A DNA stretch of 64,000 bases, taken from NCBI GenBank assembly GCA_009746045.1, contig RPFO01000059.1, positions 1,039,928 to 1,103,927 on the forward strand, written 5' to 3'. The position numbers were made by a program, and so were the translations under genes. Shown piece by piece: positions 1-64,000 of this stretch. The notes under the pieces were generated by a model, which made no database searches, was not told the origin of the DNA, and saw only the letters and a list, made by a program, of their open reading frames with translations. The first letter of the stretch is position 1. Each line of letters begins with the position of its first letter. This stretch comes from Mesostigma viride. Lineage: Eukaryota; Streptophyta; Mesostigmatophyceae; Mesostigmatales; Mesostigmataceae.

Positions 1-1746
1 GGCGATTTGACGTCTCGGGGACGGGCCGAGGACGTCAGCCCACCCGTGATCTTCATTGGGTCAAAGGAGCAGGTGGATGGCTTTAAGGTCCTTCTGAAGG
101 TACTTGGGAAGCGGCCAGCGGAGGATTTTTCCAATCCCAACGGCCGTTCGGGCAAGGAAATTGCGGGTGGAGCCCAGAAGCGTCCGCTGGAGAAGTCAGG
201 CGGTGCCACCAAAAAGAAACGGCGGAAGCGCGCTGTCCAGGAGACCCCCGCGCCCGAAGACGTCTCAATGGGGACGCCCTACCCTCATGATGTCGGCGTT
301 CTCCCGGAGGGGGATGATGAGGATGTCGGGTCACAGGGGGGTGATGATGGGGAGGGCGGTGATGAGGGGGGCGGGAATGAGGGTGGTGATAAGGGGGGCG
401 GGTCGAAGGACGGAGAGGGGGGGGTTCGAAGGGCGGAGAGGGGGCGGGTCGAAGGGCGGAGAGGGGGGGGGTCCAAGGACGGAGATGGGGGGGGGGGAAG
501 GGCGGAGAGGGGAGGGGTCGAAGGGCGGAGAGGGGGCGGGTCGAAGGGCGGAGAGGGGGGCGGGTCGAAGGGCGGAGAGGGGGGCGGGTCGACGGGGGCT
601 GTTGAGGGGGCGTGTCGACCGGCGCATCGGGTTCAGGGGGGGAGGGGGGGGGAGGGGAGGGAGGCTCGAAGGGGAATTCGGGGGCGTCGGGGGGGGGGGT
701 GTTGGGGCGTGCCGTCGACTACTGCAAAAAGCTCCTTTCGCCTGGCGGGCACGTTCGATCAAGAGCAACGGCTAGTCATCTGTCAAAGGGTAAGTTAATC
801 TGAGTGAATATGGTCAGTTAAATTATGATGTTTGCATATTCTCAAGTTTGATTTGCGAATGTAATGATAACTAATTGCGCCGCTCGTCATTGCTTGTCCC
901 ACCCACAGGTGACGAGTCTGAAGAGGAGCCGCCAAAGGATGACGCGCATGGCGGCCCACCCAAAGGGTTTGAGGAAGATTCGGAAGAATCGGAAGAATCG
1001 GAACCTGAGGAGGAAGCGCCACCTGAGGAGGAAGCGCCACATGCACGTGTCACAGTTACCGCAACCCAGCCCAAGCCACTAGACAAGAAAGTGCCACCAC
1101 CAAGTTGGCAGCCTTGGATGGAGAATCTGGAAGGTGGGGGGGGGGGAAACGGGCCGTGCCCCGCTCGCCTGTTGGATGTCCGGTTTCGGTATTGTGCAAG
1201 CACGGTGGTGAATTTTGCCAGTATCGGAAGAACAAAAACAAAAACCATGATACGTTGTGGAAGCCCACGTGGGCTGCTGATTCGGTGGATAAACTCAATT
1301 CAGACCCAATGAAGCTGGTGCCTGATTTCCACGTCGACACGTTCCTGGTGCATGGAGTCGTTCGAAAGGTGGATACTAAAACGGGCGTGTGGTACATTAA
1401 ATTTTGGGCAGAAGGGTGTGACGAAAAGGGAATCTGGATTAATAGGAAGCAGGGGACGATGCCCAACAGAATTTTCCCGGTACAACAAGACGAGATGCGG
1501 AACTGTTTCAAGCCACCTGAGGGAACGTATTTGGAGTGGTGGATGGACAAGGGGTACTTCCCGGCGACCAGATCTTCCCCAGCGACCAGATCTTCCCCAC
1601 GACTCCAAGATAAGGGGGGAGACCAAGCCGCAGGGCAGGGCAAACGAAAACCTAAAGGGAAGGCTGGCGCAGATGAGCGGGAGGGGGGTGTAAAGAAGCC
1701 CAGCGGACGGGCACCTGTAAAGAAACGCCTGTTAGTAGATAGTTAG
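1..1746 (+). pseudogene. Partial, frame-broken two-exon gene of unknown function
   Basis: The window starts inside this gene. A first coding block runs to a good donor (GT at 790-791) and a second from an acceptor AG at 907-908 to the stop at 1744-1746. Joined 789/909, the reading frame passes into an acidic stretch rich in E, S and P (about 911-1130), then reaches an 11-G run (1136-1146). There the frame must shift to continue into the best-looking part, a basic and aromatic region encoding KHGGEFCQYR, FLVHGVVRKV and GVWYIKFWAEG. The C-terminus is Lys-rich, including a repeated ATRSSP. A TGTAA element lies about 30 nt after the stop. I recognise no family. The break may be a real mutation, a homopolymer sequencing error or an unseen small intron. 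The start at 7 is only the first ATG in the window. Confidence 0.4.
330..700 (+). repeat. G-rich minisatellite inside the first gene
   Basis: Purine-rich tandem repeats of about 12-24 bp (core GGGCGGAGAGGGG and GGGTCGAAG), with G-runs of up to nine. All three plus frames are open here, so the Gly/Arg-rich translations are poor evidence for the correct frame. The tract could form G-quadruplexes on this strand. Confidence 0.8.
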
Positions 1747-2250
1747 ATAGCTTACTTGATCTGAACTCGTGTACATTTGTAAAGATCGATCTGTACATCT
1801 GTCTCCAGAGCATTAACTTGAATATTCAAAGTTCAAGTGGGAATTACTGGTTGGGTTGTGCACAGGCTTGTGCACAATTTTGGCAATAATTATAATTCGT
1901 TCTATAAATAGAACTCGCGGGGTCGTGGAGAGGGTTGTGCAATTGTAAATAATCTACAACTTGTCTCACTTGCTTACCCTCCGAGTGCATGACACTTTGA
2001 CAAAAACAGCCAATTTTACCACGACTTGAATAAATTTTAATAAATGTTAATAAATTTTAATAAATTTAAGCAATCTAGTAATGAAAAGTGCACGCGGAAA
2101 GCGCACCACTGACCAAATGGCATGAAATGGTAATGATTTCATGTGGAAACGCATTCACAATGAGCATCAATTGTCATGTATTTGTTGAAATGGCGTCTCC
2201 TCAAGTAATAAAATTTGGCATGGGTATTGTAGATTGATTGTGGGCCCCCC
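1747..2250. other. AT-rich spacer, no gene seen
   Basis: This stretch holds the presumptive 3' UTR and poly(A) region of the preceding gene (TGTAA near 1776). It also has short AT-rich repeats of the type aataaattttaataaa at 2028-2068. I see no ORF, splice signal or structured RNA. Confidence 0.6.
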
Positions 2251-2252
2251 CG

Positions 2253-2400
2253 GCTATCTACACGCTATCTACAAGCTATCTACAAGCTATCTACAAGCTA
2301 TCTACAAGCTATCTATACAAGCTATCTACAAGCTATCTACAAGCTATCTACAAGCTATCTACAAGCTATCTACAAGCTATCTACAAGCTATCTACAAAAC
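2253..2400 (+). repeat. 11-bp minisatellite (ctatctacaag)n
   Basis: About 12-13 head-to-tail copies of an 11-bp unit, one with a small insertion (tatcta-tacaag). It ends just before the sequence that opens the LINE fragment, so its end lies close to the 5' truncation point of that element. Confidence 0.9.
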
Positions 2401-2459
2401 AGTCCTACTATAGATCTATATGGCCTGCCCGCGACCATAGGGGTCTTGTCTAGTTAATT

Positions 2460-3992
2460 AATTTGACACGGTCCTGAGTCTGGGAGGCTCGATCTTTGGG
2501 CCATCCTAGCTCTGGATCGCCGGGGTACCACCAGCGTTTATTGCTGCCATTCGTCAACTGTATTGAGGGCTCACAGGCAGGCAGTAGTGCGGACTGCGGA
2601 AGGCACCACCCCACCATTCCCTTTTCACCACGGGGTGTGGCAAGGTTGTGTCCTGTCCCCATATCTGTTCATTATTGTCGTGGATCGTGTCATGCGCCGG
2701 GCACGTGCGCGCTTTACTGCTCTTAAGGGGTTCGGGCCAGGCTTGGACATCCTTAACGAGCGCGAACACGGCGGCGGTGGCCCTGGCTACCGCCTGTCCG
2801 GCCTGATTTATGCGGATGATACCACCCTCATCGAGCGCCCCGAGCACATTCAGACCTGGCTGGACTGTCTGGGCTTGGAGGTGCGGGCGGTGGGGTTGGA
2901 GATTATAGTGTCAAAACTTCAATGCGATGGCGGATTGGGGCTACCAGTCGCCCGCCGCTGCCGCGGCTGCTATATAGGCGGGACGGAGGTCCCGTTCCGT
3001 GATCGCTTCAAACTGCTGGGGAGCACATGTGCTCGACCCGACACCGCCGACGATGTGGACGTCTGCATCGGCCTGGCCTGGGCTAGGCTTCGTTCGCTCA
3101 AAACCTACTGGCACTCGAAGGGCCTGGGCGAGCACCGCAAGCGCATGCTCTTCAAGGTCCTCGTCCTCACGGTGCCTACGTGTGGCGCCGAGGCATGGAC
3201 ACTCACGGACACACTGGCCGGCCGCCAAGCTAGACAGCACGGTTTACAGGATGCTTCGACAGTTCCTGAATGTAGGTTTTTCCACGCTTAGGTCATTAGA
3301 GTCTTTGTATCAGGGTATGCCTCGCGGCCCTCGCCGAGGCGTGGACAATCACCGGCACCCACACTGGCAGCTACGCTGCACGGCACGGTTTATAGGATGC
3401 TCCGACAGGTCCTGAACGTAGGGTTTTCCAAGCGCCCGTCATTAATTTTTTTAGTATTTGTATCAGGGTATGCCTCGTATTTCGGACGAGATATTAGGCA
3501 GCGTAGGATAGCCATTTGTAGGACACCTTGCTCGCACCAGCCAGGTCGACACCGCCCTTGGTCTGGCAGGCCCCCAGCGGCTTGGCCAGCCAGGGCAGCA
3601 TATTCTGACCTGGCCTGGCCCCAAGGGCATTCCCAAAAGGGTTGGGAAACATGTCACGAACTACATCCAGATGTTGCTGGACGACCTACGGACCTAGTGG
3701 TCCCAGCCCAGTTTGAACACCGCATCCACTCTCTCTCCCTTCTTTGGACTGCCATGCAGAACAAGACGCGGCGGCAGAAGATTTTCAAGGCTCACACGCC
3801 AGCCCCTGTGGGCAAGCCACCTCCCCCCAAGAGGCGGCGGCGTTTTGATGAGTAGTGTAGTTAGGATTTTTCTAGACTAGATAGCTTAGAGTTAGCTTAG
3901 TTCGATTCCGCGGCTTTGCCCACCTCCACCCATCCAGCAAGGAATATGTGCTACATGATCTCCCAACCCGGAGTCATGTTATATTAATTTTC
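2460..3992 (+). mobile_element. 5'-truncated non-LTR retrotransposon (LINE), RT-bearing copy
   Basis: The element begins within the palm of a LINE reverse transcriptase and ends with a 3' UTR. The UTR closes in a short hairpin (CTCC...GGAG at 3960-3973) followed by an AT-rich tail. ORF2 ends at 3855 with a basic Pro-rich tail (PVGKPPPPKRRRR), which resembles the end of the short copy at 63068-63352. A partly duplicated stretch (3237-3330 versus 3375-3475) and several frame changes show that the copy is dead. Overall order is RT palm, C-terminal region, 3' UTR, hairpin, tail. No convincing target-site duplication was found. Confidence 0.8.
2476..3855 (+). pseudogene. LINE reverse transcriptase fragment (ORF2, decayed)
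   Basis: The open part at 2563-3291 contains the LINE RT signatures GVWQGCVLSPYLF and YADDTTLIE (catalytic YADD at about 2809-2820). They are followed by the FKLLGS block, an AWARLRSLK block and the EAWTLTDTL motif typical of the region downstream of the palm. Upstream, about 2500-2560 encodes an in-frame-like GVPPAFIAAIRQ segment before a stop. Downstream the frame changes near 3290 and again around 3400, and the stop at 3853-3855 closes a basic C-terminus. The endonuclease domain and RT motifs 1-3 are missing. The arrangement fits the broad RTE/Jockey-like LINE group, but the clade cannot be fixed by eye. Confidence 0.8.
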
Positions 3993-4800
3993 GGGTAGTC
4001 TACGGGCATTCCGGTAGTCTAGATATACAGCTTCGATCTAGATCATATTTGACAAGATACACTGCTTCTGACTAGCATGCAAGCTTGCACTACAGGGCTT
4101 TTGTTGAAGCATTTGAAATCTTGGACATGCAAGTGCCTGGCATATGCAGGCACTGGGAAGGTCCCATATTCATGATAGCTGAGGCACCTCTATGTCCCAA
4201 GTGCTGCTCCAAAATTAATGTTTACGGGTTGATGGCCAGGGCATATAAAAAACACATTCATGGTTTAATATACTATACGTACTGTGACCTTGCAGCTCTT
4301 CTTTCGCTTGCATAATATAGAGACAACTATTCTGATCAGGCACTCCGCAAAGGTGAAAACCGTTTGCGTTCAGTGCCGGGCCGCGGAAAACGCGGAAAAA
4401 CGCGATCTGCAAATGAATCCGACCGGAATCGAACTGGGGACCTCTCGCACCAATTTTGCTGACTATAGGACGGACGTCTCCGGTTACCATGGCATCGCCA
4501 ACTTACACCTACAGTCATCCGCAAAAGTTCTCCTGTCCGGGGAGTGATGCAAGCCTTTTGGATTTGGTACTAGATAAATCCCTCGAGATCTGTGTGTAGG
4601 AGTACTACACACGTGTCTGCACGCGAGACTTGTTCAGTCTCGCACCGTGAGACGGGCTGAACACGGCTGAATCCTTCTATCTAGACAACTATGCCTGGAC
4701 GCATGGTGATCCAACGCCGTAGAAGGACTAGGGCTTCGCTTGCATAATACTAGCTCTGGCCTGTCGAAGTTAAGGTTTCATGAAGTTTTCATTTACACCA
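3993..4800. other. Spacer with dispersed-repeat pieces, no gene
   Basis: No supported coding exon. Around 4395-4475 the minus strand has a tRNA-like box B (AGTTCGATTCC), but no complete cloverleaf. At 4683-4705 the reverse complement of a 23-bp sequence recurs exactly at 63612-63634, so the segment belongs to a dispersed repeat. Confidence 0.5.
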
Positions 4801-6231
4801 TACCATGCCCCCACATGTTTATTCATGTACCATGTACACAATGTACTGTCTACAAATGAAGCAGTTCAACGGGAAAGCCTCAAACACAAGTAAAATGCAT
4901 CAGAAGGATTCTTCTCCCTGCCTCTGCCATCCTCTGTCCCTATTACACAAACAACGGAGCCTGCCTCACCTTCCAAAGGCAGGTGATTCCCACCATGGGA
5001 GGTTACAACCTTCTGGCCACGCCTCCATTCATCTTGCATGCATGGCTGTCTTATGTCCACGGGGCAGCCTGGTTCATGTCCACGTTGCCCAAAACCTGCT
5101 GCCTGGGCTTCGTCCCCTAACCAAGGCCTGCAGGCCAACTCTCACTGCTGACCCCTTTCACGGGCAACCATGCACGGCAAGCAGTTGGACCCCTTTAACG
5201 CCACGCAGAGGCCACCGGCTCGACTGGCTTTTGCAATGCGCCAGCTCAGGGGGGGATACCTACACAAAGGTCCCAAGCGGGCGGACATGAGATTGCCCAC
5301 CCACCATGACGGACGTTAACTGATGGACCATGTCCATCTGTCCATCCACGTTACCTCACTGCCACAGGATGCACCGCCCACCCCAAGGAAAACGCCATGC
5401 GTGGCACTGGACTGGCGGCGCAGGTGCGGCCTGGCTGGCCAGCCCAGACACTACCCCTCGGCATGCCTTGTGGGAAACCCATTGTCCTTGCTGAGGTGAC
5501 AAGTGCCATCATCTCACGGCGCTGAAACAGGATGCTGGCAGCTGGAACGAGACGAGGATGGCAGCAACCCCGCAGAGGCACTGGCAGGCACTCGCCTCTG
5601 CTGGCGCGTACGGCAGTACTACACAGCTGCTTCATGCACGACCCGGGTTGCGCCAAATGGTGATGGCTGGTCCGCCGTCCACCCACACTGCCGTGTAATG
5701 CGTGTGGCTGGTCAGTTGATGGCCATGCAACGTGCGTGGCTAGTGGGATGACGTGGCTGCTTGATGGCCCGACCTCGCCTCCACGATGTGTGCTGCATGT
5801 GCCCATGTCGCCTGCGGGGTCCTACCTGATGGGGACCCAGCCAGTGTGATGCCATCCCTGGCTACCGCGGCACAGGGTGCGCCACACACTAGACACCACC
5901 GGGGACACCAGCGGGAAAGTGTTGCGCCGCTTCCATCCTGCCCTGCCCCTCGCACACCGCTCCCCCACGTCGCACAGTGCGGTGTGGCGCTGCTGGCACG
6001 CCGCAGGCACCACACCCATGCCATGGTGTGGAAGGGCACACACTTGGCTCTTTGCCACACAGCCATGCCACACAGACAACACTGTGTGCCCCTTGCCGCA
6101 TCATCACGCAGCCACATCCGCCCTTGCGGGTGCTCAGTCCATGCGAGGACAGGAGCACCCTAAAACCCAAGAACCGAAGAATCCTCCCACCAGCATCCCA
6201 GGGGAGTTGGGTACATTCACCCCCAAATATC
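4801..6231. other. Spacer downstream of the AAA ATPase gene, no supported gene
   Basis: Several overlapping ORFs of 80-175 codons lie on both strands at 5350-6430. They are products of GC-rich sequence: none has family motifs, coherent splice borders or consistent composition. Part of the stretch should be the 3' UTR of the minus-strand gene that ends at 6232. Confidence 0.55.
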
Positions 6232-8397
6232 TCAGCGTCTCGCCCCTTTATCCTTACACCGGCATCGCGCTGGGATACCGTGTACCCTCACACCGGCTCG
6301 CCCGCCCCACCCCTGCCGCTGCCTCCTGGCCTGGTCACCGATGCCCTTCTCCTGCACGCCGTGCTGCCGCCCCGAGCGTGCATGGCCTGCCCGCCCGTTC
6401 CTGATTGCGCCGATGCTTTGCCCATGTCTTAGCTTCTGCTGCCACTGCCCCCCGCCCCCCGCTCCCCCCCCGCTGTCCCCCCACCCATCCCCCCCCTTGG
6501 CCAACGCGGCCGACCGCAGCACAGCGCCCAGCAGGTCGCTCATCCGGTTCTCCAGCGCGTTCTCCTCCGTGCGCTCCCTCCGGTCCTTGAACGCTCCCGC
6601 CTGCGCGCGGTAGTAGCTGTACGCCGCCTCCTTGGACGGCCGAGAGGACGCTGCCACGTCCACAAAGTCGGCGTATCGAAGCGGGCGCAGGCGCGGCGGC
6701 TGCGCCGCTGCCGCTGCGTTCCTTCCCCCATCGTACCCGTCACCGTCCGAATCATCGTCGTTTTGGCCCCTCCCCGCCGCGCCTGCACTCCCTTGCCCCA
6801 GGCTAGCCTGCCGCCGCTCCTCGGCCAAAAACTCCCGGATCGGGTGGTACGCTGCCTGCTTGCACAGCTCGTTCAGGTCGCTCCCCGTGTACCCCTCGGT
6901 GGCGTCCGCCAGCGCGTCATAGTTGAACCCGGGCTCCAACGCCTCCCCCCTCAGGATCGTCTTGAGGATGCTCTTGCGCTCGTCACGGCCGGGCATGCCC
7001 ACCTCGAACGCGCGCGGCAGCCGCCGCAGGATGGCCTCATCCAGCTCCCAGGGGCGGTTGGTGGCGGCCAGCACCATCACGCGCGCGTTGTGGTCGGTTG
7101 CGAACCCGTCCCACAGCGACATGAACTCCGTCTTCATACTCGCGGTCGTGTCGTTTTCCATCCCGCCACGCCGCGAGCCCAGGAAGCCGTCGATCTCGTC
7201 CAGGAAGATGACTGGGCGCACGCGCGAGGGAGCACAGGGGGGGAAGGAGGGGGGGGGGGAAGTGGGGGGGACATGGGGGGAAATGGGAGGGGGGAAAGGA
7301 AGGGGGATGCGTGAGGGAACATAGGAAAGGGGAAAGCGCCCGCCGCCACCGTAGGAAGGGGGGGCACACATGAGAGCATAGGAACGGGGTGGGGTGGGGA
7401 GGGGTGGGGGAACGGGGGGGTGGGGGTGGGGGTTGGGGGGAGGTGGTGGAGGGACGGGGGGGAGGATGCGGGTACATGTAACCCGCAAGGGGGAGAGGGG
7501 GGGGGGGGACGCAACGATATCCCGAGCATGCAATAGCCGCAATGACTTGAGGACGATGCGTCCGCCGATGCGATCATAAACACCTTGATCTCATGGACAT
7601 GTTCATGGACATGTTTATGATCAACAACGCAGACGAGACATAGCCAGTACCTTGCACATGACAGCTTCCGCCAAAATGCCCACATGAGGCCCACATGGTG
7701 TCGTGGTAAGTACAAAACGCGAGTAGGCAGCTCCAAATGCACACAAGTAGAGATGGAAGCAACAGTGGCAAAGCAAACATTTTTCTGACTAACGACCCAT
7801 TAACAATCGCTTACCACTCGGCTGAATTTTCCACGCGAGCGTGAAGAGGGCCGTGACCAGCTTCTGCGCGTCGCCGTACCACTTGCTCTGCAACGTGGCA
7901 AGGCGGACGTTGATGAAGCAGGCGTTGCACTCCTTGGCGATGGCCTTTGCCAACATGGTCTTGCCCGTGCCGGGCGGCCCGTATAGCAGCACGCCAAGCT
8001 GGTGCCTCAGCAACTTGCCGTGGCTGAACAGTTCTGGACGCTTGAGAGGCAAAATAACGAGCTCGTGCAACGACGCCTTCACCTTCTGCAACCCGCCAAT
8101 GCTGTCCAGTGTGACATCAATGTTTGAGGGATCTACCACGTCGCACGCAATTATGTCTTCGTACTGAGATAGGTTGAGATTCCCCCGGCCTAGCCTCGCC
8201 GATATTTCTTTCTTTCTCGCGGCAGCGCGTTTGGAAGCCTCGCGGTTGGGATCCATGCGTCGCAGCCCGAAAAAGAGAATGCATGCTGAAATAGCAGTGG
8301 TAGCAGCGTATAGCAACAACTCTCCCAGGTAACCTTTCGCAGTTTCCCCCGCGCGGGACCTGCCCCCCCCAGTCGACATGAGAGGCAAATCGGCCAT
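6232..8397 (-). CDS. Msp1/ATAD1-like AAA ATPase (mitochondrial outer-membrane protein extractase)
   Basis: Two exons, 8397-7815 and 7211-6232, joined by a 603-nt GT-AG intron (phase 1, restoring Ser-Val-Ile). The product is about 520 aa. Residues 25-45 form one membrane segment (ELLLYAATTAISACILFFGL). Then come the DSIGGL motif (~98-103), Walker A GPPGTGKT (140-147), pore loop SKWYGD, Walker B VIFLDEID (195-202), MKTEFMSLWDGF, sensor 1 LAATNRP and the LRRLPRAF arginine-finger region. This is the diagnostic layout of the Msp1/ATAD1 family, which pulls mislocalised tail-anchored proteins out of the outer mitochondrial (and peroxisomal) membrane. After the AAA module comes an unusually long Ala/Gly/Asp-rich and then basic tail (last ~170 aa). 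Its final part could be intronic if another splice site exists near 6440. Function is inferred from family membership. Confidence 0.9.
7225..7510 (-). repeat. Poly-purine/poly-pyrimidine tract in the AAA ATPase intron
   Basis: Dense G-runs on the plus strand (C-runs on the sense minus strand) fill the 3' half of the intron, up to 14 nt before its acceptor. They supply an extreme C-rich polypyrimidine tract for splicing. The long minus-strand Pro-rich ORFs across it are intronic. Confidence 0.7.
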
Positions 8398-8811
8398 CGC
8401 TGGCCTTCGTGTATTGCGCTCGTCTACGAAGACACCTTCCCTACCACAGCGCTGTCAAGGCGGCAAGTTGTCAGCATGCAATCCTCAGCTGGCGTCCCGA
8501 CCTAACAAACGGAAACGGCAAGCTTGACGCAAGCTGCCCGAAGTTTACCAGTCAGTTGGGAGGTGCGATTGCCGACATTGATGAATCACCGTGGGCGAGA
8601 GTACCCACTGCCATACCCCAGCAGACAGTGATACAGGCGGCACCAAGCGCCACACCAATGATGCGCGGGCGATCTGGCAAACGGAGCGCGCCAAGAGTTG
8701 ACTCCCGCTCTGGGATTTGCAATTTTTGCGCGAATTTAGTTGAGGCTTGCCGTACTTTATCCGTCATTACGCTTGGAAATCATGCAACGTTCTTTTTCTA
8801 GTCCAGAAAAT
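8398..8811. other. Region upstream of the AAA ATPase start, no gene seen
   Basis: The stretch should hold the 5' UTR and promoter of the minus-strand ATPase gene. I could not pick a TATA-like or other element with confidence. The overlapping ORFs have no recognisable features. Confidence 0.4.
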
Positions 8812-9441
8812 TCAAGGCAAATATCTTAATAACATGCTGCTGCATACCCATTCAAAAGTACAAGAAACTAGAATCCGGTGATTCCGGTCGTGCTGACGAT
8901 GGCATTTTGCCAGGTCACCAACATCACGATGTTTGGCCCCCCAATACGTGGCACGCTGCCGTGGACATGCCACGAAGTCCGCATTATTTGCCGCTGCAGC
9001 TTGGTATGGTGGACACCAGGAATTGTAACAATCCCGACAAGGCTCCTTGTAATTCATTGGGCGTGTTTTCTCAAGTCTATCTTGGGAAAAAGTAACGCTG
9101 TCCTCTGGATCACCCGCGGTGACAGTGGAAAACCCTGTATAATTCTGAAGGTTTTTCAATATGAATACCTGTCTTGCTCGTGTTGACCTCGCTGGCTTGC
9201 AAGCATGTGCAACACTGCCAGGAAGATGTACCCGGCCTTTGCAGACCAGGTCGCAGGTTGCATCATTGACAAAGCCCACAATGTCGCTAGCGGCACCTTT
9301 TCTAACGAAGCCGGGTCGGGTGTACGAGCTGTGTCCTGCCAGCGTGCATCGATCGACGTGGCCACCCATCGAGACCGCCGCTGCTTCCAAGGCAGGATAC
9401 CGGCCGCGACATTTCCGAGTCACTGCTACAACTGATGCCAA
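8812..9441 (-). CDS. Possible Cys-rich coding exon, unknown function
   Basis: A 210-codon minus-strand frame stays open until a TGA at 8812-8814. It lacks the low-complexity bias of most ORFs here and has 14 Cys, several in pairs (ATCDLVC, PCRDCYNSWC, FEWVC). There is no ATG at its 5' end, but an acceptor-like TCAG sits at 9431-9434. The first internal ATG is at about 9369. A second minus ORF at 9742-9554 (62 codons) could be an upstream exon, but its obvious donor (GT at 9553) gives the wrong phase. I recognise no domain. It may be a terminal exon of an unknown gene or a chance ORF. Confidence 0.25.
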   Translation of the reverse strand: MASVVAVTRKCRGRYPALEAAAVSMGGHVDRCTLAGHSSYTRPGFVRKGAASDIVGFVNDATCDLVCKGRVHLPGSVAHACKPARSTRARQVFILKNLQNYTGFSTVTAGDPEDSVTFSQDRLEKTRPMNYKEPCRDCYNSWCPPYQAAAANNADFVACPRQRATYWGAKHRDVGDLAKCHRQHDRNHRILVSCTFEWVCSSMLLRYLP

Positions 9442-10534
9442 GGTAAATCTAATCCAATCCTTGTCTACCCACTCTGTTACTGATTTGCATCATTTTACGA
9501 AGTGTAATGATCCAGTGTGCTTTAATGAAATGTGACGTCAGCGTTCCTTCAGCTCACATGCCAGGGTATAAGAATCGCTGCGTGTCCATCGCATCCTCTC
9601 GTTTGCGCTGTCCAACGTACAGGATGGAACAGCGCCGAAGCCGCACGCGAAGCTTCATGACTTCTGTCTTACTTTCCCCTACGGTGAGCGCAGAGCGATT
9701 AGTAGGGATTGTGCTCGCTAGTACGGTGGATATGTTGCCCACTACGTGAAGGGTGTGCTGGCTCGGTGGCGTAGTTCCGTACTATGTGCATGGCTGTCCT
9801 TGGCGTGGTAAATTGATTATCGGTAGTCTCCTGGTGTTGCGCATTGGCAATTCTGGTTTTGGTTCTGCAGTGGTCTGCTCTGCGAGGAAATGTATTGGGA
9901 TAGGGTGTTTGGGTGACCGAAAGGCGATGAGGGCAGGAAAGGGCTTAGCAAAACGCAGGAAGAAGCTAACCGTTTGGTTCAGCTGTCATTGTTCTGCTGT
10001 ATTTTGAATGCCATGTTTTCTAATGTGTCCACAAGCCTTGGGTCACCGAGACATGCTCGCCATGCGCGTCCCCTCACACAAGAAGGTCATGTGCAGCACC
10101 ACCAGCTGCTTGCGCATGCAACACATCCACCAGCTACTTGCAAACGCAACACAACATGTGCCGCACCACCAGCTACTTGCACATGCAACACATCATGGCG
10201 GTGCGCCATCAAGTGCCACCCACCCATAGGGGACACGATTAGACAGGGGCACGAATCGACGGGGGCACAAATAGCCCCCACCCAGCGAGCGCAGCTTGTG
10301 CTTGCCCCCGGCTCGCGCCACACAGCGACCGGGTGGTGCAGATCGGAGCGGTGCATGCGAGAAACCTATGCAAGGCCAGATATGGCCGCGAGGGTATAAC
10401 AGCCAGCAAAGGAACTTGGGAGGTCAATCAAATTGTGTTAAACACTAAAAGTGCGGCCGGTCAAGCAAGGAAGGAGGATGGAGGATGGAGGACGGTGGGA
10501 TGGTCATGCGGATACCAGCATCGCTCGCCATTCC
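9442..10534. other. Spacer or unresolved first intron/exon region of the TMEM14-like gene
   Basis: The next gene lacks its first exon, which must end in codon phase 1, so it may lie here. Candidate donors near 9682, 9809 and 10083 were tested, and none gave a convincing N-terminus. Around 10090-10210 a 24-40-bp motif containing CACCACCAGCTACTTGC is tandemly repeated about four times. Confidence 0.4.
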
Positions 10535-10817
10535 GTGCCCCTGCCCCTGCCCCTGCCCCTGCCCCTGCCCCTGCCCCTGCCCCTGCCCCTGCCCCTGCCC
10601 CTGCCCCTGCCCCTGCCCCTGCCCCTGCCCCTGCCCCTGCCCCTGCCCCTGCCCCTGCCCCTGCCCCTGCCCCTGCCCCTGCCCCTGCCCCTGCCCCTGC
10701 CCCTGCCCCTGCCCCTGCCCCTGCCCCTGCCCCTGCCCCTGCCCCTGCCCCTGCCCCTGCCCCTGCCCCTGCCCCTGCCCCTGCCCCTGCCCCTGCCCCT
10801 GTCCCTGCCCCTGGCCC
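10535..10817 (+). repeat. Hexanucleotide microsatellite (CCCCTG)n
   Basis: About 45 near-perfect 6-bp units. Because the unit is divisible by three, five or six frames are open (Pro-Ala, Leu-Pro, Cys-Pro, Gly-Gln, Gly-Arg dipeptides). These translations are artefacts. The tract lies 83 nt upstream of the first recognised exon of the TMEM14-like gene and is probably intronic or promoter-proximal. Confidence 0.95.
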
Positions 10818-10899
10818 CTTGTGAACGACTGTTTATCATGACAACATGATTCTGACAACATATATGCAACAGCATGGATGTTTCTGTCCCCTCCTCCAG

Positions 10900-13875
10900 G
10901 TGCGGTGATGGCGCTGGTGGGCATGGTAGCGCTCGTCACCAAGGCGGCGTGCGGCCCCGCCTTCTCCGCCTCCTGCCTTGTGTCGGGCCTGTTGCTGCTG
11001 GCGTCCGGGGGGAAGAGCTTGTCCACGTGGACGGCCCGCAACAGCTGCACGCCCTACACGGTTTTTGGCCAAGGTGAGGGTGCTGCGCAGGAGGTAAATA
11101 CATGTAGATGCATGGAGTGTGACCAAGGTGAGGGTGCGCCGCAGGATGGAATCAGCTGGATGTGCACGGCGTGTGGCCCAGATGAGGGTGATGCGCAGGA
11201 AGATGGTGGATGGGGGTGGGTGGGAGGCAAGTGGCACTGTCGGCTGTGGGCTTGGCAAGCAGGAAACAACCAGGGCTACATATGTGCTTCTGTGCATACA
11301 TTTTTTGCCGAGAGTGAGATCATGGAATCTAGTTGCATGGCTCTGGTGATGTGTACATGCAGAGTGTTGTTGATCCCTGGCGTCTAGTGAGGATCTGTCA
11401 TCTCATGGTAGGTATTGTATGATCTGTCAAACCATGGCATAAGCCACCACATGAGATGGCCGTGTTGGCGGCCACGGCTGGATGGCCTGAAACGGGAGCC
11501 GTACCCAGGCCCCAGGGTACCCGTCCTCGCATAGTATGGACATTTCCGTCTTTACCTTGCGTGCCAGTCTTTGCCTGACATGCGTGCTCGTTTCACTTTC
11601 CTTCTTTAGCCACGCTGCATCCCCTCCTGGCCCTGCTCTCGCTACCCCCCCAGACCTGTCATCTCATCCTCCTCTTCCACTGCGCAACGATTCCTGTGCG
11701 CATGTACCCTGCTCAACCGTTTCCGTCCCCATCATTCCACTGTGTTCCCTGCTGCCCGCAACCCCTGCAGTTGTTGCGGCCGCTTACACCTTCCTGGTCG
11801 GAAAGCTGGTGCTCAAGGTAAGGACGACCATGCTGAGCTGGGCCCTCTAAAAGACCACACCATTGTTTAATCTTTGTTTACGATTCAAATTGCTAAACTT
11901 CTCTTCATGGTAGGGGCTCCAGTAGCGAATGTGGGAGCGCCTGCGCGCTGTGGTCATCCTACGCACGCATGGAAAGGTTTTTTGAAGGCAACGTAGAGGC
12001 AGCTATCCGTGGTGGCTACTGGCTAGTCAAGCTTTTGTGACGGCCACCGGTAGTCCGCAAGGTTACATTTTGTTTCGCTTCTTCTTTTAGTTAGTTGCCT
12101 TGCTCATCAGTTTGCACTACTCACACTTTTGCGGGGATGTCACATGATTCGCTGCCCGCCCATTGGCATGCGTGATGCCTGAAATCTATGAAATGGATCA
12201 TTTCCCACCAGCTTGGTTTATAGAATAGATCGCACCTGTCGGTATTACACCTCATAAGGGAATGGGAGGATATGCACGGTGGCTCTCGTTTGCCTGTTGG
12301 GCGCCACGTGGCAACGGTGAGTCTGGGAGGATGACAAGGCGTGTGGGGTTCCCCTGACCCTGTGGTCGGCGTGTTCTGAACCACATGTGAATGCCTGCAG
12401 GGCGCGCCTATTTTCCCTCATGGAGTCATCGTTTTCTTCAGGTGAGCATCGGCTTCACGCTCCCTACCAGTTGGTTTGGTTTGCTTGTTGGTGGTCGAAA
12501 AACACAGCATGGATGTGGATGTGGGATGTGATGGGTGGTGGCTGGACTAGGAACCAGCAGGACGGGGGGTGGCCCAAGCACATGATGTTGTAACGGCGCA
12601 CATGGATGATGGGGGATGGCACGGGGAGCGGCGCGCATGGTGCTGGTCTGGCGGCGGTGTGGTGGCAGTATGGCGGCGGTATGGTGGCGGTATGGCGGCG
12701 GTATGGTGCGCTTGCTGCCATCTTATCCAAGTGCCTTGCATCGCCGTTACGGCGGCTAATCATGGGATTTCCCTTGGACCCCGCTGTAGGCAATACGCTG
12801 CCCTCTGCCCGCCAGCATGCCGATTTCCTACGAAGGCAGCTTCAGTCAATTGCCTCAGGTTGGCTTGCGTCAACCTCACGAGGCTGCCTTGGCTGTATGT
12901 GGATAACCCCCATGCCCCATTCCTATGACACTGTCGCCAGGAAGTTGCTGACGTAGACATGGAAATCGCAAGGACCTATCCCACAGACTAATTTATTTGG
13001 ATCTTGACGCGTTTGGGACAAAAGCGAGTGCCCCCAACTAGGTGCCTTCTTGCATGTGGTGCTGCCAGGCGGCAGGCGCGTCGATGCGGCCCGGTTGTCA
13101 TCACCAAGTCCCTAGTCACCCAAAGCAAATGAGGGAGCAATCCCAGTGAATTATCCTGACGACGGATTCTTGCTAGCACGTTTGCTGTATCTCCCGGTTT
13201 GTTCAAGCATGTCCTGCACTGGTGGCGGCACGCTCTTGCCAACGGACTGTGGCGATTTGTTTTGTGGGAGGTCAGTTTGGCCGGTTCTTATGAGAAGGGA
13301 GAATGCCTGGCAATTGTGTTACAATTATGCCAGTAGCCCAGTACGCAGTTAACATTTTCACTTGAAATACAGGCATTCACGCCTTAAGTTGGGTTGGCTT
13401 AAGTTGTGTTCACGCCTTAAGTTGGGTCAAATAGGGTTTCGGCATTCCAAGTTCAAAGTAGTTCAGAATAGTATGTTTAAGTATCTTTAGTTCAAATTAG
13501 TAGAATTAAGTAGAATCATTCACGCCTTAAGTTGGGTTCACGCCTCAAGTTGGGTTGACCTCTCAAAAACCTCGAACCCAACTTAAGGCGGGAATGCCTG
13601 TAACAGAGCAATTTGGGTGGTTCCATTTGGCATTAGAGCTGTTTCCACGTCCATGTCATATATGCTGATGTTCGGAGCTCACCTCGCTTTGTTTTCTGCA
13701 AATATGAACCCATGCCTTTGACCTTGCCTTTTTGGTTGTTATGCCGTTCTGCAGTCTGCCCATGGCACTGTTTTATGCGTACAACATGCTTGCCGGAGGC
13801 AACCCGCCACCGAGCGCGAAGTACATGGCCTCCCACAGTGCGGCCTCGTCAGCTAAGGGGTCCATGGCCAGCTAG
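10900..13875 (+). CDS. TMEM14-family membrane protein (5' exon not found)
   Basis: Four phase-consistent exons: 10900-11073, 11771-11817, 12401-12441 and 13755-13875 (TAG at 13873-13875), about 126 aa so far. The chain shows a Gly/Ala-rich helix (VMALVGMVALVTKAACG), a second helix (CLVSGLLLLASGG), then VVAAAYTFLVGKLVLK, IFPHGVIVFF and LPMALFYAYN. The tail is short, polar and Ser/Ala-rich. The helix order, the GK...FP.G step and the final FY.Y motif match the TMEM14/UPF0136 fold. Plant members (FAX) export fatty acids from plastids, while animal TMEM14C acts in mitochondrial porphyrin transport. Which applies here is unknown. The missing exon should encode the start and first turn, plus any transit peptide. 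The third intron contains a MITE, and the first donor is duplicated. Confidence 0.65.
11065..11208 (+). repeat. 54-bp tandem repeat spanning the exon end and 5' splice site
   Basis: Three units with a 54-bp period begin in the last codons of the exon 10900-11073. Each carries the block CCAAGGTGAGGGTG or its derivative. The true donor GT is at 11074 and an intact second copy is at 11128. In the third unit the GT has become AT (11182). Confidence 0.85.
13370..13600. mobile_element. MITE of Tc1/mariner type (231 bp)
   Basis: The terminal inverted repeats start CAGGCATTC, continue to CCTTAAGTTGGGTT, and match over 26 bp with one difference. They are flanked by TA dinucleotides (13368-13369, 13601-13602), the target duplication of Tc1/mariner elements. 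The subterminal unit CACGCCTTAAGTTGGGTT occurs several more times inside. The element is non-coding and lies in the third intron of the TMEM14-like gene. Confidence 0.85.
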
Positions 13876-14269
13876 GGCTGGCTGTAGCAACGATTAAAGC
13901 AGAAATAACGGTACTTCTGGCTTGACCCGGCCTGCCATCCTGAGCCACCAACTTTTTGCTGGAAAAGCTCTGTGAATGACCAGTCTGTTTGGCAGATCGA
14001 GGCGCCAGGAACTGAATGTACGTTGCTACGTGTATATACTGGTAATTTCCAGATTTCACCGGGCGCTGTACCAAGCTTGCCAGATCAGTTTTGATGGTAA
14101 GCAAAGCTGCAGCACTAGGCACTGGCCGGCATGCCGATTGCTGCACGTACCGGCCAGGGCTGGATCGCCATTACTGCCTTTTTGTATGTACCAAGCTCCA
14201 GTAGGCTATATGTATGTACATGATTTTTTCAATGCACGCATGTATTAAGTAAGGCGACTAAGACATGTA

Positions 14270-15003
14270 ATTAATTAATTAATTAATTAATAGACACGTG
14301 ACAGCGTCACGTGAGCATAAGTCCTCAGTGGGAGGGGAACATGGATGGGATGGAATGGATGGTGTAAGCTATCTAGGTCCTAGTTACAGGGGTGTGGGCA
14401 CCTCGGCCCGAATCGCTATGAATGCCATACGCGGTCACATGCACGCGGAGCCCCCACAGACTTGGGGGTGGTCTCCTTCATCACTACTTGCCATCTATCC
14501 ATGCGAACCATCTGCCTCCGTATTACAGACAAACCAGGAGGCTGCCCGGGTGTGAGCCCGTCACGTCTAGTGTAGCACATGTCCATGCCGAGTCTATCAC
14601 GAAAAGTCCACGGGTGGCGGCCCTGCCGCGCGCGGCCTGGGGCGCGCCAGGTGAGGACATATCGCCCAGGCTGGGCGGGCTTGGTGCCAGCTAGTCTATC
14701 TGATGTGTCTACCTGATCTGTGCGGGCCAGGTGCCTGGCTAGGCCCAGGCGCCTGTGCCTAATAATGTGGGAAACATAGGGCAAAGCAGCGTACAATTCC
14801 TCATGACTGATGTGCAAACCAAAGGGGATGTTAAGGGCCTTGCGCAGCATCTTGGTGACGTTGCCGTCGAGTCGTTGCTCCAGCTCCTGCGTCAGTGTCC
14901 AGGTCTCAGTGCCATAGGTCAGGATCGTCAGAATGACGACCGGCCTTGAAGAGGTCACGTTTGACGATCCGTGTACGTAGGGACTAGGGCGGGGTTGCTC
15001 AGA
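14270..15003 (-). mobile_element. 5'-truncated LINE with 11-bp target-site duplication
   Basis: The element is flanked by TAAGACATGTA at 14259-14269 and 15004-15014. On the minus strand it encodes the C-terminal part of a LINE ORF2 (open 14958-14416): TYGTETWTLTQELEQRLDG, then MLRKALNIPFGLHISHEELY, VSHIIRHRRLGLARHLAR and a Trp-containing end (RMDRWQVVMK). This is the usual post-palm region of RTE/CR1-like LINEs. The 3' UTR ends in the perfect hairpin CACGTGAC-GCT-GTCACGTG, followed by a (TTAA)n tail at 14270-14290. The copy is dead on arrival because RT is missing. Confidence 0.85.
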
Positions 15004-15014
15004 TAAGACATGTA

Positions 15015-15189
15015 CAGGCTAATGATATTATGCCTTGACTAAGGATTTTTCATACATATTATTATAGCTTGTGCAGGGGCGTTAATTTCGAGCAGCATGC
15101 AGCCATGCAGGGGAGACGGCCATTTCTCTTGAGGCCGAGCTCAGGAGCAAGCTCCTTACGTGCACGTACCGAACTGGACCTCGTAAGTG
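15015..15189. other. Short spacer between LINE fragments
   Basis: Nothing recognisable. It could be an eroded extension of the neighbouring LINE fragment. Confidence 0.4.
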
Positions 15190-16040
15190 CATGAGCTAGA
15201 GCTGACTACTGCTACGAGTGTATGGGCACGCACCGCGCCTTCCCCAGACAGTTCAGGATGAGCCGCATGAGAAGCTTGAGGGGGGCACTTTGGATGCACA
15301 CCCCTCTATAGTTGCCGGGGTCGGCGCCAGCGACCCCTTGTTCTTGTACAGCATCGTGCGAAAATTACTCGCTTTTTAAAACTGTGTTGCCATGCAGGCC
15401 GCTGGGGGCGGTTGCAACGACAGCAGAATGCGGTTGCAGATATCCCGGAAGAGCAGCATGACACCAGTGGCCTCAAACTCGGCTGCGAGTTTCACGACCG
15501 CGGCTGGAATCTCGTCTGAGCCTGTGGCGGCGGCGTAACGCAGGCGCTGGACCGCCTCCGTGACCTCGCGGGAGGTGAAAGGAGGCATGTCTGACGGGTC
15601 GACGATGCAGGCCGGTCAGCGGGGGGACTAGGTAGTACGCCGCTCAACCTGGGCGGGGCCGGGGGCCCGGCGGGGCGGCCGGGGGCCCGGCGGGGCCGCC
15701 TGCCAGGGCGGCCGGGCGGACGGCGGCGGCTGGTAGCAGGGGCGGGGGTGGCGCAGCTGTCCCCAAGACCTCTGCAGTGGCCGCGGCCCAGGTACGGAGC
15801 CGCTTGGCTGGTGCTCCGGGAACATCGTGGCGGTGGGGCCGGCCGAGGCCGTCCGGGTGTCCGAGGCGCTTGTACCAGAACCAGGCCCCCTTGCCGTCGT
15901 TCTTCTGCTGGCAGGTGCGCAGGTCCTTGACCATCTGCTGAGCGTCAGCCTTCTCAGCTTGCTCGTAGGCGACCCGCCGTGCCGCTTGCAGCCGAGGCTT
16001 GGCGGTCGGGTCCCTGTTGCGGCGGAGCATCTAGCCTAGC
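15190..16040 (-). pseudogene. LINE ORF2 fragment: linker plus RT motif 1 region
   Basis: Reading down the minus strand, 16030-15650 encodes the charged linker found between endonuclease and RT (RRVAYEQAEKADAQQMVKDL, then FWYKRLGHPDGLG). At 15588-15376 comes PPFTSREVTEAVQRLRYAA followed by TGSDEIPAAVVKLA, the standard lead-in to RT. After frame changes, about 15350-15230 encodes LYKNKGS and DPGNYRGVCIQSAPLKLL, which is RT motif 1. Frameshifts and stops make it a pseudogene. No flanking duplication or 3' end is attached, so it is an internal relic. Confidence 0.75.
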
Positions 16041-16129
16041 TAGCGGCGACCACTGTCGCGTGGCGGTGGACAGCAAGCTAGCTGTCGGCGCGGAGGCAAG
16101 GAGGGGAGGGTGCGGGCAGCCAGACGGTA

Positions 16130-16275
16130 CTTGGCAGCGATACCGCGGAGGATCACTGAAAAGTCACCTGGGGGCGGAATGGCGTGTAGTAACGTACTGC
16201 CCCAAAGCAAGGGGATACATGCTACATGATCTCCCAAGTCCCAACGGAGTCATGTTATAATTTAATTTTAATTTA
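16130..16275 (+). mobile_element. LINE 3'-end fragment, hairpin-type A
   Basis: The sequence around 16200-16262 (ATGCTACATGATCTCCCAA through CGGAGTCATGTTATAA) matches the 3' end of the LINE at 2460-3992 and the one at 49455-49520 (minus). It ends in an AT tail of taatttaatttt type. The following sequence, from about 16275, recurs at 37700-37754, so the copy inserted next to another dispersed repeat. Confidence 0.7.
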
Positions 16276-16329
16276 ATAACGCTGTGCACTAATATCATTA
16301 CAAGTGCTGTAATGCCTAAATGAAATGAA

Positions 16330-16949
16330 ATGAAATGCCTGAGCTATCCCATTATTTACTTAATGGTCCGGATTCTTCCAGATTTCTGGCCTGCGCTGCT
16401 TTTCTCTTTGATACTTGTTGCAAACAGGCCCCGATCGATCACACAGGGATTGGAGTGCAATGTGTATAGTTTAGAGAGAATTATCTCTAAAGTTTTAAAC
16501 TCTAAGAAGGCTCCATGAGCAGATCAAGGGGTTGCTACAGCAGCAGGCAGCCCGACTGCAGTAGATCCCCCACGCTTATTTACAAGCTGGGCACAATCAC
16601 ATCAACCTGGAAGTTGGGGGCGTAACTCATCAAACTGTACACGTGCAAGGCAGCCTTGCAATAAGCACACCCGAGTACCTTTCTGCATGCCTCGTTGGGC
16701 TGCAGAATCTTTTACATTTAATTTACTATTTAAAAAGTTAGTAAAGTCTGCCCACAGAAGACAGGCCCAGCCAGGGGGGATGACCCATGCCCATGCTAGA
16801 GAGACCAACATGAGCTGTCGCAACCGCCCTACATCCCACGAGTGTGACCCCAAGTGTCTGGGCCCGCTTCCGGGGGCCTAGCAGGAGAAGCGCCGCCATC
16901 CACACACCCGGATGCGATGCCAACCTGCAGGGCAGGCAACGTCTCCAAG
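16330..16949. other. 3' flank of the hAT-like gene, with a dispersed repeat copy
   Basis: At 16365-16420 lies one of five copies in the window of a repeat with core CCGGATTCTCCAGATTTCTG (here CCGGATTCTTCCAG). A TGTAA element on the minus strand (about 16711-16715) could be the poly(A) signal of the minus-strand ORF ending at 16950. No coding exon is seen. Confidence 0.5.
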
Positions 16950-19900
16950 TCAAGGGGTACCCTCGCCAGCGCCACCACCCTCCAGCAGCGCCAAGAGCTC
17001 GTCCACGTCGTCGCCAGCTGCCCCCCCCCCAGCCTGCCCCCACCCTTTCCCCCCCTCGGCGAGGAATATCAACTTCTGGACGCGGTCAATCGCGCCAGGG
17101 TGGCTCGCCCTGGCCAGCAGACACCCCCACCGCGACCAGTCGCGCCGCAGGTCGCACCCGCTGGCGTGCATGGCCAGCAGCTTCTGCGCGACGTCACTCA
17201 GCGCGGGCCAGCTGAAGCCCAGGCAGTTGAGCCAGAAGTTCCTCCGCTTGTGGATCTCGGGGAGGAGGGGGGGCGCGGCTGTGCTACAGGGGGGCACTGA
17301 GGGGGGAGAGGGGGAAGGGGCCAGGGCAGGGGACGCGGATGCGGATGGTAGCATCAACACGGCGCCAGGGAGGTTTGAGCCAGGGACCCCCTCGCCACAC
17401 TGGCTACCGTCACCGACCTGGGCAGCGCCAGCATGGGGGGACACCTCGCCGGCCATGCCAGGGGGTACCCCGATGGCAAGGGGCTGCGCCCTGGCGTTGC
17501 TGCTGCCGCCCGCACCCGCGCTAGCGCCACCGATGGTGCTGCTAGTGCTGCCCCCCACGGCGGTATTGCTGGTACCCGCGGCCGCACCGGCATCGCGTGC
17601 GGCAGCATCCCCGGTGAGCATGTCCAGCAGCCGGTTGTGTCCTTGGATGCTGTCCAGCTGCGCCAGGTGCAGCTCCTCCACCGCGTGCGCCCCCCCCAGC
17701 TGCCGCAGCGCATGTTCCGCGTCCGCTAGCCGCTGCTGGCGCAGCGAGGGCGTGGCGCCCAGGCCTCGGAAGGGCAGCAGGTACCCGCTCCCATCCGGGG
17801 TCTTGATGAAGTTGGACGGGTCCAGCAGGTACGCGGCCGCCATGACGGGCCGGTAGAGTGACCCGAAGAGGCGCGATTCGAACACACCGACCAAGGTCAC
17901 CGCCTGGCTGTCCCTGACGCTGGCGACGCCACGGTGGCCCTCCTCGCCCTCGAACCTGCTGTCGCTGGCACCGATGAGGTGATTTCTGGCGTTCATGTCA
18001 TCAAGACCCCTGCCATCCGTCACCGTGCCGCCGGCATCCACCTGCAACAACCCATCGTCATGCCCGCCCCTGCCACCTAGCCCACGTTTGTGCGCCCCCT
18101 CGCTCCCTCGGTCCTCCCCATCCCCCTCCACCCCTATACCTCCTTCCCTGCCTCTCTTCCCAAGAATAGACCCATCCCCGCCACCAGAGAGCACGTCCTC
18201 CCCCTCCGCAGACCGCACACCTCCGCCATCCCCCGTCCTGCCGGGTTCCTGCTCCCTCCTACCACCGTAACCCTCCTCGAACGCTGTCCCTCTGCTTGCA
18301 CACGCCCCGCGCTTGGGCCCCTTCTCCCCCCTCAGCAGCTGTGGGTGCTCCTCCCCAAACCGCCCCGCGTGCGCCACCAGCTTGTCCAGCAGGGGGAGCA
18401 TGCGCGACAGGTGGCACCTGTCCGCCGCCACCGTCTGCACCGCCTCCACCACGGGACCCGTGAGGGCCGCCAGCGCGTCAAGCCCCCGGAAGAAGCCGTC
18501 ACTGGGCGGTGCCCCCATCACTGCCTCCCGCAGCACAATCTCCCGCACCGCCTGCAGCGCCGCGTCGCCGGCGGCTGCGCGCGCCATGAACTCCTCCTCG
18601 GACACCCACCGCACGAGCGCGTGCTCACAAGACAGTAAGGCTAGGGCCGCGGCGTGCAAGGATGTGGTTGACAGCACGGGGGCGAGCGGGTCATAAGCAG
18701 GGAGCGGGTCCGCCCGCCCATTGCACTGACGCACGCAGGTCTCTAACAGCTCCCTCAGCGCGCGGCTGCAACCGCTGATGGCCTCGCACACCTTAGCGCA
18801 CTCGGCGCGCACCCTGGCCACCCAGGGGAAGCACTTTCCCAAGTCGCGCAGCAGCAAGGTCAGACCCTGGGCTGCACATCCCAGGTTCGTCAGCCCCGGG
18901 TCGCGCTCGGACAATGTGCGCATGGCTTGGGCGGTGGCGGCCGTGTTGTCTGTGACGTAGCCAGTAAAGTTGGCCTTGGTGGGCAGGGAATGTGCCACGT
19001 CAGCGCGCACGCGCTCGCAGCAGTCGGCGATCCACTGCGCATGCTTGCTGGCGCCGCTCGCCGTGACCACTTTCCAGAGAAGCGGCCTGCCAGTCGGGAA
19101 GAGCACCGTGAACGCGACAAGTGGCGCACCGCGCTCGGTCCGGCGCGGCTTCCACCCGTCACAGCTGATCATGTACCCCCCTGCCAGGTCGTGGAACTCA
19201 GACAGGGAGGACTGGCGCTCCGCGTCGTAGCACTCGTCCAACAGGTCGGTCACGAGACTTCTGGCGTCCGGGAGGGCGGTCCCCATGAGCGTGAAGGCCT
19301 GCCGTAGGTGCGGGTTGCTGAGGTGGCGGAGCGGCAGACCACTGGTGAAGAAGAACAGAGCCAGGCTACGGAGGGCTTGCTTGTGGGCGGCCTCCTGGGT
19401 AGTCGCCAAAAGCTGGCGCGCCTTGCTGGCCCCGCTAGCCGCTGCGGTCTTGAAGGGCGCGGGCAACGCGCCCGCCACGGGCTTGGACACGGCTTGGCTC
19501 GCCGAAGCGTTTGGCCGGCTAGGTGGAGATGCAGACGCCGCACCCAGGGGTGCCGCGCTGATGGAGCGGCCAGCTGGTGCGACGAAAAAGTCGGCAATGT
19601 CTTTGTCCTTGTCTTTTCGCTTCTCCAGGGCGTCCTTGCAGGCCCAAAGTCCGTTCTTTTGAAGCGTCAGGTGGGATAGGGCCGCTCGAGATGGGTTTGA
19701 CGGCCTCAGCAGACTCGGGCAAGATACGCACTTCATCCTAGCTTCCTCAAACGCTGGCTCGTCTGCCGTTGCAGGAATAACCACCGTAACGATGTCGAAA
19801 AGAGGCCACCAGGACGCGCGCCCGCTATTCGAGTGCTTCATCGAATTCAGCTTGGCCAGCGCCTCTTGGAGCGTGCACGACGTGCCATTAATTTTTTGCC

Positions 19901-20057
19901 TCCTAACAGGTCGCTGCTCATCGTTGCTTGTACGTGCAGGCAATGCGGGTTTGATGTTGGTATCGGGATTCATAGGGACAGTGTCAGGACCAGCTGCGGC
20001 ACGCATAGGAGCCGGATTCTTGTTTGGAAGGGACATTCCGAACAAATCTTTCCCCAA
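16950..20057 (-). CDS. hAT-superfamily transposase-like protein (BED-type zinc finger, DUF659-like core)
   Basis: A single uninterrupted frame of 1035 codons. At 110-140, C-x2-C...H...C gives a BED-type zinc finger. Residues ~220-300 resemble the hAT N-terminal helical part. The RNase-H-like core follows: YMISCDGWK (Asp300), PLVAFTVLFPTGRPLLWKVV, FTGYVTDNTA (Asp370) and LGCAAQGLTLLLRDLGK. Here canonical hAT proteins have C-x2-H, but this one has Gln397. Residues ~590-790 are a Gly/Arg/Asp-rich insertion. The end (FSWPALSDVAQKLLAMHASG, then DWSRWGCLL) corresponds to the hAT C-terminal dimerisation region, without the usual ER.FS signature. I found no terminal inverted repeats or 8-bp target duplications. 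It could be a domesticated gene or a decaying transposon that is still open. Confidence 0.8.
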   Translation of the reverse strand: MGKDLFGMSLPNKNPAPMRAAAGPDTVPMNPDTNIKPALPARTSNDEQRPVRRQKINGTSCTLQEALAKLNSMKHSNSGRASWWPLFDIVTVVIPATADEPAFEEARMKCVSCPSLLRPSNPSRAALSHLTLQKNGLWACKDALEKRKDKDKDIADFFVAPAGRSISAAPLGAASASPPSRPNASASQAVSKPVAGALPAPFKTAAASGASKARQLLATTQEAAHKQALRSLALFFFTSGLPLRHLSNPHLRQAFTLMGTALPDARSLVTDLLDECYDAERQSSLSEFHDLAGGYMISCDGWKPRRTERGAPLVAFTVLFPTGRPLLWKVVTASGASKHAQWIADCCERVRADVAHSLPTKANFTGYVTDNTAATAQAMRTLSERDPGLTNLGCAAQGLTLLLRDLGKCFPWVARVRAECAKVCEAISGCSRALRELLETCVRQCNGRADPLPAYDPLAPVLSTTSLHAAALALLSCEHALVRWVSEEEFMARAAAGDAALQAVREIVLREAVMGAPPSDGFFRGLDALAALTGPVVEAVQTVAADRCHLSRMLPLLDKLVAHAGRFGEEHPQLLRGEKGPKRGACASRGTAFEEGYGGRREQEPGRTGDGGGVRSAEGEDVLSGGGDGSILGKRGREGGIGVEGDGEDRGSEGAHKRGLGGRGGHDDGLLQVDAGGTVTDGRGLDDMNARNHLIGASDSRFEGEEGHRGVASVRDSQAVTLVGVFESRLFGSLYRPVMAAAYLLDPSNFIKTPDGSGYLLPFRGLGATPSLRQQRLADAEHALRQLGGAHAVEELHLAQLDSIQGHNRLLDMLTGDAAARDAGAAAGTSNTAVGGSTSSTIGGASAGAGGSSNARAQPLAIGVPPGMAGEVSPHAGAAQVGDGSQCGEGVPGSNLPGAVLMLPSASASPALAPSPSPPSVPPCSTAAPPLLPEIHKRRNFWLNCLGFSWPALSDVAQKLLAMHASGCDLRRDWSRWGCLLARASHPGAIDRVQKLIFLAEGGKGWGQAGGGAAGDDVDELLALLEGGGAGEGTP

Positions 20058-21995
20058 TTAGCCAGTGTGATCCATAAGCCCACTTGTGTCTCCTACCAGG
20101 CACGCCGGAATTGTAAACCAGCTAGCTGCGAGCGTAGTTGGCAAATTGTGTTACAGTTGTTGCAAAACCCAAAAATTTCATGCGCTCCTCTACGCCATGG
20201 CAGGAGCAAGCCTTGTACGGCAGGTAAACGTTTTCGAATTCGAGACGAGACGTGCTCTCGGAAAGGCGGCGTACACTACGCTGCGTATGGAGGTACTCGT
20301 AACGCATGCCAAGTTGATAAGGATTGTTCTTGCCTTATTAAATACTCCAACTTTTATGGGTGGTACTGCTTTTCACCGTATGAGGTGACGTATATCTTTC
20401 CATACTAAAATGCAAAGAAAAGATTGGTTGCTCGACCCTGGCTCGACGTATCGTACTCTCTCTAACCGTAGTACGGTCAAAAGGGTAGATAGTTTGCTGA
20501 CGGATGTCACGCGTATAGCCGTACAGTATACACCTAACGCAGTAACGTGGGGAGAAGGAATTAAAAAGACCCGTTTAGCCAAGGGTTTAGCCTGCGTTTT
20601 GCACACGTATGTGCCGCCCGTGAGTCACGTGTGCGCGGAAAGGCGACCGTACTCAAACGCTCTCAATCTCTCTCAATCGCCCCAGACGTTCCCGCATTTT
20701 CGCCACGTGGCGTTGGCGATGCAAATCACCCAGTCAATCCTGTGACTCCTGTCTGTCATTATTCTGTCAGTTTATTACTACGCCGGTAGTAGCAGGACAT
20801 ACATTGACAAGGCGGCAAGTGAACTGCACAGTCATACTGACGATGGGGGTTCTGTAACTTCGCCGGGTTCCATTGCTTCACTTGCTGGCCGAAACCAAAC
20901 CCGACGGACGTTGCTGGCTGCTTGCACTGCAAGTCTGCAACCTTACCTGCTCGTATTTCCTCATCGCGATGTCAGCAATCTAAACTTGCGGCAATTATGG
21001 GTCTGCACTAATTATAATTAACGGAACCTCGAACATGCGATTACGACAGACACAACAAACATTATTGAAGCAAAGCTTTCCCCGCTACCCACATGTGAGG
21101 AAGTTTTGTAGAATTTTTAGTCGTTAGGACTAGTCTCTATTGAGGACCGACATCTGGTATGCTTTCTAAAACGCTTGCTTGACAAATTAGTAGTAATTGG
21201 CAGAGCATTGCTGCCATTTCTCGCCATAACTGCTGCACAAAGGAAGTTCATTACACTCATAGTTTCCGATAGACAACGCCATGGATTCAGCAGCACGCAG
21301 AGGAGGTCCTCGCGCTGCCCCCCCGCCTCGCCACAGGTAGGACGACGCAGTCTTATCCGCGCAATGGGCAACGCTTTCTTGGCTGTATGCCAGGTTTGTC
21401 ATGCATCTGGATAGCTCGAGAGATACATTCTGCTCTGCCATGTATGTGCCTGTGTGTCGCCGACGTTCGTGGCTGGTGCTAGTCATCCAAGGCGCTACTC
21501 GCGGGCGTGCCGAATCCAAACGCAAGCACGGCCCACCTGTGCTAATGCATGTTCTGAAGTTGAACACTTTCACTTTGCAGTGTAGGAGTTGTTTAGAAGT
21601 TCTTGCGACTCTTTTGCAGGTAGGCGTCGAAATTGAGCCCCGTCCACTTCTCCCCATAAGGTCATGCCTGGGTGCCATTCTTAATCCGATGCCTCCCTGG
21701 CGTAGTCCCTTGGTGGTAAAGCTTAGATGCAAACATCACATGTGCAGGATGTCATCTACCTGCGCTCCCATGCTCTACACCTGACACACTAGGGATGGTC
21801 TACTCTGCATGCCACCTCCTGTGCGTGAGGGTAGGACAAATATAGTGTGGGAGCCCACCCATCGGAATGCGCACGTGCTGGGAAACGGTATCCAGAGCTA
21901 TCACGTGGCTCTGCGTCTGTGTGTGACCCGTGGCATGGGCATGTCGCATGGAGCATGCATGCACACTGTGTGCATTCATGCTTGCGTAATGTGCA
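20058..21995. other. Spacer between the hAT-like gene and the WD40 gene, no supported gene
   Basis: ORFs of 60-190 codons occur on both strands (longest 21187-21732 minus and 19833-20408 plus), with no motifs and no convincing splice partners. The minus ORF starting near 21284 and the plus ORF at 20410-20745 are the least biased, but I cannot support either. Confidence 0.45.
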
Positions 21996-22310
21996 CTGCC
22001 TGCTGCCTGCTGCCTGCTGCCCGCTGCCCGCTGCCCGCTGCCCGCTGCCCGCTGCCCGCTGCCCGCTGCCCGCTGCCCGCTGCCCGCTGCCCGCTGCCCG
22101 CTGCCCGCTGCCCGCTGCCCGCTGCCCGCTGCCCGCTGCCCGCTGCCCGCTGCCCGCTGCCCGCTGCCCCCTGGCGGCTGCCCGCTGCCCGCTGGCGGCT
22201 GCCCGCTGCCCGCTGGCGGCTGCCCGCTGCCTGCTGCCTGCTGCCCGCTGCCCGCTGCCGGCTGCCCGCTGCCGGCTGCCCGCTGCGCGCTGCCCGCTGC
22301 CTGCTGCTTA
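21996..22310 (+). repeat. Heptanucleotide minisatellite (CTGCCCG)n
   Basis: About 44 units of 7 bp with variants CTGCCTG, CTGGCGG and CTGCCGG clustered toward the right end. The unit is not divisible by three, yet all frames stay open, which produces spurious Leu-Pro-Ala-Ala-Arg-Cys-Pro ORFs. A related 7-bp array (CTGCCGC) lies at 26185-26380. Confidence 0.95.
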
Positions 22311-22877
22311 CTCCATACGATGCACACTGTGCATGTCCATGCCTGAAAGCGACCCCATCCCACGGAACAAAAACGCTCAAGCACCCAAGGGCGATATGGT
22401 CAGGTCGCTTGTGCCTTGGCCTGTTCTTCCCCCTCGACTGTCCCGCACCTTAACCAGTGGCAGCCCTGCGCGCACACATTGCACGTGTTCATCGGGTGGT
22501 TGGTGGCAGCCGTGCGCGCACACAAACTGTGTCCGCTCCCAGAGCGCGGGTGCGTGGTCCGTGTAGCACCAGGCTCGCTTGAGGCCTTGGAGTGGGTTCA
22601 CGTGGTGCTGGCAGATGTCAGCATGTTACCCTACCTGAAGGAGTCCATTGTGTGCCCACAATGCTGGGTCCATGCCTGTGTTCGGCTGTGCTTGGGTACG
22701 TGCGTGCACATGTTTGACATTTTTCAGTATGTGCATGTGTGATTTATGGTTCGTGTGCGTGCCTGCGCTCGTGCGGTGGTGTGCATACATGGGTCTGTGC
22801 TGGCATCCGCCCCCACTCCCCTGCGTGTGCATGGATATTTTCCCGCAACTTGTCATTCAAAATGATAACTTGTGCAG

Positions 22878-25800
22878 CGCGGCCACGTCTCATGAGGAGA
22901 ACGACCGCTACATGGACCTGATGGAGGAGGGGTTTCAAGCGCTGGGCATCGCGGGCAGCCAGGCACGCAAGGGGCCGAGTGCCATGTACGTGACATAAGC
23001 GAGTAAACATTTTGATTATTGAATCATTTGGTAAGGATCATTTGATAAGCATTTGATAGCAGCGCAGTACTTGGGTGCATGTCACCAGAGCATCTGTGGG
23101 CCTGGGGGTACCACGGCCTCCACTACGCCGACAATGGAGGAGAAGGGACAAGAACTATTACAACTGCGTGACTGACCCACTCAGGGTTTGGTTGGCTGTT
23201 TGGTGGGTATGGGGATGGAGGGGTCCGAGGAGGGAAGAGCCTGGCATGCGCATGCGTGGTCGTTTCCAGGATGACGTTTACTTCCAATATCTGGTACAGT
23301 TTATGGCCAGGCTGAAGGAATGTCGCTGGGCCTTATAAATGGCCCAGTGGCGGCTAGGCTGGCTTTGTTGGACCTGTTTGCAGCAGCGTCTGGGCGCGTT
23401 GCCCTGTCGTACAAGCGCTGTCTCTTGTTGGCTGCGCGCACGTGCTAGTTCTTACAAGCTCAGCACCCAGGCTACATCTGAGCAGTGCAACTACTGGTGG
23501 GGTGGTCAGCTTTCAGGTTGTTCCCATGTCCCAGTTCAGATCAGGGCTTGGTAAGACAGAGACTACCCGCTACCGAGATAGCAGCCCCCACGGGGAGGTT
23601 GGCCACGTGTGCGTGTGTGTGGCCTCCTGACACGCGGGCGACAATCATCGCCGCACGCAGCATCTACCCCACCATGGGATGGCGTCGGCTGACGGCAGCA
23701 AATAAAATCAGTGGTGAAGAGCCGTGCCACGACAGTCATCATTATACAGCTATAAAAGTTGTAATGTCATTCTTGAAATAAGCTATCTGGTTGTATTCTG
23801 TATATTACCGTGTCTCCACTCCACTCTCCTCTTGCTGCCATCTGTCCCTGGTCCCCACCGTCCCCAGCGCCGGCCCGGACAAAGCCCCGCCCCGCAGCGT
23901 CGCATCCTCTGGTTCACGCATCCCCTCCGCCTCCGCATCCGCCTCCCAGCCGGCCAAGACCCGCACGGCCGCTGCCAGCTCATCATCCCAGATCCCCTCG
24001 CCCGGTAACGTTGCCAGCAAACCCACGGGCGTGGCATCGTCATCATCCGCCGCGCGCAGACCTCTAAGGGAGCCGTCAGGGGGCAGCGGGCCCCCCCCAG
24101 GTGTCTCAGGGCGGCCGCTGCGGGAGCCCTCTGGCGGCCGTTCCAGTGGCCCAACTGCCTCCGCCATCCCCGCGCAGTCTGCCTCGTCCTCCCGACCGCT
24201 GCGGGAGCCGTCCGGGGGTTCTCGTTCTGCTGGTGCCGGCACGTCCGCGGGTGCTGCTGGCCCACGCATCGCGTCCTCTTCCGCGACCAGCATGGCGCGG
24301 GGTAGTGTGGCCTCGACCAGCATGGCGCGGGGTAGTGCGGCGGCGGCCGGTGGTGGCCCCAGCGGGCGCGGCTTGTCCGTGTCGGGCGCGGGGCGAGGCG
24401 GGCCAGTCATGGATGGGGCCATGGGGGGCATGGACGTGGGTGGGGGCATGGGCGGGGGAGAGGGGCCATTCGACTCGGGCAAGGGCGTGCCGATTCCGTT
24501 CACGCCCTCTGAGGCGTGGTACTCAGGGCCCATGGACCCTGCGGGCACCCAGAGCTCCCTGTCGTCGGTGCCGGTGTGTGCCTTTTTTTTTTGGAGTGGT
24601 TGGTTGGTTTGCTTAGTGGGTACGAGCGTGGTCAACGGGCGCTTGTGTTTTTCCGTAGTAGCCGCCCTGCATTCCCTCTCACGGGAACGTGGTCCAGTCG
24701 CAGCGCCTGATGTGCCTACAGTGCAAAGGCCATGTCGGGTGGAACCAGTCTTTAGCCTTGGGAGAAAGCTAGTGCCTACCGTCATGCCTCCCCTCATGGG
24801 TTCCGATGCGGCCGCTGTGTCCGGTTCCCATGCCTTCCGCCTTGCAACTCCTGCCCTGCATGGCTCATAACGGTTGCAACCTGATCCATTGGCGCCGTCT
24901 GATGGAGGCACCTTGGAAAGGATGCACGTGCTCTTCTCCCATTCCTGCATGCTTGCCTGTCGTGTGCCCTTGGTTAACACGTTTGCTTGTTTTTGAACAT
25001 GCCTGCTTGTTTTGTAAGGTAGTCGCGTCACTCGCATGTTTGCTTGTCGCACGCTTGTCAAAATATTGACTGCCTGTCCACCCCCCCCTACTCCCCTGCC
25101 CCCAATTGCTGTTGCCCATGTTGCCCGGCTCCCCTGCCCCCTCCCTCGCTGCCACCTGGCACCCCAGATCCTGTGCATGAGCGTGCATGGGGAAGAGGCG
25201 GTCGTTGGGTCGTCGGATCACGCGTTATACACGGTGGACCTGTCGCGGCCCGACAAGAAGGGCCGCACGCTGTGAGTGAGGGGGGTATGAGGGGCCGACA
25301 AGAAGGGGCGCAGCCTGTGACTGAGGGGGGTATAAGGGGCCGACAAGAAAGGGCGCAGCCTGTGAGTGAGGGGGTAATGAGGGGCCGACAAGAAGGGGTG
25401 CAGCCTGTTAGCGGTGGCATGACTGTTGACAAGGCGCGCAGGCTGCGAGCAGTGGCGTGTTTGTTGACAAAGGGCGCAAGTGGTTGATACTGAGAGGCAA
25501 ACACTGTTAGCGTTGGGGTTTCGACATTGTACGTTTGCTGGGAATGCGGGGGTTGGGGAATGCTGTTGCGTTGCTAACAGCGTCAGCCATGTAGCCGTTG
25601 CAAATCCATCCTCTCCCTGTAAAGCACCCAGCACTGCAGCCCTCTGCCCATCGCCTGCCTGCTCCATGCACACCCAACCATGACCCCCCTCCACCTGATT
25701 GGCGGTTAATGCTTCAAGTTGTCGCATCACGCACACATCCCTGTTGTCCGGCTGCTCTTGCCACATCCCATAGGCCAAACGACATTGTCAACGACAGCGT

Positions 25801-28800
25801 TTGCTGCTAGCGACCAGCGGTGACTTGTGTGGCTGACTTCTGGAGGAGCTTTTTCAGGGATGCGCATGTTTTGCCGTAGCCGGTTCGGCGTGTGCAGGAA
25901 AAGGAACAGAAGCATGGGCATGGGCCGTATCATGGTGGCATATAGAGGCTTTGCTGGCAATTACATATGACCCGTAAATATAGATAGTGTTGATCTATCG
26001 TCATACTACTATTACGGTGGAGCTTTGGAGGGCTTCGGCTTCCAACCAACCCAAGGCTTGAAAAGTGAAAGGGTCCCACCCCGTGGCTCGCATACAGGTG
26101 GCTGACACTCCTCAGCTCGCACACCTGGCATTTCCTGTTCCCTGTATCCTGTCCCCTGTTCCCTGTTCCCTGTTCCTGCCGCCTGACGCCTGACGCCTGA
26201 CGCCTGCTGCCTGCTGCCTGCTGCCCGCTGCCCGCCGCCTGCCGCCTGCCGCCTGCCGCCTGCCGCCTGCCGCCTGCCGCCTGCCGCCTGCCGCCTGCCG
26301 CCTGCCGCCTGCCGCCTGCCGCCTGCCGCCTGCCGCCTGCCGCCTGCCGCCTGCCGCCTGCCGTCTGCCGCCTGCCGCAGGTACAACAAATCGATGGGCC
26401 ACACGGAGTGGGTCACCTGCGTCTGCTACCTGCCCGACGGTCGCATACTCAGGTACGGCCCCACTGGCCGCTGAAGGCCCACCACCGTGCCATGTTCCAT
26501 CCTGAGGTACGGCCCCACTGGCCGCTGCCCTGATCGCCCCCCAGCAGGTGCTATCACTGTACCACGCTCCGGGCGCCTGGGTTGTGACCCTACATGTGTC
26601 TACTACGGGCCGAGGGGCCAGAATGGAAACGTGGGACGGGCAGCTTAGGTGTTTATGCTGCCGTCCCAACTTTGTGTGTCATTCAGGTGACAGTCTAGAC
26701 TTCGGGCTGACAGTCTAGACTTAGCGCTGGTGTGTTATTTCACTACACTGTACAGAACATGGGGTGTCTGGTGTGGTACCCGAAACCAAGCACATTGTAG
26801 TAAACACTGGATAGGGCGAGGGAAGGGAAGGGCCGCGTGATGGGTGGGCAGGGAAGGCATGCGCCGCGTGATGGGTGGGAAGGGAAGGCATGCCCCGCGT
26901 GATGGGTGGGAAGGGAAGGGATGCGCCGCGTGATGGGTGGGAAGGGAAGGCATGCGCCGCGTGATGGGTGGGAAGGGAAGGCATGCGCCGCGTGATGGGT
27001 GGGAAGGGAAGGCATGCGCCGCGTGATGGGTGGGAAGGGAAGGCATGCGCCGCGTGATGGGTGGGAAGGGAAGGCATGCGCCGCGTGATGGGTGGGAAGG
27101 GAAGGCATGCGCCGCGTGATGGGTGGGAAGGGAAGGCATGCGCCGCGTGATGGGTGGGAAGGGAAGGCATGCGCCGCGTGATGGGTGGGAAGGGAAGGCA
27201 TGCGCCGCGTGATGGGTGGGAAGGGAAGGCATGCGCCGCGTGATGGGTGGGAAGGGAAGGCATGCGCCGCGTGATGGGTGGGAAGGGAAGGCATGCGCCG
27301 CGTGATGGGTGGGAAGGGAAGGCATGCGCCGCGTGATGGGTGGGAAGGGAAGGGAAGGGCCGCGTGATGGGTGGGAAGGGAAGGCATGCGCCGCGTGATG
27401 GGTGGGAAGGGAAGGCATGCGCCGCATGATGGTTGGGAAGGGAAGGGATGCGTGATCGGATGCTGTCACCGCCCCCGGGCATGCGTGCTGCTGTGAAGTG
27501 CCTGGACAAGTACACACTGCCATGAAATGCCTAGTCCCTGTCACTATCACCGGAGCTTTTTTATACAGGAACCAGCTTAGGGGCTTGTTTCTCTCTGGGC
27601 TCCTGCTATCGACCGTAACCTGTGCTTCTCCCCCCCCGCCTCTCATCGGATCATCCTGTCATCATCTTTTTTATCGGCTCGTGTGCCCCCATCTGCCCAC
27701 CCTATGCCCCCAATGGGCCGCCTCCATGCCCTGATTTGCCCCTACCCATGCCCCCGTTTGCCCACCCCCATGCCCCGATTGGCCCACCCCGTGCCCCCGT
27801 TCGCCCACCCGCCAGCGGCGGCATGGACAGCAAGCTGTGCCTGTGGGACAAGGGTGTCGTTCGCTGCACGGACCTCAGGGGGCACAGGTGGGCGTGCATC
27901 ACCGCGGTCATCGAATGGCCTGCATCTCCGTGGTCATCGATCGGAACATCCCATTATATATATATATATGTTGTACATCCCATTATATATATTGTACATC
28001 CCATTAAATGTATTGTACATCCCATTATATGTATTGTACATCTCATCATATGTATTGTATAGGTCACCCTGTCGGGGCTAACTTCTAGAGGAGAAGTTGG
28101 GAGTATGCCAACCTTGGGTATCATATGCCCAAGGTTCTTGGGATAAAGTCAACAAAGCCAATGAGCACGGGCTGAGCTTTGCTCTGGTTCCTCTCTGGCA
28201 GTCTGTCAAACCTTCTCGATTCTGTTTACCTTGTATAAATCCCTGCACCCTAACAGTCTGTTGATTACCCCTGTCTGGGTTTCCTACTTGCGATTGGCAA
28301 CACCTCCTGTGGACGGAGCCATGAAAAGCCAAGCATTTGTTGCTTGTTGAGGGCTTCGTCCAGCAGCGGTACCCGGTGCGCTCACTGTTTTGCGATGCGG
28401 TGACATCCTAGAGACCTTTCAGTACACTTTGCCTTGTTTTGAGATTTAGTTGATCTGTGTGCCGGCAAGGTGCCCTCTTACCCTCTCTCCATCAGCAGGC
28501 AAGGGGACACCGGTCTGCCACCCCTCCCTTCTTTCCCTTTTCCTCGTGCTCGCACCTGCCCCCCTGTCCATTGTTTCAGCACGTCAGGACGCAACTTTTA
28601 GAACCTTCTTACCCTGCATCCCTTCCTATCCGGGCGCACGACCCTCACTGACCCACTCTCCGGTCCGCTCTACCCCTGGCCCACACTGCAGTGGGTCTGT
28701 TTCAGCCGTCGCCTCGGGGGCCTCGGGGGAGCTGGCGGTGAGCTGCTCGTACGACAAGACGCTGCGGCTGTGGAATGTGGGGCGCAAGCCCTACCGGGAG

Positions 28801-31800
28801 GTACGCTCACATGCCGTGCCGTGCCGTGCCGTGCCGTGCCGTGCCGTGCTGTCCAGTGCAGTGCTTTGTGAGCTCACGCTCGTATTATCTATGACCTGAG
28901 GAAGTCTCAAAGGGGGCGGGGCGGCCGCAGTAGGCAGTTCCGGCTTGAGTAGTGGGGGGGGGGGTACTGTGGACCGGGGGCAGTACTGTGGACCGGGGGC
29001 AGTTCTGTGGACCGGGGGCAGTTCTGTGGACCGGGGGCGGCGCGGCGCCACTGGCCTGATGGTCAGTCGGCTGGCGCGCGCCACTCCAGTTAAGTCGGCT
29101 GGTACTTAGGGTTGTGGCGGGGCAACAACCATGCCTCTTTGCAGCTCCCACCCGCCCGCCCTTGCTGCAATGTGGATGTTACAAAGTTCAGGTCCTCATG
29201 ACTGGCCCAGGTCCCTATCACTGGATAAATGATGTTCCGGCCCGGGTTGTGTGGCCTAGTTAGCTTAGAAAATGATGGGTACCTGCAGATTCTTAGGTTG
29301 GCTAAGGCTTTGACGTGGGCCTTCCACGCATTTGTAATAAAACTGTATTCTCTGGCAGCCCCTCACTCCAAGGGACAGAAGCAGTAATTGGATAGGGCAG
29401 GGCAGGGCAGGGCAGGGCAGGGCAGGGCAGGGCAGGGCAGGGCAGGGCAGAGCAGGGCAGGGCAGGGCAGGGCAGGGCAGGGCAGGGCAGGGCAGGGCAG
29501 GGCAGGGCAGGGCAGGGCAGGGCAGGGCAGGGCAGGGCAGGGCAGGGCAGGGCAGGGCAGGGCAGTCCAGTGCAGTGCAGTGAAGGGCCGTGCAGTGCAG
29601 TGAAGGGCCGTGCAAGATACTATATCAAGTTGTTAATGGCTTTCGGGGAAGCTTGCCACGTATTTCACAGCTGCTGATCGATGTCTTGACCACCTTTGCT
29701 AAACGGTTGCTGAGGACTGCTCAATTATTTGACCATTACCGTGGTACCCAACTCTGGATCGACTCGGGGTCTGGACTGTCAGCCAGGCCAAGGTTCCTGT
29801 AGTGACAGCAGCACGGGGTCTTTGACTATCCTCACCTGCCAGACCAATAACCGCGCATGCGTATGGACCCATCCAATCCTATCGACCCATCCGCTATTGA
29901 CCCATCCAACGAGCACCGTGCGGCCATGGTGCCGTGTGTGAGTGTCATAGCTGGAGTGTGGGCCGGTGAAGGATGCGCGCTGCTCACATGGAGAATAGCA
30001 TTATGGAATCATGCGTGGATTTTGTTATGGAATCATTCATGGATATTTTCCATGCATAATTACAGCATGCATGATTATCCATGCTGCTGGCATGGATAAG
30101 GACAAAGAGAGCTGTGATGGGTTGTTGGGGGGGGGGGCTGTTTGTCCAATCAACCAAGGCACCATTGGGTTTCCTGCGCTCCTGCCACATGGCACACCGT
30201 GGAGATGGCACCCTGTGCACTCCAGCGATGCCTTGAACACGCTACTATGCCAAGACATGCGCTGACTACCCTCCACTGGGGATGCCGTTGCGAAAACTCC
30301 TTTGGCTGGCTACCTGAACAACATGTGTTTGCCGTGTGTGCGCCAGCTGTCCTGCCTCATGGGCCACAGCGCGCCTGTGCTGGGCATGGCGTGGAGCCAG
30401 CAAGGGGCCATCGCCAGCGGGGCACGAGACGGCACGGCGATCATCTGGGTGAGGGGATGTAATGCATTCACTCACGCGGGATGTTGGGTAAGGGGATGGC
30501 ATGGCCAGGAGGGCGGTATGGCACTGAGGGTGGGTATGGGCACGGAGGGCGGGTGAGGAGGGTTTTCATAGCCTATGGTGGGGGGCATGGGAGAGGGCTA
30601 ACACTGGTGGCTGGGTGAAGTGGCCAACACTGGTGGCTGGGTGAGGCCCTGATGAGGCCACGGGTGGCAGGTATAGCAGGGACTGCGCCGGCGGTGGGCG
30701 CGCAGAGCGGCAATTCATGCGTACTGCCAGCTGCTGCATTCTTCGCCCATGGTGTCGCGTGTCGCACGCATGAGATACAAATTGATGCATCATGGAACAG
30801 GTCTGCCCGCTAGGGCTGTGCCGTCTGTTTCCAGTCTCCTTGTAGTTTTGTCTCCTTGCACACTAGTACATAAGTAGCGCTAGCACTTGGGTCCGGGCCA
30901 TCCGCCCGTTTTTGCCCTTGTGAAACCCAGCATGTGAACGTCGGCATATCTCCGTGACATGTTTGGTTGTTCCTTGCACCTGATTCTTCGCTCTCTGTAT
31001 GTGCTTTTCATTTCTTGTCTGGCCGTATGGCGTATGCCCTTTCTTGTCCTTCCATGTTCCCCTTGGTATCACCTGCGTGGCACGGGATCGGAGTCGTTGG
31101 GCATGAACTTGAGTGTACCAGCGAGTGGTTATCGCTGGCAATATTGTGCGAAACCTTAGAAGCCCAGTGGCAAAAGGTTTCCGCACAATATGAACCTAAC
31201 TGCCACCTAAAATGCTGCTGTCCACTCTGTTGCCGTCATCGTTATGTACCCCTCTGACTCCACCCCAGGATGGGGCTTTCTTCCTCAACACCACGATGGG
31301 TCCTCCCCTATCCCCCGGCTGGCCGCTCCTTTGCCCCCCCCCAGGACATGGGCAGCACCAATGACACCTGTCCTTTACTCACTCCAAGGCCCAGCTGGTT
31401 CCCTGTACCCCGTCCCTTAGTTCCTGTTCCATTCTCCTACCTCGTGCGACCCGTTCATCGAGGTCCCCATGACATCAACCGCGGCGTTGGCACCTATGCA
31501 TTTTCTTATCTAGACTAGGGGAAACTATCTGTGGGCTGACACGCGTTCGGGCAATCCGCGTCCCCTTGGTGCCCCTTCCCTTGTCCGCGGCGACCCCTTC
31601 GTTGGGGTTCACCAGGACGTCGGCAGCGGCTCTGCGAGCCGCAAGCTCTCCGGTGCACATGAGGGCCACCTAACCTCCCTCTGCTGGCTGCCGGCACTGG
31701 GTGGCGCCAGCTCACCCCTCCTGCTCACGGGTGGTCAGGTATGCGGGGAGAAGAGAGGAGGTGGCGTCATCGGACGGCATTGTGGCGTTCCCCTACATGT

Positions 31801-34800
31801 CCCCTGTGGCATGGGTCTCAACTCCGTTGCTGGGTTCTCTGTGCATGTCTCCCCTAAACTAGATTTCTGTAACAAAATGGATGCTGTTTTATGCACCTCC
31901 AATCGGGCACGCTCCATCAACAACACCCAATTAGATGTGCTCTAAGGCCCCTGCTCTCAGCAGCATTTGGTGGCTTGCTGTGGGGGTCGGGGGGTAGGCG
32001 AGCAGGCAGGCATGCTTGTTCCCTGTGCGTCCTGCAGTAGTGCACGCTTTCAATTACAGTAGTACTGCAGTGCATGCTTTTCGTCGGCTATCTGCGGGAT
32101 GCCTGCCTTCTTTGCGCATGTACGGTCAGCGAACTGTTGACAGCCCGCTATGATCGTGCGTTTTGTTTTTACAGTCCACCTTCTGGTATATGGAACTCGA
32201 GTGGCCATGTCACCTTGTGCTTGTGTGGCACCTTTTCTTCTTCTGCAGACTTCCAATATGGGGGGGGGGGAATGATCTCTCAGGCCTCATCACTTTGCGT
32301 TGATGCCAAGTCAGCGCGTCAGAGCAAAATGGGTGTCGCCGCCATCGCTTGTGGCCTATCGGGTGTCGCCACCATTGCTGGTGGCCTAGAGCTGCAGAAC
32401 TCATGGAAGCAGATGCCCTGCTGACCTCAACTGGCACACACATCCTCCTGTCTTGGCCACAAAGGCACTGCGTGTAGGTGGAAGCATATGCTCACGTAAT
32501 GGGTATGCCGAATGACTGGTCATGTTTCACCATATTTACAGGCATGGTCAGCTGGGATACCGCCATGCAGGTAGGATTGCGACCATCCACAGAATGTCCT
32601 CTGTTGCACACTAACCAATTCATTTTGTCACGCCAACCCATTTGCACCCAATCTGCCAATGCGCTGCCCCGTCGCAGGACGCGTGCTTGCGCGCGTGGGA
32701 CATGCGCAGTGCGCGGGTGGTGTGTGAGGCGCCGCAGCTCCATGCGACGCCCAAGGGGAAAGGTATGCTGTCAACTGTGAGGAGGCCAAACGGCCCAGGG
32801 ATGCGGTGGACTCCTTTCTTTTATCTGCCAGATCATGAGAGCGACGCCGGCTACAAATGTGCGCATTCTTGCAAGGTTACACGCAATCAAGGCACATGCT
32901 GCACATACAGATCAAATCATGTTTCTTCTCTCTTTGTCCCCTTGGGATCCGCGTCGTGTCTGTTTCCATGGCACGCCCTTTGTTTCCCCTTGTTCAACAC
33001 GCCCTTTGTTTGCCCCTGTGCAGCACGCCCTTTGTTTGCCCTTGCTAAACACGCCCTTAATTTGCCCCTGTTCAACACGCCCTTCATTTGCCCTTGTTCA
33101 ACACGCTCCTTTAATTGCCCTTGTTAAACACGCCCCTTTAATTGCCCTTGCTAAACATGCCCTTTTTTCGCCCTTCCTAAACACGCCCTTAATTTGCCCC
33201 TGTTGAACACGCCCTTTAATTGCCCTTGCTAAACACGCCCTTTGATTGCCCTTGCTAAACACGCCCTTTAATCGCCCTTCCGAAACATGCCCTTTATTGG
33301 CCCCTGTTCAACGCACTGCAGGTGCCATCGGCGATCTGTGCACGGTGGACGCATCTGGGAATACCCTGGTGGTATCGACGGGTGCGGACAAGGCGGTAAA
33401 GGTGAGCCGCCCGAGATAAGGCAACAAAACAAGTGGGAGCTGATTGGCGACCATGGCAGCAGTGATCAATAACACAGCTTCTGACTTTGTTGACCAGGCA
33501 GTATTGGCAATGGCTTGGCCGCAATACCACCCATATTGAGCACCATGCAACGGGCCTTGCAGTGCTGAGGCTGACCATGGCCTTTTGGAGCGACATACCC
33601 CCCTCGAAACCCTACATGCATGCTGGTGACACATAGCCTGCTCTGTGTACACAACATACTGCCTGTACAGAGGTCTGTCGTCCTCTTCTCCTCCCCCTCA
33701 CACGCCCAAAAGAATGCTGTGCTCATCGCTGCAGGGTTATGACCAAGACCCTGGAATGTCGCATAGTTGTAACAATCAGGGGCTGTCACTCGTTGTCAAA
33801 TGCGCGAGGAGACGAAGTGTGTGGGATGGGACGGAGTAGGCACGGGGCTTTCGCGCTCTCTAAACAAAGTTTTTCAATATAATTTCTTGCCAAGACCTTT
33901 CACCCTCTGTCGCTGTAAGGCTTGCTCTCGTGACAATGCCTCGCTAAGGGGCCACCTTGGGATTCCTCTTGGCCTTTAAAGAGGCTTCTATGAGGCACGA
34001 GATCCCACTGCTCGGGCAGTATCAGTTCATCACAAACCATTACAAGGGACCTTGCATTTGTCCGCTCGGGCGTGGTTCTCCATTGCTTTGTGAAGCTGCG
34101 CCGGTACGCCACTTGGCTGTCGCGATTCCTGCGATGCAGCTGTCTGTATCTCTACTTGGGCGACCACAGGTGATGGAGTGTCTCTACGACTCTGGCTTTC
34201 CGCTCCTTATTGATGGCCTTGCTCGCAATAGCGGGTGGTTGACATCCTGCCATCCTGCCACCGCTGGCCTGACAACGCCTCCCCCATCCTGTCCCCAGAT
34301 CACGGATCCCAGGGCGTCGTTCGGTGTGACCTACGTGTCCAACCACCATCCGGACTTCATCTACAGCCTACATGCGGCAGGGTCGCTCGTGTTCAGGTAT
34401 GTGGCCATGCTGGCAGTATGACCATCCCATGCTGGTAGGATGACTGTGCCGACTTTCCCCGTCTGCAGTGCTGGCGTTAAGAGCATGGACAGCGACACTC
34501 GCGAGCGGGAAATCATGGTCATCGGTGCCGTCTGCATGCGGGGAAGCAAGTACCGTGTGCACCTTGACGGCATCCCGTGCAAGGAATCGGAATGCTTAAG
34601 ATAACAAGTCGCCGCTTTGCTGGTTTGGGTTTGACGGGGGCTCCAGGGGTGGTTGGTTGGGGAGGAGGCTAACCTAGGTATTAGGTGTACATGCATAGAT
34701 CCATGCCCCCAGGAGTCCTCAAGGCAAGCTATCACGCATCCCATCCCTATGGCACGCGACCGTGGCTCACCCGTCTTACCTCTGTGCTCTCCCTCGGGGC

Positions 34801-36509
34801 TCTATCCACGCATGTGTGCTGTACATAGCAGCATAGAGGGACGCCAGTATAATGGGTGTATGGTAAGCAGGGTATCTTGATGGCAGCATGCTGCCTGGTG
34901 CACGTGCAGGATCGAACCATGATCAGGCCAGCATGTGCCGGGGCAGCCGCGGTGAGGATCAATCGGTCCCTGCAAGCGCTCCGCATGCTGGCGTGCTTTG
35001 CATCATGGACTCGGTGAGATCGCCCCCCCCGCAGCATTGGAACCGATTCCCCTGTGCTTGCAATGATGTGGTAGTAGTTTCGGTCCATGAGGAACTCGTG
35101 GGATTGAACTTGTCAAACGTTTCTGTTTACATGGATATCACCGTGGCCACTTGCGTACGCAGCGGCGATGGCTCGGGTCAGCTGATGGTGCACGACGCAG
35201 CGCGGGGCGAGGTCCTCTACGGTCTAGGGGCCAACAAGGCGGCGGTATGTGGCGCCTGCTTACTGCAATCGCCTCCTTGGTTTGAGGACAGGACCTGTCT
35301 GCCTTCCCTTTCGAGTCCATCATGTCTTGCTTGTGTTAGAAGGCACAGGAGCAGTGGCTTCCGTTTAGGAGGATGTCGCGGGTCGCCACACATCTTGAAT
35401 GGGGTTTAGAAGAGACACGCTCAAGTGAACTGTCCGCATGTTAGTGGGCCCCCACCACCTACCTCCAGTTTCCAATCTATCATGGGTAGGGGAGGTTGGC
35501 CCCGTTTGCTGCGGCAGCTTTGTGGCCTGTGATCACACATAACACGAGACTGTGGAATCCGATTGTTGCCAGCTGGCCGTGCCTTCCATGGCTCTGCACA
35601 TGGGTGAAAGAAGATGCAACTGGTTGAATTCGTTTCTGGGCATGAGGAGGCTACCCAGTAGCTATGGTGCAAAGGTTCTGCCTATATTGCCGCCACATCC
35701 GAGTGCTTAGTTAGGGCCTGATTCAGGGAGAAGTGGCCTGCCTGCCGGCCTGGTCCTCCCGGAAGTTTCTTGTCAAGCTGGCCCAAACAAGGCACGCGAG
35801 CACATTGCTGACCAACCCATGAAGCTAAGCCTGCAGAGGGTGTAGGAGTGATCAGCAGATACAGGGCTGCAGAGTGTACTGTATCTGAGACCCAAGGCAA
35901 ATCTACCCCCATGGTACTAAGTTTTGGGAAAGCGCAGGAAAAAAAGGCCAGGGAGAAGTGGGGGAAGTTGAACATGCCCCTTCCTTTCCATGGGGTACCA
36001 GGGGAGTGGGGGATGTGAAATATACACATCAAAAAAGTACACCTGCTCACACAAAAGCGATACCTTATTTGTTGCTGCTTTTTCTGGTTTTGCAGAGAAT
36101 AGTGTGTGGTGGTGGTGGGGCACTATGGGGACGTTGTTTCCTCAGAAGGAGTGTTTTCAGTGGTGTCAGGTGGTCTCGATGTGTAATGCATGGAAAGGCT
36201 TACCATGCACTTGAGGCTGGGCGATGTGTTACCTTGGGGGGGAGGGCATTGGTTTGTTTGCTGGGCATCCACTACATCATTCTAATCTTGTCTTATTCCA
36301 CAGTCCATGACAGTGACCCCAATGGGGTTAGCTTGCCATTGCGTAGCTAAGCGGCCTATCGGCTAGTAACGAGCTGACAACCATACGGCTACCTATTCAT
36401 CATTGTGTGGTCTTCTCCATCCCAGGTGCGCGGCATCTGCACGGCCGGAGATGACAGGCTCGTGGTCAGCGGCGATGATGGTTGTGTCCTGATTTATCGA
36501 TTCAAGTAG
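22878..36509 (+). CDS. WD40-repeat beta-propeller protein with disordered N-terminus (5' exon missing)
   Basis: Fourteen exons join with consistent phase: 22878-22985, 23868-24573, 25168-25271, 26381-26452, 27816-27887, 28692-28800, 30347-30448, 31616-31738, 32678-32762, 33322-33401, 34299-34396, 34469-34549, 35163-35244 and 36426-36509 (TAG). They give about 634 aa. The first exon is acidic (HEENDRYMDLMEEGFQALG). The second encodes a 235-aa Ser/Gly/Ala/Pro-rich disordered part with three RPLREPSGG repeats. From exon 3 a propeller starts (ILCMSVHGEEAVVGSSDHAL), with WD-type ends KLCLWD, TLRLWN, TAIIWD, CLRAWD and QLMVHD and GH motifs (MGHTEWV, RGHSGSV, MGHSAPV, GAHEGHL). The last blade is VVSGDDGCVLIYRFK. 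Such propellers are protein-interaction scaffolds, and no specific orthologue is recognised. The borders of exons 11-13 are the least certain (exon 12 could stop at 34522). An upstream exon ending in phase 2 is required. Confidence 0.8.
25252..25430 (+). repeat. 45-bp tandem repeat copying the end of WD40 exon 3 and its donor
   Basis: GACAAGAAGGGCCGCACGCT-GTGAGTGAGG begins in the exon and repeats with an exact 45-bp period at 25252, 25297, 25342 and 25387. Two shorter, diverged copies follow. Candidate donors GTGAGT, GTGACT and GTGAGT stand at 25272, 25317 and 25362. Reading through to the later donors meets stop codons, so only the first gives a full-length protein. Confidence 0.9.
26130..26380 (+). 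repeat. Heptamer array (CTGCCGC)n ending exactly at a 3' splice site
   Basis: Units shift from (TTCCCTG)n through CTGACGC and CTGCTGC to about 23 copies of CTGCCGC. The last unit, CTGCCGCAG, supplies the AG acceptor for exon 26381-26452. The whole polypyrimidine and branch region of this intron is therefore repeat-derived. Confidence 0.9.
26443..26533 (+). repeat. 54-bp duplication of the WD40 exon 4 end and donor
   Basis: GAGGTACGGCCCCACTGGCC and flanking bases occur at 26453 (true donor, after CTCA-AG) and again 54 bp downstream (donor-like GT at 26507). About 26 of 31 positions match across the splice site. Confidence 0.85.
26812..27455 (-). repeat. 31-bp minisatellite, about 20 units
   Basis: The unit contains GGCATGCGCCGCGTGATGGG and GTGGGAAGGGAA, with a 31-bp period and very few substitutions, so it expanded recently. 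It lies in the intron between WD40 exons 4 and 5. Three long minus-strand ORFs (Ser-His-Pro-Ser-Arg-Gly type) are shadows of the array. Confidence 0.95.
27948..28062 (+). repeat. AT-rich minisatellite in a WD40 intron
   Basis: About five units of TTGTACATCCCATTATATGTA type (around 21-23 bp), preceded by an (AT)n run. Confidence 0.85.
28806..28860 (+). repeat. (GCCGT)n pentamer just after the WD40 exon 6 donor
   Basis: About seven pentanucleotide units begin a few bases downstream of the donor at 28801. Confidence 0.85.
28960..29045 (+). repeat. 16-bp minisatellite in a WD40 intron
   Basis: Four to five units of TCTGTGGACCGGGGGCAG type, with one- or two-base length variation. Confidence 0.8.
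29394..29565 (+). repeat. Pentanucleotide microsatellite (GGCAG)n
   Basis: About 34 units with a single variant (GAGCAG near 29448). It lies in the long intron between WD40 exons 6 and 7. Confidence 0.95.
32990..33312 (+). repeat. 26-28-bp minisatellite just before WD40 exon 10
   Basis: About 11 diverged units of CACGCCCTTTAATTGCCCTT + GCTAAA form a pyrimidine-rich array. It ends about 10 nt before the acceptor at 33320-33321, so it also serves as the polypyrimidine region of that intron. Confidence 0.85.
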
Positions 36510-36675
36510 GGGAAAAGAGGAAAGCGTTTGTATGGCCAATTTCGCTGTGGGGAGAATCGAGCTTTGTATTATTTGCTACGGCTAAATTGTTAATGTGTGA
36601 AATTTCAAGCTCTGGGAGGCTCACCAATGATGCATGAACAAGTGATGAATTGAATTGAATTGAATTGAAACTTAA

Positions 36676-36860
36676 CATAACTCCGTTGGGAGTATATGTA
36701 GCACATAGCCCTTGAGAAGGGGCATATGGCCTATAGTACATTCTAAGCTACTAGCTTCCTGCAAGGGTGGGAATGTAAACGACACTTGCTCTAGGTGACC
36801 CAGGGCACCTGCAGCCCCATGATCTATCAAGCGGTGATCTAACAAGTGGTGATCCCCTCA
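36676..36860 (-). mobile_element. ORF1-element/LINE 3' end, hairpin-type A
   Basis: On the minus strand, about 170 bp closely match the 3' UTR of the complete ORF1-only element at 60679-62648, ending with ATACTCCCAACGGAGTTATG. The tail here is an (AATTC)n-like run at 36645-36670. Upstream, the sequence is lost or replaced. Confidence 0.75.
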
Positions 36861-37380
36861 CAAATAGTACATCAGTGAACGTTCACAGACGACTAAGCAT
36901 GCATTAGCGTGGAGTTACTTACCAGATCGATCGCAGGATAAATGACATTAGGGCATCATATGTTAGGGCCTAAACTGGGCTGTAAGAGGAGTGAGGATGC
37001 ACTGGCTAGAGTACTTAAATGCATGACCATTAGTACGGTGACAACAACTATCGATCGGTATATCACTAAAGGTAATTATACAGTCATCCCCGCGTAACTA
37101 CTGTAGTTACGATCGCCACCAACTATTCTCGGCGTCGTAACCTAACATAATGTACGCGAAGACATGACCTTAGCTACCGCGGCGTAACCTTAGCTTCCTA
37201 TATGGAATTAGGCGATAGCAGCCCACCTCCTCCTCTGACGAATTTCTATACAACAATATCGACAGCTCTCGTCGAGCCCAATCCAGCTGCTGCATCGAAG
37301 TCGACCAAAGTCCATAAACTTTCCCGGCCAGATATAATTTGTGAAAAGGTGGGCGGTGACTGGTGAGGTATTCACTGCCC
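36861..37380. other. Spacer among retroelement debris, no gene
   Basis: Nothing codes convincingly. The region is probably old repeat sequence between two LINE 3' ends. Confidence 0.4.
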
Positions 37381-37383
37381 ATG

Positions 37384-37440
37384 TATTAATTAATTAATTA
37401 ATAAGCACGTGACTGCGTCAAGTGGGTGCCAATATACAGA
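37384..37440 (-). mobile_element. LINE 3' end, hairpin-type B (degenerate)
   Basis: The minus strand reads CACTTGAC-GCA-GTCACGTG followed by a (TTAA)n tail (37385-37400). This is the same terminal hairpin as the element at 14270-15003, with one unpaired position. The 5' limit is unclear and may reach about 37700. Confidence 0.6.
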
Positions 37441-37795
37441 GTAAAGGAACCTTCAACCCTACATACACAGCGAGAAGAGGGAGGGCGCCCTGCTTCTCTC
37501 ACTGCCGCAAGTGGGCAGGCCACAGAGCGCTCTCTCCACAGCATGGTGCATGCCGGGGCGCACCACTGTGGGTGCAATACAACCGGTGCAATACCATAGG
37601 TAGGCTGACGCATAGCTTATGCTACAAATGTGAGGTGGGCTGAAGACGTCGGCTAAGGCGCAAGCTGATGACCACAAGGTGCCAGAGCTAATTGAAGGTA
37701 CTATAACGCTGTGCGCTAATATCATTTCAAGTGCTGTAATGCCTAAGCTATCCCATAATCGATTGCCCCCATCTAGACAACTAGCTTCAGGAGTG

Positions 37796-38180
37796 CTCTA
37801 TCCCGGGGGAGCCCGGGGGGGCTTCCACAGTTTCTTGTTGACAGAAAGGTCCCCGCCCTGCCAGTACACTTGGGGCTTCTCGGGGTTGGTCTTGTGGCGG
37901 ATGTAGTCGGGCCACTGATCGCGGCGTTGCTGCTGCTGGGCTGGCGTCAGGTCGTCGTCAAGCGACCAGGAGGTGTTCACCAGACTCTTGCGGCGAGAGA
38001 GGAACCGAACTCGGGCTGCCGATGTCGCTGAAGGTAAGGACCACTGCAGGGGGCCCAGCCTTGGCCCGTGGATGGGGCAGGCGGTAGGCGCCCTGCAGTG
38101 TCGCACCTGGCAGCGCCATGCACGCCAAAAGTTTATTCAGATCAGCCAATGTATCTGGGCGTCCTAACCTCAAGTAACTC
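37796..38180 (-). pseudogene. ORF1 C-terminal fragment of an ORF1-type retroelement
   Basis: Two minus frames give the ORF1 C-terminal domain: PHPRAKAGPPAVVLTFSDIG, then VRFLSRRKSLVNTSWSLDDD, LTPAQQQQRRDQWPDYIR and QVYWQGGDLSVNKKLWKPP. This lines up with the end of the intact 458-aa ORF1 at 61126-62502, with a frameshift near 38030. It is a third, older relic of the family. Confidence 0.75.
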
Positions 38181-38505
38181 ACTTAATTAAACTCGTGCTC
38201 CCGTTGGCTAGTCACGGAGCACCGGAGTGCTTTCAATCCCTGCATGTGCACAACAGCTGAAGAAAGGGCAGAGACCCCCTTTCTCCTCCATGCCAGAGGC
38301 ATGCCACAGTAGCAATCAGACACGATATCAGTACGATCCGGCAAGTTCTGCTGTGGGTGCAGTAAGACCCATGTGAGCATATCATGTACGTAACAATGAG
38401 CGCGGTGGGCAAGCATAACCTGCCTGATCAAGCGTGGTCAAGTAACCTAGGATGAGCGTGGTGGAAGTGACTTAACTCGGGGATGACTGTAGCTCTAATA
38501 ACTCT

Positions 38506-40887
38506 ATCGTTCGTTCGTTCGTTCGTTCGTTCGTTCGTTCGTTCGTTCGTTCGTTCGTTCGTTCGTTCGTTCGTTCGTTCGTTCGTTCGTTCGTTCGTTC
38601 GTTCGTTCGTTCGTTCGTTCGTTCGTTCGTTCGTTCGTTCGTTCGTTCGTTCGTTCGTTCGTTCGTTCGTTCGTTCGTTCGTTCGTTCGTTTCGTTCGTT
38701 CGTTCGTTCGTTCGTTCGTTCGTTCGTTCGTTCGTTCGTTCGTTCGTTCGTTCGTTCGTTCGTTCGTTCGTTCGTTCGTTCGTTCGTTCGTTCGTTCGTT
38801 CGTTCGTTCGTTCGTTCGTTCGTTCGTTCGTTCGTTCGTTCGTTCGTTCGTTCGTTCGTTCGTTCGTTCGTTCGTTCGTTCGTTCGTTCGTTCGTTCGTT
38901 CGTTCGTTCGTTCGTTCGTTCGTTCGTTCGTTCGTTCGTTCGTTCGTTCGTTCGTTCGTTCGTTCGTTCGTTCGTTCGTTCGTTCGTTCGTTCGTTCGTT
39001 CGTTCGTTCGTTCGTTCGTTCGTTCGTTCGTTCGTTCGTTCGTTCGTTCGTTCGTTCGTTCGTTCGTTCGTTCGTTCGTTCGTTCGTTCGTTCGTTCGTT
39101 CGTTCGTTCGTTCGTTCGTTCGTTCGTTCGTTCGTTCGTTCGTTCGTTCGTTCGTTCGTTCGTTCGTTCGTTCGTTCGTTCGTTCGTTCGTTCGTTCGTT
39201 CGTTCGTTCGTTCGTTCGTTCGTTCGTTCGTTCGTTCGTTCGTTCGTTCGTTCGTTCGTTCGTTCGTTCGTTCGTTCGTTCGTTCGTTCGTTCGTTCGTT
39301 CGTTCGTTCGTTCGTTCGTTCGTTCGTTCGTTCGTTCGTTCGTTCGTTCGTTCGTTCGTTTCGTTCGTTCGTTCGTTCGTTCGTTCGTTCGTTCGTTCGT
39401 TCGTTCGTTCGTTCGTTCGTTCGTTCGTTCGTTCGTTCGTTCGTTCGTTCGTTCGTTCGTTCGTTCGTTCGTTCGTTCGTTCGTTCGTTCGTTCGTTCGT
39501 TCGTTCGTTCGTTCGTTCGTTCGTTCGTTCGTTCGTTCGTTCGTTCGTTCGTTCGTTCGTTCGTTCGTTCGTTCGTTCGTTCGTTCGTTCGTTCGTTCGT
39601 TCGTTCGTTCGTTCGTTCGTTCGTTCGTTCGTTCGTTCGTTCGTTCGTTCGTTCGTTCGTTCGTTCGTTCGTTCGTTCGTTCGTTCGTTCGTTCGTTCGT
39701 TCGTTCGTTCGTTCGTTCGTTCGTTCGTTCGTTCGTTCGTTCGTTCGTTCGTTCGTTCGTTCGTTCGTTCGTTCGTTCGTTCGTTCGTTCGTTCGTTCGT
39801 TCGTTCGTTCGTTCGTTCGTTCGTTCGTTCGTTCGTTCGTTCGTTCGTTCGTTCGTTCGTTCGTTCGTTCGTTCGTTCGTTCGTTCGTTCGTTCGTTCGT
39901 TCGTTCGTTCGTTCGTTCGTTCGTTCGTTCGTTCGTTCGTTCGTTCGTTCGTTCGTTCGTTCGTTCGTTCGTTCGTTCGTTCGTTCGTTCGTTCGTTCGT
40001 TCGTTCGTTCGTTCGTTCGTTCGTTCGTTCGTTCGTTCGTTCGTTCGTTCGTTCGTTCGTTCGTTCGTTCGTTCGTTCGTTCGTTCGTTCGTTCGTTCGT
40101 TCGTTCGTTCGTTCGTTCGTTCGTTCGTTCGTTCGTTCGTTCGTTCGTTCGTTCGTTCGTTCGTTCGTTCGTTCGTTCGTTCGTTCGTTCGTTCGTTCGT
40201 TCGTTCGTTCGTTCGTTCGTTCGTTCGTTCGTTCGTTCGTTCGTTCGTTCGTTCGTTCGTTCGTTCGTTCGTTCGTTCGTTCGTTCGTTCGTTCGTTCGT
40301 TCGTTCGTTCGTTCGTTCGTTCGTTCGTTCGTTCGTTCGTTCGTTCGTTCGTTCGTTCGTTCGTTCGTTCGTTCGTTCGTTCGTTCGTTCGTTCGTTCGT
40401 TCGTTCGTTCGTTCGTTCGTTCGTTCGTTCGTTCGTTCGTTCGTTCGTTCGTTCGTTCGTTCGTTCGTTCGTTCGTTCGTTCGTTCGTTCGTTCGTTCGT
40501 TCGTTCGTTCGTTCGTTCGTTCGTTCGTTCGTTCGTTCGTTCGTTCGTTCGTTCGTTCGTTCGTTCGTTCGTTCGTTCGTTCGTTCGTTCGTTCGTTCGT
40601 TCGTTCGTTCGTTCGTTCGTTCGTTCGTTCGTTCGTTCGTTCGTTCGTTCGTTCGTTCGTTCGTTCGTTCGTTCGTTCGTTCGTTCGTTCGTTCGTTCGT
40701 TCGTTCGTTCGTTCGTTCGTTCGTTCGTTCGTTCGTTCGTTCGTTCGTTCGTTCGTTCGTTCGTTCGTTCGTTCGTTCGTTCGTTCGTTCGTTCGTTCGG
40801 TCGTCGGTCGTTCGTTCGTTCGTTCGTTCGTTCGTTCGGTCGGTCGGTCGGTCGGTCGTTCGTTCGTTCGTTCGTTCGTTCGTTCGT
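38506..40887 (+). repeat. Giant tetranucleotide microsatellite (TTCG)n, about 2.4 kb
   Basis: About 590 TTCG units. Only two phase slips (extra T near 38690 and 39360) and a few GTCGG variants interrupt it, at 40797-40857. The ORFs of over 800 codons on both strands (Val-Arg-Ser-Phe and Thr-Asn-Glu-Arg) only reflect the absence of stops in the repeat. Confidence 0.98.
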
Positions 40888-40969
40888 AAACAGCTAGTGT
40901 TCTTGATCCCGTGGCCGTAGCCCGGCCCGGGGACTTCCACAGTATGAATCGATGGCGCATCTGGTAGCT

Positions 40970-41470
40970 TGTAGCTAGGGCGCCGTACTATCTTATCGAT
41001 CGATCCGCGTTTGTCAAGCTTTGTACTGAGGATGATATGGATCGAGAAATCAATGAGATGCAACCCAAGCGCAGGCGAGAAATCTGGAGAATCCGGAGTA
41101 TGGTACTCTTGAGCCTGTCATTATCTTATCCGTGTTTTCGAGTCGTTCAGGATTATGGATATGAATGGATATATGGAAATGTGTAGCATTGTTCGTTAAA
41201 GTTATTGCTTGCTAATGGATCGAGATGTATTGATTACGTACTGCAAAGTTTCAGAAATCATTAGTGTAGCGCTTATCAAAGAGACAACCAGCACAGGCCA
41301 GAATTCGGGAAGATATCCGGCCAATGGTTCCTCGAGCCAGCTGTAATATTATTCGCGTTTGTCGAGTCGTTAAGATCAGGACATGATGGAAATGAATGGC
41401 GGTGGATATGTGAAGCCGTGGACACTAAAAATTATGGCTGGCGAACGTTCATCGAGACCTAGCTATAGCG
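40970..41470 (-). repeat. Diverged tandem repeat of ~230 bp containing the dispersed CCGGATTCTCC repeat
   Basis: Two units (about 41044-41272 and 41274-41470), plus part of a third on the left, align. Each carries an inverted copy of the dispersed repeat (41044-41106 and 41274-41335 on minus), then a TTATC...CGTGTTTTCGAGTCGTT / CGCGTTTGTCGAGTCGTT block and a GGATATG...GAAATG block. Confidence 0.65.
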
Positions 41471-43347
41471 GCATCAGAATAGCGGCATGAGCAAAACCCT
41501 CGTGTGAACTTATAGCAGTATACTAGCCACTGTTCATATAATGCTAGTTCTAGATTACATGCAGGCTGCCTATGTCTAAGTCCAGCATGCAAACACGCTC
41601 AATACGCAGACTTAACGCACATTGCAAATCTCATTGGCACTTTCGGAGCGCCATAGGCTTCATTTCAAGAGCACTGGATTATTTAATCTGCATCAATGAG
41701 CGAACACCATGGAGCACACAAAGACAAACGGAACTTCTGAAAAGCACGGTGCTGTTCAGCCCTGTACAAATGAATGGCGGCGATGCAAAAGGCTACTCGC
41801 TACCTTTCGCCGCCACTGGTGTTGTCAAGATGTTTGTACGACTAGAGCTGTGGGCATCGGGACCCTTCAATCATAAGTTGACGCCGATGCAATGATGTCA
41901 GACAACATGACAAGTACCCACATCACAGCTCCATCCTTACCGGGCAACAGCAGGATTGCCCTCGGCCAAAACGATGAGGCAGGGCTGACCGTCTGCAAAG
42001 TCGAATGCCTCCTGCCATCAGCCATGTGTCTCCGTAAGCCATTTGTCGACCGGCTACCCCACGACCCAGCAGCTACTGCACAAAGCACTTGACCAAGGCA
42101 TTGCGAGTTCAAACCCACTGCAGCTCCTGGGGATTACAGGCGCGCGGCAGCTCCTGCTGCACTCCAATCCTGCCACTTGTCATCGCCTCAGTGCACGGTG
42201 CCGCATGGCTTGCCCATGAGCCTCAACCACGCCGGCTGTCATGCGATCTCCACCCAGCATGCCCCAGCCCATGCCAAGGCCGCACAGCAATCGTGACACA
42301 AGCAACCAGTAGTACGATACAAGGCACCGAAAGGGACCGAGGCCACCGAGGTAAGGGCCGGGTAACCAGGGGGGGCACCTGAACATGGCCCCATGACGCC
42401 TAACATGTGCAGCACTTGACAAGCTCCTTACTTGGACGCGTCCTGTTTTCGTGGGGGTGCGCAAGGGGCAGTTTGTCTCACATGTCCAGCGTTAGGGCAG
42501 CGCACGTCCCCATCCCACGGGAATGGACTACAGGACAGGGCAGGCAGGCGGCAGCACGGTGGGCAGCGGCACGGTGGGTGGCAGGCAGCGGCACGGCGGG
42601 TGGCAGGCAGCGGCACGCATGCAGATAGGACCAAGCAGCACACATGCACACAGGGAGGGGCCATGGGTAAGGGAAACGGTAGTGGTCAAGCGGTGCCGCC
42701 CCCAACAACAACTACTACTATACGTACGTGTTGCCTCATTAATATAGACTGCGCTGGAACAAGGGAATCCTCCCCCCTACACCCTCTAAGGGGTTGGCCA
42801 CGCAGCCTCGAATAGCCAATAAGTGACGCGTCGCAAGCGTGTGCCTGGCTCGACACTGGCGACCGCCAGGGCGTTCACGCCAGTTTTGGTTGATTCCCTC
42901 GGCTCACACGCCTCCCGTCATTATCCACTGCCTATGGCATGCATGCACTCCTTCTGGTCACACTCCTTCGGGTCACAATCTTTTTGGCCACAATACTTCT
43001 GGGAACGTCGTGACAATACCGACACCGTTTCTCTAGCAAGGCAGTCCCATCGACAGACCAGGCAGGGAGGATGGTGGTGATGGCACAGAGTGAACATGGC
43101 TGGCACAGATGCAAGCAGCACAGCCGCAACCGTCCCGCATGACAGGGAGATCAGGCCAGGGAGATCAGGCCAGGCGGTGGGTGGCCATGCGAGGTGGCCC
43201 GTGCTGGCATGGGACACTGGGACTCTGTGTTTGTGAAAAGGTGCCGCCCACTTGTCAACAACCTTACAGCCTGCACGGACCAGGGATGCCACAAGACACG
43301 GTGCAACGCTTCCATCCGCCACGCACTTTCCCTTCCAGAACAAGCTC
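41471..43347. other. Spacer with small repeats, no supported gene
   Basis: An ORF at 41572-41895 (plus) and others at 42400-43430 have no motif or splice support. At 42545-42625 a ~27-bp G/C-rich unit (GGCAGGCAGCGGCACGGTGG type) repeats three times. Confidence 0.45.
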
Positions 43348-43985
43348 TCAACTTCCCCACCAGCCACTGCCCACGTGCAGAGCAGTGTGCTGCAAGGATG
43401 GTAGGCCACGATCTGCTCTCAAGCTGTAAGGCCCCTTACGAGGGCCACACAGGCCTACAGGGGACATGCAGGCCTAGCTCCTTGAGTACTTAGCCCAGGA
43501 AACCCGGGCATACCATTTGGGCTCCGGTTACGCCCAGAATTACCTGAGTTACTCCCCGAGGGGAGGCAGAAGCTTCCAACTTTTGCAGCCGCTGCTCGAT
43601 GGCCGTCTGGAAGTCCTCCGTCTGCAGCCGCCAAGATCGGGGACATCAACGGGGACATAAACTACGTCAGCAATAGAAACCGACATCTGCGAACATGGTA
43701 CGCCTTGCACAACAGTATGGCCGCGAAATTATCACTAAATCAGGTACAGAAATGAGTCCTGCGAATGGCTTTCGAATCCCGGCAGAATCCCACGTTAAAA
43801 GCTGCTCGTTGATATGTTCCATAACCCATCCCAGGCAGTGTCCCAAAACCCTGCTGCCTTACTGTGCGCACCTTTGCCATAATTACTCGGTGACTTGCCC
43901 ACAAGTCACGCTCCAGCATGTACATGGCTAATCCGCCAGCAAGGGCAAAGCCAGACAAAAACGACGACAGCCTAGTGCGGAACAT
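43348..43985 (-). CDS. 77-aa single-pass, coiled-coil mini-protein (mitochondrial MICOS-type look)
   Basis: Three phase-0 exons: 43985-43872, 43621-43544 and 43389-43348 (TGA). The product is 77 aa. Residues 7-25 (SSFLSGFALAGGLAMYMLE) form one membrane segment, followed by RDLWASHRVIMAK. Exon 2 is an amphipathic helix (DFQTAIEQRLQKLEA), and the end is TQHTALHVGSGWWGS. A short N-terminus, a Gly-containing membrane helix, a D-hydrophobic-x-S/A-H step and then a coiled coil recall small mitochondrial inner-membrane proteins such as the Mic12/Mic13 group. This is resemblance, not identification. An acceptor-like TTACAG at 44034-44039 suggests a 5' UTR intron, or a slightly longer start within the exon. 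TGTAA lies ~80 nt after the stop. The plus ORF 43918-44187 is its shadow. Confidence 0.55.
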
Positions 43986-44039
43986 TGTAAAGAGATGCTT
44001 TCCACGAGGTCGATCCCCTGACTCTTCCACGGGCTGTAA

Positions 44040-45355
44040 CCAATTCGTATCAGAATGCGAATTCGCCTGGCATGCACAGCAATGGTACAGAAAGGCGAGA
44101 CTGGAAAATTTACTGCCCTACAGGGTACCTCCTCGCAATGTTCGGAAATGCAGTTGCAAGAGGACCGACTTTGCACGTCTGTTTTAGTCTATAACCGGCA
44201 GTGGTGGTTTGCCTTGAAGCCCAACTCCGGGTACTGTATGATTTCCAAAACCCAGCACAAATCATGCACGACTGCACAGCGAAGGGCCAGTTGGCTTCCA
44301 TGGCTAAAGCCAACAACGGCGGGCTGGCTATCAAGGGGGAAACCTAGGGGGCAGGGGCTCTGCGCGTCGCCGGCCGCGACACGAGGCGGCGACGGATCGC
44401 GGTTCGCGGCTGTGCGGCGGTGAGCCTGCGCCCGGCGGCGGTGGCCGGCGAGCCCGTGACATACGAGCCCGGCGAGCCCGAGACATACTGACGTTGAAGA
44501 CGCGAGGTGACTAGACGCGAGGGACGACGCCACGACGGTGACTAGACGCGAGTCGGAGTCCCTTTTCGTGGACGTCGCCTTTTCGGGAGCCATCCGGCGG
44601 CCGCTTGGTGATGTCGGCAATTGCCAGCACCCTGACGGTTACGATGATTCAGTTTGAGGCCCTGGGTGCTATAGGAGCGGCGGTAACTTTGAAAGTGATC
44701 CAATAGGACCAAGTACCAGCGACCGAATGCGTTTTGATCACGGCAATCTGCCGTTGGATTCAAGATTCCGCCAATTGTCTGGAAACATCTGTTAGCTCAA
44801 CGGTTGGCGATCTAGGACCGCGAAGCGGTTGTCCGCGAAGTGCCATCTCGGTTCAGATCCTCGGTGCGATCGCCGGCTTTTTGCGGCCATCCATCCAATG
44901 ACTGACAGACAGTTGAGTTGTGAGTTACGATGGCAAGCCGATGTGACGGACACGGTCCTCAGAGCTTGAATTGGGTTTAACTTCAGCTCCCTGATATTTT
45001 GACAACTAGTAGTTGTTACCTTTGGAAGCCCACGTGCGGCGTGGGATCCAACTGCCTGACCTTTTTGGCCCCGCCTCCGCGGCAACCACAGCATCCAGGC
45101 AGGGAATCCATTTCATCCGGCACGTCATCACGAGCCTCGTCAAACGAACAGGGCGTGACTGCTTGCGAGCAAAGATGGCCTCGCTATGAACCTCGCCTCG
45201 CTACCAAACGCGTAGCGTGATTACTCTACCAGTTACATCAATGCCAGCAGAGGTTACACCATGAAAACGAGATAAGACTCGACTGTTTACGAATTAAACA
45301 TGAATTGCCACTGCCCGTCAAATTAGAAAGTGTCTGGAGTCAGACAGCTTCAGCT
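44040..45355. other. Spacer between the mini-gene and the Atg22-like gene
   Basis: No supported coding region. At 44450-44560 the motif GACTAGACGCGAG recurs with GCGAGCCCG units. This should include the promoters of both flanking, divergently transcribed genes. No element was identified with confidence. Confidence 0.45.
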
Positions 45356-48300
45356 ATGAGCGCCCAAGCATCGGGCGCAGGAAATATTGGAGGCGAGGAT
45401 GCAGGTAACATTCCGGCTTTAGAGACTGACGTTGCCCATCAGAATGCAATGTCGGGATCAGGAGAAAATGCGAGCGTCGGTGCAGAGCAATCCGCCCCTC
45501 AGGGCGACGATGGCGACCAGGCCTTCGTTGGGCCCGAAATTACCGCCGTTACAATCGTCCCCGTCGCGCTGGCAACGGTGGCGACCCACAATGTGGGCAT
45601 GATGGGTGACGACAAGGATCCACTGCCGAAGGGAAAGGAGGACAAGGTCATGAAATTGGCGGCCAACGCGACGAAGAATCGCGCCGCCTGGGCATGGCAA
45701 GTGTATGATTTCGCCTCGTCTCCCTTCGACATCGTGTCCGCCGTCATCATCCCTGGGGTGATCACTGGGATGGCGGAGGATGCGGGCTACTCGTCCCCCA
45801 AATCCGTCTGGCTGTTCCTCGCGGCTTCCATCACCGTGTTTCGCCTCTCCTGCTTCCTCACCTTTGCGTCGGCCGCGGACTTCCAAGGGTTTAAGGTCCC
45901 CATGTTTAAATGCGCGACGCTGGTCGCCTCCGGCGGGCTCATCCTCATGTCCCTGGTCGCGTCCCAGAAAACCCAGCACTCGGACCATGCGGCCACTGGC
46001 CTGGGCACCAACAGCACGAGCATAGCGGGCAGCAATGTGACCAGCATCGACTCGGCAGCTGGCGTGGGCCAGGTGGGCCAAGAGCAAGGCGAGAAGCTGT
46101 TTGAAGACATCGCGGACCAACGGCTGGATCCCGCCACGGAGCGCGTCCTCTTCCTGTGGCTGGTGATCATCGTGTTTGTGGTGGCCGAGATCGGGCAAGC
46201 ACTGGCGCAGCTGTTCTACAATTCGCTCCTGTCGGACGTGTGCCCCTCCAAAGAGAAGCGGCACCAGGTGTCGACCGGGGGCAAGGCCATGGGCTACGCG
46301 GGCAGCCTCTCGTTCATAATTTTTGCGGCGGTGGCGTTTGTGTTGCCCGTCATCGTGGGGGGCTTCAACGACAGCTGGATCGAGGTAGGGGCAGGGGCGC
46401 CTGTGTGCGCGAGGCTGGCAGGGCGTGCCGCGGGATGCGTGCACCCCCACCCATGCAGTTGCCATGACCCCCCCGACATGCAGTTGTCATGATCCCCCCA
46501 ACATGCAGTTGCCATGATCCCCCCCACATGCAGTTGCCATGACCCCCCCCACATGCAGTTGCCATGACCCCCCCACATGCAGTTGCCATGACCCCCCCAC
46601 ATGCAGTTTGTCATGAACCCCCCTACATGCAGTTTGCCATGAACCCCCCACATGCAGTTGCCATGACCCCCCCCACATGCAGTTGCCATTAGCCCCCCCC
46701 ACATGCAGTTGCCATTAGCCCCCCCCACATGCAGTTGCCATTAGCCCCCCCCACATGCAGTTTGCCATGAACCCCCCCACACAGATAAGCAGATGCGCCA
46801 TGCCATCCACGAACAGAATGAACGAATAGCACCCGGAAGTGGGGGATGGGCACGCATTCCCACAATTGAAACGACCAGGCAAAGTCATGCGCAGTTATTC
46901 CACACTGTGTGAATAAAATTTGTGACCTTCGTGCAATAGAACATGCCTTGATGCAACTTTCGTAAACGACGGTCACCGCGCACATTTGCCGCCTGCCAAT
47001 TCTGGCCAGCGTGTCCCCAGCAAGGAGCGTTGGGATGCTGGGGACGATCGCCACTTCCAGTGGGAGGATGCTGTGCGGTGCATCATCGCTTGTCTATGTG
47101 CACAATAACTTGTGTACATCACCTGCCGATGTGCTTATGTTGGGGAGTGTGGAGACTGGATCATCATCATCAGGAGGCCGCATGGAAGAGGATGGGCAAT
47201 CACTCCTAGTGTTGGGCCGTACGCGTGCCCACCGTCCAGCCCGTGTGCGCACGGTGGCATGCGCGGTGCACCCACCCAAAGGACCAGCAGGCGGGTGGTG
47301 AGGTGGTGGCCGTGCATCAGGCCCCACGGTCGATGAAATGGCTCGTACCTTCTGGGTGGAGAACTTCTCCCCGCGGGGCCGTGCGTGCACTTGCCTTGTT
47401 CCACCAGTGAAGGTGTCGTGAACATGTGAGACAGCAGAGTGCCTATTGGAGCTCGTTGTCATAGAGGGGAGCTGGGTTAATAGGTGGTCCAGCGTGGGGG
47501 GGAAAAAGGGGGGGGTGAGAGGATACTGTGCCCCGGCTCATTTTATTAGCTCACGTATGTGCCTGCCTGCCTGCCTGCCTACTCCATGGCCGCGCTTCCA
47601 CATCTCCATGTTTTACCCAACTCCCGTGTCACTGACCTCTCCCCACCCCACCTGGCAACCTGCAATCTGCCCTCCCATGTATCTCCCTTCCCCCCCGCCC
47701 GCCCTTTCCCCCAGATCACCATGCCCATCACCGCGGCGGGCGTGTGGTGGTTTGTGGGCGCGCTCTATGTCTTCAAGCACATCAGTCAGAGCCAGGACCC
47801 GACCACCATGCCGCCGCCGCGCGGTATCCCGCGCTGGCGCCTGCCCCTGTTCACGTTCAAAGAGGGCGTCAAGCGGCAGGTGCGGTCGGCGCGTAAAGCG
47901 GCGGGCATGCCCGACCTGCGCAAGTTCTTCCTCGCCGTGGTCTTCCTCTCGGACGCGGGCAACGCCATCACGCGCTCGGCATCGCTCATTGTCAAGGTGA
48001 GGGTGGCGAGGTTGCTCATGGTATAGGTGACGGGGTGGGGGCATCACTCGTCGTCCAGGTGAGGCACTGTTGCTGGAGTATGTTAGCTAACTCAGGGGCC
48101 GACTCATCGCACAGGGGAGGCAGGCGATGGCGGCGGCAGTCAACACGGCATACGTAGGGTATACATCATCCGCCCATGCGGCGCGTGTGGGCCCTGCGTA
48201 GCCATCGCAACCATGCTAGCATGCGCATGTGTGCGTAGCCATGCACATGAGATGCTGGCCTTGAGATCGGTTTGCGGAATTCGCATGTCGCGTTCCTGTG

Positions 48301-51300
48301 CTCAAAGCTGTTGCGTGCATGCAGGAAACTTCAAATCATTTTCTGAAGCGCTCCATTTCGTGCCCCTCCAAAAAATGAAACATGCACCTGCTTGGCCCCC
48401 CACTGACCGCGCGTGTTGCTGGGTGTGCACCCCCCCATCTCCCATGCACGCAGGACATCCTCGGCTTTGAGGACCTGTACCTCTACATCGCCACACTCGT
48501 CGTCATGATCTCCGCGCCCCTCGGGCTGCTCATCTTCCGCGAGCTCTCCAAGCGCGGAATGTCGCCTAAGGTGGCCCTCTACATCAACTTCAGGTGAGCA
48601 TGCGCCACCATACCGCCAGGCAGCCGGGCAGAGGGGCAGCTGGGCAGCCGGGTAGCCAGGCAGCTGGGCCGCTGGGCCGCTGGGCGGGAGGGTGGGAGGG
48701 CGGGAGGGCGGCAGGGCGGCAGGGCGGCAGGGCAGGAGGGCAGGAGGGCAGGCAGGGCTACGCATGACGTGCGTATAGATCATGCATGCCTATGCGTTGT
48801 ATCACGCCTTGCGCTGCTGGCACATGGTTGCGGAGCACACGCCCCCAGCCCCATCCTTTTCCCATTAATTAATTATCACGTAACAGCGTTACGTGAAGCT
48901 TAAGTCCCCAGCCCCATCCTGTTCCCATGCATGGCTCCGACCCTGGGGTTGGTCATGACCTGTTGCGGATCGGCTACTTCCCGCGCCTAAGCTTGTCCTT
49001 GTCTCGCCTTGTCTTGCGCCAAACCTTGTCTTGCCTTGTCTTCTTGGCATGGGGATCGATCGGTTGGGTCACTGTATCCTCTCTGTTGGGTCGCTCTATC
49101 CTCCCCCCCCCCCTCCCCAGCTGCCTGATCGCGCTGGTCGCGTACATGATGGCGTCGCCGACCACCAAGGGGCGTGAGGACGGCCTGAAGACGGTCAAGG
49201 CGTGGCACGTGCTGGAGCTGGTGGGCATCGTGTTCGTGGGGGGGCTCAACCTGGGCAGCGTCTCGGCCTACTTCCGATCCATCGTCTCTGTCATGATACC
49301 CAAGTGAGTGGCCCGTGCCGGGTGGGCCGTCATAGTCCCAGCGTGGCGCGTGCTGCGATGCATGCATGGGATGGTCCCCAGTGAGTGGCATGCCGTGTGC
49401 ATGGTCGCGCTTATGCGGTGCACGGCGGTGTTTGCCTCCTGCGCTATCAAATTAAATCATAAATTATAACATGACTCTGTGTGGAGATCATACAGCACGT
49501 ATTCCCTTGCTTGTTGATGGATGGAGGCGGGCTGGGAGACCTAACTAAGCTAACTCTAAGCTAATCTAAACTTAACGTATTCCCGCGCTATCAACCGGGC
49601 TCATAGTTATATCCTTCCTATAACATCACCCTTCAACCGGGCAAATTGTTATATCCTTATGTTATTTCCTATAACATCACCCTTCAACCGGGCTCTTCAT
49701 TACACCCTTCATGTAACTCTTATGTCACTCTTCATGTCACTGTCTTGGTGGCACTCGCCTCTTCATGGCACTTAGTGGGCGTGGACCCTCCCTTAGACAA
49801 CAGAGCCGTCGAATGTGATGCCAAACGACACATAAACGAATGCGAGCCGCCATGACTACCCACGCTGGGGGTTAACCGGTTTCACCTGTGCCTGTTCTAA
49901 CCTCTGCCTTGGCCTGTAACTGCCTCTGCCTCTCCCGTGTGCCGCCCCCCCCCCCCCCCAGAGGCGAGGACACGGGCTTCTACAGCCTGTTTGAGGTGGT
50001 CCAGCGCGTTACCGCGTGGGTGGCCCCCGTGATCACCGCCTCGCTGGTGGGCGCTTTCGGCGACGGTTCCTTCGGCATGGTGCTCGGCACGGTGGTCATC
50101 GTACGTGGGGGGTCATTGTATTCGGGTGGTGGTGCTTGTTGTGGTCATTGTACGTGGGGGGTCATTGTACGCGGGTGGTGGCGCTCATGGTGGTCACTGT
50201 ACGTGGGGCCAGTGTTGCAGGCACAAGCAGACACACGCTTGGACGGGCGCGCTTGAATGGGATGCGCATGCTAGGTGGTAGAGGGCATCGGCATGATCTG
50301 GGTTGCCTGCCGCGGTGGCCGTTTGGCACGACGCCTGAGGAGAGCCCTCTTATCAAGGAGACAACCGTGTTATAGACACGAAGAGGCATGCGTGTGACAC
50401 AAGCCTGGTGACTCGAGCTCGCACACGCCTGGGGGTCCCTGAAGCAGACCGCATGGCGGGTTCCCACCGCCCGCGTGTCCTATGGATTCCCTTTCTTGCA
50501 TCGCACGCGCCATGTGACATCTCACAGCTGTGCCAGCATGAACCCCTTTCAGGACATTTTAGTGACAAGCACCCCTATGATGATGTTTCGTTTGAACCCC
50601 CCCCACACACACACTGCAGGTGGAGGTTTGCATCGGCTTCCCCTTCTTGGCGACCGTTAATGTGGTGGAGGGGTCCCGACTTGCCGACGAGATGTCGGAG
50701 GCCGCCGCCAAGCGCCGGGCGGTCGAGCTGGGCGACGAGGCCGGCGGGGGCGAGCCTCACGGCGGGGATGCCTGCGACGGCTCGCTCGCACGCGTGGCGT
50801 CCACCGAGTGCTACCTCGTCCGCAGCATGAGCGGCGGCGACCTGGAGGCAGCCATGGCGAAGGCGGGCGGGGATGTTCGCGGGTGGCACCCGCGTAGCCA
50901 CCTGTTCCCTCGCGGCCGCTTTGGCCTGCACCGGCGTAATGGGGGCGGCGGCAGCATGAGCAGCATGTTGGGCGTGAGCGAGCGGGAGGCGCGCATGGGG
51001 GGCGCCGCGCGCGTCATCACAGGGGCTTCCAAGTGGCAGCTGAACGACCTGTTCGACACACCCTGGGACAACATCTCGCCCGGCTACGCCTACTACAGCC
51101 ACCATTGGGACCGGGAGGGCCGCGCGTGGGCGCTCACCAACCCACTGGCAGACGTGAGCGGGTTTGCTCCCGCCGTGGGCGATGGCCTTGCGACCAATGG
51201 GAGTGGCGCATTGATGGATGGCGAGCAAGAGGGTGCTTCTGCTGGCAACGTGCCGGGCGGTGCCCGGTCCCTGGCATCCGTCCCTGGCACGAAGGCCCTT

Positions 51301-52647
51301 CCCCTCACCCCCTCGCTCAAGGGGGGTGGCTTTGCAGTGGACGACTGGCTGGTGGGCACGCGGAGCGCGCACCGCCGCACGATGGAGGCCGAGGATGAGA
51401 CGCGGGTGCTGGAATTAATGCGCACGGACAAGCGGTTCCTGGAGCAACGGCGGCGGCTGGAGCTGGCGCGCAGGGAGCTGCCAGACGTCACCACGCAGGC
51501 GCGCCAGATGCAAGCCGTCAGTGGACCAGGAGGCTTGCCCTGTGCCGCGTCCAGGCCAGGGGCTGGTGCCATCCTGCGTGGTCAGGGCCAGAGCAGGGTT
51601 GTGCCATCATCCCCGTTGTCACTGTCACTGCTGGCAGACGCCCCGGCAGGTGCGGCGGAGGGACCACAGGACGACAGCTGGCGCATTGCCGCCCTGTGTG
51701 CATGCCCGGTGGATGCCGCTGCCGCTGGTGGTGTATCTGGTGGTGTACACGAGGATGGGCGACCAGTGACGGATGCCACACGGGGAGGAGGCCTACCTGC
51801 ATACGGGGCCACCGCGTGCGACCCCTGGCTGGGGGCCGGCGCAGGACCAGGGTCAGACGCCGGCCATGCCGCGTTCCTCGCCCCTCCAGCTATGCACCGG
51901 CTGCGCTACAATGACCGCATGTCCATGTGCAGCGGCGGCTCGGCGCTCGACTCGATCCTCATGTTTGACGACGTCAACACTAGCCTGGGCGCGGGCGAGG
52001 GCGCGCCAACCGCCACACTGGAGCCGTCGATGGTTGAGCCCTCGCTCATGGAGACAGGGACGGAGGCATCGGTGACAGATGGCAGCCTACTAGGGTCATG
52101 CGCGTGCGAGGGAGCGCCAGGGGAGGCATTGCCGATGGCCGGGCAGGCCGTACGGTCCCCCTCGGCCGCGTCGGCGGTATCCAGGGGGGTGGCGGCGGAC
52201 CGGTGCGATGTCGGCCATGAAGGGGAATGCGGCAGCTCGTGGGTGGGGCACCGGCATGAGGGGTCCTGGGGGGTGGAGGAGGAGGTGGGGATGGAGACGG
52301 GGCCACGGGGCCAGACGGCAGGGTACCTGGATGATGTTAGCTCCATGGTGGCGGAGGGGGACGGGTCGAGACATGGGGAGGGGTCGGTGCACGGTGGCGA
52401 GGGGTCGTCAAAGGGGGGTGCAGCCGCGAAGGCTGGCGACATGAGGGCGGAGCGCGATGCCAACGGCTCGCAGGGGGCGGCACCCGCATCAGCAGCCGCG
52501 TCGACGGCGTTGGCAGGGGCGCGGCACCGAGGGGATGCTGCAGCGGCGCCCACGTCCAAGCACACGCGCATCGTGTCGGGGCAGCGGCGCCGCGCCAAGA
52601 GGCGGCAGGAGCGGGCAGGGGCTCTCGCACGGAGCACGTCATTCTAA
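45356..52647 (+). CDS. Atg22/UMF1-like major-facilitator transporter with a very long C-terminal tail
   Basis: Six exons with matching phases: 45356-46384, 47715-47996, 48454-48593, 49121-49303, 49962-50100 and 50620-52647. The product is about 1266 aa. After ~100 polar residues comes RAAWAWQVYDFASSPFDIVS (residues ~110-130), the hallmark start of Atg22/UMF1 permeases. It is followed by multiple hydrophobic helices in exons 1-6, including RKFFLAVVFLSDAGNAITRS and the G(D/E)..FYSLFEV.QR segment. Atg22 proteins export amino acids from the vacuole during autophagy, so that role is likely but inferred. The last ~640 aa are hydrophilic and Gly/Ala/Ser/Asp-rich, with a basic end (GQRRRAKRRQERAG). 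They probably form a disordered cytosolic regulatory tail, far longer than in fungal Atg22 (about 500 aa in total). The start is the first in-frame ATG at 45356. Three donors in this gene are duplicated, and two LINE 3' ends sit in its introns. Confidence 0.85.
46455..46795 (+). repeat. ~25-bp minisatellite in Atg22-like intron 1
   Basis: About 14 units of ACATGCAGTTGCCATGACCC + C-run, with variable C-run length (period 24-27 bp). Confidence 0.9.
47985..48072 (+). repeat. 62-bp duplication of an Atg22-like exon end and donor
   Basis: The true junction (GCATCGCTCATTGTCAAG, donor at 47997) is echoed by GCATCACTCGTCGTCCAG, with a donor-like GTGAGG at 48059. About 20 of 24 positions match. Confidence 0.65.
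48615..48760 (+). repeat. G-rich decamer/pentamer repeats in Atg22-like intron 3
   Basis: Degenerate units of GGGCAGC and GGCAGGGCG/GGAGGGC type. Confidence 0.7.
48866..48930 (-). mobile_element. Minimal LINE 3' end, hairpin-type B, in an intron
   Basis: The minus strand reads GGACTTAAGCT, then TCACGTAAC-GCT-GTTACGTGA, then a short (TTAA)n tail. The homology to the 14270-15003 element is limited to roughly the last 50 bp. The copy is antisense to the host gene. Confidence 0.65.
49294..49400 (+). repeat. 77-bp duplication of an Atg22-like exon end and donor
   Basis: ATGATACCC-AAGTGAGTGGC at the true donor (49304) is matched by ATGGTCCCCAGTGAGTGGC, with a donor-like GT at 49381. Confidence 0.6.
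49455..49570 (-). mobile_element. LINE 3'-end fragment, hairpin-type A, in an intron
   Basis: On the minus strand, CCTCCATCCATCAACAAGCA through TGATCTCCACACAGAGTCAT and GTTATAATTTA match the ends at 3900-3985 and 16200-16262. It is antisense to the host gene. Next to it, 49588-49690 carries about three ~45-bp units containing CACCCTTCAACCGGGC. Confidence 0.75.
50090..50215 (+). repeat. 49-bp tandem repeat of an Atg22-like exon end and donor
   Basis: GTGGTCATC-GTACGTGGGG at the true donor (50101) repeats with a 49-bp period, giving identical GTACGTGGGG donor-like sites at 50150 and 50199. There is an extra GTACGCGGG at about 50167. Confidence 0.85.
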
Positions 52648-55600
52648 GAAGCATTTCGTTGTTATAGGAAGCACCTTGTGCTGACAAACGCGTTCTTCTG
52701 TGAAGCATGTCGCTCGGAGGCCAGATGTCATAAACCCTGGCGGGCAGAGGGAGAGTTGGGGAACGCTCGGAGCGCGGCAGTACATGTTGCTTGCAACGCC
52801 ACGGATGTCTGGCGGGCGGATTGGTTGGGTTCCCTGGTGCATTCCCTCAGCGAGAAGAGGGAAGCTTCTCGTGGGGGCATTTCAAGTCGGTGCAGCATGC
52901 GACGGCGGTGCCTGACAGTTTCAGCAGTCTGGCGGCAGGCTTTTGCCAGAAGAGGTCCTCAAAGTACATGGTCCTCACGAAGCCAGGGTGTGGTGGTCAG
53001 CAGGGCATGAAGAAAGGCGGTCAAAAACTTGGTCCTTACGACAGGCAGGCATTGCAGGCACACAGCATGGCGCCGTGTGCGTGCAATGGTGCCGATATTG
53101 GGTGCTGCAAGCGTGATCTTGGATTTGCTCGCACAAGCGTCCTCCTGGCTCTGCATCAGGGTGACTCGATTGGGATGCCAGTGCAGCTGGGGACATGGGA
53201 TTGGAGCCGCCCCCGAAGGGGAGAAGGGCAGATCCCCTGTCAATTTTGGGTGCAGTTCAGCAGCCAATCTAAGTTTTTACGAAACACGGAGCCCAGTGGT
53301 CCCATTTCCCTAGGAAATGTGGGTGGGAGCCTGGCTCGGACGTGGCAGGGAGGCAGGACGCTGAGGGCCAGCCATTATGTAGGCTAGCCAGTCTTTCTCT
53401 TTTCCCTTGTGCTTGTGTGCTCGCGTGAAGGTGGGCGGGTGGGAAAAGAAAGCAGTTCTCCTTCTGGTGAACTTGTCTGCTGCAGAAACGGGGGGTTGTG
53501 GTAGCTGCTCTCTTGTGACAGGGATGGTGATTGATTCACGATCGCAGCCCATGGTCTCATATGCGGGTTGATGGTAACGCAGAGAGCATTGTATGTGCTG
53601 GTATTTTATCCTGCTCAAGGGGAAAGGGACGGGAGAGATGCCTGTGGTGGCCATGCTACCTGTTCCACTTAACAGCTACCATGGTCCGGATTCTCCAGAT
53701 TTCTGGCCTGCGCTGGTTGTCTCATTGATATGACGTGCGGAAGATGGAAACTGTAGGTGCCTCTCTCTCTCTCTCTCTCTCCCCGATATTGGCATGCCTG
53801 GGCGCAGCTCATTCATGGATTGTCCAAGGATGAGGTCCAGCCGACCAATGATGGCCAAATGTCTGCTTGCGTGGACATTTTAAGTCAGGTCATAGAGGCT
53901 GAGAGAAGAAAGGAGTCTCTTTGTATCATGGGAGAACACCTGATTCGGCGATGACTTGTTGCAAAATCATATCACTTTACTGGCTTTCCAGCACACTTGG
54001 ACTTCCAAGGCACCAAGTGCAGGCGTCACACTAAGTAATACATGGTGTTCCTTTTGACGGCCTGAACTCTGAGCCTAGCCCAATGTATCCACTATATTGA
54101 TCATGACGTACATGGTTGTCTCATAGATAATCAGTCGCCTGCGCGGGTGAAGTATCCGCGTAGAAAAGTACCTCATCGGGTACTCCACGTGGCATGCCTT
54201 CAGTGTGCATGTCCATGCACTTCCTTACTTACTCATTGATAATAATCGTGTCATGTAGATTAGTTAGGATTTGTCAAGTCTCAATATCTCTTATATAATG
54301 CAAATTACTTAAATTAATGAGTACATGGCCTCATTTTCGTCATCGATGCCTGACATGCGTACGCCCCATGCTGCATTTGGTTCCGAGCAGGGCAGCAGGC
54401 GCCACATGCATGATGCATGCACGTCTGTGCTATAAATGAATTAATACCTGGCCGGCACCTCCTGACGTGGGCCGGGCCCAGTGATGTTAGACGCCGCAAG
54501 GCCCGCACCTTCAAAGAACAGCTAGTAGAGGACATGGGGGGCCTAGGCCTTTCCATGATTTGGAAATCCACAACAATTCCGGCCACGAGGTAGTCGTTGA
54601 CAATTTGCTATTTTTTTAGAATTTCACGTTTTCTCAGCGACGGGGGCTGAGATTAATTAAGAGGTACCTTGAAATTAAATAAGCCGCATGCCTCCATCAA
54701 GATATATTCTTGGAGGTGAGGTTCTATTGGCGTAAATGTGTATTATTGTACGACAACGTGTCAGGGGCGACGGTACTGAAGTCGTTGAAAATTTGGCGTC
54801 GTGGCTCGAGTTACGGTCCTAGGACGTTTTGCTGTACGAGCGTCTATTTCAACTATGCTTCGTAAGTCTACTAGAGTTAGTTCAAAGTGCGTGTCCTTTG
54901 GTCGATCCAAAGGCGACAGCGAATGGCCGAATGCGCGTCGCGTCTTTCATAACAGCTGGATGATGGACGAAGGCAAGACGGCGCGAGAGCACAGCCACCA
55001 CAAGGAAAGCCACTGGCGGTGGTTGGCAAGTGCGGGACTGCGGGGCGATGGCGACAGGGCCACAGAGGCATTCAGGGATTCTAACACGTCTTCAGTTCAC
55101 GAAGTTTCCCACAGTCCTGGTTGAATATATAAGCACAAAGTCTGTCTAGCGGGTGAATCTGTCCGACGTGATGAAGAAGGGCGCGATGATATGAAAGAAA
55201 GCTGAGGACAGTGTCAACCGTTAAACTCATAAGGATAGTGGTGGACTATGCAGGGAAGCCCATGCAAGGAACGCCAACGGTGGTCACGACATTGGTTTAT
55301 AATCTCAAACGCGACATTTGTTTATAATCTGCCATGTTTTAGGAATCTGCCACGGTTTTACTGTCCGTCATTTTCATCCAGAAATCTTTTTCAGCCGACG
55401 TACCGTCTAATTAGAAGTTTTATCTTCTATGGTCTTGATTTCTTTGTTTCATCGTTGCCTATGCATCTTGTGTGCAGGCAGAAGGCCATGCAAGGCGAGG
55501 TGGGCATGGACGAGGCTCATACAAGATGAAGATGACGCGGTCGATGACCTAGGGGGACTTTGTTCCATACTAGTCGGCATTTAGCAAGACACCGAGCGTT

Positions 55601-55880
55601 TAAACTAGGGAGGGTACCAAGCGCCACAAGACCAAGTTTTCTGGCATGTTTGGGTACCCTGAAATCGGAAAATTAAGATGGGTTCGACATTTTGTATGAA
55701 CATTGTATTGACGAAGAAGATAAAGGAAAAAGTAGGAGATACATCGAGTATGTTCCATGAATCTCACACATTGTGTCTCAATGCGTACAACTTACGTATA
55801 CTGGTTCGACCATCATGCAAGGATGAGTCGCGAGTCAAACCTTATTAAGACGCTATCACATATGATGAAGACTGGCCACT
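52648..55880. other. Spacer downstream of the Atg22-like gene
   Basis: Only motif-free ORFs are seen. At 53678-53732 lies a dispersed-repeat copy (CCGGATTCTCCAGATTTCTG). A (TC)n run is at 53760-53780. The region from 54000 on is AT-richer. The plus ORF 54801-55124 and the ORF 55248-55529 have no recognisable features. Confidence 0.5.
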
Positions 55881-55887
55881 TGTCTGC

Positions 55888-56052
55888 ATGGTTGGCAAAC
55901 CAAATTCCTGCATGGTTGGCAGGGGAGTGTACTATGGAAGGGGTCTGGACTATCCCCGTGCGCAATCTGCTTTTGAGATCATGGTAGCGCCAAAGTTGGG
56001 TGACCACTCACTGCATGTGATTGCACGTGCCATAGAGCCAGCGCTGTTATAG
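55888..56052 (+). CDS. Small ORF of 54 aa, unknown
   Basis: ATG at 55888, TAG at 56050. The encoded chain (ending GDHSLHVIARAIEPALL) has normal amino-acid composition and includes YYGRGLDYPRAQSAFEIMVA. It ends 2 nt before the next small ORF starts, in another frame. The two may be pieces of one frame-shifted gene or exon remnants. There is no family match by eye. Confidence 0.2.
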   Translation: MVGKPNSCMVGRGVYYGRGLDYPRAQSAFEIMVAPKLGDHSLHVIARAIEPALL

Positions 56053-56054
56053 TC

Positions 56055-56234
56055 ATGGACGCCATCCTCGATGAGGTGCGTCGGCCTCGCAACAATTACT
56101 TGGATGATGACTCCCTCATCGAGAAAGTGGTACAGGACCGCAATAACAATGAGCAGCAGCAATGCCCTATTCGGGTGGACAGCGATAGGGACTTACATGA
56201 GTCTGAACTGGAGCAGAAAACCCAGCACATGTGA
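56055..56234 (+). CDS. Small acidic ORF of 59 aa, unknown
   Basis: ATG at 56055, TGA at 56232-56234. It is hydrophilic (MDAILDEVRRPRNNYLDDDS, then VVQDRNNNEQQQ) and probably helical. It lies directly downstream of the 54-aa ORF and upstream of the ORF1 element at 56475. Coding status is unproven. Confidence 0.2.
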   Translation: MDAILDEVRRPRNNYLDDDSLIEKVVQDRNNNEQQQCPIRVDSDRDLHESELEQKTQHM

Positions 56235-56474
56235 ATGCAGAAATGTGTGCCATGGGATCATGTGATTTCATGAGATCTATGTGAAAACAGATATGCATGT
56301 CTAGGTACGGTGTGTTTTGATGAGACATACGGCTTCAGCATGAAAGCTTTACCTGGGTGACTTAAAACGGCTGTGTAACTTATTTTTTAATGAAAAACCA
56401 CTTTTTTGATTTAATCCTAAAAACGAGAAACGAGAAAAATACGCCTCGAGCCAACAGTAGTAACTAATCTAGCT

Positions 56475-58215
56475 ATGGCTGTCGGAGCTCATAACTTTCA
56501 CGTTTGAGCACCGAATTTAGCCGTGAATATCACTATCGCTTCGTCTTTCTAAGACGCACATGCTGATATAATTTTCCGAATCTAAAACGCAATATATGAC
56601 GAGCAAACGCCCCCCCGACGCAACGCAGTTTGGCGGATGCGCTCGGCCATGAAAATCCGTCTGCAGCTCAGGCTGCAGCTTCGCCAGGTCCGGCAGGCAG
56701 CAGTGCATGACACTAGTCGTGCACTGGTGGTCGCCCAGCAACCCCCCGGGCTCAACGCCTCGCCCTCAGCATCGCCTGACCCTAAACGCGCCCGACAAAC
56801 AGGAGGGTCTTCACGCCCCTCAGAACCGCGCTTTCGGCCCCGGCCTTTCCAGGTCGATGATTACGACTGGGACAACATGCCTCCGTCCGATGCTATGGAC
56901 TGCATCTTCTACGGGGACTACGCTTCGCTTTACGACCTGTGCCTCCATCTCCACGACACCGATCGCCTCCTCACCCCGAACGGCATCCGCTGGGTTAACA
57001 TCCACCTGCTTTTCGGGACCACCCGCCCCCAACTCCAGCATACCCTTCTCAATTCCCTCCTCAAGCGCTCCGATGGCGAGATCTGGGCTCCATCCATCTC
57101 CGCCCCCACACTCCGTTCCATCCTGACGGAAGCCTTCCAGCAGCACGTGACCCCCCTTGCTGCCGACATATCAGCAATCGGCGGCACGCTGACTGCTGAA
57201 CTTGCTCACATTTCCACCGCCGCCGCCTCCACTTCCACCGCCGTTTCCGCCTTCACTGCCGACATCAAAGCCCAGCTCCTCGACCTCGACCAACGCCTTC
57301 AAGCCACCGCCACCGCCCTTGAGAGCTTGCATGACACCGCCGGCCTCACCGCCCAAGCGGTGCAGGAAATCGCTGCCCAGCCGGCACCTGCTGGCCCGGC
57401 CAGTGATGTTCCCTCCACCTGGGCGGACTTGCTTAAGCATCATACCACCTCCACCACCTCCACCATCGCGGCACAACTCAAGCAACAAGCCCTCGACCTT
57501 CGCGAGGCGGCCGAGATCGACAAGCGCAGCCACAACGTCATCGTCAAGCACCTCGACCAGCCGGCAGGTGAGACCCCGACGAGCCTTCTCACGGCACTTA
57601 AGCGCGACATTCTTGCCCCCATGCAACTCACTGGTGAGCTGCCGGACATGTCGGCGGTCCGCCTCCCCCGCGCGCGGGTAAGGCTGGCCCGGCACCCGTG
57701 CTTCTCACCTTTAAGTCCATGGGGGACAAGCTGGCGTTCCTTAAATGCCGCAAGAAGCTCTCGGCGACTCGCTTCACGCTGGACGACGACTTGACCCTGG
57801 CCCAGCAACAGCGGCGACGCGAGCTATGGCCGACCTACCTTCAGCTCCGGCAGCGCGCAGGGGGAAAGCCGGTGTACTGGAGGGGGGCGGTCATCCACGT
57901 TGACCACAAGCCATGGCAGGCCCCCCCTGCCACCCCAGACTAGGGAACCTATACCAGCAGTGTAGATTAGTCAGGCCTAGCCTAGCATGTGGCCCACGCG
58001 CATGTGCGCCCATAATGGCCCCCATGGATGCTGCTTTCACTATTTAGCCGCGCCCAGCCTACAACGGGACCTCCCATGGATGATGCATTAAGAATTTAGC
58101 CATGCCATGCCTATGCAGGGAGTTACTCTCTGCTGAGATGCCATGTGTACACCAGCTATAGCCTAGCCACATATACCTTCCACCCCATATGTCATGCAGG
58201 CCTTCTAGGCCCTCT
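56475..58215 (+). mobile_element. ORF1-only non-LTR element, copy 1 (decayed)
   Basis: The 5' end (GCTATGGCTGTCGGAGCTCA) and the next ~120 bp match the 5' end of the complete copy at 60679-62648. They are followed by ORF1 and then a 3' UTR (AGGGAGTTACTCTCTGCTGA region) homologous to that copy. No reverse transcriptase lies between ORF1 and the 3' UTR. Homology fades at about 58215, without hairpin or (TTAA)n tail, so the 3' end is lost or rearranged. Confidence 0.8.
56597..57943 (+). pseudogene. ORF1 of element copy 1, with frameshifts
   Basis: By alignment to the intact ORF1 at 61126-62502, translation should start at 56597. A longer C-run (about 56610-56617) breaks the frame immediately, and the open part resumes from about 56637. 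Near 57672-57682 one G is missing from the GCGCGCGGG run, which shifts the C-terminal domain into another frame (57698-57943). Recognisable blocks are FYGDYASLYDLCLHL, a coiled-coil-like part with DLDQRLQATATALESLHD, NVIVKHLDQP, then LTFKSMGDKLAFLKCRKKL and LDDDLTLAQQQRRRELWPTY. The protein would be an L1-type ORF1 RNA-binding chaperone. This copy cannot make it intact. Confidence 0.8.
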
Positions 58216-60045
58216 CCTCAAGCCCCCCCTGGGTGCCTGTGCTTGTTAAGGGGACGTGGCGCGCCGAATATTTTCCGCGCGAAAAAATTCGCGGCACCGG
58301 CCGTACCGTGAAAAGTGGGTGCTCCGTGCGCGCACCACTTGCGGAAGTGGCCATGGCGACTGCGTTTAGGCGAAACTAGCAATGTAGGGCAAGAGAAATG
58401 CAAAAAAAATGCTTGGATGTTGAAGACGATGATTTAATGATGTTGGATTGCGGCGGCAAGTGGCTGGTTTACAATATCGCTGCTTTCTTTTACTGCCATC
58501 GGCATGGGGGGTAATCTGCATTTTTTGGTCGCGCGGAATAAAATAGAATTCGTGATTGCGGCAGTAAATTCTCAGTTTTGGGGGTATTTTTGACCGTGAA
58601 GGATGCATTCATATCGGTAGCATCGAATTCTAAACCGAACGGGTGCTTTTTGCTACATTTTCGGCCATTCTCGGTAAGTATTTTTTCAGGCCTGCGCAGT
58701 GCATGTCGGAACCTTCCATGGAAGAACGGCCGTTGTTGCGCGCCTGGGCGAGGGATCTACGAGGGCAAGGTATAGATTTGTGGCGACTGTTATCTACTAT
58801 CAGTTCTTTCTTCGAAGAGCTCATCGTTCGAAGTTTTTTGCGTTCGTTTTGGTCAGTTTCCGCCAGTTAACTCTCCGTTGCTTGCCGTCGTGTTGACGAA
58901 TACCTGGCAGCTTTAGCTTGTTTTCGTTGATGTCTTGATCAAATCCGCTTCAGTCTCAGCCGATAGATCCTAGGGAAGGCGTAAGGGATTTCATAGCACG
59001 TGTTCTGGCAAGGATGTTGTGCGTATGGACGCTTCTTGTTGTGTGATAGTGACGCACCCTTTCCTCGCAGCGGCATCACAGCGGTCAGAAGCTGAACGGC
59101 CGCCACTGGTTTCTTTGCATTTTATCGTGCAGGGAAGGAATTTTTTAAATCGACGATCATGTTGGAGATATTGCATTTGTGTGACTGCATGTAGATAGCT
59201 GCCATCATTGGTTTATTTGAGCTTTCCTTGTTATGATGATGTGACAAGACAGCAATGTTGCTGAGCCAACCATGGTTGACATGGTTGACTGCATACAAGC
59301 TTTGTATGCCATGATCTCCTTGGTTCCTTGCCCTCCATAGTTCCAGTTTGTTGCCCATGTCGGGTAGGGCAGTTAAGGAGTTGTTGCTGTGTTGGTAAGC
59401 TTGGTTGGCATAACCCTTACAATCTAACCTGGGAGAAACATAGAAAATGCTGGTAATGCATGTTAGTGCCATCATCATTATTGCTATTCACGTACTTATA
59501 AGTCTGGCCATGCTCGAGGGACGGTGAAGGAGTATGAGGTGCGTGGCCACCCCTTTGTACTTCACAACATATTCAGCATGGATTTGATCCATGTTGATGG
59601 CATGTAAAGTGTGATTGTGTTTACTTGCTTTCTGAGTGGTCCTTAGCGCCTTGTCAGGTAGTGAGTGGTCGTCTAGGAAACCCATCAGTGCGTGCCACAG
59701 TGACCCCCAACCTTGAGCATGTGTCGTCATCAGTGTGCTAGAGTTAATTATATGTGCTTTTGATCATAGATTTGCTGAGTTCTTGGCATGAAGTTTACAA
59801 GGTAACCTTGGGTAGAGTATAGTGTATGCTCTCTTGGCATGTATGCCTAGCGATCGTGTTGCTATGCTTGCGCTGGCAAGGTTGGCCATGCCGAGGGCAG
59901 GTGAGGGCAGATGTGGTGCCTAGCCGTTTGCTTATGTTTTGTGATCGAGTGGGGCATGCTTTCTGGCTTTTTGGATGGAAAACAGCATGCCTAAGTGGCC
60001 ATATACAAAGAAACCCCCCTTAAGCTTATGTTCAGGTTTTAGCAC
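58216..60045. other. AT-rich spacer, no supported gene
   Basis: No convincing exon. A block at 58265-58310 (GAATATTTTCCGCGCGAAAA, then ATTCGCGGC) resembles 63402-63440. The rest (58900-60040) has only short ORFs and no motif. Confidence 0.45.
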
Positions 60046-60058
60046 GCATAACCTTATT

Positions 60059-60444
60059 ACTTGAGCTAGACTTGTCGGAATGACCTGTGTTAAGGGTGGC
60101 TGCCACGACGTGATGCAAAGGGAGGGGCAGGGGGACGATGGGGAAGGTAGTAGTGATGATGAGAATGATGTTGATGATATTCCTTGCCTTGCATGTGCGT
60201 CCCCGGATGAAATTGACGGTGTCCCTTTCCTGCTGTGCAGCACATTCGGGTGCAAGGGAGGACTGCATGGGTGCTGCGCTGACCCCCCGTTGACTAAGGA
60301 GCCCAAGGGGGATTGGTTTTGCCCTGCCTGCCTTGTGCAGGATGCTAACAAGGGCTGATATAGTGACATTTTCTGTTTTAGCGGGCATTTTTCTGAAAAC
60401 ACGTCTGACGCAATAACTTGAGCTAGACTTGTCGGAATGACCTG
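60059..60444 (+). repeat. 29-bp perfect direct repeat bracketing the PHD-finger ORF
   Basis: ACTTGAGCTAGACTTGTCGG + AATGACCTG occurs at 60059-60087 and again at 60416-60444, 357 bp apart. The second half of the left copy overlaps the ATG of the PHD ORF. Confidence 0.9.
60080..60358 (+). CDS. Stand-alone PHD zinc-finger protein (92 aa)
   Basis: A single-exon frame. It has an acidic N-terminal part (DDGEGSSDDENDVDDIP), then a C4-H-C3 PHD finger: CLAC, LLCSTFGC, GGLHGCC and GDWFCPAC. The Trp two residues before the last Cys pair is a PHD hallmark. PHD fingers read histone H3 tails in chromatin proteins, but they also occur in the ORF1 proteins of some non-LTR retrotransposons. A bare PHD of this size, surrounded by retroelements and bracketed by a direct repeat, could be an exon of a larger gene, a retro-copied fragment or an accessory transposon protein. 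Spacing is C-x2-C-x13-C-x4-C-x4-H-x2-C. Confidence 0.65.
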   Translation: MTCVKGGCHDVMQREGQGDDGEGSSDDENDVDDIPCLACASPDEIDGVPFLLCSTFGCKGGLHGCCADPPLTKEPKGDWFCPACLVQDANKG

Positions 60445-60666
60445 GGACTTGGAACACTGCTGTCCCCCTGTTAGCCGGAATTTTTGTTGATTTTGTGGCC
60501 TTATCGGAAGTGTTTATGATATGTTTATTCCCAATGTCCGGTAAAAAATGACCTGTTTTGCGGGAAAATTAATAACTGTTCAAGGTTTTGCCATTTCCAT
60601 GATGTAAATAGCTCAGCAAGCTACAAACTCAGGGAACTATATGGCCTTGATTTTTGGTAGCCAACA

Positions 60667-60678
60667 AATAAGTGCATT
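60667..60678. repeat. Target-site duplication, left copy
   Basis: AATAAGTGCATT directly abuts the (TTAA)n tail of the ORF1-only element. The same 12 bp stand at 62649-62660, at the element's 5' end. Confidence 0.9.
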
Positions 60679-62648
60679 AATTAATTAATTAATTAATTAG
60701 GAACATAACTCCGTTGGGAGTATATGTAGCACCTAGCCCTGAGAAGGGGCATATGAGCCTATAATACATTCTAAGCTACTTCCTGCAAGGGTGGGAATGT
60801 AAACAACACTTGCTCTAGGTGCACCAGGGCACCCGCACCCTCATGGTCTATCACGCTATGCCCGGGTAAGGGGGGAGCATGCCTGTGAGGGGGAAGATCA
60901 TCATGGCTATACAAGAGCTATGGCATGGCTTCTCAGCAGAGAGTGACTCCCTGCATGGGCACAACATTACTAAATAAGGCTAGGCATCGTCTGGAGTGTG
61001 GCACATCATAGGCACACATGTACATGACTAAAAAGGCTAGGCCTCAGCTGGTATAGTGCCTGTAGTACGTAGGCGGGCATGTACAAGGCCACTGTCTAAC
61101 TATTCTACACTACTGCTGTATTCCCCTAGGCTGGGGCTGGAGTCGCTGGGGCCGCGGTGGTCGAGGGGGTCGCTTGCCAGGGCTTGTGGCCGACGTAGAT
61201 GGCCGCCCCCTTCCAGTACACCGGCTGGCCCGCCTTGGTCTGCCGGAGCTGGAGGTAGGTCGGCCATAGCTCCCGTCGTCGTTGTTGCTGTGCCAGGGTC
61301 AAGTCGTCGTCAAGGGTGAAGAGAGTCTTCTCGAGCCGCTTGCGGCGTCTGAGAAAAGAAATCTTGTCCGCCGGGGTCTTAAAGGTGAGAAGGAGCGGGG
61401 GCGGCCCTGCCTTACCCCGCGCGCGGGGAAGGCGGTGGGCAGCCAGCTCGATCTCACCGTTAAGGCCCATGCGACCAAGGATTTCTCTCTCAAACGCACG
61501 CAAAAGCTTCTCGGAATTCTCACCTTCCTCCATCTTGAGATTCTTGACAATGACGTTGAGGCTGCGCTTGGCGAGCTCGGCCTCCTCGCGGAGGTCAAGC
61601 GTCTGCCGCTGGAGCTGGGCTGCGACGGCGGAGGTGGTGGAGGTGGTATGTTGCTTAAGCATGTCCGCCCAGGTCGTGATGGGAGGAGCATCGCCGGCCA
61701 GGCCAGCCGGGGCTGGCTTGGCGGCAATGTCCTTCACTGCCTGGGCGGTGAGGCCTGCTGTGTTCTGCAAGACCTCGATAGCGATTGCATTATCCTTGAG
61801 GCGCTGGTCGATGTCGCGGAGCTGGGCGGTGATGGAGTCGGTGGAGACGGAGGGGGGGGGGGTGGAGGCGAGGAGGGTGGCGGTGGCGGTGGGGATGGTG
61901 GGGAGCTCAGCAGCCAGCGTGCCGCCAAGTGCCGCCACATCTGCGGCAAGAGGGGTCACGTGCTGCTCGAAAGCTTCCTTGAGGAGGGTGCGGATGGAGG
62001 CTTCGGAGGGGAAGGGGGGCGGTTTGGGAGCCCAGATCTCGGATTCGGAGCGTCCAACAAGGGAGCAGAGGGCGAAGCGTTGAAGCTTGGGGCGAGGCAT
62101 GCGGTGAAGGATGGGGAGAGCCTCGGCGGGGTCGACAAGCTTGCCGTCACCAGGCCAGCGGCCACGGTTGTGGGACGTGAGGTACACGCACATGGCTAGA
62201 AGCGAGGCGTGATTGCCGTAAAACAAGTCTTCCATGAACCAAGTGGGGCGGCGTTGCCAGAAGCCGGAGCTGTTGACGTCAAAGGAGGTCTCTTCCCAGG
62301 GCGGCTCAGAAGAGCGACTGCGCTTGGGTTCAGGCGAGGCAGATGGCGAGGCAAGCCCGGGGGGCTGGGCGAGCACTAGAGCTTGGCTAGTGGCGCCGCT
62401 GCCTTCTGGGCCGGTTGGCGAAGCTGCAGCCGGGGCTGCAGACGTATTTTCATTGCTAAGCGCAGCCGCCAGGCTGCGTTGCGTCGAGAGGCGTTTGCTC
62501 ATCGTATATTGCGTAATAGCGTCGGAAAATTATATCAGCATGTGCGTCTTAGAAAGACGAAGCGATTGTGATATTCACAGCTGAATTCGGCGCTCAAACG
62601 TGAAAGTTATGAGCTCCGACAGCCATGGCTACCTCGTGGCTCGTGGCT
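60679..62648 (-). mobile_element. Complete ORF1-only non-LTR retroelement, copy 2 (1970 bp)
   Basis: The element is bounded by 12-bp target-site duplications (60667-60678 and 62649-62660). In minus-strand order it has a ~145-bp 5' UTR, an intact ORF1 (62502-61126) and a ~430-bp 3' UTR. It then closes with the hairpin ACTCC-CAAC-GGAGT and a (TTAA)n tail at 60679-60699. There is no trace of endonuclease or reverse transcriptase between ORF1 and the 3' UTR. It therefore inserted as an ORF1-only unit and must have used another element's RT. This parallels mammalian HAL1 (half-a-LINE). Confidence 0.88.
61126..62502 (-). CDS. L1-type ORF1 protein (458 aa), intact
   Basis: ATG at 62502. The N-terminus is Ser/Ala/Pro-rich (to ~90), followed by a conserved WFMEDLFYGNHASLLAMCVY segment and GRSESEIWAPKPP. 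The central helical, coiled-coil-prone part has ITAQLRDIDQRLKDNAIAIE and QTLDLREEAELAKRS. NVIVKNLKMEEGE, typical of the RRM start, comes next. The C-terminal domain (AHRLPRARGKAGPPPLLLTF, KISFLRRRKRLEKTLF, LDDDLTLAQQQRRRELWPTY, GQPVYWKGAAIYV) matches the layout of L1 ORF1p: R-rich linker, DDDLT and RRELWP. Such proteins bind element RNA and act as nucleic-acid chaperones. Copy 1 (56597-57943) and the relic at 37796-38180 are relatives. Confidence 0.85.
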   Translation of the reverse strand: MSKRLSTQRSLAAALSNENTSAAPAAASPTGPEGSGATSQALVLAQPPGLASPSASPEPKRSRSSEPPWEETSFDVNSSGFWQRRPTWFMEDLFYGNHASLLAMCVYLTSHNRGRWPGDGKLVDPAEALPILHRMPRPKLQRFALCSLVGRSESEIWAPKPPPFPSEASIRTLLKEAFEQHVTPLAADVAALGGTLAAELPTIPTATATLLASTPPPSVSTDSITAQLRDIDQRLKDNAIAIEVLQNTAGLTAQAVKDIAAKPAPAGLAGDAPPITTWADMLKQHTTSTTSAVAAQLQRQTLDLREEAELAKRSLNVIVKNLKMEEGENSEKLLRAFEREILGRMGLNGEIELAAHRLPRARGKAGPPPLLLTFKTPADKISFLRRRKRLEKTLFTLDDDLTLAQQQRRRELWPTYLQLRQTKAGQPVYWKGAAIYVGHKPWQATPSTTAAPATPAPA

Positions 62649-62660
62649 AATAAGTGCATT
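62649..62660. repeat. Target-site duplication, right copy
   Basis: AATAAGTGCATT, partner of 60667-60678, immediately beyond the 5' end of the element. Confidence 0.9.
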
Positions 62661-62854
62661 GGCTGGGGCATACCCAGCCCTAATTAGCGTCTTTTGCTAT
62701 TTATAGCGCATTATTGGCGTATATATGGGGGTAGTACCCCCAACAAGTGCATGGACAACTCACTAGAGATGTTATTTAGTGCCCCCAATCATAATTCAGC
62801 ATAGTGCAAATGAATTTCAAGTGATATTAGCATATGTCAGATTTTTTGGTTTTT

Positions 62855-63058
62855 GGGGTGCCACCTCCCCTTAAGGAGCCGCATGAACCATCATGGTGGT
62901 GCAGGTGCACCTTGTGCACCCAGAGCAGGTGATAGTTGTACATCCTCCACCTGCGTTGTAGCCCTGATTGTATTACAAACCCATAGATGCCCCTTTCTCA
63001 GGGCTATGTGTTACATATGCTCCCAACGGAGCTATGATTTTAATTAATTAATTAATTA
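62855..63058 (+). mobile_element. Short LINE/ORF1-element 3' end, hairpin-type A
   Basis: About 190 bp of 3' UTR are related to that of the ORF1-only element (GGTGCACCTTGTGCACCCAG region, then GCCCCTTTCTCAGGGCTATG). The sequence ends GCTCC-CAAC-GGAGC and a (TTAA)n tail at 63036-63058. The 5' end is truncated. Confidence 0.8.
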
Positions 63059-63067
63059 ATGATTTGG

Positions 63068-63352
63068 AAGAAGATGATGGACAAGGCCAAGTGGGCCCAG
63101 GTCATAGAGGACAACGAGCCCCCCCCAGTGGGGAAGCGCCCGCATGTGCAATCCCGTGGGAGGCACGCCAGACAGCTCCCCTAGGGCAGCGGCTGTCTAG
63201 ATAGATGTTGTAGTTAGAACGCTGTTAGCTAGATTTAGTATGAGCTGATGTAGATAGATTAGACCGGTAGGACTGTTTGCACCCATCCATCCATCGGGGT
63301 TAATGCTCCGTGACTCCCCAACGGGAGCACGAGTCTAATTAATTAATTAAAT
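63068..63352 (+). mobile_element. Short LINE copy: ORF2 C-terminus plus 3' end
   Basis: Begins in frame with KKMMDKAKWAQVIEDNEPPP and VGKRPHVQSRGRHARQLP, TAG at 63182-63184. The PVGK.P motif parallels the end of ORF2 at 3855. A 3' UTR follows, with the terminal hairpin CTCCC-CAAC-GGGAG (63311-63324) and a (TTAA)n-type tail at 63334-63352. Confidence 0.75.
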
Positions 63353-64000
63353 AAATGAATTAATCACTTAACAGGACATGCGCTTAGAACAGGACATGCG
63401 CGAATTTTTTCGCGTAAAAAATTCCCGCCGCTACTGATGGTACCTCCGGACAAGAAATGTTGTCTCACGTGCGGACAAGAAATTCACGTGTGACCTCGGC
63501 GAAATTCGGGTGAGGGCTGGGGTGCGCGATGGCGGATCAGCTAGGGCGAGGATAAGCAGCGTGAAATTGATGCAATGTTGGACGTTTCAGAGTGGAAAAA
63601 CCCTAAACAGCCATGCGTCCAGGCATAGTTGTCTCACTTCATAAGTGAGACAGTTGGGAAATCCCGTTCTACGAAATGGGGAATGAGTATCAGCAAATCC
63701 TAATGTTCACTGAAGGTAGTCACACAACGGTGTGACTGAGCATGTGACAGGTGAAGGGGTTAACTAGGGCCCAAATTTAATATACTAGGGTGGGTCCCAT
63801 GGTCCGGATTCTCCTGATTCCTGGCCTGCGCTGGTTGTCTCCTTGATAGTTGTCTCACTTGTTGTGCGGCCGCGCGGGAATAAACTCAACTTGTAAACCC
63901 GAAAAAAAAAAAATGGGATCACGACGCCACGTGTTATCTCCGCCTGCGTGGTTCTCCACAAGAGGTGCTCCATGAACCGCAGGAATTGAATTTTTCTTCA
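63353..64000 (+). other. Terminal spacer with dispersed repeats and a poly(A)-tailed repeat
   Basis: 63402-63440 resembles 58265-58310. 63612-63634 is the plus copy of the 23-bp sequence at 4683-4705. 63797-63850 carries the fifth CCGGATTCTCC repeat. At 63891-63912, TGTAA is followed 5 nt later by A12, which looks like a copied polyadenylated transcript. No coding region is seen. Confidence 0.55.

Follow-up and report, generated by a model that had tools for sequence, protein, structure and literature searches.

A complete ORF1-only non-LTR retrotransposon and its relatives in Mesostigma viride

ORF1-only derivatives of LINEs are already known, as HAL1 in mammals and, in another form, as HeT-A at Drosophila telomeres. 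HAL1 is a non-autonomous L1 derivative that encodes ORF1p alone and has had several origins in mammals (PMC5753468). HeT-A is a telomeric non-LTR element with a Gag/ORF1 gene that lacks a reverse transcriptase (RT) and relies on the enzyme of another element (PMC5537684). A third point of comparison is the Chlamydomonas pair SINEX-3_CR and L1-1_CR, a SINE and a LINE with a common 3′ end, and recognition of the 3′ end by the LINE enzyme has been proposed for stringent LINE/SINE pairs (PMC3747384). A literature search on ORF1-only LINEs outside mammals, algae and plants included, contained no such report among the matches listed.

Here we describe an ORF1-only element, A, in a 64-kb stretch of the Mesostigma viride genome (64,000 nucleotides; hereafter, the window). 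The window sits in a 440-Mb assembly of 2243 contigs. HAL1 had been named as the parallel in a preliminary description of this DNA, and the layout agrees: A has a 5′ UTR, an ORF1, a 3′ UTR and a tail, and it encodes no ORF2. HAL1 ends in poly(A), whereas A/B-type elements end in (TTAA)n or (CAATT)n. The elements described here also differ from HAL1 in having a 3′ hairpin in common with LINEs, in comprising several branches whose 3′ ends resemble those of different LINEs, in occupying a different genome and in carrying an ORF1 that stands apart from both LINE ORF1s that we read. We conclude that A probably works like HAL1 but do not class it as a HAL1 member, the match of its ORF1 to the human ORF1p RRM being weak. 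Like HeT-A, A is a non-LTR element with an ORF1 and no RT; unlike HeT-A, its copies lie inside megabase contigs, in both orientations and with target-site duplications (TSDs), and no link to telomeres was seen. It resembles the SINE of a SINE/LINE pair in being non-autonomous with a 3′ end like that of a LINE in the same genome, but SINEs have no protein gene, whereas these elements keep an ORF1 of ~458–494 aa under purifying selection.

Element A and other ORF1-only copies in the window

A is a complete ORF1-only element (Table 1). The preliminary description had it inserted as a complete unit between perfect 12-bp TSDs, and we located both copies: AATAAGTGCATT occurs at only two sites in the 64-kb window, each exactly abutting A. 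Identity over 12 bp at a spacing of ~1970 bp arose in 27 of 20,000 random placements within the same repeat-rich window. The intact 458-aa ORF1, both UTRs, the terminal hairpin and the (TTAA)n tail reported earlier could all be placed by coordinate. The reported lack of ORF2 holds as well, as tblastn with RT and endonuclease sequences of a LINE from the same genome gave matches elsewhere in the window but none within A. A appears to have been recently mobile. A short stem (CGTCTT/AAGACG; fold z −1.9) is predicted in the A 5′ UTR, and next to the 3′ flank of the element lies a short open frame that encodes a PHD finger (60065–60358; E 2.8e-6).

B had been presented as a second, decayed copy with the ORF1-to-3′ UTR structure of A. 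The junction is indeed the same, the ORF1 stop passing into the 3′ UTR as in A, but the 3′ end of B is incomplete, with ~150 bp missing. The 5′ UTRs of A and B are 92% identical over 125 bp, whereas their ORF1s are only ~74% identical. Three further copies, C, E and F, lie in the window, C belonging to a second ORF1-only family.

Table 1. Coordinates of ORF1-only elements, their parts and LINE sequences in the window
Feature	Position	Strand	Description
A, complete ORF1-only non-LTR retrotransposon	60679..62648	-	TSDs, 5′ UTR, ORF1, 3′ UTR, hairpin, tail
A TSD AATAAGTGCATT, tail-side copy	60667..60678		12 bp, perfect
A TSD AATAAGTGCATT, 5′-end-side copy	62649..62660		12 bp, perfect
A 5′ UTR	62503..62648	-	CCACGAG heptamers at its start
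A ORF1	61126..62502	-	458 aa + stop; ATG at 62502; stop 61128-61126
A 3′ UTR	60700..61125	-	426 bp; immediately follows ORF1 stop
A terminal hairpin	60703..60727	-	
A tail	60679..60699	-	(TTAA)n
B, older decayed ORF1-only copy	56475..~58215	+	Frameshifted ORF1; ORF1/3′ UTR junction as in A; 3′ end incomplete
C, 5′-truncated copy of second ORF1-only family	37387..38143	-	ORF1 C-terminus with one frameshift, stop, 3′ UTR, hairpin, (TTAA)n tail
C terminal hairpin	37406..37424	-	Resembles that of LINE2
E, 3′ end of A/B-type element	36650..36832	-	(CAATT)n tail
F, 3′ end of A-type element	62892..63060	+	(TTAA)n tail
LINE1, ORF2 fragment	2467..3993	+	RVT_1 (E 1.6e-8), short 3′ UTR, A-like hairpin 3953-3979
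LINE2, 5′-truncated	14268..15014	-	ORF2 C-terminus, hairpin 14295-14313, (TTAA)n tail
LINE3, likely ORF2 C-terminal remnant	63060..63350	+	Third hairpin type, TTAA-rich tail; read by eye

Family size and the ORF1/3′ UTR junction

The proposal that A and B represent a family rather than a single deletion is borne out by the number of copies and by their shared ORF1/3′ UTR junction. A 35-base tag from the A 5′ UTR has 768 copies in the genome at up to two mismatches, against 0 for a reversed control (the tag counts of 768, 510 and 3277 are not mutually comparable, as the tags differ in conservation). In a DNA search with A, 37 of the 40 scored matches, the window copy included and drawn from 7345 candidates, span at least 1890 bases at 94–100% identity. 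Across 28 fetched A loci, the match begins at base 1 in 26, at base 2 in one and at base 48 in one. Exact TSDs of 10–14 bp lie beside the tail in 19 of these loci; 8-bp duplications, which could be due to chance, occur in two more, and the remaining seven (L004, L010, L013, L014, L015, L017 and L027) show no convincing duplication. The same duplication flanks both L005 and L008, which may be a single locus assembled twice. In 27 of 28 loci the copy starts with a short array of CCACGAG heptamers that varies from copy to copy, and this variability places the 5′ duplication a little upstream of base 1 in many loci. The genome thus holds many TSD-bounded copies of ~2 kb with the same junction, a pattern named beforehand as support for a family.

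We located ORF1 ends with a DNA tag taken from the C-terminal part of ORF1, in a sample that is not random because most loci were chosen by similarity to A. Where at least 250 bp of downstream sequence was present, 58 of 62 ORF1 ends run into an A-type 3′ UTR, and ORF2 follows ORF1 in 0 of the 62. By eye, the other four (L036, L038, L047 and L050) start in the same way after the stop and are then diverged or interrupted. In a set of 64 ORF1-clade copies, each followed by 350 bp or more of sequence, 56 enter an A-type 3′ UTR within 60 bp, and B and C from the window are among the other eight; a LINE1-type endonuclease start within 1.5 kb is absent from all 64. We read the RT matches that flank some loci as separate insertions. 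The pattern named beforehand as refuting a family, with ORF2 between ORF1 and the 3′ UTR in all other copies and with different junctions in A and B, was not seen in the copies examined.

In a search with a full-length C relative from L033 (89 scored of 18,624 candidates), 40 of the rows listed have the same stop-free frame of 487 aa. In a search with the window copy of C (2675 candidates), 39 of 40 scored matches, one of them the window itself, start no later than query base 18 and extend to base 771, the tail end, and the last covers 21–764. Of the 39 C matches outside the window, 17 overlap an ORF1 match of the search with the L033 relative. Thus the C family, like that of A, passes from ORF1 directly into its 3′ UTR and tail, and the family is young.

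We also recorded where subfamily-A copies have landed. Judged by the 120 bp that follow the tail, 15 of the 28 insertions (L001–L028) are located within or next to some other LINE or ORF1-only element; the control figures were 120 of 1000 for random 120-mers from the window and 407 of 1000 for a second control taken from element-chosen loci. L003 sits within a LINE1 hairpin.

ORF1 protein type and selection

The label of L1-type ORF1, given in the preliminary description, is less firm. A ORF1 is similar to the ORF1 that precedes ORF2 in LINE2 of the same genome (pairwise E 8e-6; 9e-6 for C ORF1), and the ORF1s of A and C match each other at a pairwise E of 2e-45. Likeness to known proteins is less clear. 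Neither Pfam nor PDB sequence searches returned a relative of ORF1, and viral-contig scans found none; one Rfam search gave 0 matches and another gave three below threshold, which we read as chance. Two low-confidence models of ORF1 (pLDDT 47.7 and 47.6) consist of helices followed by a β-α-β-β-α unit. When these weak models were compared by Foldseek, the RRM of human LINE-1 ORF1p (2w7a) appeared at rank 13 (probability 0.99, E 0.02), below ribosomal protein S6 and others, and there was no match at E 0.001.

Between A and B, dN/dS is 0.425 over 427 codons (bootstrap 0.33–0.55) at a dS of ~0.7, whereas the minimum in 1000 neutral simulations was 0.616. Among 23 stop-free ORF1s, median dN/dS is 0.5–0.56 at dS 0.03–0.6 (3 of the 253 pairs fall in no listed dS bin) and 0.88 for the nine closest pairs. 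The ratio for A and B and the medians of 0.5–0.56, values well below 1 of the kind named beforehand as support, indicate that ORF1 is under moderate purifying selection. Because A and B have their junction in common, their ancestor already lacked ORF2 at this position.

The further suggestion that ORF1 is needed in cis is unproven. ORF1 is unbroken in only 4 of 28 subfamily-A copies, so that perhaps not every copy needs it, though in 21 of the 24 broken frames an indel falls within or next to a C-run. C-run length differs even between copies that are otherwise 99.95–100% identical (for example, L021 and L016–L018), and these differences may be assembly error or real slippage.

Two-ORF LINEs, mode of copying and origin

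ORF2-bearing LINEs that could act as partners, which the preliminary description had proposed looking for, are present as two families, LINE1 and LINE2, each with ORF1 and ORF2 and with 3′ hairpins similar to those of the ORF1-only elements. The local alignment score of the A and LINE1 hairpins is 39, whereas 18,834 random draws reached at most 31, and that of the C and LINE2 hairpins is 28, whereas 18,727 draws reached at most 24, both pairs having been picked after looking. The crossed pairs do not match (A–LINE2, 14; C–LINE1, 12). The A/LINE1 stem was compared in 14 distinct forms of 25 bases each, a set without exact repeats and without the LINE1 hairpin forms of 27 letters. Pairing is kept in 98.4% of cells; one pair is found as GC, GU, AU, UG and CG, and seven of the nine pairs never vary. 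The sequence common to the 3′ ends of A and LINE1 is confined to the last 40-odd bases. Tails of A/B-type elements are of the two kinds given above, whereas LINE1 copies mostly end in (TTTAA)n, and because of this difference LINE1 as sampled may not be the exact partner of A. C and LINE2 agree in both hairpin and tail.

LINE2 looks active. Five scored copies have an open ORF2 frame of 1222 aa (150 scored of 18,691 candidates), and just upstream of one of these frames, at L060, the ORF1 stop overlaps the ORF2 start as ATGA. This ORF1–ORF2 junction has 40 scored matches (412 candidates), all of them printing 100% identity, and the junction stretch lies upstream of the open ORF2 in four of the five copies. 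An 11-bp repeat of the 3′ flank marks the start of the LINE2 copy in the window. In LINE1, ORF1 sequence lies ahead of ORF2 and was read with one frameshift in L061. We rejected a LINE1 that lacks ORF1, with ORF1 and ORF2 on separate elements, since L060 and L061 with L059 show ORF1 ahead of ORF2. We likewise rejected the common start of 20 matches, at query base 595, as the LINE1 5′ end, the query upstream of it being foreign flank. A third hairpin type (GTGCTCC...GGGAGCAC) with TTAA tails occurs at two ends, 63060–63350 and 38190–38400, and suggests a further LINE family.

Because the RNA ends of the ORF1-only families resemble those of complete LINEs, A probably borrows a LINE enzyme. Our preferred reading, which we regard as very probable, is that A is a non-autonomous LINE-derived element that codes only for an L1-like ORF1 and is copied in trans by way of a LINE-type 3′ hairpin. 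A promoter in the 5′ UTR of A would drive synthesis of its RNA, and translation of that RNA would yield ORF1 protein, which may act on the same RNA. The RT of a two-ORF LINE would then recognize the 3′ hairpin, LINE1-like in the A and B branches and LINE2-like in the C branch, and copy the RNA in trans into a nicked target by target-primed reverse transcription; insertion would leave the short-repeat tail and the TSD.

Internal deletions of LINEs are generally known to happen, and A and B might be unrelated random products of them with no ORF1-only family behind them. The junction common to A and B led us to reject independent deletions, and hundreds of copies with that junction and a fixed 5′ end leave such an origin with virtually no probability. 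Scarcely more credible is that the copies are retrocopies of a host ORF1 gene that came from a LINE: mammals do have such a domesticated gene, L1TD1, but the copies found here have in common a fixed, heptamer-bearing 5′ end, a hairpin and tails of short repeats, and they fall into several diverged families. The ORF1-only elements could also supply ORF1 protein to LINE RNAs, in a mutual dependence like that proposed for HeT-A and TART. ORF1 is intact in many near-identical C copies and in a group at 80% identity, which would suit such cooperation, and HeT-A Gag is described as required for TART targeting (PMC5537684); LINE1 and LINE2 have ORF1 sequence of their own, however, and so need no supply, which makes cooperation improbable.

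The origin of the lineage allows two readings. A direct parent may persist, namely a two-ORF LINE with an ORF1 of the A or C clade, in which case the ORF1-only copies would be fairly recent internal deletions that are still copied in trans. LINE ORF1 was read in two families only, LINE1 and LINE2, and 92 of 22,423 ORF1 candidates were scored, so that such a parent has some room; yet no ORF2 follows ORF1 in the sampled copies or the scored C matches, the ORF1s of A, B and C group apart from those of LINE1 and LINE2, and A and B share a junction despite their dS. We consider a surviving parent unlikely. In a tree of 23 RRM-CTD ORF1 rows, the 21 ORF1-only rows split from both LINE ORF1s at 98/98, in a topology with no outgroup, with long LINE branches and with a LINE1 row pieced from two copies. 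Taken at face value, A, B and C would be a single ORF1-only lineage, with hairpins of different LINE types at the ends of its branches. We entertain, tentatively, an old lineage that has diversified in the absence of ORF2 and has switched partners, with A/B and C coming from one ORF1-only ancestor and bearing the hairpins of two LINE families. If this is true, ORF1-only elements would be the gag-carrying equivalent of SINEs: they would retain an RNA-binding protein of their own but exchange the 3′ end that gains them an RT.

The set of A, B, C, LINE1 and LINE2 separates ORF1 ancestry from 3′-end type. It also raises the question of why ORF1 is retained if the enzyme is borrowed, and whether ORF1 protein serves its own RNA or any RNA with the right 3′ end. 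With a young C family carrying intact ORF1 and a young two-ORF LINE2 in one genome, matched in hairpin and tail, this open question would be testable.

Three other features of the window were noted. A tandem array with a period of ~62 bp occupies 26819–27459, and a long tetranucleotide array at 38428–40893 has open frames of ~800 aa on both strands. An open frame of 1035 aa at 16950–20057 has a sub-threshold match to DUF659 (E 2.8e-6), a link from which we take it to be, perhaps, a hAT-type transposase.
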